From positions 1 through 63,393 of the IMG/VR virus record IMGVR_UViG_3300028197_000950: a DNA stretch of 63,393 bases. One strand, written 5' to 3'. The position numbers and the translations under genes were made by a program. The notes under the pieces were generated by a model. The model did no database searches. It saw only the letters and a program-made list of their open reading frames with translations, and was not told the DNA's origin. Positions 1 to 63,393 of this stretch are shown piece after piece. This DNA comes from a virus. Numbering within the stretch: the first letter of the stretch is position 1; the number at the start of each line of letters is the position of its first letter.

Positions 1-1
1 C

Positions 2-163
2 GGTTGTCCTCCAGGTAAAGGATACAATTACAAAGACTTAGCTAATATGCTAGAAAATATACACGACTACATAGGTCAGTATGCTACATTTACATACTTC
101 GAGCGAACTAAAGCAGGTAGTTACAGACATCCACATTACAAAGCAATAAGAAATTATGAGTGA
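2..163 (+). CDS. ATP-dependent DNA ligase, C-terminal end (partial)
   Basis: This is the last 53 codons of the ligase whose beginning lies at 62568-63393. The reading frame enters at base 2 with Gly-Cys-Pro-Pro and ends in TGA at 161-163. The first 143 bases are the same sequence as 63251-63393, so the gene is cut only by linearisation of a circular map. Joined across the circle the protein is about 281 residues. The stop overlaps the ATG of the next small gene at 156. Confidence 0.9.
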   Translation, partial: GCPPGKGYNYKDLANMLENIHDYIGQYATFTYFERTKAGSYRHPHYKAIRNYE

Positions 164-326
164 TTATGAAGCAACAGGTTTGGCAGAAGGTTTTATATCA
201 GCTGAATCAGAAGAACAAATAATAGATGCTTGGCAACATTTACACGACACTGGTCTTGCGTATAAACTGCAAGGCTCGTTTGGTAGAACTGCAAAACGTC
301 TATTAGAAGCAGGGATAATACAATGA
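156..326 (+). CDS. Small phage protein, DUF7417-like
   Basis: A 56-residue acidic protein whose ATG lies inside the ligase 3' end (8-nt overlap). The segment Leu-Ala-Glu-Gly-Phe, then DAWQHLHDTGLAYKLQGSFG, then a terminal RLLEAGII, matches a pattern I recall from very small proteins of many tailed phages (probably DUF7417). No enzymatic function is known to me. Its stop overlaps the next ATG, so it is translationally coupled in the ligase operon. Confidence 0.75.
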   Translation: MSDYEATGLAEGFISAESEEQIIDAWQHLHDTGLAYKLQGSFGRTAKRLLEAGIIQ

Positions 327-496
327 ACAATAACTGCAACTACTCGGGTCTTGCCTCTACAGAATCGTGGGGCAAGCCTACATGCGAGATGTGTAATAAA
401 ATTATGGAACAAGAAGATTACGATTTCTGCGATATATGTGGTAACTGTTTAGACGGTTACTATGACAATGTATTAACTAAATTTAAAGAAATATGA
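323..496 (+). CDS. Small Cys-rich putative zinc-finger protein
   Basis: 57 residues with seven cysteines, including CEMC near residue 25 and the cluster CDICGNC near residues 41-47. The paired CxxC motifs suggest one zinc-binding knuckle. It overlaps its neighbours at both ends by 4 nt (ATGA), typical of this operon. Function unknown; a small DNA-, RNA- or protein-binding factor is plausible. Confidence 0.7.
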   Translation: MNNNCNYSGLASTESWGKPTCEMCNKIMEQEDYDFCDICGNCLDGYYDNVLTKFKEI

Positions 497-612
497 GAAG
501 ATTAATATATGATATGTTTTATGCTGATGAGATCAGCGAAGACGTAGCTTACAAACTAATTGATAAGCTAAATAAAATAAGAGACAAAACTAAATATAGT
601 TGGGAAAGATGA
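493..612 (+). CDS. Hypothetical 39-residue protein
   Basis: Short charged ORF (MRRLIYDMFY...) starting inside the previous stop (ATGA) and ending inside the next start. Existence is supported mainly by the unbroken chain of overlapping starts and stops from 156 to 892. No recognisable domain. Confidence 0.55.
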   Translation: MRRLIYDMFYADEISEDVAYKLIDKLNKIRDKTKYSWER

Positions 613-779
613 AAGAAATGTTAAAAAAACGTAGATGTTTATCACATAGAAGATATGTAGAACATCGCATGGCACAGCTTCAAACTGAGATATTCAATGA
701 CGCTATGGCAACAGGAATAGTTAACTTAGAAAAAAGAAAACAATTATTAAAATATAGAACACATTTAAAAAACTTATGA
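609..779 (+). CDS. Hypothetical basic 56-residue protein
   Basis: Arg/Lys/His-rich peptide (starts MKEMLKKRRC) predicted mostly helical. It starts on ATGA overlap with the previous gene and ends on ATGA overlap with the next. No family recognised. Confidence 0.6.
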   Translation: MKEMLKKRRCLSHRRYVEHRMAQLQTEIFNDAMATGIVNLEKRKQLLKYRTHLKNL

Positions 780-892
780 CAAAAAAATTAGAACCAATAT
801 TTAATTCTTTTCAAGAATATATAGAAGCTGAAAATATGATATTTGAAACTCTAGAGGCTAGGGTGACACATGGTATTAAAGGTATAGAGTAG
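776..892 (+). CDS. Hypothetical 38-residue protein
   Basis: Last member of the chain of overlapping micro-genes; acidic and helical. Its 3' end contains the left arm of the GGTGACA inverted element described at 862-907, so coding and a putative operator overlap here. Confidence 0.5.
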   Translation: MTKKLEPIFNSFQEYIEAENMIFETLEARVTHGIKGIE

Positions 893-907
893 GGGGCAAA
901 TGTCACA
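862..907. promoter_or_regulatory. GGTGACA...TGTCAC imperfect palindrome at the HTH-gene start
   Basis: GGTGACA (862-868) and TGTCAC (901-906) form an inverted pair 32 bp apart, and the right arm is embedded in GGGGGCAAATGTCAC, which includes the start codon at 900. A closely similar layout occurs at 57081-57127, where the arms are 33 bp apart and the right side reads GGGGTAAATGTCACC. The position over a start codon suggests an operator or translational control site, perhaps autoregulatory for the HTH protein it precedes. That role is inference. Confidence 0.5.
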
Positions 908-1520
908 CCGTAATTTAAAATATTTAAACGATAATAGAATAATATATCGTAGGTATTCATCAGATATACCAACAACTTCTTTTAGTTGGGGTTGGTATTA
1001 TAAAGATGGTACTCATGGGTATTATGCTATGTTTAATAGTAAAGCTAAAATAACATCTATAAGATCTTTAAAATGGCATTTACTTACTTTATGGTATTTA
1101 AATCCTGATATGAATAAAGATAAATTTACTTTACTAGCTGAATACATATGCTATAAACAAAACGGGTTTATAACGTTTAGTGCAGGAACTAAATTAACTA
1201 CTAAAATAATTAAAGATGTTTATAAACAAGATCTTGAAAACCCTCCAAAAAATAGACTACGTAAGATAGTATTTAAAGACTCATCTGGTTTAACTACTAT
1301 TGAAAAATTACAAATAGTAGGTAAAATAATAGGTCAAGCTAAAGGTATTAAAGAAGATGACATTTATGAAGCTATGCTGTATTTACACGAGCAAGGTAAA
1401 ATAACTGTCAGTAAATTAGCTAAAGCTTTAAATTGTACTAATAGAACAATATACAGGCACATGGGAAAAGAACTAAAACTAGAAAAACAACTATTAAATA
1501 AAGAAAATGAAAAAATATAA
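900..1520 (+). CDS. DNA-binding HTH protein (putative regulator or replication initiator)
   Basis: 206 residues. The C-terminal third (about residues 155-195) reads as a helix-turn-helix: an acidic helix, then ITVSKLAKALNCTNRTIYRH, typical of a turn and recognition helix. The N-terminal two thirds are aromatic-rich and unassigned. ATG at 900 is preceded by GGGGGCAAA, one of the few starts here with a purine-rich leader, and sits inside a palindrome shared with the noncoding region near 57.1 kb. It overlaps the sigma-like gene by 14 nt, so the two are coupled. A regulator of early genes or an initiator binding both palindromes is an inference. Confidence 0.6.
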   Translation: MSHRNLKYLNDNRIIYRRYSSDIPTTSFSWGWYYKDGTHGYYAMFNSKAKITSIRSLKWHLLTLWYLNPDMNKDKFTLLAEYICYKQNGFITFSAGTKLTTKIIKDVYKQDLENPPKNRLRKIVFKDSSGLTTIEKLQIVGKIIGQAKGIKEDDIYEAMLYLHEQGKITVSKLAKALNCTNRTIYRHMGKELKLEKQLLNKENEKI

Positions 1521-2262
1521 TGTAAAAAACTACGTTAGATATAAAGAAGACGTAAAAAGAGCAATAAAATCAATACCTAGCAAAAGATTTATAGATTATA
1601 CACCTGAAGAGCTTAAAATAGTGTTTTTACCTTTAGTAGAGAATATAGGTAGAAAGTTTGCTACATCACAAGAGGCGTCAGGAGTTATGTCTATTAATGA
1701 TATAATACAAGAAGGTAGTCTTCAGTTATGTAAAGCTGTAGATAAAATAGATAGATTAAGATTAATGCAATCTGAAGATATTGAAATGACTTTAAAATCT
1801 TTTTTAGCAAAAAGAATTAGAGGTGGTATAAGAAGAGCTGTTGATACCAATAGAGGTACAATGCGTATACCAGAACATAAACTTAACGAAATACGTAAAG
1901 ATGGAGGAAAAGATAAAAAGATGGTAGCTATGTTCTTTAATAGTATATTTTTAAGTATCGATGCCAACCCTAACGATGAAGATATGGTATATCAAATACC
2001 TGATAAATCAGATCCTTATAATGAAACTTTATTAAACTCTTATATCATGAGTTTACTAAGTAAACATCTTGAGTGGAACGAAATGCTAGTTCTAAGCAAG
2101 AGTTATGGTTTAGATGGACCTAAATGGTCAGCAAATGAAATAGCAACAGCATTAGAGCTTAAAGGCGTATCTGCATATGTAAGAGTATCAGAGCTTAAAA
2201 AGCAAGCTGTACAAAAACTAATAGACAACGTAGATCACTCGCAAGTGCTTGACTACCTGTAA
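1507..2262 (+). CDS. Sigma-70-like RNA polymerase sigma factor
   Basis: 251 residues. Around residues 63-85 the segment SINDIIQEGSLQLCKAVDKI matches the DLIQEG core-binding helix of sigma region 2. It is followed by IRGGIRRAVDTN and a MRIPEHKLNEI motif, comparable with region 2.4/3 (IRQAI... and RIPVH) of sigma-70 proteins. The C-terminus (about 195-245) resembles region 4 with a short HTH (WSANEIATALEL). No phage RNA polymerase was found, so this protein probably redirects host RNA polymerase to phage promoters, possibly the repeated TACAAACTAAATACGA elements. The link to those elements is inference. Confidence 0.8.
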   Translation: MKKYNVKNYVRYKEDVKRAIKSIPSKRFIDYTPEELKIVFLPLVENIGRKFATSQEASGVMSINDIIQEGSLQLCKAVDKIDRLRLMQSEDIEMTLKSFLAKRIRGGIRRAVDTNRGTMRIPEHKLNEIRKDGGKDKKMVAMFFNSIFLSIDANPNDEDMVYQIPDKSDPYNETLLNSYIMSLLSKHLEWNEMLVLSKSYGLDGPKWSANEIATALELKGVSAYVRVSELKKQAVQKLIDNVDHSQVLDYL

Positions 2263-2292
2263 ATTATAATATAAACATGTAATTATAACTAT

Positions 2293-2847
2293 ATGACAAT
2301 ATACCAAAAATTAACCCAAATTCAAACAAAGTTTAAATCGAAGAAGAGTAGATTTAACTCATTCGGTAAGTACTATTTCAGGTCTGCCGAAGATATCCTA
2401 GAAGCTACAAAACCCTTTTTAAAGGAGCTAGACGTTGCAGTAACGATCACTGAAGAATTAATATCTTTTGATCCTGCTGTACTAAAAGTAACAGCTAAAA
2501 TTATGAATGGCGAAGCCGACGCAGGCTTAGGCTCTCATAAACATGCTGAAGCTGTAGCTATCGTAGGTGTTGACTTAGATCAGAAAGGTATGCAAATGCC
2601 ACAACGTTACGGTGCAGCTAGTTCTTACGGTAAGAAATATGCACTAGGTAATTTGTTTTTAATAGATGATACACAAGATGCAGATGCAACTAATAGTCAT
2701 GATAAAAAGCAAGCTACAAAAATAGCTATATCAGCTGTACAACTACAAAAAGCTAAAGAATATATAAAGTCTGGCGGTAAAGTTGAAGCAATAAAAGCTA
2801 AATATAAATTAACAAAAGAAGTAGAACAAGAGTTAACTACATTATGA
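2293..2847 (+). CDS. ERF-family single-strand annealing protein
   Basis: 184 residues. It begins with a helix and the KYYFRSAEDILEATKPFLKE motif, and in the middle carries QRYGAASSYGKKYALGNLFL followed by a DDTQDAD acidic end. These are hallmark segments of the ERF single-strand annealing family (P22 Erf type). Such proteins anneal single strands during phage recombination and genome circularisation. Gene context supports this: exonuclease and SSB follow with almost no spacing, giving a complete annealing module. The ATG follows an A/T-only leader without Shine-Dalgarno. Confidence 0.92.
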   Translation: MTIYQKLTQIQTKFKSKKSRFNSFGKYYFRSAEDILEATKPFLKELDVAVTITEELISFDPAVLKVTAKIMNGEADAGLGSHKHAEAVAIVGVDLDQKGMQMPQRYGAASSYGKKYALGNLFLIDDTQDADATNSHDKKQATKIAISAVQLQKAKEYIKSGGKVEAIKAKYKLTKEVEQELTTL

Positions 2848-3578
2848 AAAACAAAAAAGAAGTACTAGAGAGGCTAAAGAACGATGAGGATTACTATGGT
2901 GCGTTTGGCAAACAGTTTATATCTAATTCAGATATAAGAACGTTAATGACAAACCCACTAGGTTTTAAAGAACCATCGGCTCAAGCTCCTCACTTTCTTA
3001 TTGGTGGTTACTTTCATACTGCAATACTAGAGCCTGAAAAAATAAAGAACTTCAAAATAGTTGAAGCTACGTCGCGTAATACAAAACTTTACAAAGAAAT
3101 AACGAACGGAGAAGTTTGTTTATTACAGCACGAAGTTGATAAGACAGAAGCTTTAGTTGATAAGATGATGAATAATACAATATGCAGAGATCTTATTCAT
3201 ACTGAAGGTAATGATTTTGAAGTTCCAGGCGTTACCGAAGTTTACGGTAATATGTGGAAAGGTAAAGCAGATATTGTTAACCACAAAGAAAAGCTAGTTG
3301 TTGATCTTAAAACTACATCAGACTTAGAGAAGTTTCATTGGTCAGCTAAGAAATACAACTACGATAGTCAAGCTTACATATACAGTCAATTATTTGGCTA
3401 TGATATGTTATTTATAGCTATCGACAAAAACACAGGTCAAATTGGTATATTCGACTGTTCACAGGATTTTTATAAGACTGGAGCAGATAAAGCTGAAAAA
3501 GCTTCTGAAATATATGATTTGTTTTATAAGAACGAAGACTTTGACCCTAATAATTACTTTATAAATAAAACCCTATAA
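2844..3578 (+). CDS. PD-(D/E)XK exonuclease (RecE/Exo VIII-like)
   Basis: 244 residues, starting by ATGA overlap with the ERF gene. The central segment contains GKADIVN, then VVDLKTTSDLEKFHWSA and YDSQAYIYSQLFGYDML. These are motifs of the PDDEXK_1 exonuclease family: catalytic Asp before the strand, D-x-K in DLKTT, and a downstream Q-A-x-x-Y helix. The role is 5'-3' resection making single strands for the ERF protein. Length is within the usual range for this family. It could also be described as Cas4/RecB-like. Confidence 0.88.
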   Translation: MKNKKEVLERLKNDEDYYGAFGKQFISNSDIRTLMTNPLGFKEPSAQAPHFLIGGYFHTAILEPEKIKNFKIVEATSRNTKLYKEITNGEVCLLQHEVDKTEALVDKMMNNTICRDLIHTEGNDFEVPGVTEVYGNMWKGKADIVNHKEKLVVDLKTTSDLEKFHWSAKKYNYDSQAYIYSQLFGYDMLFIAIDKNTGQIGIFDCSQDFYKTGADKAEKASEIYDLFYKNEDFDPNNYFINKTL

Positions 3579-3579
3579 T

Positions 3580-3894
3580 ATGGCAGGAATAATAAAAGCA
3601 AGTATCAATTTAAATGCAATTGATAAATCAAAAATAATCGAAGGCAAGAAAGGTAAATACCTACCTATTACGATTACAGTAAATGATGAACCAGATCAGT
3701 TTGGTAATCAAGGCCCTGTTATAATCGATCAGTCTAAAGAAGAAAGAGAAGCTAAGATAGCTAAGACCTATCTTGGAAATTGTAAGGTAGTATGGACAAA
3801 CGGTGTTTTTCCAGACAAATTACCTTATGAAGGTGGTGGGCAAGCTCCAGCGCCTAAAGCACAGCCAAAAGTAGAATCAGATCTACCATTTTAA
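3580..3894 (+). CDS. Single-stranded DNA-binding protein-like
   Basis: 104 residues with a beta-rich N-terminal part and a Gly/Pro/Ala-rich linker. The acidic tail ESDLPF is the form of the bacterial SSB C-terminal peptide (DDDIPF), which binds partner proteins. Context between recombination exonuclease and primase-helicase agrees. It begins 1 nt after the previous stop. The fold itself is too divergent to assign by eye. Confidence 0.75.
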   Translation: MAGIIKASINLNAIDKSKIIEGKKGKYLPITITVNDEPDQFGNQGPVIIDQSKEEREAKIAKTYLGNCKVVWTNGVFPDKLPYEGGGQAPAPKAQPKVESDLPF

Positions 3895-3907
3895 TTAAAT
3901 TCAATTA

Positions 3908-5617
3908 ATGCAAGTTGAAGAAGTAGAAATAAACGGATTCTTAATTGAATCATTTAATCAGCACGGCTTAGACGTAGGTAAAACGCAGGGGATTTGTCCC
4001 CTGTGTTCTATTGATAGGAAACCTGAGAATAAGAAAGCCAAGTGTTCTTCTTATGATTGGGAACGTGGTATCGGTACTTGCCATAATTGTGATAAGTCTT
4101 ACCAGTTACATACATTTAAGCGTAAAGGCAAAGCTGAGCGTGACTATGTAATACCTGAAGTTAAACACAAACCAGTTGAATCAAAAGTAGTTGATTGGTT
4201 TAAAACAAGAGGTATATCTAAACAAACCTTAGATGAGGTTGGTGTAGGTGAAGGTAAAGAGTTTATGCCACAAACAGGCAAACCTGAGAATACTATTCAG
4301 TTTAATTATTATGTAGGTGGAAACCTAACTAATGTTAAATATAGAGATGGACGTAAGAACTTTAAGCTATATAAGGGAGCGGAAAAAGTATTTTACAATA
4401 TAGATAACACTGTAGGACATGATACATGTATTATAGTTGAAGGCGAAATGGATGTGTTAGCATTACACGAAGCTGGTATTACGAATGCTATATCAGTTCC
4501 AAATGGTGCTACATTAAATAGCAATAACTTAGATTACTTAGATAATTGTATTGATTACTTTGATGACAAAGAAAAGATAATCATTGCGGTAGATAATGAT
4601 CCACCAGGTTTAGCCTTACAGTCAGAGCTTGTAAGACGTCTTGGTGCTGAAGTTTGTTATCTAGCATCATTTGACGACTGTAAAGATGCTAATGAATATC
4701 TAATGAAATACAGTGCGCTAGAACTAAAGTCTAGAGTCTTAGACGCAAGACCTGTGCCATTAGAAAACGTTACAACATTTAAAGACATTGAAGATGAAGT
4801 CACAGACTTTGTTCGTAATGGTTTTAAACGTGGCTTTCAAATTGGTTTACCTAATTTTGATAATATCTTTTCTACATACACTAAACAGTTTATAACTGTT
4901 ACAGGTATACCTAGTTCAGGTAAGTCAGATTTTGTAGATCAAATGGTTGTAGGTTATAATAAAGAGTATGAGTGGAAGACGGCATTTGCATCTCCTGAAA
5001 ATGCTCCTACGTTTTTACATGCACATAAACTTATGCGTAAAGTCTGGGGTGACATGCCTAATAAAGGCGATATTGGAGGAGACAAATGGAATCAGGTAGC
5101 TGATCATGTTAATAAGAACTTTTTCTTTATTGATATGGAACGTTATACTCTTGAATCTGTTTTACGTAAAGGCGCTGAGCTAGTTAAACGTAAAGGTATT
5201 AAGTGTTTAGTTATTGATCCATATAATAAGGTTAGAGACGTCGATTCACATACTGAAGACGTTAACCGATACACAATGGAATACTTAACTAAGATTGAAA
5301 CCTTTGCTAAGAAATATGATGTACTAGTATTTATAGTAGCACATCCTACTAAAATGTATAAGACACAAGATGGTAAGATTGAAGAACCAACTATGTATAA
5401 CATTAAAGGTGGTGGTGAATGGTACGATGCTAGTTATCATGGTTTACTTGTTCATCGTGACTATGACGCTAAAACAACTAAAGTTAAAGTACTTAAATGT
5501 AAGTTTCAAAACTTAGGTGAAAACGGAGCTGAAGCTCATTTTACTTGGGAACCTAGATCAGGTTGTTTTGTACCTCATGATGTACCTGACTTAGATGAAG
5601 CTATGCCATGGGAGTAG
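3908..5617 (+). CDS. Primase-helicase (T7 gp4-like)
   Basis: 569 residues in three parts. The N-terminal zinc-binding primase module has CPLC at residues 30-33 and a second Cys pair ending in TCHNC near residues 57-61. A TOPRIM domain follows with VEGEMDVLALHEAG and later AVDNDPPG. A RecA-like helicase has Walker A GIPSSGKSD near residue 340, KCLVIDPYN as a Walker B-like strand and an AHPTK segment. The protein primes lagging strands and unwinds the fork. Unlike T7, no DNA polymerase gene accompanies it, so it presumably works with the host replisome. Confidence 0.93.
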   Translation: MQVEEVEINGFLIESFNQHGLDVGKTQGICPLCSIDRKPENKKAKCSSYDWERGIGTCHNCDKSYQLHTFKRKGKAERDYVIPEVKHKPVESKVVDWFKTRGISKQTLDEVGVGEGKEFMPQTGKPENTIQFNYYVGGNLTNVKYRDGRKNFKLYKGAEKVFYNIDNTVGHDTCIIVEGEMDVLALHEAGITNAISVPNGATLNSNNLDYLDNCIDYFDDKEKIIIAVDNDPPGLALQSELVRRLGAEVCYLASFDDCKDANEYLMKYSALELKSRVLDARPVPLENVTTFKDIEDEVTDFVRNGFKRGFQIGLPNFDNIFSTYTKQFITVTGIPSSGKSDFVDQMVVGYNKEYEWKTAFASPENAPTFLHAHKLMRKVWGDMPNKGDIGGDKWNQVADHVNKNFFFIDMERYTLESVLRKGAELVKRKGIKCLVIDPYNKVRDVDSHTEDVNRYTMEYLTKIETFAKKYDVLVFIVAHPTKMYKTQDGKIEEPTMYNIKGGGEWYDASYHGLLVHRDYDAKTTKVKVLKCKFQNLGENGAEAHFTWEPRSGCFVPHDVPDLDEAMPWE

Positions 5618-5796
5618 AATTAGTTAAAGGGGTTGATTACGATTATGTATATTCTATAAAAGCTAATAACGTTATTTATAAAACATATACTAAAGACACT
5701 GTTGATATGTATGAGGCTATATTAGATAAGTTTAATATAAAATATAAAACAACTTATGATAAAGACAGTAAATTGGAAACCACCACCGTGGAGTAA
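5608..5796 (+). CDS. Hypothetical 62-residue protein
   Basis: Tyr/Lys/Asp-rich small protein (MGVELVKGVDYD...) starting within the last codons of the primase-helicase gene (10-nt overlap). No family recognised. Its 3' end overlaps the following gene by 41 nt in another frame, an unusually large overlap for this genome. Confidence 0.6.
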   Translation: MGVELVKGVDYDYVYSIKANNVIYKTYTKDTVDMYEAILDKFNIKYKTTYDKDSKLETTTVE

Positions 5797-6007
5797 AGAG
5801 TATAGAAAAATATATTCTTGGTGTTTAAAACACGGAATAAAAATATACCCTGTAGCTACTGCTAAAGGAGAAAAAAATAAGAACTGTTATATAGAAGTAA
5901 GTGTAAATGGTAAAACAACGTTATCGCCTAAGCATTATGGTGTTAGTGAATTATGGCCTAAAATATTTGAGTTATATAAGTTTTATTATGACAAACGTAC
6001 AAACTAA
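5756..6007 (+). CDS. Hypothetical 83-residue protein
   Basis: Basic protein with a Pro-rich start (KPPPWSKEYRKIYSWCLKHG) and a Trp/Tyr-rich C-terminus (ELWPKIFELYKFYYDKR). The pattern recalls small uncharacterised proteins of marine phages, but no function is known to me. No alternative ATG lies closer to the previous stop. Its last codons overlap the repeated promoter element that serves the next gene. Confidence 0.65.
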   Translation: MIKTVNWKPPPWSKEYRKIYSWCLKHGIKIYPVATAKGEKNKNCYIEVSVNGKTTLSPKHYGVSELWPKIFELYKFYYDKRTN

Positions 6008-6029
6008 ATACGATAAAGTTTAGATAATA
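5998..6029 (+). promoter_or_regulatory. Phage promoter element P1
   Basis: TACAAACTAAATACGA (5998-6013), then 9 bases, then GATAATA (6023-6029). It is the only copy outside the 57-62 kb cluster. The A of the downstream ATG (6035) is 7 nt after GATAAT, where +1 would fall. Confidence 0.75.
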
Positions 6030-6034
6030 TAAAT

Positions 6035-6721
6035 ATGATAGAAAATAAATTTAAAAATGCTAGTGAAGCTTTTGACTTTTATTATGGTACAATACCATAT
6101 GAAGGCAAAAACTTTGGTAATACTAAAGCTATGTTTAACCAGGGTTTTACTATACTAAACCCAGTTGATCGCATAATAACTAATGAAGCTAGAAACTTTA
6201 ATATTGAATATGCAGAAGCTGAATGGCAATGGTATTTATCAGGTGATCCATCTACAGCTAAACTTGGTGAAATATATGGTAAGATACCTAAAATATGGCA
6301 AGACATGGCTGATGGCAATGGTAGAGTTAATTCTAACTATGGTTATCAATGGGAAAGAGGTTATCAACTAGATAAAGTTGTAGCTATGTTAAAAGAAAAT
6401 CCTGATACAAGACAAGCGTGTGTGTCTATATATGATGGTAAGGAAATGAACAGATACAGGCACGATACACCTTGTACTTACGCTGTACAGTTTACAGTTG
6501 TAGATAACAAGCTTGATATGTGTGTTACGATGCGTTCTAATGATCTCTGGTTCGGTTTCTGTAATGATCAATATCAATTCAGTAAACTGCAAGAGATGGT
6601 CTCAGAACGTACAGGATATAATATTGGTGTGTATTATCATTTTGCACATAACCTACATATCTATGACGATCAGTTACCAGAACAAAATACACTAACATCT
6701 AGAGCTAAACAATATGGATAA
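6035..6721 (+). CDS. Thymidylate synthase / dCMP hydroxymethylase-family enzyme
   Basis: 228 residues. Family motifs: NYGYQWERG, phosphate-binding NPDTRQACVS, catalytic Cys147 in DTPCTYAVQF, MRSNDLWFG and terminal YYHFAHNLHIYDDQ. The residue after FCN is Asp178, where thymidylate synthases have the Asn that selects dUMP. In T4 dCMP hydroxymethylase the equivalent is Asp179. The enzyme is therefore a better candidate for acting on dCMP than on dUMP. That would give hydroxymethyl-dCMP, but no dedicated kinase or glucosyltransferase is visible, so substrate choice is inference. It is the first gene behind promoter P1, leading a nucleotide-metabolism operon. Confidence 0.88.
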   Translation: MIENKFKNASEAFDFYYGTIPYEGKNFGNTKAMFNQGFTILNPVDRIITNEARNFNIEYAEAEWQWYLSGDPSTAKLGEIYGKIPKIWQDMADGNGRVNSNYGYQWERGYQLDKVVAMLKENPDTRQACVSIYDGKEMNRYRHDTPCTYAVQFTVVDNKLDMCVTMRSNDLWFGFCNDQYQFSKLQEMVSERTGYNIGVYYHFAHNLHIYDDQLPEQNTLTSRAKQYG

Positions 6722-7577
6722 AATAAATTATTATTTATACCATATACCGGGTAAAAAAATAGGTGTTACACGTGATCTTATAAGCAGAGTCGTAGAACAA
6801 CAAGGTTACGACTTAGACGAAGTAGAAGTTCTAGAGCAAAGTACAGATATAAATTATATATCTGACCGCGAGTTAGAACTTCAATTGTCTCACGGCTATA
6901 GGGTTGACAGGCAAAAATACAAAGACTTATATATAAACCAAAAACCAAAATCAAATAATATGAATATAAATGCAACCGAACAAACCTCAACATTCCCTTG
7001 TCCAGTATCTAAACTTAAAGGTAGATTAATGGATAATATGGGTATGACATGGTTAACGTCTCACGGTAAGTTTGAGATTAATATGGATACAATAGCTTGG
7101 ATAATGAAAAATGCAACTACTTCTATGTATACAACTGAAAGATGTTATATATATAATAAGTCTTTTGCTAAGTATTTTAAAACAATTGAGTTTCCTTTTG
7201 GTGATGATGCTTATCAAGCTTATCATGATACTTTAACTGAAAGAGTTAAGCCAAGTAATGGTAAAGCTAAATTAAATACAGATGCTAGGTTTCAGTTAAT
7301 AAGGGACTGGGCTGGCGCAAGAGGTTTATATAGTAAAGGCGATACTAAAACTCAGTTCTGTAAGCTAATGGAAGAAGCTGGCGAACTAGGTAGAGCTATA
7401 CTAAAAGATGATAACCCTGAATTTAGAGATGCTATCGGTGATATGGTTGTAGTTCTTACAAATCTAGCTCATATGGGCGGAACAACTATTGAAGACTGTA
7501 TAGATGAAGCTTACGATGTTATTTCTAAGAGAACTGGTAAAATGGTTAACGGAACATTTGTTAAAGATGAAAAGTAA
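6714..7577 (+). CDS. MazG-type NTP pyrophosphohydrolase with GIY-YIG-like N-terminus
   Basis: 287 residues. The C-terminal about 80 residues carry the MazG signature: CKLMEEAGELGRAI followed by FRDAIGDMVVVLTNLA, giving the EExxE and ExxD-type metal ligands. The N-terminal about 70 residues (YYLYHIPGKKIGVTRDLISR, later SHGYRVD) resemble a minimal GIY-YIG-like module that I recall from other phage proteins; catalytic competence is not clear. The middle is unassigned. It would hydrolyse dNTPs or alarmones to shape nucleotide pools. It overlaps the previous stop by 8 nt. Confidence 0.8.
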   Translation: MDKINYYLYHIPGKKIGVTRDLISRVVEQQGYDLDEVEVLEQSTDINYISDRELELQLSHGYRVDRQKYKDLYINQKPKSNNMNINATEQTSTFPCPVSKLKGRLMDNMGMTWLTSHGKFEINMDTIAWIMKNATTSMYTTERCYIYNKSFAKYFKTIEFPFGDDAYQAYHDTLTERVKPSNGKAKLNTDARFQLIRDWAGARGLYSKGDTKTQFCKLMEEAGELGRAILKDDNPEFRDAIGDMVVVLTNLAHMGGTTIEDCIDEAYDVISKRTGKMVNGTFVKDEK

Positions 7578-7860
7578 GACTATTAAATTCAGAGATCCAG
7601 TCGTTGAGAACGTCGTGGATAAGTTTGTATCAAGATCTGATGTTGGCTTTGCTAAGTATGGTCAGTCAATGCACAATGAAAGAACAACCAAACAAAAGGA
7701 TCTAGCAGGTTATCTTAATGATATACAAGAAGAGCTTATGGATGCTATACTATATATTCAAGCTGCACGTGAAGAACTAGCAGAACAAGAAGATCTAAAT
7801 ATATTAAGTGTTAACTCTCCTCTACCAGGTGAAGAACTAGAATATGGTTCGCCGGTATAG
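7567..7860 (+). CDS. MazG-like helical protein (putative nucleotide pyrophosphohydrolase)
   Basis: 97 residues from ATG 7567, chosen because the protein then begins directly at the conserved-looking part (DPVVENVVDKFVSRSDVGF) and overlaps the MazG gene by 11 nt; an upstream ATG at 7504 would add a segment antiparallel to MazG coding. The KYGQSMHNE and DIQEELMDAILYIQAA segments resemble small all-alpha MazG-like proteins of phages. It may work with, or as a variant of, the MazG gene just upstream. Confidence 0.7.
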   Translation: MKSKTIKFRDPVVENVVDKFVSRSDVGFAKYGQSMHNERTTKQKDLAGYLNDIQEELMDAILYIQAAREELAEQEDLNILSVNSPLPGEELEYGSPV

Positions 7861-8293
7861 TGAAAAGAAAGGTCCGGTAAGATCTAAAAAGGTTAAGCAT
7901 GATGGAATACAGTTTGCGTCAGGACTAGAAAAACATATGTATATGGCTTTAAAGAAAGCTAAAATTAAAGCACATTACGAGGGACAAACTTACGAGCTTG
8001 TCCCTTCTTTTAACTTTGAACAAGAAGCTTATGAAAGACAAAGCAATGGTAAAGGTGAGTACCGCAATAGAGGTAATAAGAAAATACTTAATATTAAGTA
8101 TACTCCAGATTTTGTGGGAGATAATTTTATTATTGAATGTAAAGGACGTGCTAATGAATCTTTTCCCATACGTTGGAAGTTATTTAAAGCTTTTGTACAT
8201 GAAAACTTACCGAACATTACGTTATACAAACCTCAAAATCAAAAGGAATGCGAAGAGACCGTAAACTTAATTCTTTCGAGCAGAAAGACTTAG
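7844..8293 (+). CDS. PD-(D/E)XK endonuclease (DUF1064/T7 endonuclease I-like)
   Basis: 149 residues. FASGLEKHMYMALKKA provides the first acidic helix. YTPDFVGDNFIIECKGRANE carries the P-D-x-F and E-C-K catalytic pair of PD-(D/E)XK nucleases, and IRWKLFKAF is the following helix. The layout matches DUF1064-type phage nucleases and small resolvases. Likely roles are branch resolution or host DNA breakdown. It overlaps the preceding gene by 17 nt. Confidence 0.82.
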   Translation: MVRRYSEKKGPVRSKKVKHDGIQFASGLEKHMYMALKKAKIKAHYEGQTYELVPSFNFEQEAYERQSNGKGEYRNRGNKKILNIKYTPDFVGDNFIIECKGRANESFPIRWKLFKAFVHENLPNITLYKPQNQKECEETVNLILSSRKT

Positions 8294-8421
8294 CTAGAAG
8301 AAAATATGCTGAACGTCAATTACAAAAGTTTATAGACTGGAGTGTTGAGTCTAAAGGCTATTTAAAATATAAAGATTTAATGAAATATTCAGAACAATAT
8401 GGCACAACAAAAATCACATAG
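8248..8421 (+). CDS. Hypothetical basic 57-residue protein
   Basis: Lys/Arg/Tyr-rich, probably helical protein (starts MRRDRKLNSF). Its ATG lies inside the nuclease 3' end behind AAAAGGA, one of the few Shine-Dalgarno-like leaders here. No family recognised. Confidence 0.6.
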   Translation: MRRDRKLNSFEQKDLARRKYAERQLQKFIDWSVESKGYLKYKDLMKYSEQYGTTKIT

Positions 8422-8533
8422 CAGAACAGAAAGGGTGAAAATTAAAAGAAAAGGTATACACGCTAAGACAAAAACGTCTAGCTCTACATCTAGCCCATTA
8501 TATAAAAAGAAATACAACGGACAAGGACGATGA
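8399..8533 (+). CDS. Small basic phage protein
   Basis: 44 residues, strongly basic, Ser/Thr-rich and disordered, with RKGIHAKTKTSSS and a terminal YKKKYNGQGR. Short Lys-rich proteins with this KGIHAKTK pattern recur in marine phages in my recollection, without assigned function; nucleic-acid binding is plausible. Overlaps both neighbours. Confidence 0.65.
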   Translation: MAQQKSHSRTERVKIKRKGIHAKTKTSSSTSSPLYKKKYNGQGR

Positions 8534-8757
8534 AAGAAAGTACATTATTAGAAATGCAAAATAAAATTGCGGCATTAACAAGAGTTGTGCAACAAATGAT
8601 AAATGAAATGAATATACTTAGTACTACTGCAATGGGTACTTTAGAAACTGTAAAATTAATGCCTGGTTATAAAGAGTCTTTAGATCAATTAAAATTACAA
8701 GCAGAAGAAATAGAAAAAGAAAGGAAAAATGGAATTATCGAACAAAATACTAAGTGA
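8530..8757 (+). CDS. Hypothetical coiled-coil protein
   Basis: 75 residues, predicted almost entirely helical with heptad-like hydrophobics (LLEMQNKIAALTRVVQQM). Starts by ATGA overlap and ends 29 nt inside the ribonucleotide reductase gene. Function unknown. Confidence 0.65.
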   Translation: MKESTLLEMQNKIAALTRVVQQMINEMNILSTTAMGTLETVKLMPGYKESLDQLKLQAEEIEKERKNGIIEQNTK

Positions 8758-10591
8758 TATAACAGTGTACATGAAGTACGCTAAGTTCGTTCCTGAGTTG
8801 AATCGTAGAGAGACTTGGATAGAGCTAGTAGACAGAAACAAAGCTATGCATATTAAAAAATATCCAGAGCTATCAGAAAAAATAAATGAAGCCTATAAAT
8901 TAGTATATGATAAAAAAATTCTTCCAAGTATGCGTTCGTTACAATTCGGAGGTAAACCGATTGAGATTAGCCCTAATCGTGTCTATAATTGTGCTTATTT
9001 ACCAATTGATCACATTGATTCGTTCCACGAAACTATGTTCTTGCTTCTTGGAGGAACAGGTGTTGGATACTCTGTACAAAATCACCACGTAAAACAAATG
9101 CCTCCAGTTAATCAACCTTATGCTAAAAGAACTAGAAGGTTTTTAATTGGTGATAGTATTGAAGGTTGGGGAGATGCTATTAAAGTTCTCATGAAGTCTT
9201 ATATGGGTGAGAAAAGAAGTTCTACTGTAGAGTTTGATTACTCAGACATTAGACCTAAAGGCGCCCAGCTAGTTACTTCAGGTGGTAAAGCACCAGGACC
9301 TCAACCATTAAAAGAGTGTATACTAAAAATTAAAGGTATATTAGACGCTAAAGAAGATGGGACATCATTAACTACTGTTGAAGCTCACGATATAGTTTGT
9401 CACATAGCTGACTCAGTTCTAGCTGGTGGTATTCGTAGAGCTGCTTTAATTAGTTTATTTTCTGCTGAAGACAATGAAATGATTAGTTGTAAGTCAGGAA
9501 CTTGGTGGGAAACAAATCCACAAAGAGGTAGAGCTAATAACTCAGCTGTACTTATGAGACATAAAGTAACTCAAGAGTTTTTTATGGATCTGTGGAAACG
9601 TGTTGAGCTATCGGGATCAGGTGAACCTGGCATATACCTTAATAACGATAAAGACTGGGGTACAAACCCTTGTTGTGAAATAGCATTAAGACCTTTTCAG
9701 TTTTGTAACTTATGTGAAGTTAATGCTAGTGATCTTGAATCACAAGAAGATTTTAACTATAGAGTTAAGCAAGCTAGTTTCATAGGAACACTACAAGCCG
9801 GTTACACTGACTTTCATTATTTAAGAGACATATGGAAAGATACGACAGAGAAGGACGCCCTTATCGGTGTATCAATGACAGGGATAGGGAGTGCCGCTGT
9901 GCTGCAGTTGGATATGAAGGAAGCTGCAAATATAGTAAAACGAGAAAATACAAAGACAGCTAAAGCTATTGGTATTAATCCAGCAGCTAGATGTACAACT
10001 GTGAAGCCTGCTGGGACTACATCTCTGGCACTAGGAACTTCATCTGGTATTCACGCATGGCATAATGATTATTATACACGTAGAATTAGAGTTGGTAAAA
10101 ATGAATCTATGTATAAGCATTTATCTAAACATCACCCTGAATTAGTTGAAGATGAGTTTTTTAGACCTCATGATACTGCTGTGATTAGTATACCACAAAA
10201 AGCTCCTGATAATTCTATATTAAGAATGGAATCTCCTTTTGATTTGTTTGAAAGAATAAAGAAAGTTGCTCAAGAGTGGATTGTACCTGGCCATAGAAAA
10301 GGATCTAACACTCACAACGTTTCAGCTACAGTTAGTTTAAAGCAAACAGAGTGGGATCAAGCTGGAAAATGGATGTGGGAAAATAGAGATCATTACAATG
10401 GTTTATCTGTATTACCTTATGATGGCGGTACTTATACTCAAGCTCCGTTTGAAGACATAAGCAAAGTACAATATGATATGGCTATGAAACATCTAAAAGA
10501 TGTTGATCTTAGTAAAATTGTAGAAACAGAAGATGAAACAGACCTTGCAGGAGAATTAGCTTGTGCAGGTGATAATTGTGAAATAAAATAA
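8729..10591 (+). CDS. nrdJ: Adenosylcobalamin-dependent (class II) ribonucleotide reductase
   Basis: 620 residues, like monomeric class II enzymes of the Lactobacillus RTPR type. Visible motifs: NCAYLPID near residue 85, GGTGVGYSVQ near 108, GGIRRAALISLF near 230, the radical-site loop FCNLCEVN near 325-332 and TVKPAGTTSLALGTSSG near 425. The C-terminus ends CAGDNC, a redox Cys pair that re-reduces the active site. It makes deoxynucleotides for phage replication using vitamin B12, hence independent of oxygen. It ends the early operon and is followed by a Cys-rich micro-ORF and a terminator. Confidence 0.93.
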   Translation: MELSNKILSDITVYMKYAKFVPELNRRETWIELVDRNKAMHIKKYPELSEKINEAYKLVYDKKILPSMRSLQFGGKPIEISPNRVYNCAYLPIDHIDSFHETMFLLLGGTGVGYSVQNHHVKQMPPVNQPYAKRTRRFLIGDSIEGWGDAIKVLMKSYMGEKRSSTVEFDYSDIRPKGAQLVTSGGKAPGPQPLKECILKIKGILDAKEDGTSLTTVEAHDIVCHIADSVLAGGIRRAALISLFSAEDNEMISCKSGTWWETNPQRGRANNSAVLMRHKVTQEFFMDLWKRVELSGSGEPGIYLNNDKDWGTNPCCEIALRPFQFCNLCEVNASDLESQEDFNYRVKQASFIGTLQAGYTDFHYLRDIWKDTTEKDALIGVSMTGIGSAAVLQLDMKEAANIVKRENTKTAKAIGINPAARCTTVKPAGTTSLALGTSSGIHAWHNDYYTRRIRVGKNESMYKHLSKHHPELVEDEFFRPHDTAVISIPQKAPDNSILRMESPFDLFERIKKVAQEWIVPGHRKGSNTHNVSATVSLKQTEWDQAGKWMWENRDHYNGLSVLPYDGGTYTQAPFEDISKVQYDMAMKHLKDVDLSKIVETEDETDLAGELACAGDNCEIK

Positions 10592-10599
10592 AATAAAAT

Positions 10600-10647
10600 A
10601 TGTGTGGATTGTGTCTAGGCGGTATTTGTGAATACTGTAACGTTTAA
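10600..10647 (+). CDS. Cys-rich micro-ORF after ribonucleotide reductase
   Basis: Fifteen codons, MCGLCLGGICEYCNV, starting 8 nt after the reductase stop and ending just before the terminator. Four cysteines form two CxxC pairs. The dense, regular cysteines are unlikely in random AT-rich DNA, but at this length expression cannot be shown. It could be a metal-binding or thiol-redox peptide. Confidence 0.4.
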   Translation: MCGLCLGGICEYCNV

Positions 10648-10652
10648 AATAT

Positions 10653-10687
10653 AAAAAGGGGAAGTCGTAATGACCTCCCCTTTTTTG
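10653..10687. terminator. Bidirectional rho-independent terminator
   Basis: GGGGAAGTC (10658-10666) pairs with GACCTCCCC (10672-10680) around loop GTAAT with one mismatch. A5 lies before it and T6 after it, so it can stop transcription both from the reductase operon (plus) and from the giant late gene (minus). It is the junction of the two convergent blocks. Confidence 0.9.
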
Positions 10688-10728
10688 GTTACAGGAACTT
10701 TGGGTATGGTGCCCAGTTCTTTTTGTTC

Positions 10729-13700
10729 CTACTTCATTAACTCAACTAGCTTTTCTACTCTATCAGCTTCTAATTTTAAAGCCTTTATTTCGTCTTTGCT
10801 TAAACCTAAACTATCTAGTTTTCTAACTTGCTCAGCTTTATTTAGTTTCTTATACTTGTATTCTTCAATAGCTTTTTTATCTACTATATTTTTCTTTTTA
10901 CTATTTTTAGCTATTATTAAATCTATTTTAGCTTTCTCTGTTTTAGCATTTTTTATAGTATACTCTCCAAAACCTAGACTTTTTAACATTTTAACTTGCT
11001 GATCAGAAGTTAATTTCTTAATAGTATCATAGTCTTTTGATCCTTTAGCTTTTTTGTAATTATCTATTTTAGATTTAGCTTTAACCTCTGCTTTTTGTTC
11101 AGGCGTTAGATCAGCCGCTGTTTTAGGACTTTCTAATTGCCATTTAGGCCAACCACCCATCATAGCTACTCTTTGCCATATTTCATTGTCTTCATCTAAA
11201 GCTCCTTCAATGTTTTTTATCTTATACATAACTCTATCAAGAGGAACATTAGTTGTAGCAGAAACTACTTTAGCAGCAGCTTCATAAGCTGGGTTATCTA
11301 AAGAAAATCCTTTCTCAAATATTAATTCTCTACGTTTTTTAGAATCAAACTGCCAACCAGCTTGCTTCAGTTTAGATAACTTAGAGTATATAGGTGGTGA
11401 GAACCTAGTCACTTCCCATACAGAATCTACATACTCCGGTCGATCTCTTCCTGATCTTTCGTAAATATCCATTAAAAAGTTTTTAGCTACAGAAACAGCT
11501 GCTCCTCCAATACCTAAACCTCTTAGTAGAGAGTCTAGCATACCGTTAGCTACATTTAAATACTTCTTATTTTTAGCTTCTTCTTTTTCATCATCATCAT
11601 CTCCAAAACCTAAAGCAAATACAGCTTGTTGTAAAGCGTTGAATATTACATTTTGAACAAATCCATAATAAACTATTCTACTAACATGAGACTTAGCATC
11701 TCCTCTACCGTTAACTAAATCTTGTATAGCTCTTTTTTGTATCCTAGCATACTGCATAGGTGTATTAGCAAAAGCTAATATTAACCTACCAACATTACTA
11801 GATTGTTGTTGAGATATTCTACTAGGATCAGAAGACTGTTGAGACTCTTCAGCTACTTGTCTAAATTCTATAAGAGCTTGTTCCTTAGCTTCAGTTTCTG
11901 TCTTGCCTTGACGTACTAAATCTTTTATTCTATTTCTATAAAAAGTAGCACCACCAGAAGCTATAGCAAAGCTATCAGCGTATTGTGTAGGTAAGAAACC
12001 TTTTTGTAATAAATAATTAATAGCAGCTTTAGCCTTGTTCTTACTTGTTGCAGCAGCATCAGCTATTTCAGACTCTGATATATTAAGTTTTAAACCATTA
12101 CGTCTATCTAGTAAGTAGTCAGAGTTCATTAGCTCTTTAAAATCAGACCAGTATTGTTTTTGATTAGCAAAAGCTTTACCAGCTTGATAAGGGTTATTAA
12201 AACTCCAGTTAACAAAGTTTATAGAAGATATTGTTTGTAACACTGCTGATCTAGTGTTAAAAAACATTATAGTACCTATCGAACCATTAACATAGTCTAA
12301 TATTTGGTTTTCTATTTTACTACCGCTAGTTAACCTGTTCTTACCAGTCTTCATTCTAGTTAACATGTTTGTCAACGCGTCTACATATTTAGTACCATAT
12401 ATAGCTTCTAGCTTATTTAAATTCTCTTTAGAGTATATAGTGTCAATAGACTCTTGCCATTCGCTTAGATATTTAGATCTTTTCTCTGTGTTGATTAAAT
12501 TTATTAAATCAGTTGTTATAGTACCAACAAGCCAATTAGCATCTGGTTTAGAATAACCATCACCCTTAGTTATTTGTAATATTTGCTCAGAAAATTCTTT
12601 TAGTGTAGCGTCATTTTCAACAGTGTCATTTAATTGTTTTAAATCTCTTTTAGAAAGCCCAGGAACTTCATAACCCATACTTGTGAATAAGTGTACTCTA
12701 ACAGCTTGTTCATTAGTAAAACCACTGCTGTTCTTTTTTCTAAGGTTTGCAGGTATGTTTAATGATTTTTTTAATTGCTTAAAATCGTTCATTAAATTTA
12801 ATCTAGACGTAGATAAATTCTCTTGAGCTTTAGTATATTTATCTATTAAATTAGTTTTATACCAAGCCATTTGAGCATCTCCCTTGCTACCTTTTGATAA
12901 AGTAGGATATACTAAACCTAAAAAGTCTTCAGCAGAATAAGGTATAAAGAATTTAAAATTACCTTTACTTGCTCCTATAGTTTTAGCTTTAGCCGCAGAG
13001 TATTCTTTAAATGCGTCTACACCAGTAGTTTCCTCTAGTAGGTCATTAAATTCATCACTAAGCTTTTTACTTTCTTTAATTCTAGCTTGTTGAACTTTAG
13101 ATTTAACATCTATGACTGACATTACATCTCTAACAGCTTTAACATTTTGATAAGCATCATCTGCGAAGTAGAAGTCGTTATAACCTTCTGCAGCTTTATT
13201 AACCATCCACTTTGCTTTAGCAGCTCCTGTTGAGTCACCTAGTCCAGTTATATTCTCTAATGGTATATCTAAACCTTGGCTATCTAAAAATTCTTTTATA
13301 GCTACTTGAGCAGCAGGGTTTCTAGCTGTTAGCACAAATACATCTTGTGTGCCTCTAGCGTCTTGTATTTTCTTAGCTATATCTAAAAGTGGACCAGGCT
13401 TTCCTTTAGTTACTTTATTAAACTCTGAAAAATCAAATTCATATCCTTGTTCTAGTAATTGAGCTCCTTGTGTTGCAAACTGTTCAGCGTTTAATTTGCC
13501 TTCTGTTCCATCAGGTGCTGTAAATAAAACATCTGATTTAGTAGTTGCTAAAGTATCGTCAAAATCAAATACCCTAATTTTTTTAACTGGCTGATCTAGC
13601 GAATTAGCTAATTTTAATGCTTCATCGACAGTTGAAGCATAATTAATTATATCTTCATTAGTTTCAGTTTTACTAAACTTAACAACTTCGTTAGATAATT

Positions 13701-16700
13701 CTTTTATGTTTGACTCTTTAGCAGGGACTTTGGCTTCTAACATTTTAACAGCCTCTGTTTTCATTAAAGAAGAAACACTTGATGCACTGTCTAAAGTATA
13801 GTCACTTTTAGGAATATTTCTTAATTTACTTGGTAATACTCTTAAATTAACAGTTGTCATCATTACGCCGTCTTTATTCACTGAAGATTTACCTTTATTT
13901 ACTCTTAAAGTAAGATCAACATTACCTGTTAATTCTGGTAAAGGTAATCCTAAAGGGTTTTTACCCATAAAAAATAATCCACTACCTTGTAATTGTATAT
14001 AGCTAGTTGGAGGTACTTTATTTTCATAAATCTCCCTTACTGGAGTTATATCAAATTCAGCTATTTGAGTTATTGCTTTTTGAAGTCCTTCTCCTTTTAT
14101 TCCATCTGGATATTTTTCTTTTATTGCGGAGTATTTAGGTTTTAAATCAGCAACGCCTTCAGCATCTAACCCTTCACCTAGTTGTATATATATATCTGCA
14201 GGAAGTTTACCTGTTTTATCATATACATTTAAATCAGCACCTAATTCACCTGCTCTTTTTCTATAAGCTTTTAAAGCCTTATCAGCTTTTTCAAATAATT
14301 CTTTTCTTATTCTTTCTTTAAAACTATAGTTTTTCTTTTTAACATTGTTGTTAAAATCTATTAAACCATTTCTAAATCTTAGACCAACATCTCCGTATTG
14401 AGCAACTGCTAATTTAACTTCTACATTAAGAGCATTGTCAAATATTGTAGCTGCAAAATCTGATATTCCTTTTTTATTACCCCCAGCTTGACCTGAAACA
14501 TTAAAACCTTTTATTTTTAAAGCTTTTAATCTTTCTATAATTACATTTTCATAAGCAAATCCTTTATTTGTACCTATCTTGTTGTATTCAAGATTTATAG
14601 CCTCTTGAAGTGTTATCCCAGGGTTATTATCTACTATTTGTCCAACTCTTTTTACAAATGTTTTTTCTTGATTTTTATCTAAATCTAATCCATCTAGTTT
14701 TTTAGCAAATAATAGTCTAGGATCTTTTTGAGTTTTCTTAGCAGACATAGCTTTAGTCTGATCACTTTCACCTTTTTTATTTCTTATTTCAGGTAAAGCA
14801 TCTTTGAACATCTGTCTACCTAAAGACTCTGCTAATTTACCTTTTCTATTGCTAACAGTAGATGGTTTTTCTTTTGTAAAGAAATCTACAGTAGCACCTG
14901 CACCAGGATTTAATATGTCATAAAGCATAACACCTTGAGACTCATTTTCAACATAAGCTCTACCTGAGTCTCTATACTTTCTTATATCAGCTTGACTTGT
15001 TAAACGTCTATTAGGCTTAGTAAACATTCTAGGTTTACCTTGTTTCATTAAACCCTTGTCTAAGTCTATTAAGTATTTAATATCTAAATCTCTAATATTA
15101 TTATAATTATCTTTTATAAAGGTTTTGTAGTCTTGTCCTTTTAATATATTATCTTTAACCCAAGATTTAAGCTCTGTACCAGCTAATTGATCTAGTTTAG
15201 TTCTAAAGTTCTTAGCGTTGGCATCAGGAAGCTTGTTAGAGACGTTCTCTGACACTTTCTTAAAATCTTCGACTTGTTCGTTGTTTAAACCTTTTTGATC
15301 TCCTACAATTAAGTTTCTTCTAAATTGAGATTTTGGAGCAGCAGAAGCTTCGCCACCATCTATTCTATTTATAATATCTTGTTCTGCACTTTTATCTTCA
15401 ATATCAAAAGCTTGGCCTTCACTAGTTGGCTTATCTATACTACGAGCATTAGAATCTGGTCTTGTTGCATATTCTTTCTTAACATCTAATAAAGCTTTTT
15501 GAGCTATACCACCCATACCATTTTCACTTGCTTTTCCATAGATAAAGCTAAATAAACTACGTCTATTACCGTCAAGTTCTGGTTTGAAGTTTTTTAATGT
15601 TCTTATTTGTAAGTTTTCTTTTATTTTTCTATTAACTTCTTCCTTAACACTTGGACTTAAACTTTGTAAATTTCCATCTCTAGTTATTAATTGATTTATA
15701 TAACTATTAAAATTTGAATTATTTTCAATAGCATCAAAAGCATCTAAAGCAGCTTCGCTTTCTTTAAAATCATCGTTTGTTTTAAGATCTTCAGTAATAT
15801 TCTGATCAAAAGAGTTAGACATGGATTTAGTATCAACGCTTATAGGTTTAGCTGCAACCATTTTAGTATCTCTAGATTTTATATCTTCAGTAGTAGTTTC
15901 AGATTGCTTATTTATAGGTATTACTTTTGTGTCGTTTTCAGATGCTATTAAGTCTCCAGACTTTTTAATTATATCAGAAAACTTAACTTTACCTTTAGCT
16001 AGCTTTCTTTGTGATCTAGTTAACTTACCTCTTCCAGTATTTCTAATATAATCATCAAGAACTTCCATAACATTGTTCTCATTAATTTCTATTTCCATAC
16101 CTAAACCTTGAAATAATCTTCTTACTCCAGCTTGAATTTCACCACCAACAGTTGTGCCTTTTTTAAACTCACCTCTTTTCTTGAGTTGAGTATAATAAGT
16201 TAATATTTCTTCAGCTACATCAGCATCTGTGTAGTTTTCATCTGACCTATACTTGTCTAATTGTCTTTCTATTTTTCTTGCTGTCTCAGGATCTACCTCA
16301 GCCATTTGCTTTTTCAAAGCTTCCGCTATACCGAATACTACATTTTTATTTTTAGGATCGCTTAAAGCTATATCTAAAAAGTTATGTAAAGATTCATGTT
16401 CTAAAACACCTTTAGTTGCCGTTTTAGACATTAGTATTATGCCTTTGTCTTTTAAATAAACACCTTCTGGATCTAATAAATCTTCTTTATTTAAATTATA
16501 TTTTTTAGCTATTTCATCAACGTTTTCATCATCAAATACTTCTACTTTAGATTCGTTTAATAAATTATCAGCATCTTCTTTAGATATATCTTGATCTTTA
16601 GCTAAGTTTTTTATTTTCTGTAATGACACAATTTTTAGTTGCTTGTCAGTAAAATCTAGTTGCTCTTGCTCAGTTAACTCCTTAGATATTTCATTGTTAC

Positions 16701-19700
16701 TATCTGTAGTTATTTCTTGAATTTGCTTGTTATTATCTTCTATTTGATTTTTTATTCTAGCATTAGTGTTTGGCCCTAATTTTTTTGCTTCTACTTCTAG
16801 CTTTTCATTAGCCTCTAATAATTGAGCAACTTCCATTTGAGCTTTACCATTTATGTTTGGGTCTATTTTATTAAACCTACTAAATGCTTTATTCATTTCA
16901 AAAGCATCTTCATCAAACTGCTCTTGAGTATATATCTCGCCATTAACCTCTTGTCCTATTTGCTCTTTTATTTGTGTTAAAGCTACTGATAGATCTTCTG
17001 GAGATCTTAAAGTATTAGCAAGTTCTTCCATGTTTTTTTCAAACTGCTTTCTTTCAGCAAAAGAATTTTCAGCTTCGTAATCGCTTAATATTTGTTCACT
17101 ATTTATCATAGCTTGAAAACTACCACCTGCATTACCTGATAAAAAAGAAACACCAGCCATATGTTTCATTTCTTTTTTAAACTCACTTGAAGTGTAAGCA
17201 GGTAATTCAAAACTCAATTGATTTCCTGTTCCTTTGTTAAACATCTCAGTAATAAAGTAATCCGCGCCTGTTTGAATAGTTTCATCTAAAAGTTCATCTA
17301 TACCAGATCCAGTTACTTTACCAAACTTAGATAAAGCTTTAGCGCTTAAATCTCCTATTTTCTTGTTAACAGCTATTTGAATATCTTTTGCAGTAACATT
17401 ACCTGTCAAGTTCTTCATTACAGAATTAGTTACTCTACCTACTACTTTTTCAGTTATTTTAATATTACCTTTCATTATACCTGCAGTAACATAAGACAAA
17501 GCACCTTGCACAGTTGCTTTTGCTAAAGCATATCCTTGCCTAGAAGCTGGCGACCATATTTCATCAAATCTTTTCTTAGCTTCTGACCTGCTTAGTTCAG
17601 GGTGATCAGCTATAAATTCATTTTCTACTCTAACAGCATCAGCTTGTTCAGCGGCTAGAGTTCCAAAGAAATAACCGCCAGCTAAACCTGTTAATGGAGC
17701 ACCTATGACAGCACCGTACATTTGAGCAAAAGAATTTATAGTTCCACCAACAAGGCTTTGAGCAAATTCTTGACTGAACTTTTCATCATTACCACTTAGT
17801 TGTAGTTGATCTTTTATCGCTTTAATATTACTATCTATACTTGCATTTTCAAAAGCAAATCTCTGTTTGTAAGACTTGTACTGTCTATCATTTATACCAA
17901 AAGCTTTTTTAATGAAATCAGGAGATCCACTTGAATATATCTCATGTCCAAGATAGTTTATACCTCTAGCAAATAATTGAAAAGCTTGAACTCTACCTAC
18001 ACTTGTCTCCGCAACTTGACCCACTACAGTATTATATAACTCTCTTATATAACTTCCTTGTGCTTCATATTTTTCAGACATTTTTTCTAAGCGACCACTA
18101 AGCATTAAATTTGAAGCTGTATATTCTCCTTCTAAAGCTGTTAAAAAATCATTATCAGCAAGTAAACCATCAAACTCATCTTTTAACTTAGTAAAACCAC
18201 CAATTCCGGCATTGTACTCCTCTGTTAAAGATTCTATATTTGGTATTTTATCATCATAAAATTCTTTGTATTTAGAGGATATACTTTTTTCTTTTTCTAA
18301 GTTTTTATTATAAGTCTTTATAGAGTCTTTTTGATCTGACATGAAACCTTTTTCCCACTTTACATACTCTTTAGTTAATTGCTTTGCTAAATCTGGGTTA
18401 TTAGCTATCTCTTTCTTTAATTGATCTACCTTTTTACTTTGAACATTAGAACCATTGTCTATTTCTTCTTTAAGAATTTTGTTATCTTTTTCTATTAATC
18501 TTATTTCTTCATTTGATTTTATAAACTGTTTTCTTAATAAAGTTTTTTGTTTTGTAATATCTTCTGAAATCTTAGAAGTATCTAGTATTATTTTTGTTCT
18601 TTGTTGGATATTAGACTTTTGTTCGTTTATATTTCCTTTTATGAGATTAATTGTTTTCTTTTTTTCTTTTATTTCCTTGCTGTTATCAGCCTTAGCTCCA
18701 GGAGCAGTGCTGTTTGATTTTTTGTATTCACTTATGTTTTTATCTATAAAGTTTGTAATACCTTCAATGTCTTCTACTTTGTTTCCTCTTGCACCAAAAT
18801 CAGCCTTATAAGAAAGACCTTTTCTTTCCATTAATTTATTAAAGTCATCTGTTTCATAAATTACTTCTCCAAAAGAATTTCTTTTTGGCATCTGATCGGC
18901 AGATATACCATTAGCTTCTAAAGTTTTTCTATAATCTACACTACCGTCATCTTTAAATACAGGGTTTTTATAAACATAAACGTCACTACCATCTCTAATA
19001 GCGCCAATACCATTATTTATATACTTTTCATTAATATTATCTCTTACAGCATCAGATTCTAGATTTTCAAACTCTCTTATATTTTTTCCTAGTTTCTTTT
19101 TTATACCAAATATTCCTGTCTGGCCATAGTTTTTCTCTGTTTTAATTTCATAGCCATTATCAGTATTTTTAAAATAACCACCTTTACCAGTCCAGTCCGT
19201 AGGTTTTGGCTTTTCTTGTTTTTCTTCTATGGAACTTAACATATTGTTATTACGATATGCTTGAACAAGTTTTGATTGTTTATTATTTTTGTTTTCTTTA
19301 AGCTCTTCTACCCTTTCTGGAGTTGTCTCAGGGTTGTTTAATTCTTGATCAATTACATTTATCTCATTTATAATTTCTGAAGGATTAGCAGGTATAAGTG
19401 AGCTTTCCGCGGTAACAACTAATTCTGGTAAAGTTTCATCTTTAGGATCTCTTATAGTAACTTGATCTGTAGTTACAACATCATCTTTTTTACCAAACAA
19501 TTCTTCTTCTTGCTCAAAAGTTAGGTATATTGGAGTATCTCCTTGAATTTCCTTGGCTGTATTAAAGTTGAAAAAGCCATTTTTTTTATCTTGCTTGTAG
19601 TAAGCTATATAATAATTTCCTTTAGAAGTTTCAACTGTAGATTCTTTATCTTCACCTGGCCTGTTTATTCTTTTTTTAGTTTCTGGCTCAGTATAATTAT

Positions 19701-20226
19701 AGTTTATTTTCTTTAATGAAACTAAGTTACCTGATCTTCTATCTGTATCTTCTTCTAGCCTAGTTAAAGGCTCAGATTGATTTTTTAATTTATCCGCGTC
19801 TTCAGCTATGTTAGATAAATCTACGTTTTTTCTATTAAATGAGTTTTGTATTTTAGTTTTTTCTTCATCATTTAAACTAGTTAAATCATAAGTTTCTATA
19901 ACATCGTATTTTCCTTCTGGTATATTTTCAGAGTTTTTTGGTACTTTGATTTTTCCCTTAGACTTTTTTTCTTCTTTAATATCTTTTTTACCTAAGTTTT
20001 CAGGATCATTTTCATTTTTTTGAGAGTCCAAAGAAGTATCTTCCGAGCTGGATTCCGTACTGTCTTGACTTTCCGCCGCTACAGGTGCAGCTTTCTCCGC
20101 AACGACTTTTGGCTTTTCCACCTCTGCAGGTTTATTGTCAATATCCCACTGGTTAAGTAGTTCTAAAGCTTCTGCTTTTTTTACTCCTTTATCTTTTAAA
20201 GATTGTACGTATTCTTTTTTAGTCAT
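10729..20226 (-). CDS. Giant polyvalent (probably ejected) internal virion protein
   Basis: 3165 residues, the last gene of the late block, in the slot T7 uses for gp16. The acidic, disordered N-terminus (about 1-130) leads into coiled-coil segments (about 500-620). A Gly/Ala-rich hydrophobic stretch follows near 820-865. HESLH at about 1277-1281 is a zincin HExxH motif. GISDFAATIFD followed by LNVEVKL near 1935 looks like a PD-(D/E)XK nuclease core. A HAD phosphatase-like segment starts near 2216 (RVFDFDDTL), then FVLTARN and FADDAYQN. The C-terminal 500 residues are Ala-rich helices with two related terminal repeats. Known polyvalent proteins of phages and plasmids carry such enzyme strings and enter the host with DNA; delivery here is inferred. 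Confidence 0.85.
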   Translation of the reverse strand: MTKKEYVQSLKDKGVKKAEALELLNQWDIDNKPAEVEKPKVVAEKAAPVAAESQDSTESSSEDTSLDSQKNENDPENLGKKDIKEEKKSKGKIKVPKNSENIPEGKYDVIETYDLTSLNDEEKTKIQNSFNRKNVDLSNIAEDADKLKNQSEPLTRLEEDTDRRSGNLVSLKKINYNYTEPETKKRINRPGEDKESTVETSKGNYYIAYYKQDKKNGFFNFNTAKEIQGDTPIYLTFEQEEELFGKKDDVVTTDQVTIRDPKDETLPELVVTAESSLIPANPSEIINEINVIDQELNNPETTPERVEELKENKNNKQSKLVQAYRNNNMLSSIEEKQEKPKPTDWTGKGGYFKNTDNGYEIKTEKNYGQTGIFGIKKKLGKNIREFENLESDAVRDNINEKYINNGIGAIRDGSDVYVYKNPVFKDDGSVDYRKTLEANGISADQMPKRNSFGEVIYETDDFNKLMERKGLSYKADFGARGNKVEDIEGITNFIDKNISEYKKSNSTAPGAKADNSKEIKEKKKTINLIKGNINEQKSNIQQRTKIILDTSKISEDITKQKTLLRKQFIKSNEEIRLIEKDNKILKEEIDNGSNVQSKKVDQLKKEIANNPDLAKQLTKEYVKWEKGFMSDQKDSIKTYNKNLEKEKSISSKYKEFYDDKIPNIESLTEEYNAGIGGFTKLKDEFDGLLADNDFLTALEGEYTASNLMLSGRLEKMSEKYEAQGSYIRELYNTVVGQVAETSVGRVQAFQLFARGINYLGHEIYSSGSPDFIKKAFGINDRQYKSYKQRFAFENASIDSNIKAIKDQLQLSGNDEKFSQEFAQSLVGGTINSFAQMYGAVIGAPLTGLAGGYFFGTLAAEQADAVRVENEFIADHPELSRSEAKKRFDEIWSPASRQGYALAKATVQGALSYVTAGIMKGNIKITEKVVGRVTNSVMKNLTGNVTAKDIQIAVNKKIGDLSAKALSKFGKVTGSGIDELLDETIQTGADYFITEMFNKGTGNQLSFELPAYTSSEFKKEMKHMAGVSFLSGNAGGSFQAMINSEQILSDYEAENSFAERKQFEKNMEELANTLRSPEDLSVALTQIKEQIGQEVNGEIYTQEQFDEDAFEMNKAFSRFNKIDPNINGKAQMEVAQLLEANEKLEVEAKKLGPNTNARIKNQIEDNNKQIQEITTDSNNEISKELTEQEQLDFTDKQLKIVSLQKIKNLAKDQDISKEDADNLLNESKVEVFDDENVDEIAKKYNLNKEDLLDPEGVYLKDKGIILMSKTATKGVLEHESLHNFLDIALSDPKNKNVVFGIAEALKKQMAEVDPETARKIERQLDKYRSDENYTDADVAEEILTYYTQLKKRGEFKKGTTVGGEIQAGVRRLFQGLGMEIEINENNVMEVLDDYIRNTGRGKLTRSQRKLAKGKVKFSDIIKKSGDLIASENDTKVIPINKQSETTTEDIKSRDTKMVAAKPISVDTKSMSNSFDQNITEDLKTNDDFKESEAALDAFDAIENNSNFNSYINQLITRDGNLQSLSPSVKEEVNRKIKENLQIRTLKNFKPELDGNRRSLFSFIYGKASENGMGGIAQKALLDVKKEYATRPDSNARSIDKPTSEGQAFDIEDKSAEQDIINRIDGGEASAAPKSQFRRNLIVGDQKGLNNEQVEDFKKVSENVSNKLPDANAKNFRTKLDQLAGTELKSWVKDNILKGQDYKTFIKDNYNNIRDLDIKYLIDLDKGLMKQGKPRMFTKPNRRLTSQADIRKYRDSGRAYVENESQGVMLYDILNPGAGATVDFFTKEKPSTVSNRKGKLAESLGRQMFKDALPEIRNKKGESDQTKAMSAKKTQKDPRLLFAKKLDGLDLDKNQEKTFVKRVGQIVDNNPGITLQEAINLEYNKIGTNKGFAYENVIIERLKALKIKGFNVSGQAGGNKKGISDFAATIFDNALNVEVKLAVAQYGDVGLRFRNGLIDFNNNVKKKNYSFKERIRKELFEKADKALKAYRKRAGELGADLNVYDKTGKLPADIYIQLGEGLDAEGVADLKPKYSAIKEKYPDGIKGEGLQKAITQIAEFDITPVREIYENKVPPTSYIQLQGSGLFFMGKNPLGLPLPELTGNVDLTLRVNKGKSSVNKDGVMMTTVNLRVLPSKLRNIPKSDYTLDSASSVSSLMKTEAVKMLEAKVPAKESNIKELSNEVVKFSKTETNEDIINYASTVDEALKLANSLDQPVKKIRVFDFDDTLATTKSDVLFTAPDGTEGKLNAEQFATQGAQLLEQGYEFDFSEFNKVTKGKPGPLLDIAKKIQDARGTQDVFVLTARNPAAQVAIKEFLDSQGLDIPLENITGLGDSTGAAKAKWMVNKAAEGYNDFYFADDAYQNVKAVRDVMSVIDVKSKVQQARIKESKKLSDEFNDLLEETTGVDAFKEYSAAKAKTIGASKGNFKFFIPYSAEDFLGLVYPTLSKGSKGDAQMAWYKTNLIDKYTKAQENLSTSRLNLMNDFKQLKKSLNIPANLRKKNSSGFTNEQAVRVHLFTSMGYEVPGLSKRDLKQLNDTVENDATLKEFSEQILQITKGDGYSKPDANWLVGTITTDLINLINTEKRSKYLSEWQESIDTIYSKENLNKLEAIYGTKYVDALTNMLTRMKTGKNRLTSGSKIENQILDYVNGSIGTIMFFNTRSAVLQTISSINFVNWSFNNPYQAGKAFANQKQYWSDFKELMNSDYLLDRRNGLKLNISESEIADAAATSKNKAKAAINYLLQKGFLPTQYADSFAIASGGATFYRNRIKDLVRQGKTETEAKEQALIEFRQVAEESQQSSDPSRISQQQSSNVGRLILAFANTPMQYARIQKRAIQDLVNGRGDAKSHVSRIVYYGFVQNVIFNALQQAVFALGFGDDDDEKEEAKNKKYLNVANGMLDSLLRGLGIGGAAVSVAKNFLMDIYERSGRDRPEYVDSVWEVTRFSPPIYSKLSKLKQAGWQFDSKKRRELIFEKGFSLDNPAYEAAAKVVSATTNVPLDRVMYKIKNIEGALDEDNEIWQRVAMMGGWPKWQLESPKTAADLTPEQKAEVKAKSKIDNYKKAKGSKDYDTIKKLTSDQQVKMLKSLGFGEYTIKNAKTEKAKIDLIIAKNSKKKNIVDKKAIEEYKYKKLNKAEQVRKLDSLGLSKDEIKALKLEADRVEKLVELMK

Positions 20227-20238
20227 AATAATATTTTA

Positions 20239-22290
20239 TTAATCTTCAAATTGTTCTGCTAACTGCTCGTTAGATTCTTTTTCTTCTTTAACTACATCTG
20301 GCATTTTGTAACGATCTTTAATATCTGCTATTCTTCTAGTATATTGAGTTTGATAACCTTTATTTCGTTTTTTATTTTGTTCTTCAGAATTTCCATTTTT
20401 ACTATTATCAGTACCTTTATATATAGCTTCAAGATTTTCTAACATAACACTATCTTTACCCTTAAGTAAAGCAGCTATTTCATCTTTATTTTCTTCATAT
20501 AATTTATTTACATCCCATTTTGAAGGATCTTTTTGGTTTTGAGGTTTGTGATATTTTCCTCTATCGTCTTTAGATATTATACCAGCTGTTTGTAACATCA
20601 ATACCTTAGGATTCCAGCCAACATTTAAATGCTCCATTCTTAATATAGCTTTTTCAGAATCAGACAAAGCGTTGTAAACATCTTCACCTATGTCTGCTTT
20701 TAAACCTTTCTTATCAGTTCCATCAAAATAAGCCCCAGATTTACCAGGAAGAACTTTTGTTGAATTTAAATGATCATCAACTCTAGTGTCATCTTCATCT
20801 CCGTAACTAGGTATACCTGCAGTTCCTTCATCTCCGTCATAACCTCCATAAGTAGTTTCTATGTTTGTTAGAAAAGTATTTGAATCTTGCTCAAAATCTA
20901 CGTCCTCACCTTTTTTATTTTTATAAACAGGTTTTTCTATATCAGTATTAGAATCGTAAAAGTTTTTAACTAATACCTCTTCTTCTTTAACTACTTCAGT
21001 ATTACCTGTTTTATTATCATTTACTTCAACACCACCAGCGCCTGTTTGTTCATTATTAACTATTTCTTCTTCTTGTTTTTGACCTTCTGTATTTTCTTCT
21101 TGCTCTTCGTCTAGTGTAATTTGTAATTCGTTAGCACCTTGTAAAGATTGATCAGCTAAAAAACCTAAAGCAGGTTCATAAAAATCTTTATAAAAAAGCT
21201 TGTAAAGCTCTTTTTCTTCTTCAGTTGCATTAGGTCTTTTAGCTGCTTCAATTATTTGATCTGAAGTTTTACCAGAGTAAACAGTATCGTTTTCTTCTCC
21301 ATTAGGCCACTGTGTAGTGGAGATTCCAGCATCAAACATTTGATCTTCCCAAATACTCTCAGCAGCATTGCCATCTCCAGCTAGTAAACCTTCAAACATT
21401 CCTCCAGTTGCATAATCAGAACCAGGTTCTTTACCTATTATATCGTTTTTATAATCTGCCTGTTGTTGAGTAGTCATTGAAAAACCACCTTTATCGTTTT
21501 TGGTAGTATATTTTTCTAAAAAAGTTCCACCTTCACTTTTGTCTTCAATTATTGTTTTAAAAAACCCACTTGTAGTTTCCTCAGTTGGTATTGCAAATTT
21601 TAAATATTGTTCTCCTGCTTGTTGAGCTTTGTTAAATTCAGTTATATTTAAAGTTTGTTTAGTAGTTCTATCATATAGCATTATATTACCACCTTCTCTT
21701 CTAAATTCAATGTCTTCAGCTTCTGCACCACCACCAGATATTTTTCTTATTATCTGTAGTTGAGCTGCTGGAGCACCTGTATTGCTTAATTTTCCTCCAC
21801 TATTTAAATCGGCTTTAGTTGCTTTTTCTATTTCCGAATTAAAAGCAACCATGTTAGTAACACCCTCGCCATATTGGTTAACCATGTTCTCTATCATAGC
21901 TAGATCTTGCTGACCTAAGCTAGGATCTTTCATATCTTTAATACTATTCTTTATCCTGTAATAATCATCTATTAAACCATTCATAAACACATCGGCCTTT
22001 TTATCAGTTCCTTCAAATCCAGTATCATAAGCAGCACTACCAACTTTGTTATATAGTTTTTGAGTTTGCTTTTGGTAATCTTTATTTAATTCACTTAAAG
22101 CATCTGCTTTAGGAGCTATAGATTCTGTAACTAAAGATAAACCTGTATTTACTAGCGCACTAATGTTCTGTGTATTTCTAGCCTGTCTATTAGCCTCTTG
22201 TTGATCACTATCTTTTAAAGTCTCTTTAAGTAGAGTGTTGTTTAACTCTAATGCTCCGGTACTTATTTGTTTAGGTTTACTATAACTCAT
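20239..22290 (-). CDS. Putative internal virion / cargo protein
   Basis: 683 residues, acidic and rich in Lys, Glu, Gln and Asn, with helical ends and a disordered middle (about 390-440, a long Glu/Gln-rich run). No domain recognised. By position, between a gp14-like gene and the giant gene, it corresponds to the T7 gp15 slot or crAss-like cargo genes. Start follows an A-rich leader with no Shine-Dalgarno. Confidence 0.65.
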   Translation of the reverse strand: MSYSKPKQISTGALELNNTLLKETLKDSDQQEANRQARNTQNISALVNTGLSLVTESIAPKADALSELNKDYQKQTQKLYNKVGSAAYDTGFEGTDKKADVFMNGLIDDYYRIKNSIKDMKDPSLGQQDLAMIENMVNQYGEGVTNMVAFNSEIEKATKADLNSGGKLSNTGAPAAQLQIIRKISGGGAEAEDIEFRREGGNIMLYDRTTKQTLNITEFNKAQQAGEQYLKFAIPTEETTSGFFKTIIEDKSEGGTFLEKYTTKNDKGGFSMTTQQQADYKNDIIGKEPGSDYATGGMFEGLLAGDGNAAESIWEDQMFDAGISTTQWPNGEENDTVYSGKTSDQIIEAAKRPNATEEEKELYKLFYKDFYEPALGFLADQSLQGANELQITLDEEQEENTEGQKQEEEIVNNEQTGAGGVEVNDNKTGNTEVVKEEEVLVKNFYDSNTDIEKPVYKNKKGEDVDFEQDSNTFLTNIETTYGGYDGDEGTAGIPSYGDEDDTRVDDHLNSTKVLPGKSGAYFDGTDKKGLKADIGEDVYNALSDSEKAILRMEHLNVGWNPKVLMLQTAGIISKDDRGKYHKPQNQKDPSKWDVNKLYEENKDEIAALLKGKDSVMLENLEAIYKGTDNSKNGNSEEQNKKRNKGYQTQYTRRIADIKDRYKMPDVVKEEKESNEQLAEQFED

Positions 22291-22300
22291 TTTTTTTATA

Positions 22301-22870
22301 TTAAGCTTGTGCTTCGTTTACATAAGATGTATTGAACGCATTTAAATTCTCCATAACACTTTGCTCTGTGTTATCTAGTTTAGTAGCAGCTCTATCTATA
22401 TCTGCATTTTGTCTAGTTTCAGTAGTATTGAATTTGAATTTCTCACCTTCAGCCATTTTGCTCTGCAGTGCCTGTGCTCCAGCTGCTGCTTTATCTTGAT
22501 TAGCTTTTTCTTGTTGTTCTAGTGAAGCAGAAATACCTCTTTTACTTTGCAATGCAGCTTGAGCCAATGCAGTAGCACCACCAGCTCCAGCCCCAGAAGC
22601 TGCCATAGTATCTAATGTATTTGCTAAAGCTATATCAGTTTGTTCAGCTTGAAACTCAGCGGCTTGAGTAGCAACACCTAAATTAGCCATTTGATTAGTC
22701 ATGCCAGCATATGGATTTATAGCTGGTTGCCTATTCTTTACTAAATTATCTAAAGCTTTTTGCTTAGCTTTTATTAGTTTTACACCTTTGTCTCTTTGCG
22801 CTTGTATTTTATCTCGTCTTAATTGTTCTGCCCTTTCTAGAGCACTGTTATTGTCTTTACATCTACCCAT
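22301..22870 (-). CDS. Internal virion protein, T7 gp14-like
   Basis: 189 residues, Ala/Gln-rich and almost all helical. The middle (ASGAGAGGATALAQAAL) with flanking Gln-rich coiled coil (residues about 100-180) matches the composition of short internal virion proteins that form part of the ejection tunnel. Followed closely by the 683- and 3165-residue genes, reproducing the 14-15-16 gene order of T7-like podoviruses. Confidence 0.65.
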   Translation of the reverse strand: MGRCKDNNSALERAEQLRRDKIQAQRDKGVKLIKAKQKALDNLVKNRQPAINPYAGMTNQMANLGVATQAAEFQAEQTDIALANTLDTMAASGAGAGGATALAQAALQSKRGISASLEQQEKANQDKAAAGAQALQSKMAEGEKFKFNTTETRQNADIDRAATKLDNTEQSVMENLNAFNTSYVNEAQA

Positions 22871-22883
22871 ATCTTTTTATTTA

Positions 22884-23285
22884 CTATATTACTTTAATTA
22901 TTTTATGCAAAGGATCACTTACATTCCAGTTTTTCTTTTTAAAAGTTGATATTAAACTTTTGTTGTCACTAACTGTTATTATATATTTCTTACCAGCTGC
23001 TTCAACCATATCTTCAACTATATTTAACAAGCTTATTAAAGCTTTGGCTCTAGTTATTCTATTAGCTTTTTTGTCAGATATTATCCAGTCAAACCACACT
23101 ATGTTTGAGTTACTCCAAAACAAGAAACCTGCTATTATAGGCTTATTGTTTTTTTCAATCATAACCCCACCTTTGCCATTTTCCGGTAACATATCTTGAG
23201 GTATCGGATCCCATCCCCAGTCTTTCCACCATTTTACTAGTGTACTATAATCTTTTTCTGTAAGATTTCTTACGTTTAATTCCAT
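22884..23285 (-). CDS. GNAT-like acetyltransferase domain protein
   Basis: 133 residues. It begins VRNLTEKDYSTLVKWWKDWG and continues with GGVMIEKNNKPIIAGFLFWS and a VWFDWIISDKK strand. This is the pattern of small GNAT-fold proteins often embedded in structural clusters of podoviruses. The substrate is unknown, and a structural role is possible because it sits between tail and internal-virion genes. Confidence 0.75.
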   Translation of the reverse strand: MELNVRNLTEKDYSTLVKWWKDWGWDPIPQDMLPENGKGGVMIEKNNKPIIAGFLFWSNSNIVWFDWIISDKKANRITRAKALISLLNIVEDMVEAAGKKYIITVSDNKSLISTFKKKNWNVSDPLHKIIKVI

Positions 23286-23295
23286 TTAATTTAAT

Positions 23296-25077
23296 TTAAT
23301 ATGATGACGTTACAAAATTAGTAGCTGAAGACCATAGTTCTTTTGGACCACCTAGTTGAGTAGTTTCGTCTGTTTCAATTTTTACTGTAGCAAAATATCC
23401 TTTAATTCCGCTCATCTTATTGCCAAATATAATTTCATCAGCTGTAGGCGTTGAATTATTTACTAGATTAGCAACGTATCTATTTTCTTTCCTATCAAAC
23501 CCGGCTCTAAATGGTTGGCCTGTATTTATATCTGTGTATAAACCTTCATTGTAACTTTTTATTGATAATATTTTATCATTATTCTGTACATAGGAAGATG
23601 TGCCGTCTGGATTAACGTCTTGTCCAGTAAAACCAGATATATAAGAAACTACTTCCCATCCATTGCTACCTTCGTAAGATATAGTATTAAAGTTTTTCAT
23701 TACATCTGGCTGCGGGTTAAAAACAAAAGTCACATTAGATGGACTTCTTGAGTTATAAAAAACTCCTCTTTCATTTAGTCCTGGCGTGTCAAAATATTGT
23801 TGATAAACTTGAGAACTATTAATTGATGTGTTCCCTTTACCTATAGTATAGAATTTATTTAATATACTAAATAATGCTACGGGTTTATAAGTAAAAAAGC
23901 TAACCCAACCGTTTATTTCCTCATCAAAAGCTAATGTCTTATATGATTCTCTTGCTGTAGAAGCTTGGCTAGAGTTTTTCTGAAGTGATAAGACATAGTT
24001 TTTAGCATGTATATCAAAACCTCCTTTTATCTGGCCTTTTGTTGGAAAAACAAATGTTAAAGTACCACTTAAATCATTTTCAAAAACAGTAGAATAATAT
24101 ATAATTGTATTACCGCCACTAATTTCAATATTAGTTATATACCCTTGAGTCTGTATATTATTAGCTCCTTGTATATACATGCCAGTTGTTATATTGTAAC
24201 CACTTTCTATATTGTTTACAGTTACCAACGTATCACCAGTTGTTCCTTCTGAAACCCAAGTTGCAGTAAAAGTATTTAAAGTTTGTTCATTTGATATTTC
24301 AGCTAACTCATCTCTAAAATAATCACGCATACCATACATACTTATTTCAGTTAAACCATCATTAGATAATCTCATTATAGCATTACGGCTTTTATCAGAA
24401 AAATACTTCCTATAGTTATATATTGCAAATGATTCTGGATTTTTACTTATTCCGTACTCTCCTTTATAAGGAACAAACTGACCTATCACCTTTTGACCTG
24501 CTTGTGTTTGTGTACCACTTTCGGTTGTATATATAGTATCTTTATCTATTAATGCTCTATGTATTCTATTCTCTTGAAATACTATTAAGTTAGTTTCTTC
24601 AGCATGTGTAAGTTGTATTGATCCGTGAACAGGATCTAAAGATCTAGTTATAGCATCTCCAACAGAAAATACATTAGTTTGATTTATACCGGTTCTAGAA
24701 TTATAAATACCTGAGTAAATCAAAGTACTTATTCTTCTTTGTTGCTGTGGATATTCTTCGTCTAAATAAGCTCTAACACCTTGGTCAGTAAAAGTATCAT
24801 TATAACCACCTCTAATTCTAGACTCTTCAATATACCAATTACTGTTTCCAGCTACTGGTGTGGTAGCGGAGGTTGGGTTCAGAGGAACAAATAATAGCCC
24901 ATTAAGGAGTGCTGTGTTAATTGCAATGTCTGTAAGTGGCGCTATTGCCGGCCAAGAAAAAACTGGGTAAGAATTGTTTTGAACATCGCCAGCTTGCTGT
25001 TCCCATCGAACTGCTAATGTTCTTCTCACTATGTAAGTGTTGAAAAAATCTACTTCTATTACTGCTCCGGTTGACAT
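23296..25077 (-). CDS. Tail/nozzle-associated structural protein
   Basis: 593 residues, beta-rich with many Asn, Thr, Tyr and Gly, no signal peptide. Segments such as DPVHGSIQLTHAEETNLIVF and YGMRDYFRDELAEIS read like beta-propeller or nozzle proteins of podovirus tails. It follows a 1155-residue protein of the same character, so the pair could form the tail nozzle/muzzle. Assignment rests on context and composition. Confidence 0.6.
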   Translation of the reverse strand: MSTGAVIEVDFFNTYIVRRTLAVRWEQQAGDVQNNSYPVFSWPAIAPLTDIAINTALLNGLLFVPLNPTSATTPVAGNSNWYIEESRIRGGYNDTFTDQGVRAYLDEEYPQQQRRISTLIYSGIYNSRTGINQTNVFSVGDAITRSLDPVHGSIQLTHAEETNLIVFQENRIHRALIDKDTIYTTESGTQTQAGQKVIGQFVPYKGEYGISKNPESFAIYNYRKYFSDKSRNAIMRLSNDGLTEISMYGMRDYFRDELAEISNEQTLNTFTATWVSEGTTGDTLVTVNNIESGYNITTGMYIQGANNIQTQGYITNIEISGGNTIIYYSTVFENDLSGTLTFVFPTKGQIKGGFDIHAKNYVLSLQKNSSQASTARESYKTLAFDEEINGWVSFFTYKPVALFSILNKFYTIGKGNTSINSSQVYQQYFDTPGLNERGVFYNSRSPSNVTFVFNPQPDVMKNFNTISYEGSNGWEVVSYISGFTGQDVNPDGTSSYVQNNDKILSIKSYNEGLYTDINTGQPFRAGFDRKENRYVANLVNNSTPTADEIIFGNKMSGIKGYFATVKIETDETTQLGGPKELWSSATNFVTSSY

Positions 25078-25097
25078 ATCATTAATTTAGTTTTTTA

Positions 25098-28000
25098 TTA
25101 ATTACCCCTTATTTGGCTATTAACCACACTTGAACCGCTAGCTGGAGAAATACCCTCTTCAACAGGTTCTAATGGAACGTCTGGAGCAACTGGTAATACG
25201 CTTGCTCCAGCGGCTATTCTACTATTTAATTCAGTTACTAACCCAGAAGTTGATGTTTCCCAATATATTTCAAGTTTAGAAACTCTTGGAACAATTTCTG
25301 CTATAGAAAACCCATAATCTTCATTAAGACTACCAGGCAAGCCAAATACCTCTTGATTAGCACCAGATACTATTATAGCAGGTGGATTGTTTCCACTTTG
25401 CTGTAAACCTACAACTTCTGAATCAATAGAATCATCACTAAGTCCTAAGTCTAAAACTTTTCCATAGCCTTGAATACTAGCTGTAGAAGCTCCAAAATAA
25501 AAATTACCAGGATAAACACTACCTCTACTAAAGAAAGTTGGAGTTCCAGTTAGGTATTGAAAATCTGAACCAACTCTAATATTTAGCCTAGTATCACTAG
25601 TGCCAAATTGGTTTTGCTCAGGTGCTACCGCTCCTAAATCAGCAGGTATCTTATTTACGTTGTCAGCTAATAAAGAAGTTATATACGTAGTAAGATAGTT
25701 ATTTATACCACCTGCGTTTATTCTAGCGCCACTAGCAATAGTTTGAAAACCTCCTAAATAAGCGTTGTAATATTCTTCTGCTAATTGCTTTACTACTATT
25801 TTATAACTATACCAACCTAATTTGTTTTCTTGAGTGTAAACAGTTAAGTCAGATGAGTTGGGTATACTTAAGGTTTTGTTTACTGTTATAGTCTTGTTTG
25901 TAGAGTCAATAGAATTTACAGCAGCAGTAAATAAGTTTGCTGTGCTAGATTGAGGTCCAGTAACTATATCTCCTACAGATATTTGATCAAAATCATTATT
26001 AACAGGTTGTACATTTAGTTGAGTAGCGTTAACTGTAGAATTTATTTTTCCACTAAAAGAAGAGCCGTTACCAACAACACATAGCTTATCTCCAATTTCA
26101 TAACCACTTCCACCATCAGTAACTACACCTTGCGCAACCAGTAGTGGAGCACTGAAAGCTCCAGAATTTAGTACCGTTATTTGAAGTTTAGCACCTGATC
26201 CGTTGCCAGAATATCCTGTTTGATAAACTAAATCTAAAGGAGCTGTTCCACCACCATTAACAAGAGTAAATCCAGTACCCTCTTCTAAAGTATTATAAGG
26301 CCCAGGTTCTCCAGTGTTAACCCAATAAACAGTGTCTGGAAACCCTTTTAAAGACGGTAAGGATCCGTCACTAATAGATATCACATTACTACTAATAACC
26401 TCAGCATTTGTCTTAAATTTATAACTAACAGCTTTGTATATACCTGGATATCCTTGAGGATTATCCTTTAAAGACGGTATACCTAAACCAGAAAAAAGCA
26501 CTTTTATAGAATTACCTTTCCATAATTCTGGTCTTATTGAATCAGTTCCAGACCTACCTGTAGAATATGGACTATAAAAAGTAGAACCATCAAAAGTAGT
26601 ATTTCCACCATCTTGGGACTGTTGGAATTGTATTTCATTTGATAATATAACATCAGACTGTCTTCCGTATCTATCAGCTAAAACTATACCTACTTGATAT
26701 GTTCTGTTTTGTTTTACTGTATGGATAGGATATGCCATTGAACAATTAGAGCTGTAATTACTAGTGCCTATAATGTTAAAATTAGATGAACTTCTAGCTT
26801 CGTATTTTTCACTAACAGATATTGAGTAATCTAAGCCAGTAGGTGGAGAATGTTTATCTATAAAATTGCCATATATTACTCTATTGCCTGAAATAGATTG
26901 AGACTTTGCTCTAATAGGCACTTTATCAAAAACTCTTTCTACTTCTCTTGAAGGCAGTGTTCTAAAAGGGTTTTTTGATTGATAATCATATATAAGATTT
27001 CTAGATGCACCTTGTGTAGGGTCAAAATCAGAAACTTTAAATTCTTCTAAAACTTGAATTGAAAGAGCATTAGATTCTCTATATATTAATTGTACTTCAG
27101 TTACTTTTAATGCGGTTTCTAATTGAGCTTGTGTATACGGTAATGGAATTGTTATTCTTACTTGATCTACTTCGTTCTCAAAAAAATCTAATATTGTGCT
27201 ATTAGAAATTGCATCTATTACACCTTTGCTAGGGTCAGCCCTAATATCAGTTCCTAAATCATATCTTGTAGGAATATAACCTTTATTTCTAGGTATAAAA
27301 GCTGGTTGAGTAAATGGAGATATTAAAGAGAACTCCCCGTCATCAAATTTAAATCTATAAGCAAATCTAACAAATTTATCAGTTAAAAACTCATCATCAC
27401 CAGGCCAACTACTTATGTAATTAGGATTAGGCCATGCTAATGTAACTTTAGTGCCCTCATCAAATGCGAAATCGGGGCCAGATATAGCTCTTGGAGGAGA
27501 AATGCCTAATAATTTATAGTTTGGATTTACACCAGGGACTGCTGGAACGTCTGTTACACTAGTTATTATTGTTTCAAAACCATTAAATGTATCTGTTATT
27601 TTCATCTTTGTGAAAACTCCATCAGGATTTGATAGCCCCGAACCATTTGGAAAGGCATCACCGGCAATTATTGAAATTTCATTTGCAGTTGCTGGATTTG
27701 GATATGCAGCACATCGCGAAAAAACACTAGGTGCAAGATATTCGTCTGTTACATTTTTTGAAGAAGTATCTACAAAACAAAGTGACGTTTTTCCAATTAA
27801 ATTTATTGCACTTGTTAAACGAAAACTATAAGGAGATACATAACTTACTGTTCTTATATAAACGTCTGGATAACCGACAACTGCCATACCAGGTATTAAG
27901 TTTTCAGTACTATCATTAGTTGTAATTGTTAAAACAGTACCACTAGAAGTTATATTATCTATACATACTTCATTCCATAAAATTGGAGCTTGATAAGGAT

Positions 28001-28565
28001 AGTATTTAGCAACTGATATTTGATCCTCTGTAGTATAGTATCCAGGAGAGAAAGGGTTAACAGTTGGGGTATCTTGGTTTACATTTATTTTTCTAGGTTG
28101 ATTCCTATCGTCTGTCCAGAATAAAAGTTTTTCTAATAAATCTATGCCCGTTACAGGGTGTGTTTTAGAGAAATTTAAAAAACTACCTTCAACAAGTATT
28201 TTAAATCTAAGCAGTGGATCTGTTTGTTTATTATCAAACTTTAATATATAACAAGAAGCACCATAAGGAGCTACGTTATCTAATGTGCTTACAGACGTAT
28301 CAACATAGTTTGTTGCAATAAAATAAGCTGATTCTGAACTTTCATCTATTGTATGGCCAATTATTTCTAAATTTGGAATAGATCCTAAGCCCCAATCACC
28401 TAAAAATGTATTTCCTAATATATTTTCTAAAGCGCCAACGTCTTCTCCCTCTGACCTACTTACCTGAACATTTTCCGCGTCTCTATACTCACCTTTAGAA
28501 AGCAGTCTGTCATCAAGATCTTTATTCATCTTGGATTTTATAAAAGTATTCCTTGCGTTAGCCAT
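25098..28565 (-). CDS. Large tail nozzle (muzzle-like) protein
   Basis: 1155 residues, beta-rich. The N-terminus contains MNKDLDDRLLSKGEYRDAEN followed by VGALENILGN. Comparable KGLN/NKDLD...Y-R-DA-N starts occur in T7 gp12-like and crAss-like nozzle proteins, where they precede a beta-propeller. The order ring proteins, then this gene, then internal virion genes fits a podovirus tail tip. The C-terminal 60 residues are Pro/Ser/Gly-rich. Confidence 0.68.
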   Translation of the reverse strand: MANARNTFIKSKMNKDLDDRLLSKGEYRDAENVQVSRSEGEDVGALENILGNTFLGDWGLGSIPNLEIIGHTIDESSESAYFIATNYVDTSVSTLDNVAPYGASCYILKFDNKQTDPLLRFKILVEGSFLNFSKTHPVTGIDLLEKLLFWTDDRNQPRKINVNQDTPTVNPFSPGYYTTEDQISVAKYYPYQAPILWNEVCIDNITSSGTVLTITTNDSTENLIPGMAVVGYPDVYIRTVSYVSPYSFRLTSAINLIGKTSLCFVDTSSKNVTDEYLAPSVFSRCAAYPNPATANEISIIAGDAFPNGSGLSNPDGVFTKMKITDTFNGFETIITSVTDVPAVPGVNPNYKLLGISPPRAISGPDFAFDEGTKVTLAWPNPNYISSWPGDDEFLTDKFVRFAYRFKFDDGEFSLISPFTQPAFIPRNKGYIPTRYDLGTDIRADPSKGVIDAISNSTILDFFENEVDQVRITIPLPYTQAQLETALKVTEVQLIYRESNALSIQVLEEFKVSDFDPTQGASRNLIYDYQSKNPFRTLPSREVERVFDKVPIRAKSQSISGNRVIYGNFIDKHSPPTGLDYSISVSEKYEARSSSNFNIIGTSNYSSNCSMAYPIHTVKQNRTYQVGIVLADRYGRQSDVILSNEIQFQQSQDGGNTTFDGSTFYSPYSTGRSGTDSIRPELWKGNSIKVLFSGLGIPSLKDNPQGYPGIYKAVSYKFKTNAEVISSNVISISDGSLPSLKGFPDTVYWVNTGEPGPYNTLEEGTGFTLVNGGGTAPLDLVYQTGYSGNGSGAKLQITVLNSGAFSAPLLVAQGVVTDGGSGYEIGDKLCVVGNGSSFSGKINSTVNATQLNVQPVNNDFDQISVGDIVTGPQSSTANLFTAAVNSIDSTNKTITVNKTLSIPNSSDLTVYTQENKLGWYSYKIVVKQLAEEYYNAYLGGFQTIASGARINAGGINNYLTTYITSLLADNVNKIPADLGAVAPEQNQFGTSDTRLNIRVGSDFQYLTGTPTFFSRGSVYPGNFYFGASTASIQGYGKVLDLGLSDDSIDSEVVGLQQSGNNPPAIIVSGANQEVFGLPGSLNEDYGFSIAEIVPRVSKLEIYWETSTSGLVTELNSRIAAGASVLPVAPDVPLEPVEEGISPASGSSVVNSQIRGN

Positions 28566-28569
28566 TTAT

Positions 28570-29721
28570 TTAATGTTTAATCCATTTAGATTTACCTCTC
28601 ATAACTTGAACTATTTCACCTAGTTTTATATTTGAAAGTCTTATTTTAGCATTTCTTAATTTAGCTGATCTTTCTCTTTGATATCTTTGAACAATGTATT
28701 CCTGGGTGTTTGCTTTAGTAGATAGTATAGAATGGTTAATGTGAGCATATAATGCATCCTCGGCCATCTTAGGCACCTTAGAATCCATATCGTAAGCTAA
28801 ACCATCTGATATATATTCTAAAACTATTATTTTACCAGCAATATCACTAGAGAAAGTAAATTTTCCTTCTCTTTCATTTATTTGAAACCAACCGTTGAAT
28901 TGAGAAGTTTGAGGCTCAAGTCCATACCTTTGACCATATGTTAGTTTCCACCAGTCACCTCTAAAAGTATTAGGGTTATTGTCATCTATTTCACCAGTTA
29001 TATTATTATCATCTGCAGAAGCCCATCTTTCTTCTGTTATCGATTGAGAAGCTAAGTTATTACCTCCAAAAGAGTTTTGAGTAGGTATACCTGTCGTATC
29101 TTGAATAGGTAATTCGTAAGGTGATGAAGTTAAATTGTTTACAGGATAAATTATATGTTGGATGCCTGAGTTATCTACCCATGAACACCTAACGTAATTA
29201 ACATAGTCTTGTGGAATTGGCACTCCTAGTCCTGCTGGCACTGTTAATTCTTGTGATTTAATACTTTTTAAAGTGTCATAACTAAATTCTTGTAAACCTC
29301 TTTTAGCATGGAATATAACATCAGATCTTTTTATTCTAGGTATTAATTTATCCATACCAACATAAGCAACCATAAAGTTATTTACTACATCTTTTAAGCT
29401 TATATATTCATAACTACCATAGTTATTTTCAATAGCAGGTGTAGTTAATTCTACATATACGTTACCTGTGTAAGTGCCTCTTAGAGTTAATGTGTTTGTT
29501 AAAGCATTAGATACATAAGAAAGATCTTGATTTTGAATATTTCCATCTACGTATATGTTATAATTAGATCCTGGAAGTATTTGATTGCCTAAGCTGTCAA
29601 AAGCGCTAACTATTGGAGTATCAAATGTACATACGAACGTAGGATCTACTGTTGAATTAAGGTCTGGAAAAGCTTGTTGACCAGCATAGTATTGAGCATT
29701 AGTTTCGTTTATTAGTCCCAT
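28570..29721 (-). CDS. Tail ring / head-tail connector protein
   Basis: 383 residues. A beta-rich N-terminal domain (about 1-115) is followed by an adaptor-like core: DVIFHAKRGLQEFSYDTL, then VPIPQDYVNYVRCSWVD, and a basic helical C-terminus (about 330-383). The pattern resembles ring/adaptor proteins (gp11 or crAss-like ring genes) that bridge portal and nozzle. Four nt separate it from the nozzle gene. Confidence 0.65.
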   Translation of the reverse strand: MGLINETNAQYYAGQQAFPDLNSTVDPTFVCTFDTPIVSAFDSLGNQILPGSNYNIYVDGNIQNQDLSYVSNALTNTLTLRGTYTGNVYVELTTPAIENNYGSYEYISLKDVVNNFMVAYVGMDKLIPRIKRSDVIFHAKRGLQEFSYDTLKSIKSQELTVPAGLGVPIPQDYVNYVRCSWVDNSGIQHIIYPVNNLTSSPYELPIQDTTGIPTQNSFGGNNLASQSITEERWASADDNNITGEIDDNNPNTFRGDWWKLTYGQRYGLEPQTSQFNGWFQINEREGKFTFSSDIAGKIIVLEYISDGLAYDMDSKVPKMAEDALYAHINHSILSTKANTQEYIVQRYQRERSAKLRNAKIRLSNIKLGEIVQVMRGKSKWIKH

Positions 29722-29727
29722 GTTTTA

Positions 29728-30480
29728 TTATCTTTTAGTATTTGCTTCATTAGCGGCTGAAAGCTGTGTAGCTGATTGAACTATTTGTGGATCTCTTATT
29801 ATGACTCCAGCATATTTTAGTATTTCTATTATAACATCTGTTTGTTGACTATCACTTATTTCAAAATTAACAGAACCAGTACTTGGTATAACAGGTGTTA
29901 ATGAAAAACCAGGTGTTCCATCCCAAACATAATTTCCAAGAGTAGTGTTAACCCCATATCCCCAAACAACGTCGTTAGGTTTTCTAATGTAATTAAATGT
30001 TACATCGTTATTTGTATATGTATTTGTAACTGTTGGAAATACAGTTAATTTATCTTGCTTGTATTTAGCTATAGGAAAATTTGACGTAGGAGCTGTTAAT
30101 GGTGATAATATCTGTTCAGTATATTCTCTAGCGCTTACTATTTCTATTTCTGGAGAATTAAAACCTTTATTGTAATTTACTGAACCAAATCTATGTAAGT
30201 CTATTGGTTGTGTGTAAACATTGGCTGAGTGAGAAGATGCATCGCTGTTTTTTATAAAAACTTGAAACTCTTCCATTGTATGATCCATTCTGGAAGCAAA
30301 CTCTACATTTGTTTTCGGCATACGTGTATACTGATTATAGTCTTCAAAAAACTTTTCAAATATCTCTAATTGAACTTGAGTTGCTAATTGATTAAACTCA
30401 TATGGAGTTAAATATCCTCTTTGCTCTTTATTAAGAATACTTAATACTGTTGTGTATACCGTATTTACATTTATTGCCAT
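29728..30480 (-). CDS. Tail ring / adaptor protein
   Basis: 250 residues. The N-terminus VLSILNKEQRGYLTPYEFNQ followed by a LEIFEKFFEDYNQY helix matches a conserved start I recall from crAss-like and related ring proteins. The rest is beta-rich with a helical end. First gene of the tail sub-operon; 537 bp of gene-free DNA lies upstream, so it probably has its own promoter there. Confidence 0.65.
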   Translation of the reverse strand: MAINVNTVYTTVLSILNKEQRGYLTPYEFNQLATQVQLEIFEKFFEDYNQYTRMPKTNVEFASRMDHTMEEFQVFIKNSDASSHSANVYTQPIDLHRFGSVNYNKGFNSPEIEIVSAREYTEQILSPLTAPTSNFPIAKYKQDKLTVFPTVTNTYTNNDVTFNYIRKPNDVVWGYGVNTTLGNYVWDGTPGFSLTPVIPSTGSVNFEISDSQQTDVIIEILKYAGVIIRDPQIVQSATQLSAANEANTKR

Positions 30481-31017
30481 TTTAATTCTTTATTTAAAAA
30501 AAAGATACGTCCCTTCTAGCAGCCCGTGCTTAACGCCGGTAAATCCCTCATTCTTTTACTCATTCTTTTCCCATTTTCCTACTCAGTGTCCCAAAAATTC
30601 AATTCATTTTATATTTTAATAGCCTTTCATCAGTGTTCTTCATTTCAAATCCTTTTCAAATCCTTTTCAAATCCTTTGTTCTGTCCCTTTATTTGTCAAT
30701 TATAAATAATCAACTACACGGTACCACTAGAAGTTAGTACCCTTTTCCACATAGTAATATAACCTATCCGCAATAACTCCAGGATAAATTACAACCGTCA
30801 CTCTATCTGTTTCGATTACAACATATGGAATTTATGCATAAATTTATCATATTGCTTCTAATATCATTCAATGCGTAAGTTCTATTTCCAAATCACAACA
30901 TACCCATCGTGTGGGTATATCGCAGTTGATCCTTAATAAAACATACTAAAGAATGAAAAATTATATTATTACCATGCTTAATTATAATATTACTTGTTTA
31001 TTCTATTTATTACTTGT
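30481..31017. other. 537-bp gene-free region between capsid and tail genes
   Basis: No credible gene on either strand, only reading frames under 16 codons. On the minus strand it holds, just before the ring-protein gene, a T8 run and a GC-richer block (about 30508-30545) that stands out from its AT-rich surroundings. It also holds an 11-bp tandem repeat (30646-30677), a perfect 6-bp hairpin TACCCA/TGGGTA at 30901-30917 without a U-tract, and a 14-bp direct repeat (30989-31002 and 31009-31022). It likely contains the tail-operon promoter or a noncoding RNA. Confidence 0.6.
30646..30677. repeat. 11-bp tandem repeat, three units
   Basis: Unit CAAATCCTTTT repeated at 30646-30656, 30657-30667 and 30668-30677 (last base changed). 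On the minus (transcribed) strand it reads as spaced AAAAGGATTTG blocks. Noncoding; may be a binding array or slippage product. Confidence 0.85.
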
Positions 31018-31800
31018 TTATTTCATTTTTTTCTCTATTGATCTAAAAACTTCTAAACCTTCATCTGTTTTAAACCAAGCAGCTAAAGCTGAGTATGGGT
31101 TTTCATCAAAAGGTACTGTCATTAGTTTTCTATCATTAGATGCCCAAGAGAATGATCTATTGTCTCCGCTAAGTTTTATAATGCTTTCTTCAACAGCTAC
31201 AATTCCAATATTTCTTAATTGTACGTTTTCATCATTAGCTAAATCTATAAATAATTCAGGGCTTTGCTTAGCAAATAGTAATATATCTCTTTTTATTTCT
31301 TTAGAACTCATACTAGTAACTGAAGATCCTAGTTCTACTCTTAATATAGCCTCTGCAAAATCAGTATCCATACTAGAAGCAGCATTCATAGCTAATAATT
31401 GAGTCTCTAAACTGTCAACTTGATCTATAGCTTGAACCGCCTTGTCATGTTCTTCAAATATAATACCTTTATGAGGGTGTTTAGCCAAGAATTCTTGTAA
31501 ATTTCTTTTTTCTTTTTTAACTGATAAAATACCAGAGTCAAAAACAATATGCTTCAATGTAACTTGACCATTTTGCTCATCTACAAATATACTGTTTTGA
31601 TTTGTTGCGTATCTTAGTTCTCTTTCATAACCTTTATCTTTATCAAACCAAACTAAAGGAAATCTTCTAGTATGTTTGCTGGGTATTGTATGAGTTAAAG
31701 GTTGGCCTTTTATTATGTAATAATTTCTATCTTTATATTCCCAAGTGTCTTTTTTAACCTCTTGCTTGGGAGCAGGAGCTTTTATTTCTTTTGTTTTCAT
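31018..31800 (-). CDS. Hypothetical protein in head-tail cluster
   Basis: 260 residues, Lys/Glu-rich. It has a short disordered N-terminus (KAPAPKQEVKKD), a basic beta-rich part (residues 20-95, containing HTIPSKHTRRFPLVWFDKDK) and a helical C-terminal half. Position between capsid and ring proteins suggests a head-completion or decoration role. No family recognised. Confidence 0.6.
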   Translation of the reverse strand: MKTKEIKAPAPKQEVKKDTWEYKDRNYYIIKGQPLTHTIPSKHTRRFPLVWFDKDKGYERELRYATNQNSIFVDEQNGQVTLKHIVFDSGILSVKKEKRNLQEFLAKHPHKGIIFEEHDKAVQAIDQVDSLETQLLAMNAASSMDTDFAEAILRVELGSSVTSMSSKEIKRDILLFAKQSPELFIDLANDENVQLRNIGIVAVEESIIKLSGDNRSFSWASNDRKLMTVPFDENPYSALAAWFKTDEGLEVFRSIEKKMK

Positions 31801-31824
31801 AATATAATATAATATAATAATTAA

Positions 31825-31848
31825 AAAAGATCCTACCTAAGTAGGACC
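31825..31848 (-). terminator. Minus-strand rho-independent terminator
   Basis: TCCTAC (31831-31836), loop CTAA, GTAGGA (31841-31846): a perfect 6-bp stem. Read on the minus strand it is followed by a run of six T. It lies after the 91-residue gene and would reduce readthrough from the capsid genes. Confidence 0.8.
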
Positions 31849-31870
31849 TTGTATTTGTTTTAGTTACGTA

Positions 31871-32146
31871 CTAAATTGCTTCAGCAGTAGCTGAGCTAAC
31901 TAGTTGTGAAAATTCTATATCTAATGTTGAACCAGAAGATCCATTAAGAATGTTTACACCCTTAATAATAGCATTAACATCGTCTTGATTTAAAGAGACG
32001 TTATCATCTTCAAGCTTGAGCTGGTATCCACTACCATATTCTATAACAATTTCACCGCCATCATCTCTAACTGAAACAACATCTTCGGTTGAAATTAAAT
32101 TTACCGGCAACGTGTTAGAATCAAATTTATATTTTAAATATCCCAT
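31871..32146 (-). CDS. Small capsid-associated protein, paralogue A
   Basis: 91 residues, acidic, beta-rich. Begins MGYLKYKFDSN and contains LISTEDVVSVRDDGGEIVIE. It shares start, length and layout with the adjacent 88-residue protein (MGYVKLFKADR, then LLPADDIVDVTQSGNTIIF), so the two look like a diverged tandem duplication. Placement right after the major capsid gene suggests decoration or cement proteins. Confidence 0.65.
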   Translation of the reverse strand: MGYLKYKFDSNTLPVNLISTEDVVSVRDDGGEIVIEYGSGYQLKLEDDNVSLNQDDVNAIIKGVNILNGSSGSTLDIEFSQLVSSATAEAI

Positions 32147-32159
32147 AATTTATTTTTTT

Positions 32160-32426
32160 TTATATTCTTGCTGTTGAAATACTTGTTATAGGCGCACTTA
32201 ACTCATCTGGAGCAATACCTTCTCCTGAAGCTCCTTCAATTTTTAAAACAGCGTTCACTATCTTAATAGAATCTTTACTTCCAATACTTGAAAAATTAAC
32301 AGTACATTTAGTTCCAGTTGTGTAGCTAAATATAATAGTATTACCGGATTGAGTAACATCTACTATATCATCCGCAGGTAATAGATCAAAAGTTCTATCA
32401 GCCTTGAATAATTTTACATATCCCAT
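32160..32426 (-). CDS. Small capsid-associated protein, paralogue B
   Basis: 88 residues; see the neighbouring 91-residue paralogue for the shared MGY-K start and central strand pattern. It lacks the very acidic middle of its partner. First gene after the capsid-gene terminator. Decoration role inferred from position only. Confidence 0.65.
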   Translation of the reverse strand: MGYVKLFKADRTFDLLPADDIVDVTQSGNTIIFSYTTGTKCTVNFSSIGSKDSIKIVNAVLKIEGASGEGIAPDELSAPITSISTARI

Positions 32427-32454
32427 ATTTTCTTATTTTTTAAATGTTAATAAA

Positions 32455-32476
32455 GTGGAGAGCGTTAACCCTCCAC
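32455..32476 (-). terminator. Probable terminator after the capsid gene
   Basis: GTGGAG (32455-32460) pairs with CTCCAC (32471-32476) around a 10-nt loop. On the minus strand the stem is followed by TTTATTAA. The U-tract is interrupted, so partial termination is likely, letting some transcripts reach the small decoration genes. Confidence 0.65.
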
Positions 32477-32489
32477 ATTTATATAATAA

Positions 32490-33992
32490 TTAAGCTCCTT
32501 TGAATAACACGAAGTTATTAGCAGCTTGTGTAACTAAACATCTTTCAGATAAGAAATGAACTTGCATTGCATCTAAAGAAGAAGTGTAAGCTCCACCAAC
32601 GGAACCAGTAATCCAGTTTTTGAATCTTCGATCTTCAGTTTCAGAAGCTCTGTAACGTACATGTAAGAAAGGACGTCTAATGTTAGAACCTAACATTTGA
32701 TCATATACTGTTGAAGTTCCAGCAGGAACTAAAACACCATCAATCTCACTGTCCATTCCTCTTGTAGAAGCGTCATTTAAGTATTTCCAATCAGTCTTGT
32801 AGAAGTCATAAGAACCTCTTCTGAATCCTGAAAATCCAAAGTTTAATGCCATTTCTTGCTCATTATCAAATAAACCATAAGAAGCTGAAGCTGTAGAAGC
32901 AAAACCTCCACCTGCCATAGCAGCAATCATATCGTCAAAATCAAGAGATGTTGATCTTGATAAAAACAACATATTTTCTTCAATAGCACCTTGCTTATCT
33001 AAGTTCTTAAGAATTTCATCAAAATCACCCATTGCACCTGAACCAGGAGCAGCAGCACCAGCAAAGCCAGAATATACATTACCTCTTGCTTCGATAGCAG
33101 CGAATAAACCTTCAGAACCTAATAAACCTAAAGCACTTAATTTAGTAGCTGTACCATCAGCTTCTTTTGCATTTTCACCTTCAACCATTTGCATTTCAAG
33201 ATAATCTTCAAAACGTAATCTAGTTTCAGACTCAGACTTTAGATACCATAAGTATCCAGATGTTCCGTCTTCAGTAGCAACTTCAATCCACCCAATTTGA
33301 GCAGTATCAGAACCATTGATCTCGTACTTGTCTTTGATAATTACAGGTCTGTTAGAAAACTGAGTGAAAGATGGCTCAATAGAACCGTCCATACCAGGTG
33401 TTCCTTTTCTAAATTCAGCACCATAAACAAATATGTTTACATTTGGTGTTCCAGCTAAAGCGGGGTTTAAAGTATCTGTTCCGTACAGCTCAAATGTAAA
33501 ACCAGTCACTGCAGTTGCAGCTGGCGATGCAGGTATTGTATCAATAACTAAACCTTTTTGAACTATTAAACCTGTAGCCTCATCAGAGAATAAAACTGTT
33601 TGACCAACTCTAATTGCTGAAGTTGTAGCAGCAGGAGTTTGTCCAGTTAAATCAGGTGAACAACTATAAGCAGCAGCACCACCACCAGTAATACCAGCAG
33701 CTGTTAAGCCTTTATAAGCTACATGCAATCTATTTTGTTCAGACCAAATTACTTGATCAGAAGTCATAGGCATTTCAGCTCCTACCATTCTCAAGAAACC
33801 AGATAAAGTTCGGTTTCCGTATCTTTCTACTTCTGCTTCGTAAAGCTCAGGTAGATATTGTTGCGCAAAGTTAAGGCCAGTGCCGTCACCTGTTACGTCA
33901 TCATTGAAATTAAGGTAGTTAGATTCTAGAGCCATTCTCCTTTGTGAAGGAATTATTGACGCTGGAAAACTACCAGTTTGTGTAAAACTCAT
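32490..33992 (-). CDS. Major capsid protein
   Basis: 500 residues. Gly/Ala-rich regions, EAEVERYGNRTLSGFLRMVG near residue 50 (an HK97-type N-arm/E-loop zone), and SETRLRFEDYLEMQMVEG in the middle. It follows the portal and scaffold genes and is bracketed by terminators, as expected of a highly expressed capsid gene. Length is close to that of crAss-like capsid proteins. The best match by eye is crAss-like/podovirus capsid; no cleavage site could be placed. Confidence 0.82.
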   Translation of the reverse strand: MSFTQTGSFPASIIPSQRRMALESNYLNFNDDVTGDGTGLNFAQQYLPELYEAEVERYGNRTLSGFLRMVGAEMPMTSDQVIWSEQNRLHVAYKGLTAAGITGGGAAAYSCSPDLTGQTPAATTSAIRVGQTVLFSDEATGLIVQKGLVIDTIPASPAATAVTGFTFELYGTDTLNPALAGTPNVNIFVYGAEFRKGTPGMDGSIEPSFTQFSNRPVIIKDKYEINGSDTAQIGWIEVATEDGTSGYLWYLKSESETRLRFEDYLEMQMVEGENAKEADGTATKLSALGLLGSEGLFAAIEARGNVYSGFAGAAAPGSGAMGDFDEILKNLDKQGAIEENMLFLSRSTSLDFDDMIAAMAGGGFASTASASYGLFDNEQEMALNFGFSGFRRGSYDFYKTDWKYLNDASTRGMDSEIDGVLVPAGTSTVYDQMLGSNIRRPFLHVRYRASETEDRRFKNWITGSVGGAYTSSLDAMQVHFLSERCLVTQAANNFVLFKGA

Positions 33993-34002
33993 TTTTTAGT
34001 TT

Positions 34003-35097
34003 TTAGTTTTTATTTTTGTTTGTTTGTATTTTCAACTTAGTACTGTCTTTGCCAGAAATAGCTTTAACTTTTAACCCTCCTATATAGATTTCACCATTAC
34101 TTTTAGGTCGTGATGCGGTTTCTATATTTTTAGATTTATCAACTATATTTTTAATTCCGTCGGATTTACCTTGTTCATAAAAATGCTTAGCGATTGTATC
34201 GGCATTTCTAGCAGCGTACATAGCTTTGTGATAACCTTTATAATCAGATACAGACCCATCTTCATTTAAGAACATCTTAGTGAAGTCGGATATTTTAGAC
34301 TGATCTTTAGCTAAATTTTGAGCATTGCTGACATTATAGTTAAACTTTTTTTCCCCTACGTTAAACTCAAAACCTTTGAAATTCTCAGAGAAGTAGTCTG
34401 TACTTACGTCAATAAACTCTTGCTGTTGTTGTACTGCTTTTTCTTGTACTTTGTTGTATCTATTGAAAAAGTCCATTGCTTTTTGTTGATCTTCGGTTAC
34501 ATTGGATTTCAACTTGATCTCCTGGTAATATTTATCCTTAGTATCTTCTAAAAAGGTTTTGGCATTTGCAATTTCTTCTTTAAAAGCGAGTTTTTTCTTT
34601 TTTATATCTCGCTCTTCATCCAAATCTTCATCAATTCCAAAATTATCATCCATTATGAAAGTAATCTCTTCTTCGTTCAAATGTGGTTTAGTGCTTTTGT
34701 AATATTCTTTTAATAAAACATTTTCATCAACGCTAGAAAAATCTGTATCTAATCTAACGTAGTCTTTTACTGTACCTCCAGTTTCTTTCATAAATTCAAC
34801 TAATTTATTTAATCCTTCTGGTAGTTCTACAATTGGTTTTGTGACTTCTTTTTTTAATTCCGTCTCTTCATTATTCTCAGTAATTTCTACAACGACATCT
34901 TCAACTTTTTCAGTTTTATCTTCTTTTTGTAAATTTACTTTTGTAATTTCTTTTTCAGCTTTTTCAGCTTTTTCTGTTTTATTAAATTCTATTTTTATTG
35001 GAGTATCTTTTTTTGTTAATTTTTTAACTTGTTTTTTTACTTTAAACTCACCTTGAGTTAACTCACCTCCGGCTGTTTCTTTTATTTCTTCTGACAT
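34003..35097 (-). CDS. Capsid scaffolding protein
   Basis: 364 residues, extremely charged. The N-terminal 100 residues are Lys/Glu repeats (NKTEKAEKAEKEITKVNLQK), followed by acidic helices and a coiled coil near 195-235, and a basic C-terminal end. Such low-complexity, highly charged helical proteins directly before the capsid gene are typical phage scaffolds. No protease signature is visible. Confidence 0.75.
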   Translation of the reverse strand: MSEEIKETAGGELTQGEFKVKKQVKKLTKKDTPIKIEFNKTEKAEKAEKEITKVNLQKEDKTEKVEDVVVEITENNEETELKKEVTKPIVELPEGLNKLVEFMKETGGTVKDYVRLDTDFSSVDENVLLKEYYKSTKPHLNEEEITFIMDDNFGIDEDLDEERDIKKKKLAFKEEIANAKTFLEDTKDKYYQEIKLKSNVTEDQQKAMDFFNRYNKVQEKAVQQQQEFIDVSTDYFSENFKGFEFNVGEKKFNYNVSNAQNLAKDQSKISDFTKMFLNEDGSVSDYKGYHKAMYAARNADTIAKHFYEQGKSDGIKNIVDKSKNIETASRPKSNGEIYIGGLKVKAISGKDSTKLKIQTNKNKN

Positions 35098-35119
35098 AAT
35101 ATAATATAATAATTAATAA

Positions 35120-37525
35120 TTACTCTAAAATCCCTTCTGGCATAGAGTCTTGCATTCCACCACCTTGTTTAAAATCTATAGGTGGTAAATTTAAGTTTCT
35201 TTGGTTTATCATTTCACTCTGTTGAGTTCCTTCAATTCTAGTTCTAGTATCTTTTCTATCTTCAATCATGGTTTCTTTAGCACCTAGTCTTTCTAGTTCC
35301 ATTTGCTTTAGTTGCTTATCAAACATAAATTGCATTTCCATCATCTGTTTCTTTAACTCTGCGTCTTGCTGCATCTTATTAATATCAAACTCAGATTTAC
35401 CTTTAGCAATTTGTAAAGTTGTTTCAGCTAATGCTTGTTGCTTTTGCATTTCAGCTAATGCAGCTCTTTCGCTGGATTCAGCATTTGCTTTAGCTTGAGC
35501 TTGTATGTTAGCTTGAGAAGCAGCTTGATCTTCAGCAGCTTTTTGTTTCCTCTTAATCTTTATATATTGATTAGCTAATTTTAAGTTTTTAATATCTCTT
35601 ATTTCTATAGCGTCTTCTAAGTTTATAGATTGCTGCTGCAGTGCCATTTGTATGTTTTGCTCTAACTGAGCTTTTTCTTCTTCGTCTGGAACTAGCTCTA
35701 AATATATACCAAACTCGAACATATTTAAACTATACATGTCTTCTAGCGTTCCTACATTATAAGAGCTTATACTTGATTTTAAAGCTTCTTTAGTTAAAGG
35801 GTACTCTAACATGTCAGATATTCTTAAGGCGATGTTCTCACAGGTTCTAGCTGATAAATATAAACTAGCTTGAACTATATGCTTAGTAGCTGTATTTGAA
35901 TTAGCAGCAGCTAACTTTTGGAGACCTACCAAAGAATCTTTGTTTGGCTGACTGCCATCTCTAGCTTCATTTAGACCAGTTGCATCTCTCATCATCTGTA
36001 AGTAGTATTGGTAAGTTTGTATAAGAGACTGTATTTTTGCTCCACCTGATCCTGATTGTAATTCTTGTATAGGCACTTTTCCAGGGTTGGCTCCTCCATC
36101 TTGTGTCATGGATCTACCTAATATACTACCAGTTTGGAAATACATATTAAGAGCTTCTGCAGGATTATAGTTTGTTCCATTTCCTAAGTCAACCTCTGCC
36201 AAACCATCTACATCTAAAAAAACACCATCAGGAACTGTTCTAGCTAAAACTTGTTGTAGTTTAAGATGAGTTAATTGAATCATGTCAGCAAAGCCCGTCA
36301 TTCTACTTACTAATGACTCTATACGGCCTTTATACATTTTAGGAGCACATATGTTATAATTCATATTAACCTTTACTAAATTAGAATCAGGTCTAACCAT
36401 GTTTTTAGCTAATTTCCAGCTTAACATCATCTCATGCCCTAAAACCTTTGCTCCTTGATATAGTACTTCAATAGATCTAGATACTCTATCAAATTTATCA
36501 TTTTTAGGAGGGTTAAAAGTATCAGGCTTTTCTAAAACTTTTTCTAAACCTGTGTTTGTTTCTTTTATTTTAAACACTTGGTTTTGGAAAGTCTTGTACT
36601 CAAAATAAAGTACTGCTACACTATTGTTATCTTGTCTGCCATTAAATTGATAATTATAACTAGAGTTTCCAGGATATTGCTGTATACGTTCCATTTCCTC
36701 GTCTGTTAAATCTGGAAATTCTTTTTTAAGTTCATTTAAACTTATATATTTGACCTCTCCAACATACCATATATCTTGAAAATTAGGATCATCTGTATAT
36801 GAATAGACTAAATCTGCTGGATCAACATATTTAACAGTAACTCCTTCTGATAAATTAAAAGAAGTTTTAACAGCTCCTATACCTAGCACTACTAAATCCT
36901 CAGCCATTCTTCTTCTAGTAAGTTCAAACTTATTAAAAGTTAAAGTATTATTTATAGCTTCTTCTTCAGCTATTTCTATAGACTGCTTGTAAGTAAGCTG
37001 CATATGAACGTCTAGTTCTTCTTTGTTTTGAGGTAGATCTTCAGGATTAGAAGTAGAATACATATTCATACCTGTAACTTGTTTTATTTGATCTATTAAT
37101 TTCTTAGCTTCTATATCTCTTAATATACTTTCAGCGTACTCAGTTCTTTTCTTTATAGACTCTGGATCTTGCGCGTAAGCTTTTATATCATATAGCTTAC
37201 CATCCATACCATTAACTACTATATCTACAAATTTTGGTATTATAGGTACTGGCTGCCAATCTAAGTTTAGATAAGATAAATCACCATTTATAGCTAATTC
37301 ATCTTTGTATTTTTGCACAGATTGCTCTGCTCTTGCATATAATCTTAGATTTCTAAAATTATTAAAATTTGTGTTAAACCTACCAGATACTCCAGTTCTA
37401 GTACCGCTAAACCAATCGCCTTCAATTGCTCTACCAACTTGTCTGCCGTAATCTAAGCTTTCTTTGACTTCATCAGGTACTACCTGATCAGGGAAAGAAC
37501 TGCCGTTGTTAGTATTTATTTGCAT
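35120..37525 (-). CDS. Portal protein
   Basis: 801 residues. Near residue 85-110 LNLDWQPVPIIPKFVDIVVN is a signature stretch of podovirus/crAss-like portals, followed by the wing and stem regions (LVVLGIGAVKTSFNLSEG, YVDPADLVYSYTDDPNF). The C-terminal 150 residues are a long Gln/Ala/Lys-rich coiled coil (barrel and beyond). It forms the dodecameric vertex channel and packaging gate. It lies 1 nt from terminase. Confidence 0.85.
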   Translation of the reverse strand: MQINTNNGSSFPDQVVPDEVKESLDYGRQVGRAIEGDWFSGTRTGVSGRFNTNFNNFRNLRLYARAEQSVQKYKDELAINGDLSYLNLDWQPVPIIPKFVDIVVNGMDGKLYDIKAYAQDPESIKKRTEYAESILRDIEAKKLIDQIKQVTGMNMYSTSNPEDLPQNKEELDVHMQLTYKQSIEIAEEEAINNTLTFNKFELTRRRMAEDLVVLGIGAVKTSFNLSEGVTVKYVDPADLVYSYTDDPNFQDIWYVGEVKYISLNELKKEFPDLTDEEMERIQQYPGNSSYNYQFNGRQDNNSVAVLYFEYKTFQNQVFKIKETNTGLEKVLEKPDTFNPPKNDKFDRVSRSIEVLYQGAKVLGHEMMLSWKLAKNMVRPDSNLVKVNMNYNICAPKMYKGRIESLVSRMTGFADMIQLTHLKLQQVLARTVPDGVFLDVDGLAEVDLGNGTNYNPAEALNMYFQTGSILGRSMTQDGGANPGKVPIQELQSGSGGAKIQSLIQTYQYYLQMMRDATGLNEARDGSQPNKDSLVGLQKLAAANSNTATKHIVQASLYLSARTCENIALRISDMLEYPLTKEALKSSISSYNVGTLEDMYSLNMFEFGIYLELVPDEEEKAQLEQNIQMALQQQSINLEDAIEIRDIKNLKLANQYIKIKRKQKAAEDQAASQANIQAQAKANAESSERAALAEMQKQQALAETTLQIAKGKSEFDINKMQQDAELKKQMMEMQFMFDKQLKQMELERLGAKETMIEDRKDTRTRIEGTQQSEMINQRNLNLPPIDFKQGGGMQDSMPEGILE

Positions 37526-39751
37526 TTATTTTTTTATTTTAGATAAACTTCCTTCGTTATTATATTTCATTATACCCAAGTCAATACTTTTTTTAATAAT
37601 AGTAGATACAGGCGTATACCTGTTCTTGTTGCAAGCCATTATAGCTAAACCAGAACTTATAGAAGCATCATGTTTTGTTCTGTTGTTTATATCAAAAGTA
37701 GCCCAGTCTTCTAGTGTTTTTTGAAAAAACATATCACCATATTCTTCGTTTGAATATCCAATATGACTTTCTATATAAGACTCAATAGCTGCTGCATGTG
37801 CTTGTTTTATATCTTCGCTTGAGTTAGGTATTCCACCAATTTCTTTTTCTGTTATAGATAATTTATTCCATACTCTATCAGGTCTGTTCATTGAAAAACC
37901 TCTATAACCTCTACGTTTAAAATAGTATAATAACCTTGGTTTGTTGTTCTCACACAATATTGGCATACCATAAAATACACAAGCCATAAGTACATCTTCA
38001 AAGAATATTTCAGCTGTTTGAGGTCTTGATATATATTCTAAAAAGAAATGGTTAGGTGGTGCATCTTCCATAGAGAACTTAGTTAAACCATGTAATGATC
38101 CATTAGATCCTTTTCCATCTACAGTTCCAGAGATATCATAACTATCACAACCAAATGCACCTATCTGTTCATTGCCAGGGTATTTTATGCCATTTTTAAT
38201 TACAACTCTATTTTGTAGATTAATATTAGGAACCCAAGATACTTTAAACCTACCGTTTCTATTAGGCATAAATACTACTTTAGTATCTTTAACTCCATTA
38301 ACCCATTGAAAATTACCTACAGATACTCTACTTAAGTTGTTAATTTCGTCATTATAATCTATTTGTTGATATATTTTAGTTAAATTAAACAAACTTTGTT
38401 TAGACTCATCTCTAAAAGCGTGTTGCTCTGTTCTTGGAAATTGTCTATAGTATTCATTTAAACTGTCCTGATCTGACTTTAAACCATCTACTTCATTTTC
38501 CCAGTGTTCAATAACGCCTGTTGTAATGTCATAACCGTCAACTCCTTTGATTGTATCTTTTTCTCTAATGAAAACAGGTGATCCGTAAGAATCCATGAAT
38601 CCTTCGTAGTTCCACTCCATAGGGACGAACAGAGAATAGAGTCCAGAAGAAGTTTGTCCGTTACGATTTCTTTTTGTAACGTCTGAATTATAGTATAACT
38701 TTTTGAAGTTGTTTCCACCTTTATCTAATGCATTTGAAGTTGAGCCCATCATACACTTACCTACGATTCTTGATCCTAGCCTTAGTGTTGTTTTTGTGAC
38801 TCTCCAGTTATTTAATATATTATCAGGTCTTTCCCATTTTCCGCTTTCATCGTGTGCTAATAGCTTTAGCTTTTCACCATCGTAAGAGTTATCACCTGTG
38901 TTTTTCCAGTCAATGGTTGTATCAAGTCCGTCAAGTTCTCTTAATTGCTCATTACTCTCAAGCTTTCTTCTAGTAAGTTTTGAAGCCGGAACCCTATACG
39001 CCAGTTCTGTCTTAGGACGATCCATACCGTCTTGGATCGGCTTGAAGAAAAACGGATAGTTAACGGATATTGGCACGACTTTATCTGTAAACATTTTTTT
39101 AGCATCTGCTCCAGATTTAGATAATATACCGAATCTGGCATCACTGGATATCGTCGCTTGATTAACAAGCTCTGCTGAGGACATAAATGAAAATCCAGAC
39201 CTTCTGTTTTTAAGATAGCACATACCGTAACATCTGTTATCTGCCTTGCATGCTTCCCAAAATATAAAGAATAATCTATTTGCTTCTCTATAATCTGGCG
39301 CTCCAACGTCGATCTTTGACCATTGTAAGTACATGTAGTGAGTACCAGTAATATAAGTAAGTAAACCTTTATTATAGAACCAATAGCCTTGATCTCTTCT
39401 TGTAAATTCTTTATCAATATAATCATACCACTCTTCTTTAAACTCAGTGTCATAATCTTCCCAGTCAAACCTAGATTTTATTCTACTTAGTTCTTTTGGA
39501 TACTCTTGTTTTTCCCATCTTTGATCCTTTTTAGCTTCGCTTCGTTTAAACGGTTCATTTGCTGCTGGTAAAGCAATCCTGAGATTTTGTATTTCAATGA
39601 TTTGTCCAATTTTTCCAGTTTTACTTATTACTATAAAATCATAATCAGAGTTATAACCATACTCCCATTTTTTTAAACGATTTTGTTTATTTAATATCTT
39701 AGGATTAATTAAATCTTTAACCTCTTTCCAAAGAGTTTGTTTGTAACTCAC
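37526..39751 (-). CDS. terL: Terminase large subunit
   Basis: 741 residues. The ATPase half contains CYLKNRRSGFSFMSSAELVN (a Walker A-like loop near 180) and KLLAHDESGKWERP (Walker B acidic pair near 295). The nuclease half contains IGAFGCDSYDISG, the first acidic RNase H-like site, near residue 525. The arrangement agrees with crAss-like terminases. It packages DNA through the portal. Its start overlaps the 91-residue gene upstream by 4 nt. Confidence 0.88.
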   Translation of the reverse strand: MSYKQTLWKEVKDLINPKILNKQNRLKKWEYGYNSDYDFIVISKTGKIGQIIEIQNLRIALPAANEPFKRSEAKKDQRWEKQEYPKELSRIKSRFDWEDYDTEFKEEWYDYIDKEFTRRDQGYWFYNKGLLTYITGTHYMYLQWSKIDVGAPDYREANRLFFIFWEACKADNRCYGMCYLKNRRSGFSFMSSAELVNQATISSDARFGILSKSGADAKKMFTDKVVPISVNYPFFFKPIQDGMDRPKTELAYRVPASKLTRRKLESNEQLRELDGLDTTIDWKNTGDNSYDGEKLKLLAHDESGKWERPDNILNNWRVTKTTLRLGSRIVGKCMMGSTSNALDKGGNNFKKLYYNSDVTKRNRNGQTSSGLYSLFVPMEWNYEGFMDSYGSPVFIREKDTIKGVDGYDITTGVIEHWENEVDGLKSDQDSLNEYYRQFPRTEQHAFRDESKQSLFNLTKIYQQIDYNDEINNLSRVSVGNFQWVNGVKDTKVVFMPNRNGRFKVSWVPNINLQNRVVIKNGIKYPGNEQIGAFGCDSYDISGTVDGKGSNGSLHGLTKFSMEDAPPNHFFLEYISRPQTAEIFFEDVLMACVFYGMPILCENNKPRLLYYFKRRGYRGFSMNRPDRVWNKLSITEKEIGGIPNSSEDIKQAHAAAIESYIESHIGYSNEEYGDMFFQKTLEDWATFDINNRTKHDASISSGLAIMACNKNRYTPVSTIIKKSIDLGIMKYNNEGSLSKIKK

Positions 39752-40023
39752 TTGCTTCTCCCTTCAGCAAAACCTTTAAAAGTTTTTTGATCTTTAACTT
39801 CTTTAGGTTTTTCGTTTAAAATATCTTCTTCTACTTGTATTCTAGTTAATATTTCAAAAGCATCAAATATCGCTAATTTTTTTGTTGCAGCAGCATTTTT
39901 TAATCTGTCAGCGCTTACATCGTCGTCTGAGTCTACAATCTTTTCTTTTGCTACTTTAATTAGTTCTTCAACTGCTTTCTGCCCAGCTTGGATTATTTTC
40001 TTTTTCGTTTCCTTTATATTCAT
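39748..40023 (-). CDS. Putative terminase small subunit
   Basis: 91 residues, helical, directly before the large terminase (4-nt overlap). The segment ADRLKNAAATKKLAIFDAFE, followed by a Glu-rich helix, resembles short helical proteins at the same place in related phages. The DNA-binding motif is not obvious, so the call is based mainly on position. It overlaps the upstream gene by 56 nt. Confidence 0.5.
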   Translation of the reverse strand: MNIKETKKKIIQAGQKAVEELIKVAKEKIVDSDDDVSADRLKNAAATKKLAIFDAFEILTRIQVEEDILNEKPKEVKDQKTFKGFAEGRSK

Positions 40024-40561
40024 GGGTTAAGGCTATATCATTTGATTTCATACAATAGAGTCGTTCACCATCTATAATAAACTCAAATTCAGAGTTTGGG
40101 GTAAACGTAATAAGTGTTCCAGGAGTTACTCCTAGCGCTTCTAAGGTCTTATTAGTATATTTTACTATACCAACGTTAGGTTGTTCTTTTCTATTCTCTA
40201 GAAAACTGGTATTTAAAACTGGTTTTATAAAGCAATAATCTAAATGTGGCTTTAAGTTGTACATATAGATTTGCTCAGGTGAAACAAAATAAAGATCATC
40301 TTTAAAATAAGTTGAACTATTTCTTTCTTTTCCTTTTTGATCATACCATCTTCTAAATATATTATGATGAATATAAATTTCATCTCCTACATTTACTTTA
40401 GTTTTAAGAGCAGCCGGAGTAGAAACTACAACTGCTTTTTTACTAATAAATTGATGATCTTCAATGCCTGTATTAATAATAAGTTTTTTACTACCTATTT
40501 TTTTTACATTATCGTATCTTTTATTTAAAGGTTTTACGATAAAGCTATATAAGCTTTTCAT
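39968..40561 (-). CDS. Tandem Cpn10-like (GroES-fold) protein
   Basis: 197 residues that read as two GroES-like units. Unit 1 (about 1-105) has FIVKPLNKRYD, then KAVVVSTPAALKTKVNVGDE and LYFVSPEQIYM. Unit 2 (about 107-185) has CFIKPVLN, VGIVKYTN, GVTPGTLITF and IDGERLYCMKSNDIAL. GroES has the same order, with a VKVGDIV strand and EVLIMSESDILA end. It may be an adaptor for the phage or host chaperonin in capsid folding, or a structural protein that borrowed the fold. Mobile-loop residues are not clear. Confidence 0.55.
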   Translation of the reverse strand: MKSLYSFIVKPLNKRYDNVKKIGSKKLIINTGIEDHQFISKKAVVVSTPAALKTKVNVGDEIYIHHNIFRRWYDQKGKERNSSTYFKDDLYFVSPEQIYMYNLKPHLDYCFIKPVLNTSFLENRKEQPNVGIVKYTNKTLEALGVTPGTLITFTPNSEFEFIIDGERLYCMKSNDIALTHEYKGNEKENNPSWAESS

Positions 40562-40785
40562 TAATACTTAAGATCGTATTCTACAGAAACAGCCATATTA
40601 GAATTAAACTTTTTCCAAGGTAAAACCTCATCGTTTTTAGTTATAAAAATGTTATACGATTGATCTTTGTCTTTGAAAATAATATCACTAATTATATGAC
40701 CACCATAAACTTCTTGTCCAGTAGCATAATGCATAGCTTCATTCTTATAATCAGCCCCTATACTAATTTTCCTTATCTTCGACAT
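40561..40785 (-). CDS. Hypothetical 74-residue protein
   Basis: Beta-rich small protein (GADYKNEAMHYATGQEVYGG, then ISDIIFKDKD). Adjacent to the Cpn10-like gene with 1-nt overlap. No family recognised; position in the head-packaging cluster suggests a virion or packaging accessory. Confidence 0.6.
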   Translation of the reverse strand: MSKIRKISIGADYKNEAMHYATGQEVYGGHIISDIIFKDKDQSYNIFITKNDEVLPWKKFNSNMAVSVEYDLKY

Positions 40786-41011
40786 CTTCTTTTATCTCAG
40801 TGTAAGAACCATTTTCTAAGTTTATATTAACTCTTCCGTATTCTTTTTCTAAAATTTCTTTAAAATCTTCTATATCTCTATTAGCAGCAGATATATCATG
40901 TAATAACCCATGCTTTTGAGCTTCTAAAACACCTACGTTGTGTAGCATCTCAGCGAGTTGAGTTTGCTGTTCTTTAATTAATTTTAAATCTTCTTCTTTT
41001 ATTTTATTCAT
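40763..41011 (-). CDS. Small coiled-coil protein
   Basis: 82 residues: long helix pair (LKLIKEQQTQLAEMLHNVGV, then HDISAANRDIEDFKEILEKE) followed by NINLENGSYTEI. The same layout recurs in small uncharacterised proteins of marine phages as I recall. Possibly a structural or chaperone-type helper. Overlaps the next gene by 23 nt. Confidence 0.65.
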   Translation of the reverse strand: MNKIKEEDLKLIKEQQTQLAEMLHNVGVLEAQKHGLLHDISAANRDIEDFKEILEKEYGRVNINLENGSYTEIKEDVEDKEN

Positions 41012-41071
41012 TTTATTTGATTTTATTTGATTGTTAATTATATATTTACTTGTTTTAAATTTTATTTACTC

Positions 41072-41695
41072 TTAATCATCATCAACAGGCGTAGGTCCTG
41101 CCATAAATCCTGGACCACAACTTTTTGGATCGTCAGCTCTTCCAAAATCTTGAATTTCAAAAGAATTTCCACTTGATGCTTCTTTATAGTAACCAGGGTC
41201 AGCTACATTTCTACCGTCTTTAACCTCACTTTTATAAATTGTATCACCTCTTACTACATTACCTTCACCTTCTTTATATAATAATCCATATTCAGCTTGC
41301 TCACAAGCTTCTTCATGGCTTTCTGCCGGCTTAATTGTTGAATTAAAAGGTAATAGCGGTGTTGGACAATTACCAATATTACTTACTACGTTTGAGCCTT
41401 TCGTCATCCCATAATAACCAGAAGACTTATCAGCTTTTTTATATGCTAAGAAAAATTCAGTAATAAGTGGTTTAGTTCCCTCTGGGTCTATATATATTTT
41501 ATCACCAACTGCTAGAGGGTCATCTCCATTATCTTTATAGTATGTAGTATCTATTTCAAAATCACAAGCCGCTAAACCTTCGCCTCCATTTAAAGTACTA
41601 AGAAAAGGTCTTATTACTACTGGTCTAGGCTCTGGTGGTATTCCTCCACCTCCTGGCTTTAAAGCTGATATTGGTATTCCTAATCTTATTTTCAT
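41072..41695 (-). CDS. Putative tail-tip/fibre accessory protein
   Basis: 207 residues. N-terminus MKIRLGIPISALKPGGGGIP is nearly the same design as the BspA-like protein two genes upstream (MKLGIGFPIPSLSSLPGISR, then Gly/Pro run), suggesting a shared virion-attachment tail. The rest is Tyr/Gly/Asp-rich with four cysteines and a C-terminal SCGPGF. No known domain. Confidence 0.55.
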   Translation of the reverse strand: MKIRLGIPISALKPGGGGIPPEPRPVVIRPFLSTLNGGEGLAACDFEIDTTYYKDNGDDPLAVGDKIYIDPEGTKPLITEFFLAYKKADKSSGYYGMTKGSNVVSNIGNCPTPLLPFNSTIKPAESHEEACEQAEYGLLYKEGEGNVVRGDTIYKSEVKDGRNVADPGYYKEASSGNSFEIQDFGRADDPKSCGPGFMAGPTPVDDD

Positions 41696-41931
41696 ATCAA
41701 CTCGTCTTCTGTTGGTGGATCAGGAATTATATCCCATTTGGCTAATTGTAATAACCAATCTTCTTCATTATAATATGAGTCAATTATAGGTTGTCCAGAG
41801 TCAAGTTCTGTTCCTGCTAAGCAAAAACCATAATGAACAACACTAGGTTTACCGACTCTAACAAATAAAACTTTTGCTTGATTATGTGCTATAAACCACG
41901 TGTCTTTTTCTACTACTTTTTTTACACTCAT
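41692..41931 (-). CDS. Hypothetical 79-residue protein
   Basis: Trp-rich acidic protein ending DPPTEDELI. Lies between two proteins that share an IP-S-L-PG N-terminus and overlaps the next gene by 4 nt, so it may be a chaperone or partner of these surface proteins. No family recognised. Confidence 0.55.
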   Translation of the reverse strand: MSVKKVVEKDTWFIAHNQAKVLFVRVGKPSVVHYGFCLAGTELDSGQPIIDSYYNEEDWLLQLAKWDIIPDPPTEDELI

Positions 41932-41936
41932 TTTAA

Positions 41937-43655
41937 TTAATTTATTCTTGTATCACCTGTAATTGTCCAACCAGCTATGGCGCCTGCTAGATAATCTCTT
42001 GCCTCACCAGCATCACCAAAATTAGCTCCACCACTTGCTGAATTATTAAATTGTAAACTTGCTAAAGCTGCTATTTGAGCAGCATTTACATTATAAGGAG
42101 CTGAATTATTGTAAACTTGATTTGCCCAGCCAACAATAGTATTTGTCCAATTAACATCACTTAATGTCTGATTCTTATAGAATAAATACTGCATTGTATT
42201 AATATTTGGACCTAATGTCATTGATCCTAAATCATAATTATAATCTACATCAAAAAGAAATCTATCAAGAAAACCATTAACATTCCAAGAACTTAAATCA
42301 AAATCAATTTTAGTTTCAGCAAATAAGTAATAGAAGTTGACGCAGTTATCAACATTCCAAGAGCTTAAATCACCATCAAATTTAGTTGCCTTGTAAAGAA
42401 ATTGATACATACTTGTAACATTACTCATGTCCCAAGAACTAATATCTGAATTAAATTCATAATTAAAAGCAAAAGTTCCTATAGCATTTACAAGTGAGGA
42501 AGTGTCCCAATCGCTAATATCACTATCAAAATCATAAGTTTGATAAAACATAAACTGCATATTTGTAACATTACTAACGTCCCAAGCATAATAGGTATTA
42601 TCATCAACAGTAACTTGCTTTGTATTTATACCAGGATTTTCATTGTTCATAGCTGTTCTTCTAAGCATACTAAACATATTAGTAACATTAGAAGTATCCC
42701 AAGTAGATATATCACCATTAAATGATGTGGCGTTCATAAGCAAACTATTAGCATCCCATATTTTTGAAAAGTCCCACGTATTTAGGTCTTTATTAAGACT
42801 CGTACAACCTTGAAAACAATAGCGTATGGATTTTAATGGTCCTTCTTCATCCCCCAATTTCCACGTTTCTAAGCCTTTACCTTCAAATGCAATATTATTA
42901 GTAAACATATAATCCATTGTAGTACATGACGAAAAATCCCAATTACCTACACTTGAATTAAAATCACTAATTTTACTTTGAGAATACATAAATTGATCTA
43001 TTCTTTTCACGTTGGAAATATCCCAATTGTCTAAGTCTTGATTAAAGACTCTAGTATCTCTAAACATGGAAAACATAGTGGTAATGTTAGAAACATCCCA
43101 AGTGTTAATTGACTCATTACCTTTAAAGTTAAAACAACCATTAAACATGTGTGACATATTAGTAGCTGCAGAAAAATCAGGCGTGTCTGTAGCTGTCATA
43201 TCCATAGCTTCGCAATACTGAAACATATAATACGGAAGATATAAAGAGTGTTGTCCCCATTGTATAATTTCTCTTATGTCTTGCCTACCAGCGCCTAGCT
43301 CTTTGTAAATAGACCACATGCCTCCAAAACTTGCAGTATCGTTTTTTTTATTACCTATAGACATTACAGGGTTCTCAACAGTACCATCATATTGGTGTGT
43401 TACAGGTTGAATTGTTCCACCTGTCCCTGATAAAATATCTACTGTACCATCACCCCAGTCTATAGTTAAATCTCCAGTTGTCTTGTAAAGTCTAAAAATT
43501 CTAGCTTCCTTAGGTGCACCAATAGAAACATTCCAAGATAATTTATAAGGATATGGATCTGTAGGTATAATTACACGACCACCACCACCACCAGGTCTAG
43601 AAATACCAGGTAAACTAGATAAAGATGGTATTGGGAAGCCGATACCTAATTTCAC
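41937..43655 (-). CDS. BspA-like leucine-rich-repeat surface protein (putative receptor binding)
   Basis: 572 residues. After a Gly/Pro-rich N-terminus and a PKD-like strand (LTIDWGDGTVDILS), about twelve repeats of the form F(N)-x-D(L/I)-S-W-D-(V/T)-S-N-V-T-x-M-x-x-M-F follow (for example NTWDVSNITTMFSMFRDT). This is the DUF285/BspA-like repeat of bacterial surface adhesins. In a phage it is best read as a virion adhesin or fibre recognising host surface. Aromatic residues at fixed repeat positions could form a binding face. Confidence 0.75.
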   Translation of the reverse strand: MKLGIGFPIPSLSSLPGISRPGGGGGRVIIPTDPYPYKLSWNVSIGAPKEARIFRLYKTTGDLTIDWGDGTVDILSGTGGTIQPVTHQYDGTVENPVMSIGNKKNDTASFGGMWSIYKELGAGRQDIREIIQWGQHSLYLPYYMFQYCEAMDMTATDTPDFSAATNMSHMFNGCFNFKGNESINTWDVSNITTMFSMFRDTRVFNQDLDNWDISNVKRIDQFMYSQSKISDFNSSVGNWDFSSCTTMDYMFTNNIAFEGKGLETWKLGDEEGPLKSIRYCFQGCTSLNKDLNTWDFSKIWDANSLLMNATSFNGDISTWDTSNVTNMFSMLRRTAMNNENPGINTKQVTVDDNTYYAWDVSNVTNMQFMFYQTYDFDSDISDWDTSSLVNAIGTFAFNYEFNSDISSWDMSNVTSMYQFLYKATKFDGDLSSWNVDNCVNFYYLFAETKIDFDLSSWNVNGFLDRFLFDVDYNYDLGSMTLGPNINTMQYLFYKNQTLSDVNWTNTIVGWANQVYNNSAPYNVNAAQIAALASLQFNNSASGGANFGDAGEARDYLAGAIAGWTITGDTRIN

Positions 43656-43658
43656 AAT

Positions 43659-44075
43659 TTAAAATAAAGCTATTATTCTTTTATCTACTTCTGCAGCCGT
43701 GAATGCTTCAGCGGGCGCTATACTTGTTACTTCCCAAACTTTAGTTACTAAAATTGGTAAAAAAGAACCTGCTGTTACACCATAAAAAGTGACTGATTTA
43801 GCAAGTGATGTGTCTGCTGGTTGTCCTTCCATAACTACTGTTATATTACAAGATACTCCAACATACAAACAAGCTCCCCTGCTTAATACACTAACACTGT
43901 CTCCAGTTGTTGGTGTTCCGGTTTCTACTACTTGTTGTCCTGTGGGATCTTCACCAGCATTTCCCCTTACAATGTTTGAACCTGTTATAGGATTTACTGA
44001 ATGAGCAAAAACTCTAGGTTGAGCTGCTTCGTTACCAGATAATCCATCTATATCTATATTAGTTATATCTGCCAT
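43659..44075 (-). CDS. Putative virion structural protein
   Basis: 138 residues, beta-rich and low in charge. Contains GACLYVGVSCNITVVMEG, then VTFYGVTAGSFLPILVTKVW and a terminal IIALF. This layout resembles small phage capsid/tail proteins with a beta-sandwich. Sits between holin and adhesin genes; exact location in the virion is unknown. Confidence 0.6.
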   Translation of the reverse strand: MADITNIDIDGLSGNEAAQPRVFAHSVNPITGSNIVRGNAGEDPTGQQVVETGTPTTGDSVSVLSRGACLYVGVSCNITVVMEGQPADTSLAKSVTFYGVTAGSFLPILVTKVWEVTSIAPAEAFTAAEVDKRIIALF

Positions 44076-44077
44076 TA

Positions 44078-44524
44078 TTATTTATTTATTTTTGTTATTT
44101 TTTCAGCACCACGACTTCCGAAGTAGGCTACGTAAACTGTTATTAATAGTGTTTTTAAAAGTTCTATCCAAGCTTCATCAACATCAAATTGTAAATGAAA
44201 AGAATCTACAGACATCATTAACACAGCGGAAGCTGTTAAAAATATAAGAGCTAGCGGCCTTGTGTTTTTTGAAAGCCATGAGTCACTTTTCATATCGCTC
44301 CTCCACCTGCTAGATACTTCTTTCATTTCAGCTATATCTTGTTCTATAAGCTTCATAGCCTGCTCTTTATCTATTGCCTTAATCTTATTATCACTTGATA
44401 TAAGATTTTTTACCACGCCAAGTGTTCCTTGATTAGGTAGTACATCTCCAAGAGCTTGTAATACCTTAGGAGCTTTGCTTGAAAGAAAAGCACCTATTTT
44501 TGTTTCTTTAAACGATTTTTTCAT
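44078..44524 (-). CDS. Holin (three-helix/GTA-type)
   Basis: 148 residues. After a basic amphipathic N-terminus, WLSKNTRPLALIFLTASAVL and LLKTLLITVYVAYFGSRGAE supply two to three membrane helices. The SWLSKN-RPL...YFGSRGAEK pattern is typical of phage holins of the GTA_holin_3TM kind. It would form the lesion releasing the amidase encoded about 3 kb upstream in the same transcript. Confidence 0.82.
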   Translation of the reverse strand: MKKSFKETKIGAFLSSKAPKVLQALGDVLPNQGTLGVVKNLISSDNKIKAIDKEQAMKLIEQDIAEMKEVSSRWRSDMKSDSWLSKNTRPLALIFLTASAVLMMSVDSFHLQFDVDEAWIELLKTLLITVYVAYFGSRGAEKITKINK

Positions 44525-45816
44525 TAAGCAAAAAATTGTTTAATTTTAGCCCTTCTATCTGCGCTAGCTCGTCCTCTTTTTTGTTTTCTACCAGCCGAAC
44601 CAAGGGCTATAGATTCTTTTGCGGCCGCTAGTGGAGCAAATGTTTTTTTGTTAGCTTTTCTTTCAGACTTAGCTAATTTTTTACCTGACTTACTAGTAAC
44701 TCCTCCTTTTTTTGTTTTTAAACCAAATATCCCAGATTTACCACCACCTAAACATGATACGTCTGTGCTTTGAGGTGTACAAACTTTTGCTTCCTTGTAT
44801 TTAGTTACTTTAGGATCATTAACTTTATTTTTATCTTTATTGTTAGCTCTAGTTTTAGTTTTATTAGTTTCGTAAGTAGACGTACTTATAGTAGGCGCAC
44901 CTTTCAAAACCATTGATCGTTTAATACCTGGATTAATTTGTACAGCCGGTCTAATTGGCAATTTCTCTATTTTAGGAGGTGATTTTTTACCTGGATTTTC
45001 TTTATTCCATTTTATAGCTTTAGTCTCAAAATCTTTATAAGGTATGGACTTGTCTGTTTTATTGTAAGCTTCTTTATATCCAGTTACTTTTAAAGGCTTA
45101 ACAAAAGGTTTATTATCACCTTCAGTAGAACTACCGGGGGTTGATTCTTTAATTGGTACTGTTTTAAATTGTGTAACAGTTTCTGGAGTATTAATTTCAA
45201 TTTTAGTATCTGGAGGAGCTGGAGTTGTTGTTGTTGTAACAGGTCCTTTTGTATTTACTGATTTTGTTTTTCTACCTGTTTCAGAATTTTTAGTTATATT
45301 TTTGGTTACAGTTTCTCCTTTTCGGTTTGTTTTTACTTTAGTTTTAGTTGTTTTTGGGTCTTCATTTTCAGAAGCACCATCGTACATAGAAGCTCCTATT
45401 AAGCCTCTGCTTGTCATTTGGCTAAAAGGTTTATTATTACCTCTGTGACCGTTTAATTTAAATTTTGTTGATCCCATTTCTTCTGATTCTTTGTTCCTTG
45501 ATTTTTCACTAGCCTTGTAAGCTTCCTTCTCCCAAGGTAATTGTTCGTTGTGTTCGTTTAAATTTGCTCTAGGGTAAGTTTTACCTTTCCAATAGAAATT
45601 TTCTTTATCATAATCTAAATCACCTTTGGCTTGTTGCTCTTGGTGGACTTTTTCATGAGCTATAACATGCTGCTCCTCTTCTGGGCTAATACCGCTCTGC
45701 ACTATTATACCAGTATGGTTTGATTTACCAATAGATCCGTCTGTTAAATCTTTCTTGTAAACAGCTATGTTCATATTAGATTTATCGTATGGTGCACCTT
45801 TTAGTTTAAAACCCAT
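44524..45816 (-). CDS. HExxH metallopeptidase-like protein with disordered Lys/Thr tail
   Basis: 430 residues. The N-terminal about 100 residues contain IAHEKVHQEQQAKGD (HExxH, positions near 53-57) and a downstream NEHNEQLPWEKEAY that could give the third zinc ligand. This resembles DUF4157-type HExxHxxQ peptidase-like domains. The remainder is disordered, Lys/Thr/Pro-rich, with one DGAS motif (residue about 144) and a basic Arg-rich end. The same HExxH-type core occurs in the giant late protein. The role could be virion assembly, ejection or cargo; catalysis not proven. Confidence 0.6.
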   Translation of the reverse strand: MGFKLKGAPYDKSNMNIAVYKKDLTDGSIGKSNHTGIIVQSGISPEEEQHVIAHEKVHQEQQAKGDLDYDKENFYWKGKTYPRANLNEHNEQLPWEKEAYKASEKSRNKESEEMGSTKFKLNGHRGNNKPFSQMTSRGLIGASMYDGASENEDPKTTKTKVKTNRKGETVTKNITKNSETGRKTKSVNTKGPVTTTTTPAPPDTKIEINTPETVTQFKTVPIKESTPGSSTEGDNKPFVKPLKVTGYKEAYNKTDKSIPYKDFETKAIKWNKENPGKKSPPKIEKLPIRPAVQINPGIKRSMVLKGAPTISTSTYETNKTKTRANNKDKNKVNDPKVTKYKEAKVCTPQSTDVSCLGGGKSGIFGLKTKKGGVTSKSGKKLAKSERKANKKTFAPLAAAKESIALGSAGRKQKRGRASADRRAKIKQFFA

Positions 45817-45819
45817 TAT

Positions 45820-46032
45820 TTATTTTTTAGTCTTTTTTTCAGCTTTTATTTGTTTATTAGTTAAAGGAACATCAGCATCGGTAGAAGGACGCATTTTTAT
45901 TGTGCCTTTATCACAGTAAAACTCTCTTCTTTCTCTAGCAGCTTCTTCTTTACCACCTTCTTTTTCTGCATAACCAGCTTCCCAAGCTTTCCAAGCTTTT
46001 CCACATTTACCTTTATTACCTAATTTGCTCAT
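45820..46032 (-). CDS. Small basic protein
   Basis: 70 residues, Lys/Glu/Ala-rich with two cysteines (GKCGKAWKAWEAGY and FYCDKG). Overlaps the preceding gene by 1 nt. Belongs to a run of small Lys-rich proteins between 45.8 and 48.6 kb. Function unknown. Confidence 0.6.
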   Translation of the reverse strand: MSKLGNKGKCGKAWKAWEAGYAEKEGGKEEAARERREFYCDKGTIKMRPSTDADVPLTNKQIKAEKKTKK

Positions 46033-46487
46033 TATTTATTTTTATTATTATAACCTTTAACCGCCATTTTATTTCTAGCATCGTATTCAGATTGAGTCAT
46101 GTTAGTTCCGAAAACCTTAGGTTCATTTTTTTTAGCTTTTTTAGCTTTTATTGATGCAACTTTGTCTTTAATTTTGTTTTTAATTTTACCCTTTGGCTTC
46201 ATTGAAGCGCCATCAGAAGCTAGTATTTTAGATTTTAAACCGTCTGGTAAATTCTTTTGTTTACCTTTTAACGGAACTGAAGCACCATCTTCTTTTTTAG
46301 TTTTACAACCAAAGTTATTAGCATAGTTAGCCATTTTAACTACGGCTGGAGAATACTTTTTAGTACGAGATCTCATTACTTTGCTAGCAGCTTTACAAGT
46401 GTCCATACCACCCATATTCTTTTCTACCCACGCAGTGAATTTACCTTCGTTCTTTTTCTTTATTTCTGGAAATTCTTTTTTAGCCAT
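46032..46487 (-). CDS. Lys-rich protein with two DGAS motifs
   Basis: 151 residues. N-terminal Cys-containing helical domain (about 1-65: GKFTAWVEKNMGGMDTCKAA, then VKMANYANNFGCK) that resembles proteins from other marine phages. A Lys-rich tail follows with KEDGASVPLKGKQ and SDGASMKPKGK. The paired motif suggests a repeated processing or binding site. Confidence 0.65.
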   Translation of the reverse strand: MAKKEFPEIKKKNEGKFTAWVEKNMGGMDTCKAASKVMRSRTKKYSPAVVKMANYANNFGCKTKKEDGASVPLKGKQKNLPDGLKSKILASDGASMKPKGKIKNKIKDKVASIKAKKAKKNEPKVFGTNMTQSEYDARNKMAVKGYNNKNK

Positions 46488-46493
46488 TTTGTT

Positions 46494-46643
46494 TTATTTA
46501 TTAATATTATACGGAAAATTTTTATTAAACCATTGTTTGCGTTCGTCACAACCGCAACCACCTGGGATCATATCTGCAACTCTTTTTATACCTGTTGCCT
46601 TTGTAAATTTTTCTATGCTATCGCCTAAACCTCTTGATTTCAT
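46494..46643 (-). CDS. Small Cys-containing protein
   Basis: 49 residues: MKSRGLGDSIEKFTKATGIK, then GGCGCDERKQWFN. This short layout (RGLGD...ATGIK...CGC-E/DRK) recurs in marine phages as I recall. Four nt overlap with its upstream neighbour. The C-G-C cluster could bind metal. Function unknown. Confidence 0.65.
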   Translation of the reverse strand: MKSRGLGDSIEKFTKATGIKRVADMIPGGCGCDERKQWFNKNFPYNINK

Positions 46644-46921
46644 TTTTCTTTATTTGATTGACAAAAACTTCTAGCTGCGCCTACGCTATCAAATCCCCAC
46701 TTTTTTAAAGCTATAGCTTTTCTAGTTGGTTTACCATTTGGTTTTTTCATAGGACCTTTCATACCAGCAAATCTACAAGCAAAAGAAACTCTACGTTTGT
46801 TTTTACCAGTAGTTAATCTTTTACCTAGTGTTTTGCCTGTTTCTGATTTATACTCAGAACGCATTTTACGATTTGATTTTTCGTATCCAGCGTCGTTCAT
46901 AATTCTCTTGCTTTTTCCCAC
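46640..46921 (-). CDS. Basic protein, DUF6321-like
   Basis: 93 residues, strongly basic. Core: VSFACRFAGMKGPMKKPNGK, then PTRKAIALKKWGF and an AARSFC end. This FA-RFAG...KPT..A.A.KKWGF layout corresponds to what I recall as the DUF6321 domain of algal viruses and phages. A DNA- or capsid-binding role is possible. Confidence 0.65.
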   Translation of the reverse strand: MGKSKRIMNDAGYEKSNRKMRSEYKSETGKTLGKRLTTGKNKRRVSFACRFAGMKGPMKKPNGKPTRKAIALKKWGFDSVGAARSFCQSNKEK

Positions 46922-47280
46922 CCACGCTTAACCATTCTATCAGCTCTCTTTGTTTTAACGTCTTTTTTTTTACGTTTATAATCTTGAAAATATGCATCAG
47001 AACTTGTGTCTGTAAACTTGTCTTTAGTTACACGTACTCTTTTTTTTCTTTCTTCTTTAAGCCTTTGTTTTTCTGCTTTTGGAGATTCACTAATTATATA
47101 AGTGTAACCATTGTCCTTATCTTTCATTGAAGCTCCATCTTTTTTACCTTTAATAGGTCTACAAGCAGGAACCATTTTTTCACCTTTTTTCTTCATGACT
47201 ATTTGGCCATCACTACCCATTGCTGTGTAACCTTTCCAACATGGATTTTTCTTTTTTGATTTACCTCTTTTAGTTGCCAT
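46897..47280 (-). CDS. Lys-rich protein with PCWKGY motif and DGAS
   Basis: 127 residues. N-terminal NPCWKGYTAMGSDGQIVMKK and PACRPIKG form a short Cys module common in phage and nucleocytoplasmic-virus small proteins. KKDGASMKDKDNG follows, then a very basic helical tail. It overlaps the next gene by 25 nt. Confidence 0.65.
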   Translation of the reverse strand: MATKRGKSKKKNPCWKGYTAMGSDGQIVMKKKGEKMVPACRPIKGKKDGASMKDKDNGYTYIISESPKAEKQRLKEERKKRVRVTKDKFTDTSSDAYFQDYKRKKKDVKTKRADRMVKRGWEKAREL

Positions 47281-47411
47281 TATTTTTTACAGTTTTTAGA
47301 TTTTTTATGGTCATAACCATTTTTTTTTAAAGACAAATGTTTTTTCATGGTTTTAGCCATTACTTCTTTACAGTCTTTATACATCATATGGGGTTTAAAT
47401 TCTTCAGCCAT
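47280..47411 (-). CDS. Small His/Lys-rich protein
   Basis: 43 residues: MAEEFKPHMMYKDCKEVMAK, then MKKHLSLKKNGYDHKK and a C-terminal NCKK. Starts directly after the upstream gene and shares 1 nt with the next. The MMYKDCKE...HLSLKKxGY pattern is one I have seen in other phages, without known function. Confidence 0.6.
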   Translation of the reverse strand: MAEEFKPHMMYKDCKEVMAKTMKKHLSLKKNGYDHKKSKNCKK

Positions 47412-47767
47412 TATCTACGTTTTTTTGATTTCAATGCTAAAACTTGTTTAGCTAATTCATCTAGTTTTCCATCAGTCTTTGTGCCATCTTTTACAAGTGT
47501 AGAAAGCACTTTAATTTCTTCAGATAATATATCATTCATCTGCTCCATCATATCAACTCTTTCTTTTAGATCTTCTATATTAGCATGATTCCATTGTTCT
47601 TTTAAATCATATTCTAATCTCTTAACCTCTGTAGGTGGCATTCTTTTCGCTAAATCAATATCATCTTGTAATGTATAATACATACCAACTAAAGTAGTTG
47701 TTAACATAATTATACCTATTACTGTTTTTATATCAATTTTAAATTCTGTGTTTTCAGATATTTTCAT
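47411..47767 (-). CDS. Membrane-anchored coiled-coil protein (spanin-like candidate)
   Basis: 118 residues from ATG 47767, which overlaps the amidase end by 14 nt. A longer frame reaching 47938 exists but lies antisense-free inside the amidase gene and has unlike composition, so the shorter start was chosen. One membrane helix (VIGIIMLTTTLVGMYYTL) follows a short N-terminus, then a periplasmic-type coiled coil (about 55-110) with a basic tail. Next to amidase and upstream of holin, it fits an inner-membrane spanin or other lysis helper; no lipoprotein partner was seen here. Confidence 0.65.
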   Translation of the reverse strand: MKISENTEFKIDIKTVIGIIMLTTTLVGMYYTLQDDIDLAKRMPPTEVKRLEYDLKEQWNHANIEDLKERVDMMEQMNDILSEEIKVLSTLVKDGTKTDGKLDELAKQVLALKSKKRR

Positions 47768-48164
47768 ACTCCTCTGTTGCATCAAATGACGGGCATGCTT
47801 TGTTAGCAAACTCGTTGTGTGAATAAATAACTGCCCCTGGGTACATTGCCTTAAGTGTTTTAAGCACATGTAAGAGACTATCTTTCTGTTCTTGTGTTCT
47901 TGTATCTTTAGGTGTCTTTCCATCAGCCTCAACGCCACCGCAATAGCAAATCCCTATTGAGTTTCGATTGTGACCTTTGCAATGAGCTCCTATTTTATCA
48001 ATATCACGACCTTTGTTTATCGTTCCGTCTAAATCAATATAAAAATGATAACCTATATTGTTCCAGCCTTTAGCTAAGTGCCAGTCTCTAATAGTATCTA
48101 CAGAAATCTGCTGTCCTTCTCTAGTTGCGGAACAATGTATTATAATCTCTTTTACTAATCTCAT
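47754..48164 (-). CDS. N-acetylmuramoyl-L-alanine amidase (T7 lysozyme-like endolysin)
   Basis: 136 residues. EIIIHCSATREG supplies the first zinc His, DWHLAKGWNNIGYHFYID the substrate face, and SHNEFANKACPSFD the second His and Cys ligands of the amidase_2 fold, as in T7 gp3.5. It cleaves the amide bond between MurNAc and the peptide stem. No signal peptide, so release needs the holin. Compact length equals T7 lysozyme. Confidence 0.92.
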   Translation of the reverse strand: MRLVKEIIIHCSATREGQQISVDTIRDWHLAKGWNNIGYHFYIDLDGTINKGRDIDKIGAHCKGHNRNSIGICYCGGVEADGKTPKDTRTQEQKDSLLHVLKTLKAMYPGAVIYSHNEFANKACPSFDATEEYENI

Positions 48165-48589
48165 TTCTGTGGAGTTTCTGGATCTTCTCTAACTCCTAAT
48201 TTTGGAGCAAATCTTGCACTTTTGTTTTTTATAGCCTCTGCTTTTTGCTCAGGACTCATTTTCTTGTGAGTTTGCCCTCTGTCTATTTTTTTTTGTGCTC
48301 TTTTTTCGCTTAGTGAAGCTCCCATTGGTATTGGTTGAGTATTTGCTTGTGGAAATAATACAGTACTCATAGGATTACCTTGATTTACTTGGTTTATTCC
48401 ATTTACTTTAGTTTCTTCAAAAGTTGGCCTAGCTGATCCAGTTCCATTAGAATAAGGATTTTGGTTCACCTGACCCGGCATTGGTTGAGTAGGCAACATA
48501 CCTGGAACTTGATTTTGTATTTGAGCATTTTGAACTTGTTCAGCTGTTTCAGCAGCTTGTTCAACCTTTTTGTCTAGATTATTGATCAT
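48161..48589 (-). CDS. Gln/Pro-rich protein with GAS motif
   Basis: 142 residues. Acidic helical N-terminus, Gln/Pro/Asn-rich linker, then PIPMGASLSEKRAQKKI and a basic tail. Disordered; part of the small Lys-rich set. Overlaps its neighbours by 4 nt each. Function unknown. Confidence 0.6.
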   Translation of the reverse strand: MINNLDKKVEQAAETAEQVQNAQIQNQVPGMLPTQPMPGQVNQNPYSNGTGSARPTFEETKVNGINQVNQGNPMSTVLFPQANTQPIPMGASLSEKRAQKKIDRGQTHKKMSPEQKAEAIKNKSARFAPKLGVREDPETPQK

Positions 48590-48747
48590 TTTATCTTCTT
48601 TTTATGCAATAATAACCATTTATGTACGGTGTACCCTATAGTTAAAGTTAATAATAATATTTCTAACATCGGCTCTACCCAGTTTAATGCGGCTAAAGCA
48701 AATGAAGATGCATTTAGTAAATACAGCTTCATATCTTCCATATCCAT
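48586..48747 (-). CDS. Small membrane protein
   Basis: 53 residues with a hydrophobic segment (MLEILLLTLTIGYTVHKWLL) and a basic tail HKKKIK. Starts on the stop codon of the upstream gene. Its layout resembles short phage membrane proteins close to lysis genes; a second holin or antiholin is possible. Confidence 0.65.
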   Translation of the reverse strand: MDMEDMKLYLLNASSFALAALNWVEPMLEILLLTLTIGYTVHKWLLLHKKKIK

Positions 48748-48917
48748 TATCTATTTGCGTTTAACACTGCGTTTCCTTTATAAGGAATATTGTCTATAGT
48801 TCCTATCATAGGTGATATAGTTGAGTTATTACTTTTCATAACTCTAGTACCTACTATAGGCTTAGCAGTGTTTAATACTTTTCCCGCTGGTGGTTGTTTT
48901 TCTCCGTAACTTGGCAT
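48747..48917 (-). CDS. Hypothetical 56-residue protein
   Basis: Pro/Asn/Thr-rich, no membrane helix (MPSYGEKQPPAGKVLN...). Its stop and the next ATG share one base. No family recognised. Confidence 0.6.
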   Translation of the reverse strand: MPSYGEKQPPAGKVLNTAKPIVGTRVMKSNNSTISPMIGTIDNIPYKGNAVLNANR

Positions 48918-48922
48918 AATTT

Positions 48923-50107
48923 TTATTTTTTTAATTTTACTTGTTTACCTAAATTTAAAGAGCCAGATGTTGTTGGGCTTTTTTGTGTAGGATCTATTTT
49001 TATGTTTTGAGCAATTGCACTCATTTTATCTGTATTAGCTTTTACTTGAGCAGATAATTTGCTACCTGATATAGGTTTGTTAGTATTTATTTGACTTAAT
49101 GATTTTCTTTCTTTTTTAACTGCGTTTACAGCTTTTCTTCTTTTAACAGCGTCAATTCCTGAATCTAATAAAAACTTACCTATTAAACCTACACTACCTG
49201 GATTAACACTTACTCCTCCTATATTTAGATTAGACCCTTGATTGTTTTGCAAATTATGCATCATTTTTACAAAATTTGTTTTTGGAGCTCTTTTGTTACT
49301 AGTAGCCTCAGACGAGAATCCTTTATTACTTTTGTCTTCAGACGCATAACTAGCTCCTGAAGGATTACTATAAGAACTTTGTCTATCTTGAGCAGGAAAA
49401 GATTGAGGTTGCTCTTCTTCTGGAGTCGAATCTGTAACACCTAGTTGAGGATTAATTTCTTGTTCTACTCCTGAGCTTTCGTTTTTAGCTTGTTGTTTTT
49501 GAATTAAATTAGAAGTTTGATTAATAGCCATTTCACCAGCTTTAGCTTTTAAATCACCTGCGTCTTTACCTGTTATATCAGCAGCTTTGTCAAAGCCTTT
49601 ATCTATTTTTCCTTGTGCTTTTTCAGCAAATGATTTAGTTTTTTCTATAGCTTTACCTAGCTTCTGGTGTTTAGAAGAGAATTTTGCTAATTTTTGAGCT
49701 TTAGCAACACTTTTTTGACCAGCTTGACCAAGTTTCTGAATCTGAGGCATTGTATTTTGAGTTAGCTTAACAGCACCTTTTGTAGTGGCCTTAGTTGTTG
49801 TTGCAGCTGTTTTGGTAGCTTTTGCTGTAGTACTTACTGCTTTAGTTGCTTTTGCTGTAGTACTTACTGCTTTAGTTGCTTTAGCTGCTTTTGCTGCTTT
49901 AGCCGCTGTCATAGCTACTTTGGTTGCTTTAGCTGCTTTTGCTGCTTTAGCGGCAGTTGCTGCTATTTTTACTGCTTTAGCTGCTTTAGCTGCTTTTGCA
50001 GCTACTACTCCCATTTTTATAAGCTTAGCAGCACCTATTATAGCTGATATAGGTTCTGAAGCGCCATCATTATGTATAGGAGTATTTTTAGGTTGTTTAT
50101 AAGCCAT
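48923..50107 (-). CDS. Ala/Lys-repeat protein (histone H1-like tail) with DGAS
   Basis: 394 residues. HNDGASEPIS near residue 13, then about 90 residues of AAKAAKATKA-type repeats (for example KAAKATKAVSTTAKATKA). Lys/Gln-rich segments and a Ser/Asn-rich C-terminal half follow. Composition resembles H1-like nucleoid proteins, so DNA condensation or binding in the capsid is plausible. The repeat DNA includes an exact 30-bp duplication. Confidence 0.65.
   Translation of the reverse strand: MAYKQPKNTPIHNDGASEPISAIIGAAKLIKMGVVAAKAAKAAKAVKIAATAAKAAKAAKATKVAMTAAKAAKAAKATKAVSTTAKATKAVSTTAKATKTAATTTKATTKGAVKLTQNTMPQIQKLGQAGQKSVAKAQKLAKFSSKHQKLGKAIEKTKSFAEKAQGKIDKGFDKAADITGKDAGDLKAKAGEMAINQTSNLIQKQQAKNESSGVEQEINPQLGVTDSTPEEEQPQSFPAQDRQSSYSNPSGASYASEDKSNKGFSSEATSNKRAPKTNFVKMMHNLQNNQGSNLNIGGVSVNPGSVGLIGKFLLDSGIDAVKRRKAVNAVKKERKSLSQINTNKPISGSKLSAQVKANTDKMSAIAQNIKIDPTQKSPTTSGSLNLGKQVKLKK
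49821..49880. repeat. Exact 30-bp tandem duplication
   Basis: TTTGCTGTAGTACTTACTGC plus TTTAGTTGCT occurs at 49821-49850 and again at 49851-49880. It encodes a 10-residue repeat unit (ATKAVSTTAK in the minus frame). Such exact copies change copy number easily, so repeat length is expected to vary among relatives. Confidence 0.9.
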
Positions 50108-50108
50108 A

Positions 50109-50543
50109 TTATCTTGTTTTGTCTTTGTTAACGTAATCTATTGATTTAGTAATTACTTTATAACTATATCTATTACTTTTTTCTAATTTAGTTGTAGGCA
50201 TATCTTCTTCACCTAGCATAATACGGTACATGCGACTTATCAGCTGTTTGCACTTATACGAAACTTTATATATATGATATTTTTGAGTGGTGTGGTTTCT
50301 TTTCCGCCACACTGTAATCCACCCTTGTTTCAATAATCTGTTCCAGCGCCTGTTATCCCAGCTGAATGAGTACGTACCTTTTATAAAATCATTTTTATTA
50401 AACATACCTACAGCATCTAAGTAAATTAGTAGCTCTAAGTCCGCATCGTTTAATTCATTAGTTTTACAAGCCCATTTTCTAATTATTCTATAATGTTTAA
50501 GTAAACCTAGCTCTTTTATATCGCTAGATGTTAACTTTCTCAT
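50109..50543 (-). CDS. Winged-helix-like phage protein
   Basis: 144 residues. LLKHYRIIRKWACKTNELND then a helix with LELLIYLDAVG, followed by WDNRRWNRLLKQGWITVWRK, reads as a winged-helix with a wing-like beta hairpin. The same layout is one I recall from many marine phages without assigned function. It follows GroES with a 4-nt overlap. DNA binding likely, target unknown. Confidence 0.65.
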   Translation of the reverse strand: MRKLTSSDIKELGLLKHYRIIRKWACKTNELNDADLELLIYLDAVGMFNKNDFIKGTYSFSWDNRRWNRLLKQGWITVWRKRNHTTQKYHIYKVSYKCKQLISRMYRIMLGEEDMPTTKLEKSNRYSYKVITKSIDYVNKDKTR

Positions 50544-50800
50544 AACACAATAACTATATCAAATTCTTTAATGACCTTATATTGTTCTTTTTCTATTTCG
50601 ATGTTGAAGCCAGACGACTTATCATAGTAAACTTCGTCGCCTGGTACTATACCTTCAACAAGGGTACCGACTGCTACAACCGTAGCCTTTCGGTACCTTA
50701 TATCTTCTCTTTGCTTTTCAGCTAAGATTAAACCACCCTTAGTGGTTACATCAGTTTCTTTAATTGGATTAACAACTACATACTTACCTATTGCTTTCAT
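50540..50800 (-). CDS. groS: Co-chaperonin GroES (Cpn10)
   Basis: 86 residues, normal for a shortened Cpn10. YVVVNPIKETDVTTKGGLIL provides the first strand and mobile loop. YRKATVVAVG, IVPGDEVYYDK and a VIKEFDIVIVL end complete the fold. It caps the phage GroEL encoded directly upstream in transcription (4-nt overlap). The order, groL before groS, is opposite to bacterial operons. Confidence 0.9.
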   Translation of the reverse strand: MKAIGKYVVVNPIKETDVTTKGGLILAEKQREDIRYRKATVVAVGTLVEGIVPGDEVYYDKSSGFNIEIEKEQYKVIKEFDIVIVL

Positions 50801-52347
50801 GCTCGTACATTATTTATTACACAATCAGTGGATAATATAGTAGTAGCTACTGAAGCCGCGTTAAGTAATGCACTTTTAGTTACTAGCAAAGGATCAATAA
50901 TTCCGGCTTTTACCATATTAACCGTTTTTCCTGTAACCACATCTAATCCTATACCTTCTTCTCTAACAGAAACATTATCACTGTCTATACCAGCATTTTT
51001 AAGTATCAATTTATAAGGCTCTTTAATAGCACAGTAAAGTACTTCTTCGCCTATTGACATTGGTTTTAATTGCTGTGCAGCGTTTAATAAAGCTATACCG
51101 CCTCCTGGCACTATACCTTCTTTTATCGCAGCTTTTGTAGCACAAATAGCATCTTCTACTCTATCTCTTTTTTCTTTTAACTCTATTTCAGAATTAGCCC
51201 CAACTTTAACTGTAGCAACTTTAGCTTTTAATTTAGCTAAACGTCTTTCTAATCTAATAACTACATTAGGGTTTTTAGTTTCTTTAACCTGTTTCTCTAA
51301 TAAAGTAATAACTTCTTTAACTTCGCTATTATCAGATAAATCAACTTTTAAAATAGTTTCTTCATTATCTGAAACAGATTTTAAGCAAGTTCCTAGATGT
51401 TCTGGTTCTATAATATCCATATCATCACCTAAGTCTTCGTTAATAAGTGTAGCACCAGTAACTGCGCATAAATCATTTAGAGTATCCTTCTTACTAATAC
51501 CATAAACCGGCGCATCTATAATGTTAACCTTTATGTTTCCTTTTACTTTATTCATTGAAAGTGCTGAAACTACTTGCGGGTCAACATCTGCTATTATGAG
51601 CAAACTTTTACCTTTCTTTATCACATATTCAAGAACTGACTGAATCTTCCGCACGTTGGGTATTACTGATTCTACTATGAGAACCAACGGATTTTCAAGT
51701 TCAGCCGTGCCCTTTTCCTTGTTGGTAATAAAATGGTTATTTTTCAAGGGCTGATCATATTGCACGCCTTCTACTAGCTCAACTATAGTCTCTGGCTGTT
51801 CGTTTGTTTCCATCATAACAACACCTGTTTCGTCTACTAATCTAAACGCTTCTCCTATGATCTTCCCAAGCTCTTTGTCATTGTTGGCTGATATTGTAGC
51901 CACTTGATCAATCTTTTTACCTTTTACTTTATTTGATTTTTTATTTAAATAAGCTATAACTTTTTTAACACCTGAGTCAATACCTTCTTTTAATTCTCTT
52001 GAGGTATCTAGCTCGCTATGTTTGTAAGCTTCATCTAAAATAGCTTTTGCTAATACTGTAGCAGTTGTAGTACCGTCACCTGCGTCTGATACTGTTCTTT
52101 GTGCTGCTTGTTTTATTAACGTAGCTCCAATATTTTCTAAAGAATCTTGTAATGTAACTGCATTAGCTACTGTTACTCCATCTTTTGTTATTTGTGGCAT
52201 ACCATTAGCATCTTCTAATATAACACATTTACCACTTGCTCCTAGAGTTGAACCTACTGCATTAGTAAGTTTTTCAACTCCAGTTAATATCTGACTTCTG
52301 GCACCATCACCAAAAGCCAGATTTTTAACTAACTTTAATTCTTGCAT
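50797..52347 (-). CDS. groL: Chaperonin GroEL
   Basis: 516 residues, slightly shorter than bacterial GroEL (about 548). ATP-site residues are present: ITKDGVTVA (Asp56), SDAGDGTTTATVLA (Asp91) and the RVEDAICATKAA segment carrying the third Asp. KEGIVPGGGIALL follows. The Gly-Gly-Met tail is missing; the protein ends CVINNVRA. It probably folds capsid or other phage proteins. Other phages such as Pseudomonas phage EL encode single-ring relatives, so ring number here is open. Confidence 0.95.
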   Translation of the reverse strand: MQELKLVKNLAFGDGARSQILTGVEKLTNAVGSTLGASGKCVILEDANGMPQITKDGVTVANAVTLQDSLENIGATLIKQAAQRTVSDAGDGTTTATVLAKAILDEAYKHSELDTSRELKEGIDSGVKKVIAYLNKKSNKVKGKKIDQVATISANNDKELGKIIGEAFRLVDETGVVMMETNEQPETIVELVEGVQYDQPLKNNHFITNKEKGTAELENPLVLIVESVIPNVRKIQSVLEYVIKKGKSLLIIADVDPQVVSALSMNKVKGNIKVNIIDAPVYGISKKDTLNDLCAVTGATLINEDLGDDMDIIEPEHLGTCLKSVSDNEETILKVDLSDNSEVKEVITLLEKQVKETKNPNVVIRLERRLAKLKAKVATVKVGANSEIELKEKRDRVEDAICATKAAIKEGIVPGGGIALLNAAQQLKPMSIGEEVLYCAIKEPYKLILKNAGIDSDNVSVREEGIGLDVVTGKTVNMVKAGIIDPLLVTKSALLNAASVATTILSTDCVINNVRA

Positions 52348-52379
52348 TTAATTTAATTTGATATAATTGATTTTGAATA

Positions 52380-52673
52380 TTACTCGAAGGTTTTAATTAC
52401 TTTCGGTCCTTTGGTAAACTCTAGTTTTCTAGCATAATGTTCAATAGAAGCATCTATTGCTTGCTCTGCTCCAGCTATTGTTTCTCTTCTGGTTACGTCA
52501 ACCCATAATTCCGAGTCTTCCATACTGTTATATTCGGTTTGTAAAAATCCATTAGGTAATTGAACTATTCTCCAGTTTTTCTTCTGTGAAATATGTTTCC
52601 AGTATTTAATGGTTTCTTCTGTTGGTTGTGGTGCACTAGACCACGTATTAGTGCGGGTATATAAAAACGTCAT
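52380..52673 (-). CDS. Hypothetical 97-residue protein
   Basis: Trp/Thr/Glu-rich. Contains WKHISQKKNWRIVQLPNGFL and SELWVDVTRRETIAGAEQAI. This pattern is one I recall from marine phages with no assigned function. Lies alone between GroEL and the fibre genes with an A/T-rich spacer on each side. Confidence 0.6.
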   Translation of the reverse strand: MTFLYTRTNTWSSAPQPTEETIKYWKHISQKKNWRIVQLPNGFLQTEYNSMEDSELWVDVTRRETIAGAEQAIDASIEHYARKLEFTKGPKVIKTFE

Positions 52674-52741
52674 TGTATTTGGTTTTAAGTTAAACGTTGG
52701 TTATTTATATTATCACTTGATAATTCGGTTATTTAATTTTT

Positions 52742-54562
52742 TTATGGATTTATTAAAGTATTACTTATTACATAGTAACTAGTTCCGTTCCAAAATACAG
52801 TTGCAGCTCTATAAACTGCTACTGCAGCATCTGAATACTGTAAAGTTGCTATAACAGCTCCTGAAAATTTTATCCTAACAAAACTGGTTACAAAGCTAGG
52901 GTCAACCACAAAAGTAATAAGCCTGTTTGCTGTTAAGCCCCCTGGTAGTCTTAACTCTGCATCCCCAGTAGCTCCACTCCATGTTAATATTTCTAAACTA
53001 CCTATGGTTGAAGGAAGATTTACAGCTTGGCCATCTACTAATCCTCTAGTGTTAGGAGTCATAAAGCTTGGTAAAGCACTTATTTGAGCTGGTGTTATTT
53101 GATTAAAATTACCTATAGCACTAGTTGTTAAAAGATTGAATGTATCTGTTAATGTTTGTGCAAAGTTAATTGAACCATATTCACCAGCCTTTAGTTGACC
53201 TGTGTTTAATGCTTCAAAAATGTTTTTTCTAGCATTATCAGCAGTACCTGCTCCAACAACAAACTTAGCATTATCCTTAGACTCATTCCATCTACCTACT
53301 GCCACTTGATTGTTACCAGCTACAATTAGATTAGAACCAAAGGCCATTCCGGCAGAACCAGTACCTGATATTGAATTATTAAAACCTCCTAAAATAGCAG
53401 CATTAAAAGCTCCTGTTGTTATAGTGTTATTTCTACCACCAATTATCATACCATAGTTAGCACCATTAGTATTTCCTATTCCACCTAATATAGCACTGTA
53501 TTTACCTTCAGTAGAATTTCTTGCACCAACACTTGAATCTGCAGTATCATAAGATCCTATAATAGTTGAATATGAGTTTGCAGTTCCACCACTTCCTACT
53601 GCTGTTCCTCCGGTTGTTCCAATTGCAATAGATCCTGTTAAAGCAGTTGATGATCCAGAGTTTTGATTTGCAACTCTACCTATTGCTATATTACTTCCAG
53701 CACTAACTGTTGAATTAAAAACAGATGTGCCTATTAATATATCATCAGCCAATGTACCACTAGTAGCTTGGCCTGCGCTTTCTCCTATTACAACTGAGTT
53801 TTTAGCAGAAGTAGCTGTTGAAGATATTAAAGAACTTGCTCCTATTACTACAGACTCATCAGCATCGCCTGTAAAAGCTTTACCAGCCCATCTACCTATA
53901 GCTACAGCATTTAATAAAGTTGTTTTTAAATCATATATTGATTGCCCTATAGCAACATTGTTCTTACCAGTAACTAAATCACCTAAACAATCAAACCCCA
54001 TTGCTATATTAGAAACAGTATCTCCTCTAACTCCAGTTAAAGAAAATAAAGCTTTCTTGCCAAGAGCTATATTATTACCACCTAGAGTTAATGATCCTAA
54101 CGTATCTACTCCAATACCTACATTATTAGTACCTCCAGTTGCTATAGTTAATGACTGATAACCTATTGCTACGTTTTCACCAGATGTTTCAGCACCTGAT
54201 CCAGTTAAGCCCTTTATAAAACTTTTTAAAGACTCATCACCTATAGCTACATTGTTTTGATTTATAGTAGCATTTACTAATGCCCCAGAATTAGTACCTA
54301 TTAAAACAGATCCTCTGGTTCCAATTTGAGAAACTCCGCCACCGCTAGATGTTTGTAAAAAAGAAGAGTTGCCAAGTGTATTGGCTGACATCCATAATGG
54401 TATTCTACCTATCGCACCACCACCAAACACACCAGATGTTAAACTCTGTATATTAGATATTTTAACTGTTTTTGTTTTATTACTATCTTCTTTGTCAGAT
54501 ATTAATAATAAATCATTGGCAGTTGGGTTGGTTTTTACTGGATAAGTATATATTATAGCCAT
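52742..54562 (-). CDS. Tail fibre with YadA-head-like repeats
   Basis: 606 residues. The N-terminal about 45 residues (MAIIYTYPVKTNPTANDLLL) match the start of another fibre at 55023-55844, so they are probably the virion anchor. From about 95 to 420 there are many NVAIG-x-(E/Q)-S-L repeats (NNVAIGYQSL, GTNNVGIGVDTL), as in trimeric autotransporter heads. A C-terminal beta domain with no S74 peptidase visible finishes it. Likely a trimeric receptor-binding fibre. Confidence 0.72.
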   Translation of the reverse strand: MAIIYTYPVKTNPTANDLLLISDKEDSNKTKTVKISNIQSLTSGVFGGGAIGRIPLWMSANTLGNSSFLQTSSGGGVSQIGTRGSVLIGTNSGALVNATINQNNVAIGDESLKSFIKGLTGSGAETSGENVAIGYQSLTIATGGTNNVGIGVDTLGSLTLGGNNIALGKKALFSLTGVRGDTVSNIAMGFDCLGDLVTGKNNVAIGQSIYDLKTTLLNAVAIGRWAGKAFTGDADESVVIGASSLISSTATSAKNSVVIGESAGQATSGTLADDILIGTSVFNSTVSAGSNIAIGRVANQNSGSSTALTGSIAIGTTGGTAVGSGGTANSYSTIIGSYDTADSSVGARNSTEGKYSAILGGIGNTNGANYGMIIGGRNNTITTGAFNAAILGGFNNSISGTGSAGMAFGSNLIVAGNNQVAVGRWNESKDNAKFVVGAGTADNARKNIFEALNTGQLKAGEYGSINFAQTLTDTFNLLTTSAIGNFNQITPAQISALPSFMTPNTRGLVDGQAVNLPSTIGSLEILTWSGATGDAELRLPGGLTANRLITFVVDPSFVTSFVRIKFSGAVIATLQYSDAAVAVYRAATVFWNGTSYYVISNTLINP

Positions 54563-54570
54563 ATGTAATT

Positions 54571-54990
54571 TTATTTTAGTTCCTCAGGTTCTGCAACTAC
54601 TGCCCCATCTGTGCCTCTAGGACCAGAAACTATAGTTACTTTTCCCCATGCAAAATCTGTTCCTGTACCGCTTGAAACCCATAGACCTTTTTCTATACCA
54701 CTATTTAAACCTAACTCCCAATACATAGCTCCTCCAGTACGAGCGCCACCATTTGCTGTTGGCCTACCGTCTGAATAAGGTATTTGCATAAAGTTAGTTG
54801 TTGTTTTACTAGAATCCACAGCGTCATTATCAGTGCCTTGGCCAATTAATACTGTGTTTTCAGTAAATTTTGGACTTCCTTGACTGCCATACAATTCTGT
54901 AAAATTATCATTACACATTGTGAATGCCTCGTCTAAAGGTGTTCCGCTAGGATTATTTTTTGGTGTTGAAATTATAGTTTTTTGTGCCAT
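54571..54990 (-). CDS. Putative fibre-associated protein
   Basis: 139 residues. Starts MAQKTIISTPKNNPSGTPLD, followed by ELYGSQGSPKFTENT and a Gly/Thr-rich end (SGPRGTDGAVV). Lies between two fibres and probably belongs to the same structure. No family recognised. Confidence 0.55.
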   Translation of the reverse strand: MAQKTIISTPKNNPSGTPLDEAFTMCNDNFTELYGSQGSPKFTENTVLIGQGTDNDAVDSSKTTTNFMQIPYSDGRPTANGGARTGGAMYWELGLNSGIEKGLWVSSGTGTDFAWGKVTIVSGPRGTDGAVVAEPEELK

Positions 54991-55022
54991 TTTTATTTAT
55001 TTATATTTTTTTTAAATTTTTT

Positions 55023-55844
55023 TTATACAGTTGCACCTGACGCTAGAGGACTACCTGCTGATGCTAGTGGTAAGCCTGAAGCTGCATTACCAGCAAAACT
55101 TCCTCCACCGCCACCTGAGTTATCCGCCCATTCCATAATTGCATTACTCCCGTTAATAGAAGCTATAGCTAGAACTTGACCAACTTGACCAATTACTGCT
55201 GGTAATACTATTGTATAATCATTAGTTGATCCTTGACTCAAAGGTCCAGATATTCCAATATAACCGTCATTAGAGTCATTTCCAAATCTTATTCTTCCTG
55301 CAGCTGGGGTAGCAGCCGTCCATGCTTTAACTAAAATTCCATCTGGATCAGTTCTAAGTTTTTCATTATCATTAGCACCTGGACCTCCATTGTAATATAA
55401 AGATATACTACCAGCCGTAGTCCCACCGGAAGATGTTTTAAGCCTTATAGTTCCATCGGTTTTTATAGTTGTATTATAAGGTGTTATTCTAAAAGACTCT
55501 TGATCATCGCTTTCAGTATACACTAGAAATGATGAGGTATCATTAAATCCAAAAAAATTATTATTGTCTCCATCATGCTTTATAAACCTAGGTATTAATA
55601 CGTCTAAGCCTCCTTGATCTTTTATTATAGAATCAGTTAAAGTAGAACCGTCACTTGACCACTTAGGTATTGTGCCAGCTGTGCCAGTACCCGTGACATT
55701 ATCTACGGGTAATATAGCATCTCTAATAGAACTTACACTAGTTTTCTTTGTTTTCTTTTTTGGGTCTACAGTTTCACTATCTGTTATTACAACTGTATCT
55801 GCCAGTGCCGCGGCTTTAAATGGATAACTGTAGATTATTGCCAT
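55023..55844 (-). CDS. Tail fibre sharing the anchor domain
   Basis: 273 residues. N-terminus MAIIYSYPFKAAALADTVVI is paralogous to the 606-residue fibre start. A beta-rich, Gly/Thr/Asp-rich body follows, with GYIGISGPLSQGS and a Gly/Ala-rich tip. Shares a virion anchor with a different distal body, the layout of modular fibre families. Confidence 0.62.
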   Translation of the reverse strand: MAIIYSYPFKAAALADTVVITDSETVDPKKKTKKTSVSSIRDAILPVDNVTGTGTAGTIPKWSSDGSTLTDSIIKDQGGLDVLIPRFIKHDGDNNNFFGFNDTSSFLVYTESDDQESFRITPYNTTIKTDGTIRLKTSSGGTTAGSISLYYNGGPGANDNEKLRTDPDGILVKAWTAATPAAGRIRFGNDSNDGYIGISGPLSQGSTNDYTIVLPAVIGQVGQVLAIASINGSNAIMEWADNSGGGGGSFAGNAASGLPLASAGSPLASGATV

Positions 55845-55854
55845 AATTTATTTA

Positions 55855-56361
55855 TTAAGTTTTAGATTTTTTCTTACTCATATCAATAACAATAGCCTTT
55901 GCAGTTGGTTTACCTTTTTTAGCAGGAACTAGTTTACCAGCGGTTTTCATTGCTTTCTTGGTAGGAATAAGTTTTTCGCCTCTTTTCATTGCTTTTTTAG
56001 CAGGAATAAGCTTTTCACCTCTTCTCATTGCTTTCATTTCAGGCTTACCATCTAAATAAAGATTTTCAGTTATACCGCCTTGATTTTTAAGAGCACCAGG
56101 GCTAGCTACAACGTGAGGTCTTAAAGGAGATTTTCTAACAACAGGAGATATTCTACCTTCATCAACTTGAAGTCCTGAAACCTTACTATTGTTTGCATCT
56201 CTATAATTTTGTCCTGAACCAGTATATTGTGGATTTTGATTTGAATTAGCAGCGGCGTTAATAGTCTTAGTGCCTAAATTAGTCATTGATCTATTTGTCT
56301 TTCCACCAGGAGTAAAACCATTTCTTTGGCTAGCTCCGTATCTGTTAGTCTTTAAGCTCAT
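55855..56361 (-). CDS. Lys-rich protein with three KAM-RGEKLIP repeats
   Basis: 168 residues. The disordered N-terminal half includes NRYGASQRNG. The C-terminal half has KAMRRGEKLIPAK, KAMKRGEKLIPTK and KAMKTAGKLVPAK in tandem, a 13-14-residue repeat, and ends in a Lys-rich tail. Basic and disordered; likely nucleic-acid or capsid binding. Overlaps the first late gene by 1 nt. Confidence 0.6.
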   Translation of the reverse strand: MSLKTNRYGASQRNGFTPGGKTNRSMTNLGTKTINAAANSNQNPQYTGSGQNYRDANNSKVSGLQVDEGRISPVVRKSPLRPHVVASPGALKNQGGITENLYLDGKPEMKAMRRGEKLIPAKKAMKRGEKLIPTKKAMKTAGKLVPAKKGKPTAKAIVIDMSKKKSKT

Positions 56362-56987
56362 TATTTAAAGCCTTTCATGTGCTTCATAATAGAATGTCTA
56401 CCTCTAGCATCGTGCTTAGCATCTTTCTTTAAAGCATGTGCATGATCAAAGTCATTCTTAGCATTAGCCATCTTTCCATGTGCAGCTTCATATCTTCCAT
56501 CAAACTTTAATTTCTTCTCGTGAGAGTAATCATCCATCGATGCTTCTTTATCTTGGTATGCGTTCATAGAAGACCCGTGCTTTTTGCCATACATAGAAGG
56601 TCCAGCTATATCAGCCATCATATCCATTTGGCCTGCAGCAAATTCTCTACCTATTATAGCAGCTTCTTTGTTTTTACCAGATTGTCCTTTTCCGTACTTT
56701 CTTTTTTTAGCTCTTTTAGCTCTTCTTCTTTCTTGACCCTTAGTTGCAGATGCTCCATGCATTGACATTCCATCGGATGTAGCTTTAGTTTCTGCTGGTG
56801 TTGCTGATTTAGCAGCTTTTCCAGCTTCTGCAGCGGCTTGTGCAGCTTTACCTGCGCCTTTTTTACCCATCTCTCCTCCAGCTTTTTCTCCTTTTTTCTT
56901 ACGTTTTTTTAATTTAATTTTAGATCCAAGTTTTTTTAGTGAATCTTTAAACTTTCCTGAAGCTCCGTCTTCTTTATTTTTCATCAT
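56361..56987 (-). CDS. Lys-rich protein with DGAS motif, first late gene
   Basis: 208 residues. KEDGASGKFKDSL at residue about 6, a Lys/Gly-rich run, DGMSMHGASATKG, then GPSMYGKKHGSSMNA and a His/Lys/Asp-rich C-terminus. First gene on the minus strand next to the divergent noncoding region, so among the first late transcripts. Probably virion-associated or DNA-binding; inferred from composition. Confidence 0.6.
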   Translation of the reverse strand: MMKNKEDGASGKFKDSLKKLGSKIKLKKRKKKGEKAGGEMGKKGAGKAAQAAAEAGKAAKSATPAETKATSDGMSMHGASATKGQERRRAKRAKKRKYGKGQSGKNKEAAIIGREFAAGQMDMMADIAGPSMYGKKHGSSMNAYQDKEASMDDYSHEKKLKFDGRYEAAHGKMANAKNDFDHAHALKKDAKHDARGRHSIMKHMKGFK

Positions 56988-56999
56988 GATTTTATTTTT

Positions 57000-57398
57000 T
57001 TTAATATTTTTAAGTAATTACCTTAATATAAGAGATTACACAGTAAACTTAATATTTACATATATAGTGATTAATAAAAAGGTGACAAATGCCCCTTATT
57101 CTATAGCTCTAAGGGGTAAATGTCACCCTATTTAGATATATATAAGTAAAGTACTGCAATATCAAATTTTTATTTTGTATTTTTTAGCAAAGTCAGTTTT
57201 ATATTTCGGGGTTCCCATCGTTTTCACGATTATGTTTTGTATATATGCGAATAATCGATACGATATTGCGGCAGAGTTTTAGGCTTCAGCGTTTCACATT
57301 GTTATATATACTAACTAGTACATACTATATACGACGACATGTGGATAATAATAATGTAACTACGAAAGATACAAACTAAACTAATAAATAAATAACAT
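57000..57398. other. Divergent noncoding region (promoters, possible origin)
   Basis: About 400 bp with no gene of useful length, between minus-strand late and plus-strand early blocks. It holds a 47-bp bipartite palindrome (57081-57127), an AT-only stretch (57128-57190), short dyads near 57214-57228 (ATCG/CGAT) and an AT-rich run near 57300-57345. Position and structure fit the divergent promoters and perhaps an origin; nothing proves either. Confidence 0.5.
57081..57127. promoter_or_regulatory. Bipartite 47-bp palindrome
   Basis: Outer arms GGTGACA (57081-57087) and TGTCACC (57121-57127) and inner arms CCCCTTA (57092-57098) and TAAGGGG (57110-57116) are each perfect. They are separated by 4-nt bulges AATG and TAAA, with an 11-nt loop. 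The RNA would form a long hairpin. The DNA could also be a binding site of a two-fold protein. A matching layout occurs at 862-907. Confidence 0.7.
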
Positions 57399-57494
57399 AT
57401 GACTAATATAATAAATAAACTTACATCACTCGAAATAGTATTACCAATAATCTTTATCACTTATGAATTAATGTTCTTAATATATATAATGTAA
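57399..57494 (+). CDS. Small hydrophobic peptide
   Basis: 31 residues (MTNIINKLTSLEIVLPIIFI...), one membrane-spanning helix covering most of the peptide. Upstream lies TACAAACTAAA (57370-57380), the beginning of the repeated promoter element, but without a GATAATA at the right distance. Small single-helix peptide; function unknown. Confidence 0.5.
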   Translation: MTNIINKLTSLEIVLPIIFITYELMFLIYIM

Positions 57495-57558
57495 GATCAT
57501 TAGAGATAATGTGATACACTTAACAACTAATAATAATAATTAAATAAATATACACTTA

Positions 57559-57590
57559 TACAAACTAAATACGACACTAACAAGATAATA
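57559..57590 (+). promoter_or_regulatory. Phage promoter element P2
   Basis: TACAAACTAAATACGA (57559-57574), 9 bases, GATAATA (57584-57590). The next start (57622) is 33 nt past GATAAT, so the transcript would have a short A/T leader. Confidence 0.75.
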
Positions 57591-57621
57591 ATAATAACTA
57601 AACTAAATAAATAATAACAAT

Positions 57622-57858
57622 ATGAAAACTAATAACTTAACAACAAAAAGATTTGTAATAAGAAAATCTTTACTCGGTACAAATACAGTAATAACATTTA
57701 CTAACAAAAAAGATATAACTTTTACTTATGATCATGATGAGATTTACTCAACATTTCAACAAAAGTTTGAAGAAATGCAATGTTTTCAACAGTACAAATC
57801 TTATACAAATAGTAATACTGTTCCAAAATTCTGTAGAGAATTAAGTACTCAGTCTTAA
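57622..57858 (+). CDS. Hypothetical 78-residue protein
   Basis: Thr/Lys/Phe-rich protein (starts MKTNNLTTKR, with FVIRKSLLGTNTVITFTNKK). No signal peptide and no recognised family. Driven by element P2. A second dyad (57866-57896) and a tRNA-like hairpin follow its stop. Confidence 0.65.
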   Translation: MKTNNLTTKRFVIRKSLLGTNTVITFTNKKDITFTYDHDEIYSTFQQKFEEMQCFQQYKSYTNSNTVPKFCRELSTQS

Positions 57859-57865
57859 AACTAAA

Positions 57866-57896
57866 AGTCGAAGTTGATAGTAATACTTTAACGACT
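57866..57896 (+). other. Stem-loop after the 78-residue gene
   Basis: AGTCG (57866-57870) and CGACT (57892-57896) form an outer stem, AAGT and ACTT a weaker inner pair. No U-tract. Possibly a transcript 3'-end protector or part of a larger fold with the next element. Confidence 0.4.
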
Positions 57897-57926
57897 ATAA
57901 ATAACACGAACATATTACTCGACACA

Positions 57927-57970
57927 TAACTGAAATGGTTGTAAGTGAGATTCGATTTCTCACTCAGTTA
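57927..57970 (+). ncRNA. tRNA-like minihelix (acceptor stem plus T-arm)
   Basis: TAACTGA (57927-57933) pairs perfectly with TCAGTTA (57964-57970). Inside, GTGAGA (57945-57950) and TCTCAC (57958-57963) form a 6-bp stem closed by the 7-nt loop TTCGATT, the canonical TTCRANY T-loop. Only 11 nt lie between acceptor 5' strand and T-stem, so no D or anticodon arm exists. It looks like the minimal RNase P/RNase Z substrate or a deleted tRNA. The following bases CAA sit where CCA would be. Confidence 0.5.
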
Positions 57971-58000
57971 CAAACTAATTACGACAATCGTAAGATAATA
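57969..58000 (+). promoter_or_regulatory. Phage promoter element P3
   Basis: TACAAACTAATTACGA (one change from consensus) then 9 bases and GATAATA (57994-58000). Starts 1 nt inside the tRNA-like hairpin. ATG 58010 is 11 nt past GATAAT. Confidence 0.7.
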
Positions 58001-58009
58001 ATAATAACT

Positions 58010-58129
58010 ATGTATAATGAAATAAAAATACTACAAGAGTTTTCAAAGAAAGTCTTTGATATGACTCCAATAACCATCAATCAATTATTGATGATAAAAA
58101 AAGAATTTAATAACTATAAAAATAAATAA
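58010..58129 (+). CDS. Hypothetical 39-residue protein
   Basis: MYNEIKILQEFSKKVFDMTP..., helical and basic. ATG 58010 was chosen over an in-frame ATG at 57935 because that earlier start lies inside the tRNA-like hairpin and upstream of promoter P3. No family recognised. Confidence 0.6.
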   Translation: MYNEIKILQEFSKKVFDMTPITINQLLMIKKEFNNYKNK

Positions 58130-58130
58130 T

Positions 58131-58334
58131 ATGTCTTATAATATAAACTCACCTTCAAACTGGTCATGGTCAAAAGCATTTGACGAAATGGACAAATATG
58201 TTCATCAAACAGAAATGACTCAACAATCTATAAATCACGTAATCGGTTATCCCGGTGAAGCTAATGGTGTCTTTATGTCACTAGATAAATCACAACAAGA
58301 TGATGTTTACGATATACTAAATCAAATACTATGA
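58131..58334 (+). CDS. Hypothetical 67-residue protein
   Basis: Trp/Ser/Gln-rich and acidic (SPSNWSWSKAFDEMDKYVHQ, GYPGEANGVFMSLDKSQQDD). Starts 1 nt after the preceding stop. No known family; probably soluble. Confidence 0.65.
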   Translation: MSYNINSPSNWSWSKAFDEMDKYVHQTEMTQQSINHVIGYPGEANGVFMSLDKSQQDDVYDILNQIL

Positions 58335-58411
58335 ATAAAGAACAGAAACTATTTATAGCAATATTAATTTGCTCAATACTAATAATAATAACAGATGTCG
58401 TTACAAACTAA
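58331..58411 (+). CDS. 26-residue hydrophobic peptide
   Basis: MNKEQKLFIAILICSILIIITDVVTN: a single membrane helix with a short charged N-terminus. ATGA overlap with the previous gene. Its last four codons form part of promoter element P4, a coding-promoter overlap seen again at P6-P8. Confidence 0.5.
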   Translation: MNKEQKLFIAILICSILIIITDVVTN

Positions 58412-58433
58412 ATACGACAAATAATAGATAATA
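58402..58433 (+). promoter_or_regulatory. Phage promoter element P4
   Basis: TACAAACTAAATACGA (58402-58417), 9 bases, GATAATA (58427-58433). ATG 58439 is exactly 7 nt past GATAAT, predicting a leaderless start. Confidence 0.78.
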
Positions 58434-58438
58434 ATAAT

Positions 58439-58657
58439 ATGAATATAAAACAACATAAGCAAAAGCTTAACAAAGAATACAATCAAGCGATTGTCGATAA
58501 AGTACTAAACTCAATGTGGTCAAAGCTCGGTAACGAACTAGATAATGTAATGATCAGTGAAGGTCCTTACTCTGAAACTAATAATGAAATGTTTGACGAT
58601 CAAGATTGTTACGCAGGTATTATACTAAATACTATGAAACTACAATGTGATGAATAA
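58439..58657 (+). CDS. Hypothetical 72-residue protein
   Basis: Helical with an acidic C-terminal half (NNEMFDDQDCYAGIILNTMK). Driven by P4, with no leader. The stop codon is immediately followed by the hammerhead ribozyme. Function unknown. Confidence 0.65.
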   Translation: MNIKQHKQKLNKEYNQAIVDKVLNSMWSKLGNELDNVMISEGPYSETNNEMFDDQDCYAGIILNTMKLQCDE

Positions 58658-58707
58658 GTTTAACTGATGAGAGTTTAATACTCGAAACTACGTAAGTAGT
58701 CTTAAAC
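58658..58707 (+). ncRNA. Hammerhead ribozyme (type I)
   Basis: Full consensus is present. Stem I is GTTTAA (58658-58663) with TTAAAC (58702-58707), six perfect pairs. Core CTGATGA is 58664-58670. Stem II is GAGT/ACTC (58671-58674, 58680-58683) with loop TTAAT. GAA lies at 58684-58686. Stem III is ACTAC/GTAGT (58687-58691, 58696-58700) with the GNRA loop GTAA. C58701 is the cleavage-site base (GTC). The open helix is stem I, hence type I. Predicted cleavage is between 58701 and 58702. The stop codon of the upstream gene ends at 58657, so the ribozyme would separate two mRNAs and give the downstream gene a 5'-OH leader of 24 nt. Activity is predicted, not shown. Confidence 0.88.
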
Positions 58708-58725
58708 AATAATAACTAACTAAAT

Positions 58726-58962
58726 ATGAAAAAAATAATAATAAGTATTGCTGCACTCGGCGCAATGTCATTCACAAGTAATCAATTATATTACTCAACT
58801 CAACTAGTCTATGCTATGAATAACATAGAAGATATGAAAGAGTGGATTATACAAGATGTTGAAAACAATAAAATTGATAGTGTATATGCAGAGTTTTACT
58901 TTGAAACACTAGATGAAACTCACGGTTTTATTAATGACTTTTTCGAGCACGAATGCAAATAA
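58726..58962 (+). CDS. Secreted small protein
   Basis: 78 residues with a signal peptide (MKKIIISIAALGAMSFTSNQ). The mature part is acidic and helical (NNIEDMKEWIIQDVENNKID, then YFETLDETHGFINDFFEHEC). Exported to the periplasm. Its message appears to be separated from the upstream gene by the hammerhead ribozyme, since no promoter element lies between them. Superinfection exclusion or envelope modulation is a guess. Confidence 0.68.
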   Translation: MKKIIISIAALGAMSFTSNQLYYSTQLVYAMNNIEDMKEWIIQDVENNKIDSVYAEFYFETLDETHGFINDFFEHECK

Positions 58963-58992
58963 CAAACTAAATACGAACACTAATAGATAATA
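58961..58992 (+). promoter_or_regulatory. Phage promoter element P5
   Basis: AACAAACTAAATACGA (58961-58976), 9 bases, GATAATA (58986-58992). ATG 59012 follows 21 nt past GATAAT. The first bases overlap the stop of the secreted-protein gene. Confidence 0.72.
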
Positions 58993-59011
58993 ATAATATA
59001 ATAAATAAATA

Positions 59012-59188
59012 AATATGAATAAAAAAACAATAACATCAATCACAGGATTACTAATGATAGTAGTTCTAGCAATGGCAACATCATGCTCAACTACACAATA
59101 TGCTAATAAAACATACGCTAAAAAGAAGTTTAACGGTAAGATTACTGCTCGTGCTCATCACTACAATGCTTGTCCAGCTTACCAATAA
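59012..59188 (+). CDS. Small lipoprotein
   Basis: 58 residues. A charged start, a hydrophobic core (ITGLLMIVVLAMATSC) and Cys24 in the lipobox ATSC, then a basic His/Tyr/Lys-rich mature part ending CPAYQ. The ATSCSTTQY form is like Bacteroidota lipoproteins. Anchored in inner or outer membrane; small phage lipoproteins often block superinfection, which is inference here. Confidence 0.7.
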   Translation, partial: NMNKKTITSITGLLMIVVLAMATSCSTTQYANKTYAKKKFNGKITARAHHYNACPAYQ

Positions 59189-59197
59189 AATATAATT

Positions 59198-59368
59198 ATG
59201 ACTGAACAGCAAAAAATAGAAGCAATCGCTCAAGATATACAAGATGGTATCTACGGTTGGACACAGAAATGTGGAACAGAGTGGCAGAAGTGGACATACT
59301 CATTAATGCAAGCTAAAAAAATATATGAAGGTGATTTAATAATAAGTTTAAGTATAGAAAATGAATAG
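59198..59368 (+). CDS. Hypothetical 56-residue protein
   Basis: Acidic, Trp/Gln-rich (DIQDGIYGWTQKCGTEWQKW). Shares 8 nt with the next gene. No family recognised; follows the lipoprotein gene in the P5 transcript. Confidence 0.6.
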   Translation: MTEQQKIEAIAQDIQDGIYGWTQKCGTEWQKWTYSLMQAKKIYEGDLIISLSIENE

Positions 59369-59552
59369 AGATAGAGAATGGGATTTTATGGAAGAACATA
59401 GAGAGCTAATGAAAACAGAAGATGAAAGATCTTTACTAGCAACTTTTGGAATAGTAGTTAGAGAACTAGCTATTAAGTATCCTAATAACCAAGAATTAGG
59501 TGCAGAAGTAAGAGAATTAATACAAGATTACAAACTAAATACGAATAGCTAA
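59361..59552 (+). CDS. Hypothetical 63-residue protein
   Basis: Charged helical protein (RDREWDFMEEHRELMKTEDE, then LAIKYPNNQELGAEVRELIQ). The last residues, YKLNTNS, are encoded by promoter element P6, so the C-terminus is shaped by a regulatory sequence. No family recognised. Confidence 0.62.
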   Translation: MNRDREWDFMEEHRELMKTEDERSLLATFGIVVRELAIKYPNNQELGAEVRELIQDYKLNTNS

Positions 59553-59560
59553 AGATAATA
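59529..59560 (+). promoter_or_regulatory. Phage promoter element P6
   Basis: TACAAACTAAATACGA (59529-59544), 9 bases, GATAATA (59554-59560). ATG 59566 is exactly 7 nt past GATAAT. The upstream coding region ends inside it. Confidence 0.78.
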
Positions 59561-59565
59561 ACAAT

Positions 59566-59709
59566 ATGAAAACAATTAAATTTTACCCAAGCGACAGGTC
59601 TCTAATGAGATTAGATGGCAAATTACTAAAAGGTTACACTATAGATAGTATACCAGACAATATAAACTCATGGTTTAACTATAAAGGTCTAACATTTGTA
59701 ACAAGTTAA
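59566..59709 (+). CDS. Hypothetical 47-residue protein
   Basis: MKTIKFYPSDRSLMRLDGKL... with Trp/Tyr-rich middle. Leaderless start predicted by P6. Its stop codon lies inside the first arm (GTTAACG) of a pseudoknot-forming RNA that runs to the next gene. Confidence 0.6.
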   Translation: MKTIKFYPSDRSLMRLDGKLLKGYTIDSIPDNINSWFNYKGLTFVTS

Positions 59710-59760
59710 CGGACATGAGTGTGATGTTGTAACTCGATCCAAAAACATACGAGCGTTAAC
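59705..59760 (+). ncRNA. Compact pseudoknot RNA
   Basis: GTTAACG (59705-59711) pairs with CGTTAAC (59754-59760). Inside, CTCG (59733-59736) with CGAG (59750-59753) and ATGTT (59724-59728) with AACAT (59744-59748) interleave, giving an H-type pseudoknot. No consensus of a known ribozyme class was found. It lies between the 47-residue gene and a conserved hairpin. Confidence 0.5.
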
Positions 59761-59761
59761 T

Positions 59762-59801
59762 CGCGATAGCTCATACTTAACCAGTATGGGCTTTTCGTGG
59801 T
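59762..59801 (+). promoter_or_regulatory. Conserved leader hairpin S1
   Basis: AGCTCATACT (59768-59777), loop TAACC, AGTATGGGCT (59783-59792), then TTTT. Flanking CGCGA (59762-59766) pairs with TCGTG (59795-59799). Bases 59788-59806 (GGGCTTTTCGTGGTATGAA) are identical to 62011-62029. Relative to the S2 hairpin one stem pair is A-T here and G-C there. Could be a terminator/attenuator or a translational control hairpin, as the start codon is 2 nt beyond the outer stem. Confidence 0.65.
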
Positions 59802-60239
59802 ATGAAATGTAACCACAATATTCCACAAGCAAGATTAGATCTTGGCTATAAAGTATGTATCGATTGTAGTACAGTAGAAAAACTCGGCTGTATCGACACT
59901 ATAAATCATAAAACTGGCAATACTATTCAAGTAATGTCACATGAAGATGCAGAAAAAGCCAATAAGTTAACAAAACGAGCAGGTTTTGGTATACTAAGAT
60001 CTATGGCTAATGGTTCAAGTCAACGTAAAGCTAATATGATCACTGGATGCTCAACTACTTATGTAGGTAACGACGTTATGTTCGAGCAAATAGGTAAAAC
60101 TTACATGGATTATTTAGAAGTTGATGAAGAAATTGCCCAGCGCTATCTCGATCGAGCGCTAAACAATGCAGATATATCTGAAAACCAATATAATAAGATA
60201 AAAATGCTTTGTAACAGACTAAATACGATCACTATTTGA
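59802..60239 (+). CDS. Zinc-ribbon-containing phage protein
   Basis: 145 residues. MKCNHNIPQARLDLGYKVCI followed by DC gives Cys/His and CxxC ligands for one zinc ribbon. HKTGNTIQVM and GFGILRSMANGSSQRKANMI follow, then an acidic helical C-terminus. I recall relatives in marine phages with unknown function. No promoter element precedes it; it begins directly after hairpin S1. Its last residues NRLNTITI are encoded by element P7. Confidence 0.7.
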   Translation: MKCNHNIPQARLDLGYKVCIDCSTVEKLGCIDTINHKTGNTIQVMSHEDAEKANKLTKRAGFGILRSMANGSSQRKANMITGCSTTYVGNDVMFEQIGKTYMDYLEVDEEIAQRYLDRALNNADISENQYNKIKMLCNRLNTITI

Positions 60240-60244
60240 TAATA
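60213..60244 (+). promoter_or_regulatory. Phage promoter element P7
   Basis: AACAGACTAAATACGA (60213-60228, weakest copy), 9 bases, GATAATA (60238-60244). ATG 60259 is 16 nt past GATAAT. The end of the zinc-ribbon gene runs through it. Confidence 0.68.
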
Positions 60245-60258
60245 TATTAAACAAATAT

Positions 60259-60405
60259 ATGAATAAAATAACAAAACAGCTCGAAAACTTGTACTCTTGG
60301 ACAAAATTCTATCAAGATCGAGCAGATAAAGAAGCAATTAGAAAATGTCAAACTGAAATCGCGCAGTTGAAACAAGCGTTTAATCAATTGAAATCTAAAA
60401 AATGA
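60259..60405 (+). CDS. Hypothetical 48-residue helical protein
   Basis: MNKITKQLENLYSWTKFYQD..., Gln/Lys-rich coiled coil. ATGA overlap with the next gene. No family recognised. Confidence 0.58.
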   Translation: MNKITKQLENLYSWTKFYQDRADKEAIRKCQTEIAQLKQAFNQLKSKK

Positions 60406-60686
60406 AAGATACTAATGCAATAGATAAAGCTATTAGACAAAAATGTGAAAAAGAAATATGGTTTATAGTTGATAGTTTCTTAAATGAAATAGAAACTAAA
60501 TTAAGAGGTGAATATAATAACTCTAGTTTTTACTATTTAAATGCTCCTAATTCAAAAGTTAAATTCACTGTAATGGGTATGGAACAACTTAAAACTGTAT
60601 TAAACAATATGTTAATAGAAGGTCACATAGAATCTATGTTGAGTATAAAATCACGAGAATTAATCAAAAAACTTGAATTATTATGA
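60402..60686 (+). CDS. Hypothetical 94-residue protein
   Basis: Mixed charged helical protein (RQKCEKEIWFIVDSFLNEIE, FTVMGMEQLKTVLNNMLIEG). No known domain. Coupled to both neighbours by ATGA overlaps, so probably part of one small operon under P7. Confidence 0.65.
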   Translation: MKDTNAIDKAIRQKCEKEIWFIVDSFLNEIETKLRGEYNNSSFYYLNAPNSKVKFTVMGMEQLKTVLNNMLIEGHIESMLSIKSRELIKKLELL

Positions 60687-60988
60687 AAAATAGAACACTA
60701 AACGAAATTAGACAATCAAAAGAGTATCAACAAGCCGTTAAATCAGGAAATAATCTAGATTTAAATGTTGATGTAGCTATAGATGAAATAGTAGATAATC
60801 TTAATACTCACATGTTTGATATAATATTTCAAGCAGTAAATGATGAAATGCATAAGTATACTGTGTTTCAAGAACAAACTTATCTAACTGATGAAGGTAT
60901 GGATATGTTTGAAGAGCAATGGTTCGAGTTTTATCATGAGCATCACGGTGAAATTCTAGGTAAAATAATGAAAACTCTTACAAACTAA
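60683..60988 (+). CDS. Hypothetical acidic 101-residue protein
   Basis: Acidic protein with helices and an aromatic C-terminus (FEEQWFEFYHEHHGEILGKI). Ends in the P8 element. May act by mimicking nucleic acid or by binding a basic partner; purely speculative. Confidence 0.65.
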   Translation: MKNRTLNEIRQSKEYQQAVKSGNNLDLNVDVAIDEIVDNLNTHMFDIIFQAVNDEMHKYTVFQEQTYLTDEGMDMFEEQWFEFYHEHHGEILGKIMKTLTN

Positions 60989-61010
60989 ATACGAACACTT
61001 AAAGATAATA
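60979..61010 (+). promoter_or_regulatory. Phage promoter element P8
   Basis: TACAAACTAAATACGA (60979-60994), 9 bases, GATAATA (61004-61010). ATG 61016 is exactly 7 nt past GATAAT. The upstream stop codon TAA is formed by the element itself. Confidence 0.78.
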
Positions 61011-61015
61011 CATAT

Positions 61016-61156
61016 ATGAATGATATAATAAAACAAACTCTTACAGAAAAGATAGACTCTCTAACTAAGTCTGTGTGGGGTGTTAGCAATGATGAGCTAA
61101 CAGAAATAGTCTATAAAATAGACAAGCTAAAACAACAATTAAAACTAATAAAATGA
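61016..61156 (+). CDS. Hypothetical 46-residue helical protein
   Basis: MNDIIKQTLTEKIDSLTKSV... with a Lys/Gln-rich coiled-coil end. Predicted leaderless start from P8. ATGA overlap with the next gene. Confidence 0.58.
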   Translation: MNDIIKQTLTEKIDSLTKSVWGVSNDELTEIVYKIDKLKQQLKLIK

Positions 61157-61500
61157 CAGAAGAAAAACTAGCTTTAGAAACATTAAAAGCACTAGGTGTT
61201 AAAGATACATCAAGTCCATCTCAAACAAAAAGAGGTACAACTTGTTTTACTTTACCGACAGGTGATTGTGTGTCTGAGCACAAAACAGGTTATATTAGAA
61301 AAAATCTACTAAATAAAAACGGTGGAATATATACTTGTTATCAACTAAATCCACAATACAAGACAATTGAAAAGTCTATAAACTGGAACGGTGAAGAGCG
61401 TACTTTTGATAGAAACAACAGAATGTTGATATGGAACAGAGCTGAAAGACTAAAAAGATTAGTTCTTTACACAATAAAAAAAATAAACGAAACTAAATAA
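61153..61500 (+). CDS. Hypothetical basic 115-residue protein
   Basis: Basic and beta-rich in the middle (GTTCFTLPTGDCVSEHKTGY), with WNRAERLKRLVLYTIKKI at the end. No recognised family. Second gene of the P8 operon. Confidence 0.65.
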   Translation: MTEEKLALETLKALGVKDTSSPSQTKRGTTCFTLPTGDCVSEHKTGYIRKNLLNKNGGIYTCYQLNPQYKTIEKSINWNGEERTFDRNNRMLIWNRAERLKRLVLYTIKKINETK

Positions 61501-61501
61501 T

Positions 61502-61942
61502 ATGACAATAACTGAAGAAAAAATGATAAAAATAGCTAAGCAAGCACTTGGTTTAGAAATAACTGATAGCTTTGATACAAGCTGTGACTTATACTGCTAC
61601 AATGAATCTACTGTAGATGGCTATGACGTATGGGTATTAACTCATAGCTTGAATGATATAAATGTATGTGAAAACGTATATTACTATGAAGGTGACTTAG
61701 CATCTGCTGTTATGGAAGAAATTCAATACAACGGCGGTAGCGAAACTCTATTACATATGGATAGCTACTTGTGGGACGACTTATATATGGACGATCAAAT
61801 GCTTGAATATTTCGGTGAAACTATCGATGATATTATTGAAAACAATGATGAAGAAGGCTATGGTTTAACTAAAGCTGAAATACAAGAATTAAAAGATGAA
61901 CATGGCTTAGAAGCCGAAGAAATTGAAGAAACTGTTAGTTAG
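61502..61942 (+). CDS. Hypothetical acidic protein
   Basis: 146 residues, strongly acidic and Tyr-rich (LLHMDSYLWDDLYMDDQMLE, FGETIDDIIENNDEEGYGLT). The charge pattern is like DNA-mimic inhibitors of host defence or nucleoid proteins, but sequence alone does not prove it. Followed by hairpin S2. Confidence 0.62.
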   Translation: MTITEEKMIKIAKQALGLEITDSFDTSCDLYCYNESTVDGYDVWVLTHSLNDINVCENVYYYEGDLASAVMEEIQYNGGSETLLHMDSYLWDDLYMDDQMLEYFGETIDDIIENNDEEGYGLTKAEIQELKDEHGLEAEEIEETVS

Positions 61943-61960
61943 TTAATAGTAGTTTAGTTT

Positions 61961-62024
61961 CCACGTTAGCTCGTACTTTCCCTTCGGCGTAAGCCCACAG
62001 GTGACGGTACGGGCTTTTCGTGGT
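61961..62024 (+). promoter_or_regulatory. Conserved leader hairpin S2
   Basis: CCACG (61961-61965) pairs with CGTGG (62019-62023). Inside, AGCTCGTAC (61968-61976) pairs with GTACGGGCT (62007-62015) around a 30-nt insert. It shares the stem sequence and a 19-nt identity (62011-62029, covering the start codon) with S1. The inner loop differs, and one pair changes from A-T in S1 to G-C here. Compensatory change supports RNA structure rather than simple duplication. Confidence 0.68.
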
Positions 62025-62240
62025 ATGAATAATATAGGAATAATGCAAGCGTTTATGTTACTAGGTGACTTAGACACTAAACAAGAGGACAAGCTAAGCA
62101 ATAAAGCTATAGCTTATAAAGAAAGAATAGTTTTCTCTACAATGAGAGCTAGTATACCTGGTTGGCAACCGCCAAGTAACTGGAATAGTTTAACTAATAA
62201 AGAAAAACTAAAAAGACTTGATAAACTACAATCAGTATAA
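62025..62240 (+). CDS. Hypothetical 71-residue protein
   Basis: MNNIGIMQAFMLLGDLDTKQ... ending KLKRLDKLQSV, helical with a Trp-Pro-rich middle (IPGWQPPSNWNSLTNKEK). ATG 62025 is preferred to an in-frame upstream start at 62001, because that start lies inside the S2 stem-loop. Upstream regulation is by S2. Confidence 0.6.
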   Translation: MNNIGIMQAFMLLGDLDTKQEDKLSNKAIAYKERIVFSTMRASIPGWQPPSNWNSLTNKEKLKRLDKLQSV

Positions 62241-62241
62241 T

Positions 62242-62273
62242 TACAAACTAAATACGATAACTAACAGATAATA
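62242..62273 (+). promoter_or_regulatory. Phage promoter element P9
   Basis: TACAAACTAAATACGA (62242-62257), 9 bases, GATAATA (62267-62273). ATG 62279 is exactly 7 nt past GATAAT; the gene has a double ATG. It drives the ligase operon that continues through the map join. Confidence 0.78.
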
Positions 62274-62278
62274 TTATT

Positions 62279-62587
62279 ATGATGAACGAAGACGAAATAG
62301 AAAGACTAGCTGACTTGTTGTTCGATAGAATAATGGAAAAGCAAGAAGAAGCAGACAGAGAGTATGCTGAACAAATAGTTAAATTAGCTAAAGATGGTTA
62401 TGTAGTAAATGACATAACTGACAAACTAGAACTCAATGAAGAAGAAAAACTAGTAGGTGAATTAGCTAAAATGCAGACAATTATGATGATTCTCGAAGAC
62501 AGAGAAGAATATGAAAAAGCTGCAGTAATACAAAAGAAAATTAAAAATATAAACAAGAAATTAAATAATGGATCAGGAAGATATTAA
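62279..62587 (+). CDS. Hypothetical acidic coiled-coil protein
   Basis: 102 residues, almost all helical (DLLFDRIMEKQEEADREYAE, EEEKLVGELAKMQTIMMILE). The ligase ATG lies 20 nt before its stop. Possibly a small accessory of the ligase operon; no family recognised. Confidence 0.62.
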   Translation: MMNEDEIERLADLLFDRIMEKQEEADREYAEQIVKLAKDGYVVNDITDKLELNEEEKLVGELAKMQTIMMILEDREEYEKAAVIQKKIKNINKKLNNGSGRY

Positions 62588-63393
62588 AGCAATGCTAGCG
62601 CATAAGTACAATGAAGATAAAGCAGATTATCCTGCGTTTATACAACCAAAACTAGATGGCGTACGCTGTTTATTTACTGCAAAAGGCGCTGTCTCTCGTG
62701 CTAACAATCAATTTATGAATGTACAGCATATAGAACAAGCTTTAAAGCCTTTCTTTGCAAAGAATCCTACAGCTATTCTTGACGGCGAATTATACAATCA
62801 CGGCCTAAAAGATGACTTTGAAAAGATTATATCTCTTGTAAAGAAGAAAAAACCAACAGATGATGACAGGCTTGAAGCAGCTGAACTAGTAGAATATCAC
62901 ATTTATGATGTGGCTAGTATGTCAATAGCTAATTATACTACAAGATTAAATTATATAAATTCAATATCAAACTTTCAATGGAATCATATACTACGTAGAG
63001 TTGACACTAAAGTTGCATTAGACTTTGACGATGCTCTTAAAATGCACAATAAAAACCTTAAACTAGGTTATGAAGGCAGTATATACAGATCATTTGAAGG
63101 CAAATACAAAGGTACAAGATCATGGGATCTTATGAAGTTTAAAGACTTTCACGATGCAGAAGCTCATATCGTAGGTTACGAAGAAGGTAAAGGCAAGCGC
63201 GAAGGTACACTAGGTAAATTCTTTATGCAAGATGATGACGGAAATAAGTTCGGTTGTCCTCCAGGTAAAGGATACAATTACAAAGACTTAGCTAATATGC
63301 TAGAAAATATACACGACTACATCGGTCAGTATGCTACATTTACATACTTCGAGCGAACTAAAGCAGGTAGTTACAGACATCCACATTATAAAG
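62568..63393 (+). CDS. ATP-dependent DNA ligase (5' part)
   Basis: 275 codons are inside the window before it breaks off; the complete protein (about 281 residues) ends at the beginning of the window. The nucleotidyltransferase lysine lies in FIQPKLDGVRCLF (KxDG, near residue 30). ILDGELYNHG supplies motif III, LGYEGSIYRS motif IV and WDLMKFKDF motif V (K-x-K). GYEEGKGKREGTLGKF and a C-terminal OB-like part follow. It seals nicks in the replicating genome. Small for bacterial ligases but normal for phage ATP ligases. Confidence 0.9.
   Translation, partial: MDQEDIKAMLAHKYNEDKADYPAFIQPKLDGVRCLFTAKGAVSRANNQFMNVQHIEQALKPFFAKNPTAILDGELYNHGLKDDFEKIISLVKKKKPTDDDRLEAAELVEYHIYDVASMSIANYTTRLNYINSISNFQWNHILRRVDTKVALDFDDALKMHNKNLKLGYEGSIYRSFEGKYKGTRSWDLMKFKDFHDAEAHIVGYEEGKGKREGTLGKFFMQDDDGNKFGCPPGKGYNYKDLANMLENIHDYIGQYATFTYFERTKAGSYRHPHYK
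63251..63393. repeat. Terminal repeat of the window (143 bp)
   Basis: Matches 1-143 with two differences: A73 versus C63323 and C139 versus T63389. Both are third-position changes that leave Ile and Tyr unchanged in the ligase. This shows a closed circular map, with the copies from slightly different genomes, or an assembler overlap. Confidence 0.95.

Follow-up and report, generated by a model that had tools for sequence, protein, structure and literature searches.

A hammerhead motif between two small phage genes

The window, by which we mean the whole stretch of DNA analysed, is a 63,393-base IMG/VR virus contig. Two small genes on its plus strand, neither with a PHROGs match, flank a 50-nucleotide motif that lies between them in their sense (stop at 58657, start at 58726). 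The TAA stop of the 72-amino-acid gene (58655 to 58657) abuts stem I of the motif, and 18 nucleotides separate the motif's end from the next ATG (Table 1). The initial annotation had described an intergenic, sense-strand hammerhead followed by an 18-nucleotide gap and giving a 24-nucleotide leader, and the stop and start codons agree with each of these statements.

A promoter-like repeat, ACAAACTAAATACGA-N9-GATAATA, occurs on the plus strand at 5999, 57320, 57560, 57970, 58403, 58962, 59530, 60214, 60980, and 62243, at most of these sites a short distance upstream of a start codon, and is likely to be a phage promoter or another gene-border signal. It is absent from the intergenic gap before 58726, where only a weak resemblance is found between the flanking copies at 58403 and 58962, which bears out the earlier statement that no promoter element lies between the two genes. 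A sigma-70 scan returned fewer promoter matches than shuffled sequences did. Elsewhere in the same region, a hairpin (AAGTGAGA/TTCTCACT), considered as a candidate second element, is found at 57930-57985 inside a longer inverted repeat, directly before a copy of the promoter-like repeat; in one relative (L204), a hammerhead occupies the apparent counterpart of this hairpin's position.

Table 1. Coordinates of the hammerhead motif, its parts, and the neighboring features in the window
Feature	Position	Strand	Basis or remark
Nearest upstream copy of promoter-like repeat	58403..58434	+	promoter function inferred
Upstream small gene, 72 aa, no PHROGs match	58439..58657	+	homologues in L129, L167, L153, L149
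Type I hammerhead ribozyme, whole motif	58658..58707	+	sequence, descriptor, covariance model, four related contigs
Stem I, 5' strand GTTTAA (3' strand TTAAAC; 6 bp)	58658..58663	+	sequence, MFE fold, model
Catalytic core CTGATGA, C3 to A9	58664..58670	+	position 7 is C in three related copies
Stem II GAGT/ACTC, 4 bp, loop TTAAT	58671..58683	+	sequence
Core GAA, positions 12-14	58684..58686	+	sequence, model
Stem III ACTAC/GTAGT, 5 bp, GTAA (GNRA) loop	58687..58700	+	in relatives, loop bases vary and helix is constant
Predicted cleavage site, after C17 (58701), 5'-OH at U 58702	58701..58702	+	inferred from hammerhead chemistry, GTC-TTAAAC
Predicted 24-nt 5'-OH leader (stem I 3' strand + AATAATAACTAACTAAAT)	58702..58725	+	sequence
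Downstream small gene, 78 aa, no PHROGs match	58726..58962	+	homologues with and without hammerhead in front

The motif reads GTTTAA-CTGATGA-GAGT-TTAAT-ACTC-GAA-ACTAC-GTAA-GTAGT-C-TTAAAC. All core elements are present in order between 58664 and 58701, namely, C3UGANGA9, G12AA14, the A15.1-U16.1 pair, and an NUH triplet (GTC); given this closing pair and the GUC site, the cut is predicted between 58701 and 58702. The topology is that of type I, with stem I open, stems II and III closed by loops, and 6, 4, and 5 perfect pairs, respectively. The minimum free energy (MFE) fold of the motif is the hammerhead, and the centroid fold of a 181-nucleotide context lacks stem I. Raw thermodynamic stability is ordinary (z −1.2), so that folding energy alone is uninformative. 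A descriptor combining the core with the three helices matched both strands of the window at 58658-58707 only.

Among the phage hammerheads in the matches listed, an A before and AA after stem I are conserved, and loop II of this kind recurs; the heptamer TTTAATA (last stem II base, loop, and first returning base) is the second commonest among those with the same stem II length. These features would fit a predicted tertiary contact between stem I and loop II, of the kind that makes cleavage fast at low Mg2+. Judged by its sequence, the motif is a genuine type I hammerhead of the active type. A blastn search of the region against named phages gave no match.

Covariance models and Rfam

We built a covariance model on 28 hammerheads from other phages, and it gave a full-length match to the motif (59.7 bits, E 3.7e-15). 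The contigs behind this set, among the matches listed, were retrieved with a DNA pattern that has core letters in common with the window, and the descriptor used to select the hammerheads requires paired stems. Part of the core agreement and of the pairing frequency within the set is therefore built in, and its pairing percentage is biased. Both-sided changes involving several base-pair types were found in 13 of its 16 pairs, with the motif persisting through widely varying stems. Covariation in the set was 0.83, compared with 0.16 in shuffles, and slid controls reached no more than 0.12.

Rfam gave no match in the whole window at gathering thresholds. The best match of a permissive search was to RAGATH-1-hammerhead (RF03152), at 20 bits versus a gathering score of 56.3; this family has the same core order, but its upstream hairpin aligns poorly with the motif. 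Hammerhead_1 (RF00163) shares the type I topology, in which stems II and III are closed, yet it did not report the motif at gathering, nor at E up to 10 in a 601-nucleotide search, although a member of the wider phage set, the hammerhead at L090:2233-2282, attains its gathering score. Across five hammerhead-rich contigs, Rfam called one of about 30 descriptor-defined hammerheads. Its silence at this locus is thus no refutation, and Rfam models are insensitive to phage hammerheads of this sort. The search with Rfam hammerhead models that the initial annotation had proposed thus gave nothing at gathering thresholds, and the phage-derived model gave a strong match. The hammerhead assignment itself is upheld by the full core, the three perfect helices with a GNRA loop on stem III, the single descriptor match, and the score against that model.

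Conservation in related contigs

The terminase of the record is 64% identical to that of MW202828.1 (Manatee Spring) and about 46% identical to those of the Flavobacterium elemo phages, with Maribacter, Cellulophaga, and Tenacibaculum phages as the next relatives; the nearest cultured relatives infect Flavobacteriia. The same 50-mer is present in four related contigs (L129, L131, L167, and L201). Of the 50 columns, 3 vary across the five copies: two lie in the stem III loop, and the third is core position 7, which hammerheads leave unconstrained. The stems are invariant among these five copies of the clade, as are GAA and the unpaired core outside position 7.

The genes around the 50-mer differ. 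L129 has homologues of both neighbors, with no more than 45% identity for the downstream one; L167 has a homologue of the upstream gene alone, L131 has one of the downstream gene alone, and L201 has neither. A TAA stands directly before stem I in all four contigs, the gene itself ending a few bases earlier in L201. A near-identical 50-mer between differing gene pairs indicates that the element persists as a unit whatever genes surround it. In a sixth relative (L183), stem I, core, and stem II are the same, stem III is different and longer, and the locus is another one.

Two relatives carry the upstream gene without the ribozyme, and there the gene runs straight into another gene. Homologous genes do not need the hammerhead for their expression; elsewhere they come directly after their neighbor. 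A hammerhead was found in 4 of the 69 GroEL-related loci searched (L129, L131, L167, and L183), many of the others not reaching this region. The 63,393-base record has a single hammerhead, as does each searched relative that carries any; these records may be incomplete. None was found in MW202828.1, the nearest known genome by terminase, or in phi38:1, phi46:3, phi13:2, Panino, Gundel_1, and Calle_2.

Hammerheads in culturable phages

The elemo phages, which infect Flavobacterium sp. BAL314, have a homologous stretch in 68 of 68 records. In elemoA_7-9A, the hammerhead lies on the minus strand at MT497017.1:17290-17347 (51.1 bits), where the G of the TAG that ends a 21-codon open reading frame (ORF) is also part of stem I. 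It resembles the window motif in belonging to a related phage (terminase 46% identical), in lying within a small-gene array, and in having the same core and the same loop, TTAAT; it differs in stems I and III and in its flanking genes, and it is unannotated as a ribozyme. An opposite-strand coding sequence, probably spurious, is deposited over the hammerhead in seven of the eight records read at the site (for example, L209:362-469, MT497017.1:17275-17382).

Differences among these eight records are confined to core position 7 and stem II. At this one locus, two fully compensated pairs separate the stem II alleles GACT/AGTC and GGTT/AACC. Such compensation is the change expected for a helix that is kept, a reading supported by the alleles themselves and free of descriptor-selection bias. 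A shuffle control (82/500) is weak here because there are only five distinct rows. In elemoF_6-3D (L215) and elemoE_10-3D (L217), stem II is GACT/AACC, with two mismatches, and this allele resembles a recombinant of the two compensated ones.

A further hammerhead is present in Cellulophaga phage phi19:3 (host Cellulophaga baltica #19) at KC821608.1:21769-21817 on the minus strand (44.7 bits to the model). It lies between two annotated genes, gp051 and gp050, and the 5' strand of stem I ends with the TAA that is deposited as the stop codon of gp051. As in the elemo case, the phage is related to that of the window; the stem sequences differ.

Placement and stem I in the wider phage set

A pattern scan of IMG/VR yielded at least 120 contig stretches, in which gene context was assigned with a simple ORF caller. 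Among the matches listed, 180 distinct hammerheads were examined; 146 were intergenic, of which 124 had the sense of the next gene, and the median distance to its start was 23.5 nucleotides. In every contig with two or more hammerheads (43 of 43 among the matches listed), they were codirectional. Of the 162 hammerheads with enough flank in the matches listed, 134 were preceded by an ORF of 60 codons or more whose end was nearby. A stop codon fell at −13 to +1 of the core in 125 of these 162 (77%) versus 114 of 3,480 positions taken at random from the same contigs (3%), again among the matches listed, where 77 stop codons overlapped stem I and 17 overlapped the core. This placement could reflect compact phage genomes or a coupling to translation.

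Stem I was also specific to the genome. For the matches listed, mismatch between stems I within a genome was 0.24 versus 0.52±0.025 in shuffles (35 contigs), and the corresponding values for stem III were 0.49 versus 0.54±0.03. Neighboring hammerheads could cross-pair over all 6 bp in 37 of 73 cases versus 4.4% between genomes (same matches). Duplication of whole ribozymes is not favored as the cause, because stem III lacks such likeness.

Proposed role and alternative explanations

We consider it probable that the motif acts as a sense-strand type I hammerhead that cuts a polycistronic phage message cotranscriptionally within a small-gene array. The transcript would run through both genes from an upstream start, for which the promoter-like repeat at 58403 is the probable site. 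Once the polymerase had passed about 58710, the RNA would fold and cut itself in the cell at the predicted site. The message of the 72-amino-acid gene would retain the ribozyme body, which would form a structured 3' end bearing a 2',3'-cyclic phosphate, and that of the 78-amino-acid gene would receive the 24-nucleotide 5'-OH leader, both ends being those expected from hammerhead chemistry. The useful consequence would probably be independent stability and translation of the two pieces; whether the 5'-OH end protected or exposed the downstream message would depend on host nucleases. A function at the RNA level, under selection, is supported by comparative evidence from sense orientation, fold conservation, and the stop-codon placement rule. 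That the clade varies only at permissive positions and that the elemo alleles are compensated indicates selection for the fold. A broader reading, to which we give little weight, is a general gene-border system in which a ribosome on the last codons would block folding, cleavage would depend on translation of the upstream gene, and the uniform stem I would give the processed mRNAs compatible ends.

The cut might instead be a by-product, the hammerheads being selfish or hitchhiking cassettes at gene borders that are tolerated because they are harmless there. Such an origin would suit the patchy presence in relatives, the 50-mer shared by different gene pairs, the ribozyme-less relatives in which the same genes directly adjoin, and the natural elemo alleles with two stem II mismatches. 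We nevertheless regard it as unlikely, since the variation within the clade and the compensated elemo stem II point to selection on the fold, and since the strand bias and the stop-codon placement bias among the matches listed are strong.

Less probable still is that the cleavage ends themselves matter, with the pieces between two hammerheads of one genome being religated or circularized by the ribozyme or a ligase through their matching ends, the 3' strand of stem I in front and its 5' strand behind. The within-genome likeness of stem I, which stem III lacks, and the frequent cross-pairing of neighbors in the matches listed are what such joining would use. The window, however, holds a single hammerhead; Perreault et al. 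sought spliced and circular products and found none (PMC3088659); and the uniformity of stem I could also come from tertiary contacts with loop II or from a minimal 6-bp stem changing more slowly.

That the element is a transcription terminator, a promoter, or a plain 3' stabilizing hairpin merely resembling a hammerhead appears very improbable: the intergenic position and the two hairpins would suit it, but the unpaired core (apart from position 7) and GAA are invariant in all copies of the clade, there is no U-run, a terminator scan was empty at the site, and covariation tracks the three-way junction. A chance match to the hammerhead consensus is practically negligible, for although the short pattern CTGATGA..GAAA is by itself not significant (about one expected per such window), the full descriptor had 0 matches in 20 Mb of random sequence (first-order Markov, window's composition), and conservation in four other contigs already refutes it.

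Relation to known hammerheads

Perreault et al. 2011 (PMC3088659) reported prophage genomes in which multiple hammerheads flank genes singly or in short blocks, proposed that long phage transcripts are divided by them into operon- or gene-length mRNAs, and showed that an Agrobacterium array cleaves both in vitro and in Escherichia coli. The intergenic cutting of mRNA, for which the initial annotation knew of no description, is therefore not a new idea. A 2017 review (PMC6155905) again notes the link to phages and treats what prokaryotic hammerheads do as an open question. The 2011 arrays share with the window the core, the placement around genes, and the proposed transcript-cutting role; they differ in having several hammerheads per genome, as against one copy per record in a Flavobacteriia-type phage clade.

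What seems new is the stop-codon placement rule, the genome-specific stem I, and the culturable phages with natural stem II variants. Neither the rule nor the specificity of stem I was found in the passages of PMC3088659 consulted, a paper from which the phrase "stop codon" is absent, and other literature may hold them. The location of hammerheads relative to stop codons and their clade-wide conservation are documented here. With related hammerheads in culturable phages, the locus and its relatives form a clean test case for the role of prokaryotic hammerheads; the elemo alleles with intact and mismatched stem II, in the same host, would let the ribozyme's purpose be tested. Separately, the IMG/VR record behind L090 (L205-L206) is a 39.8-kb contig with 14 matches to the hammerhead model, all on one strand.
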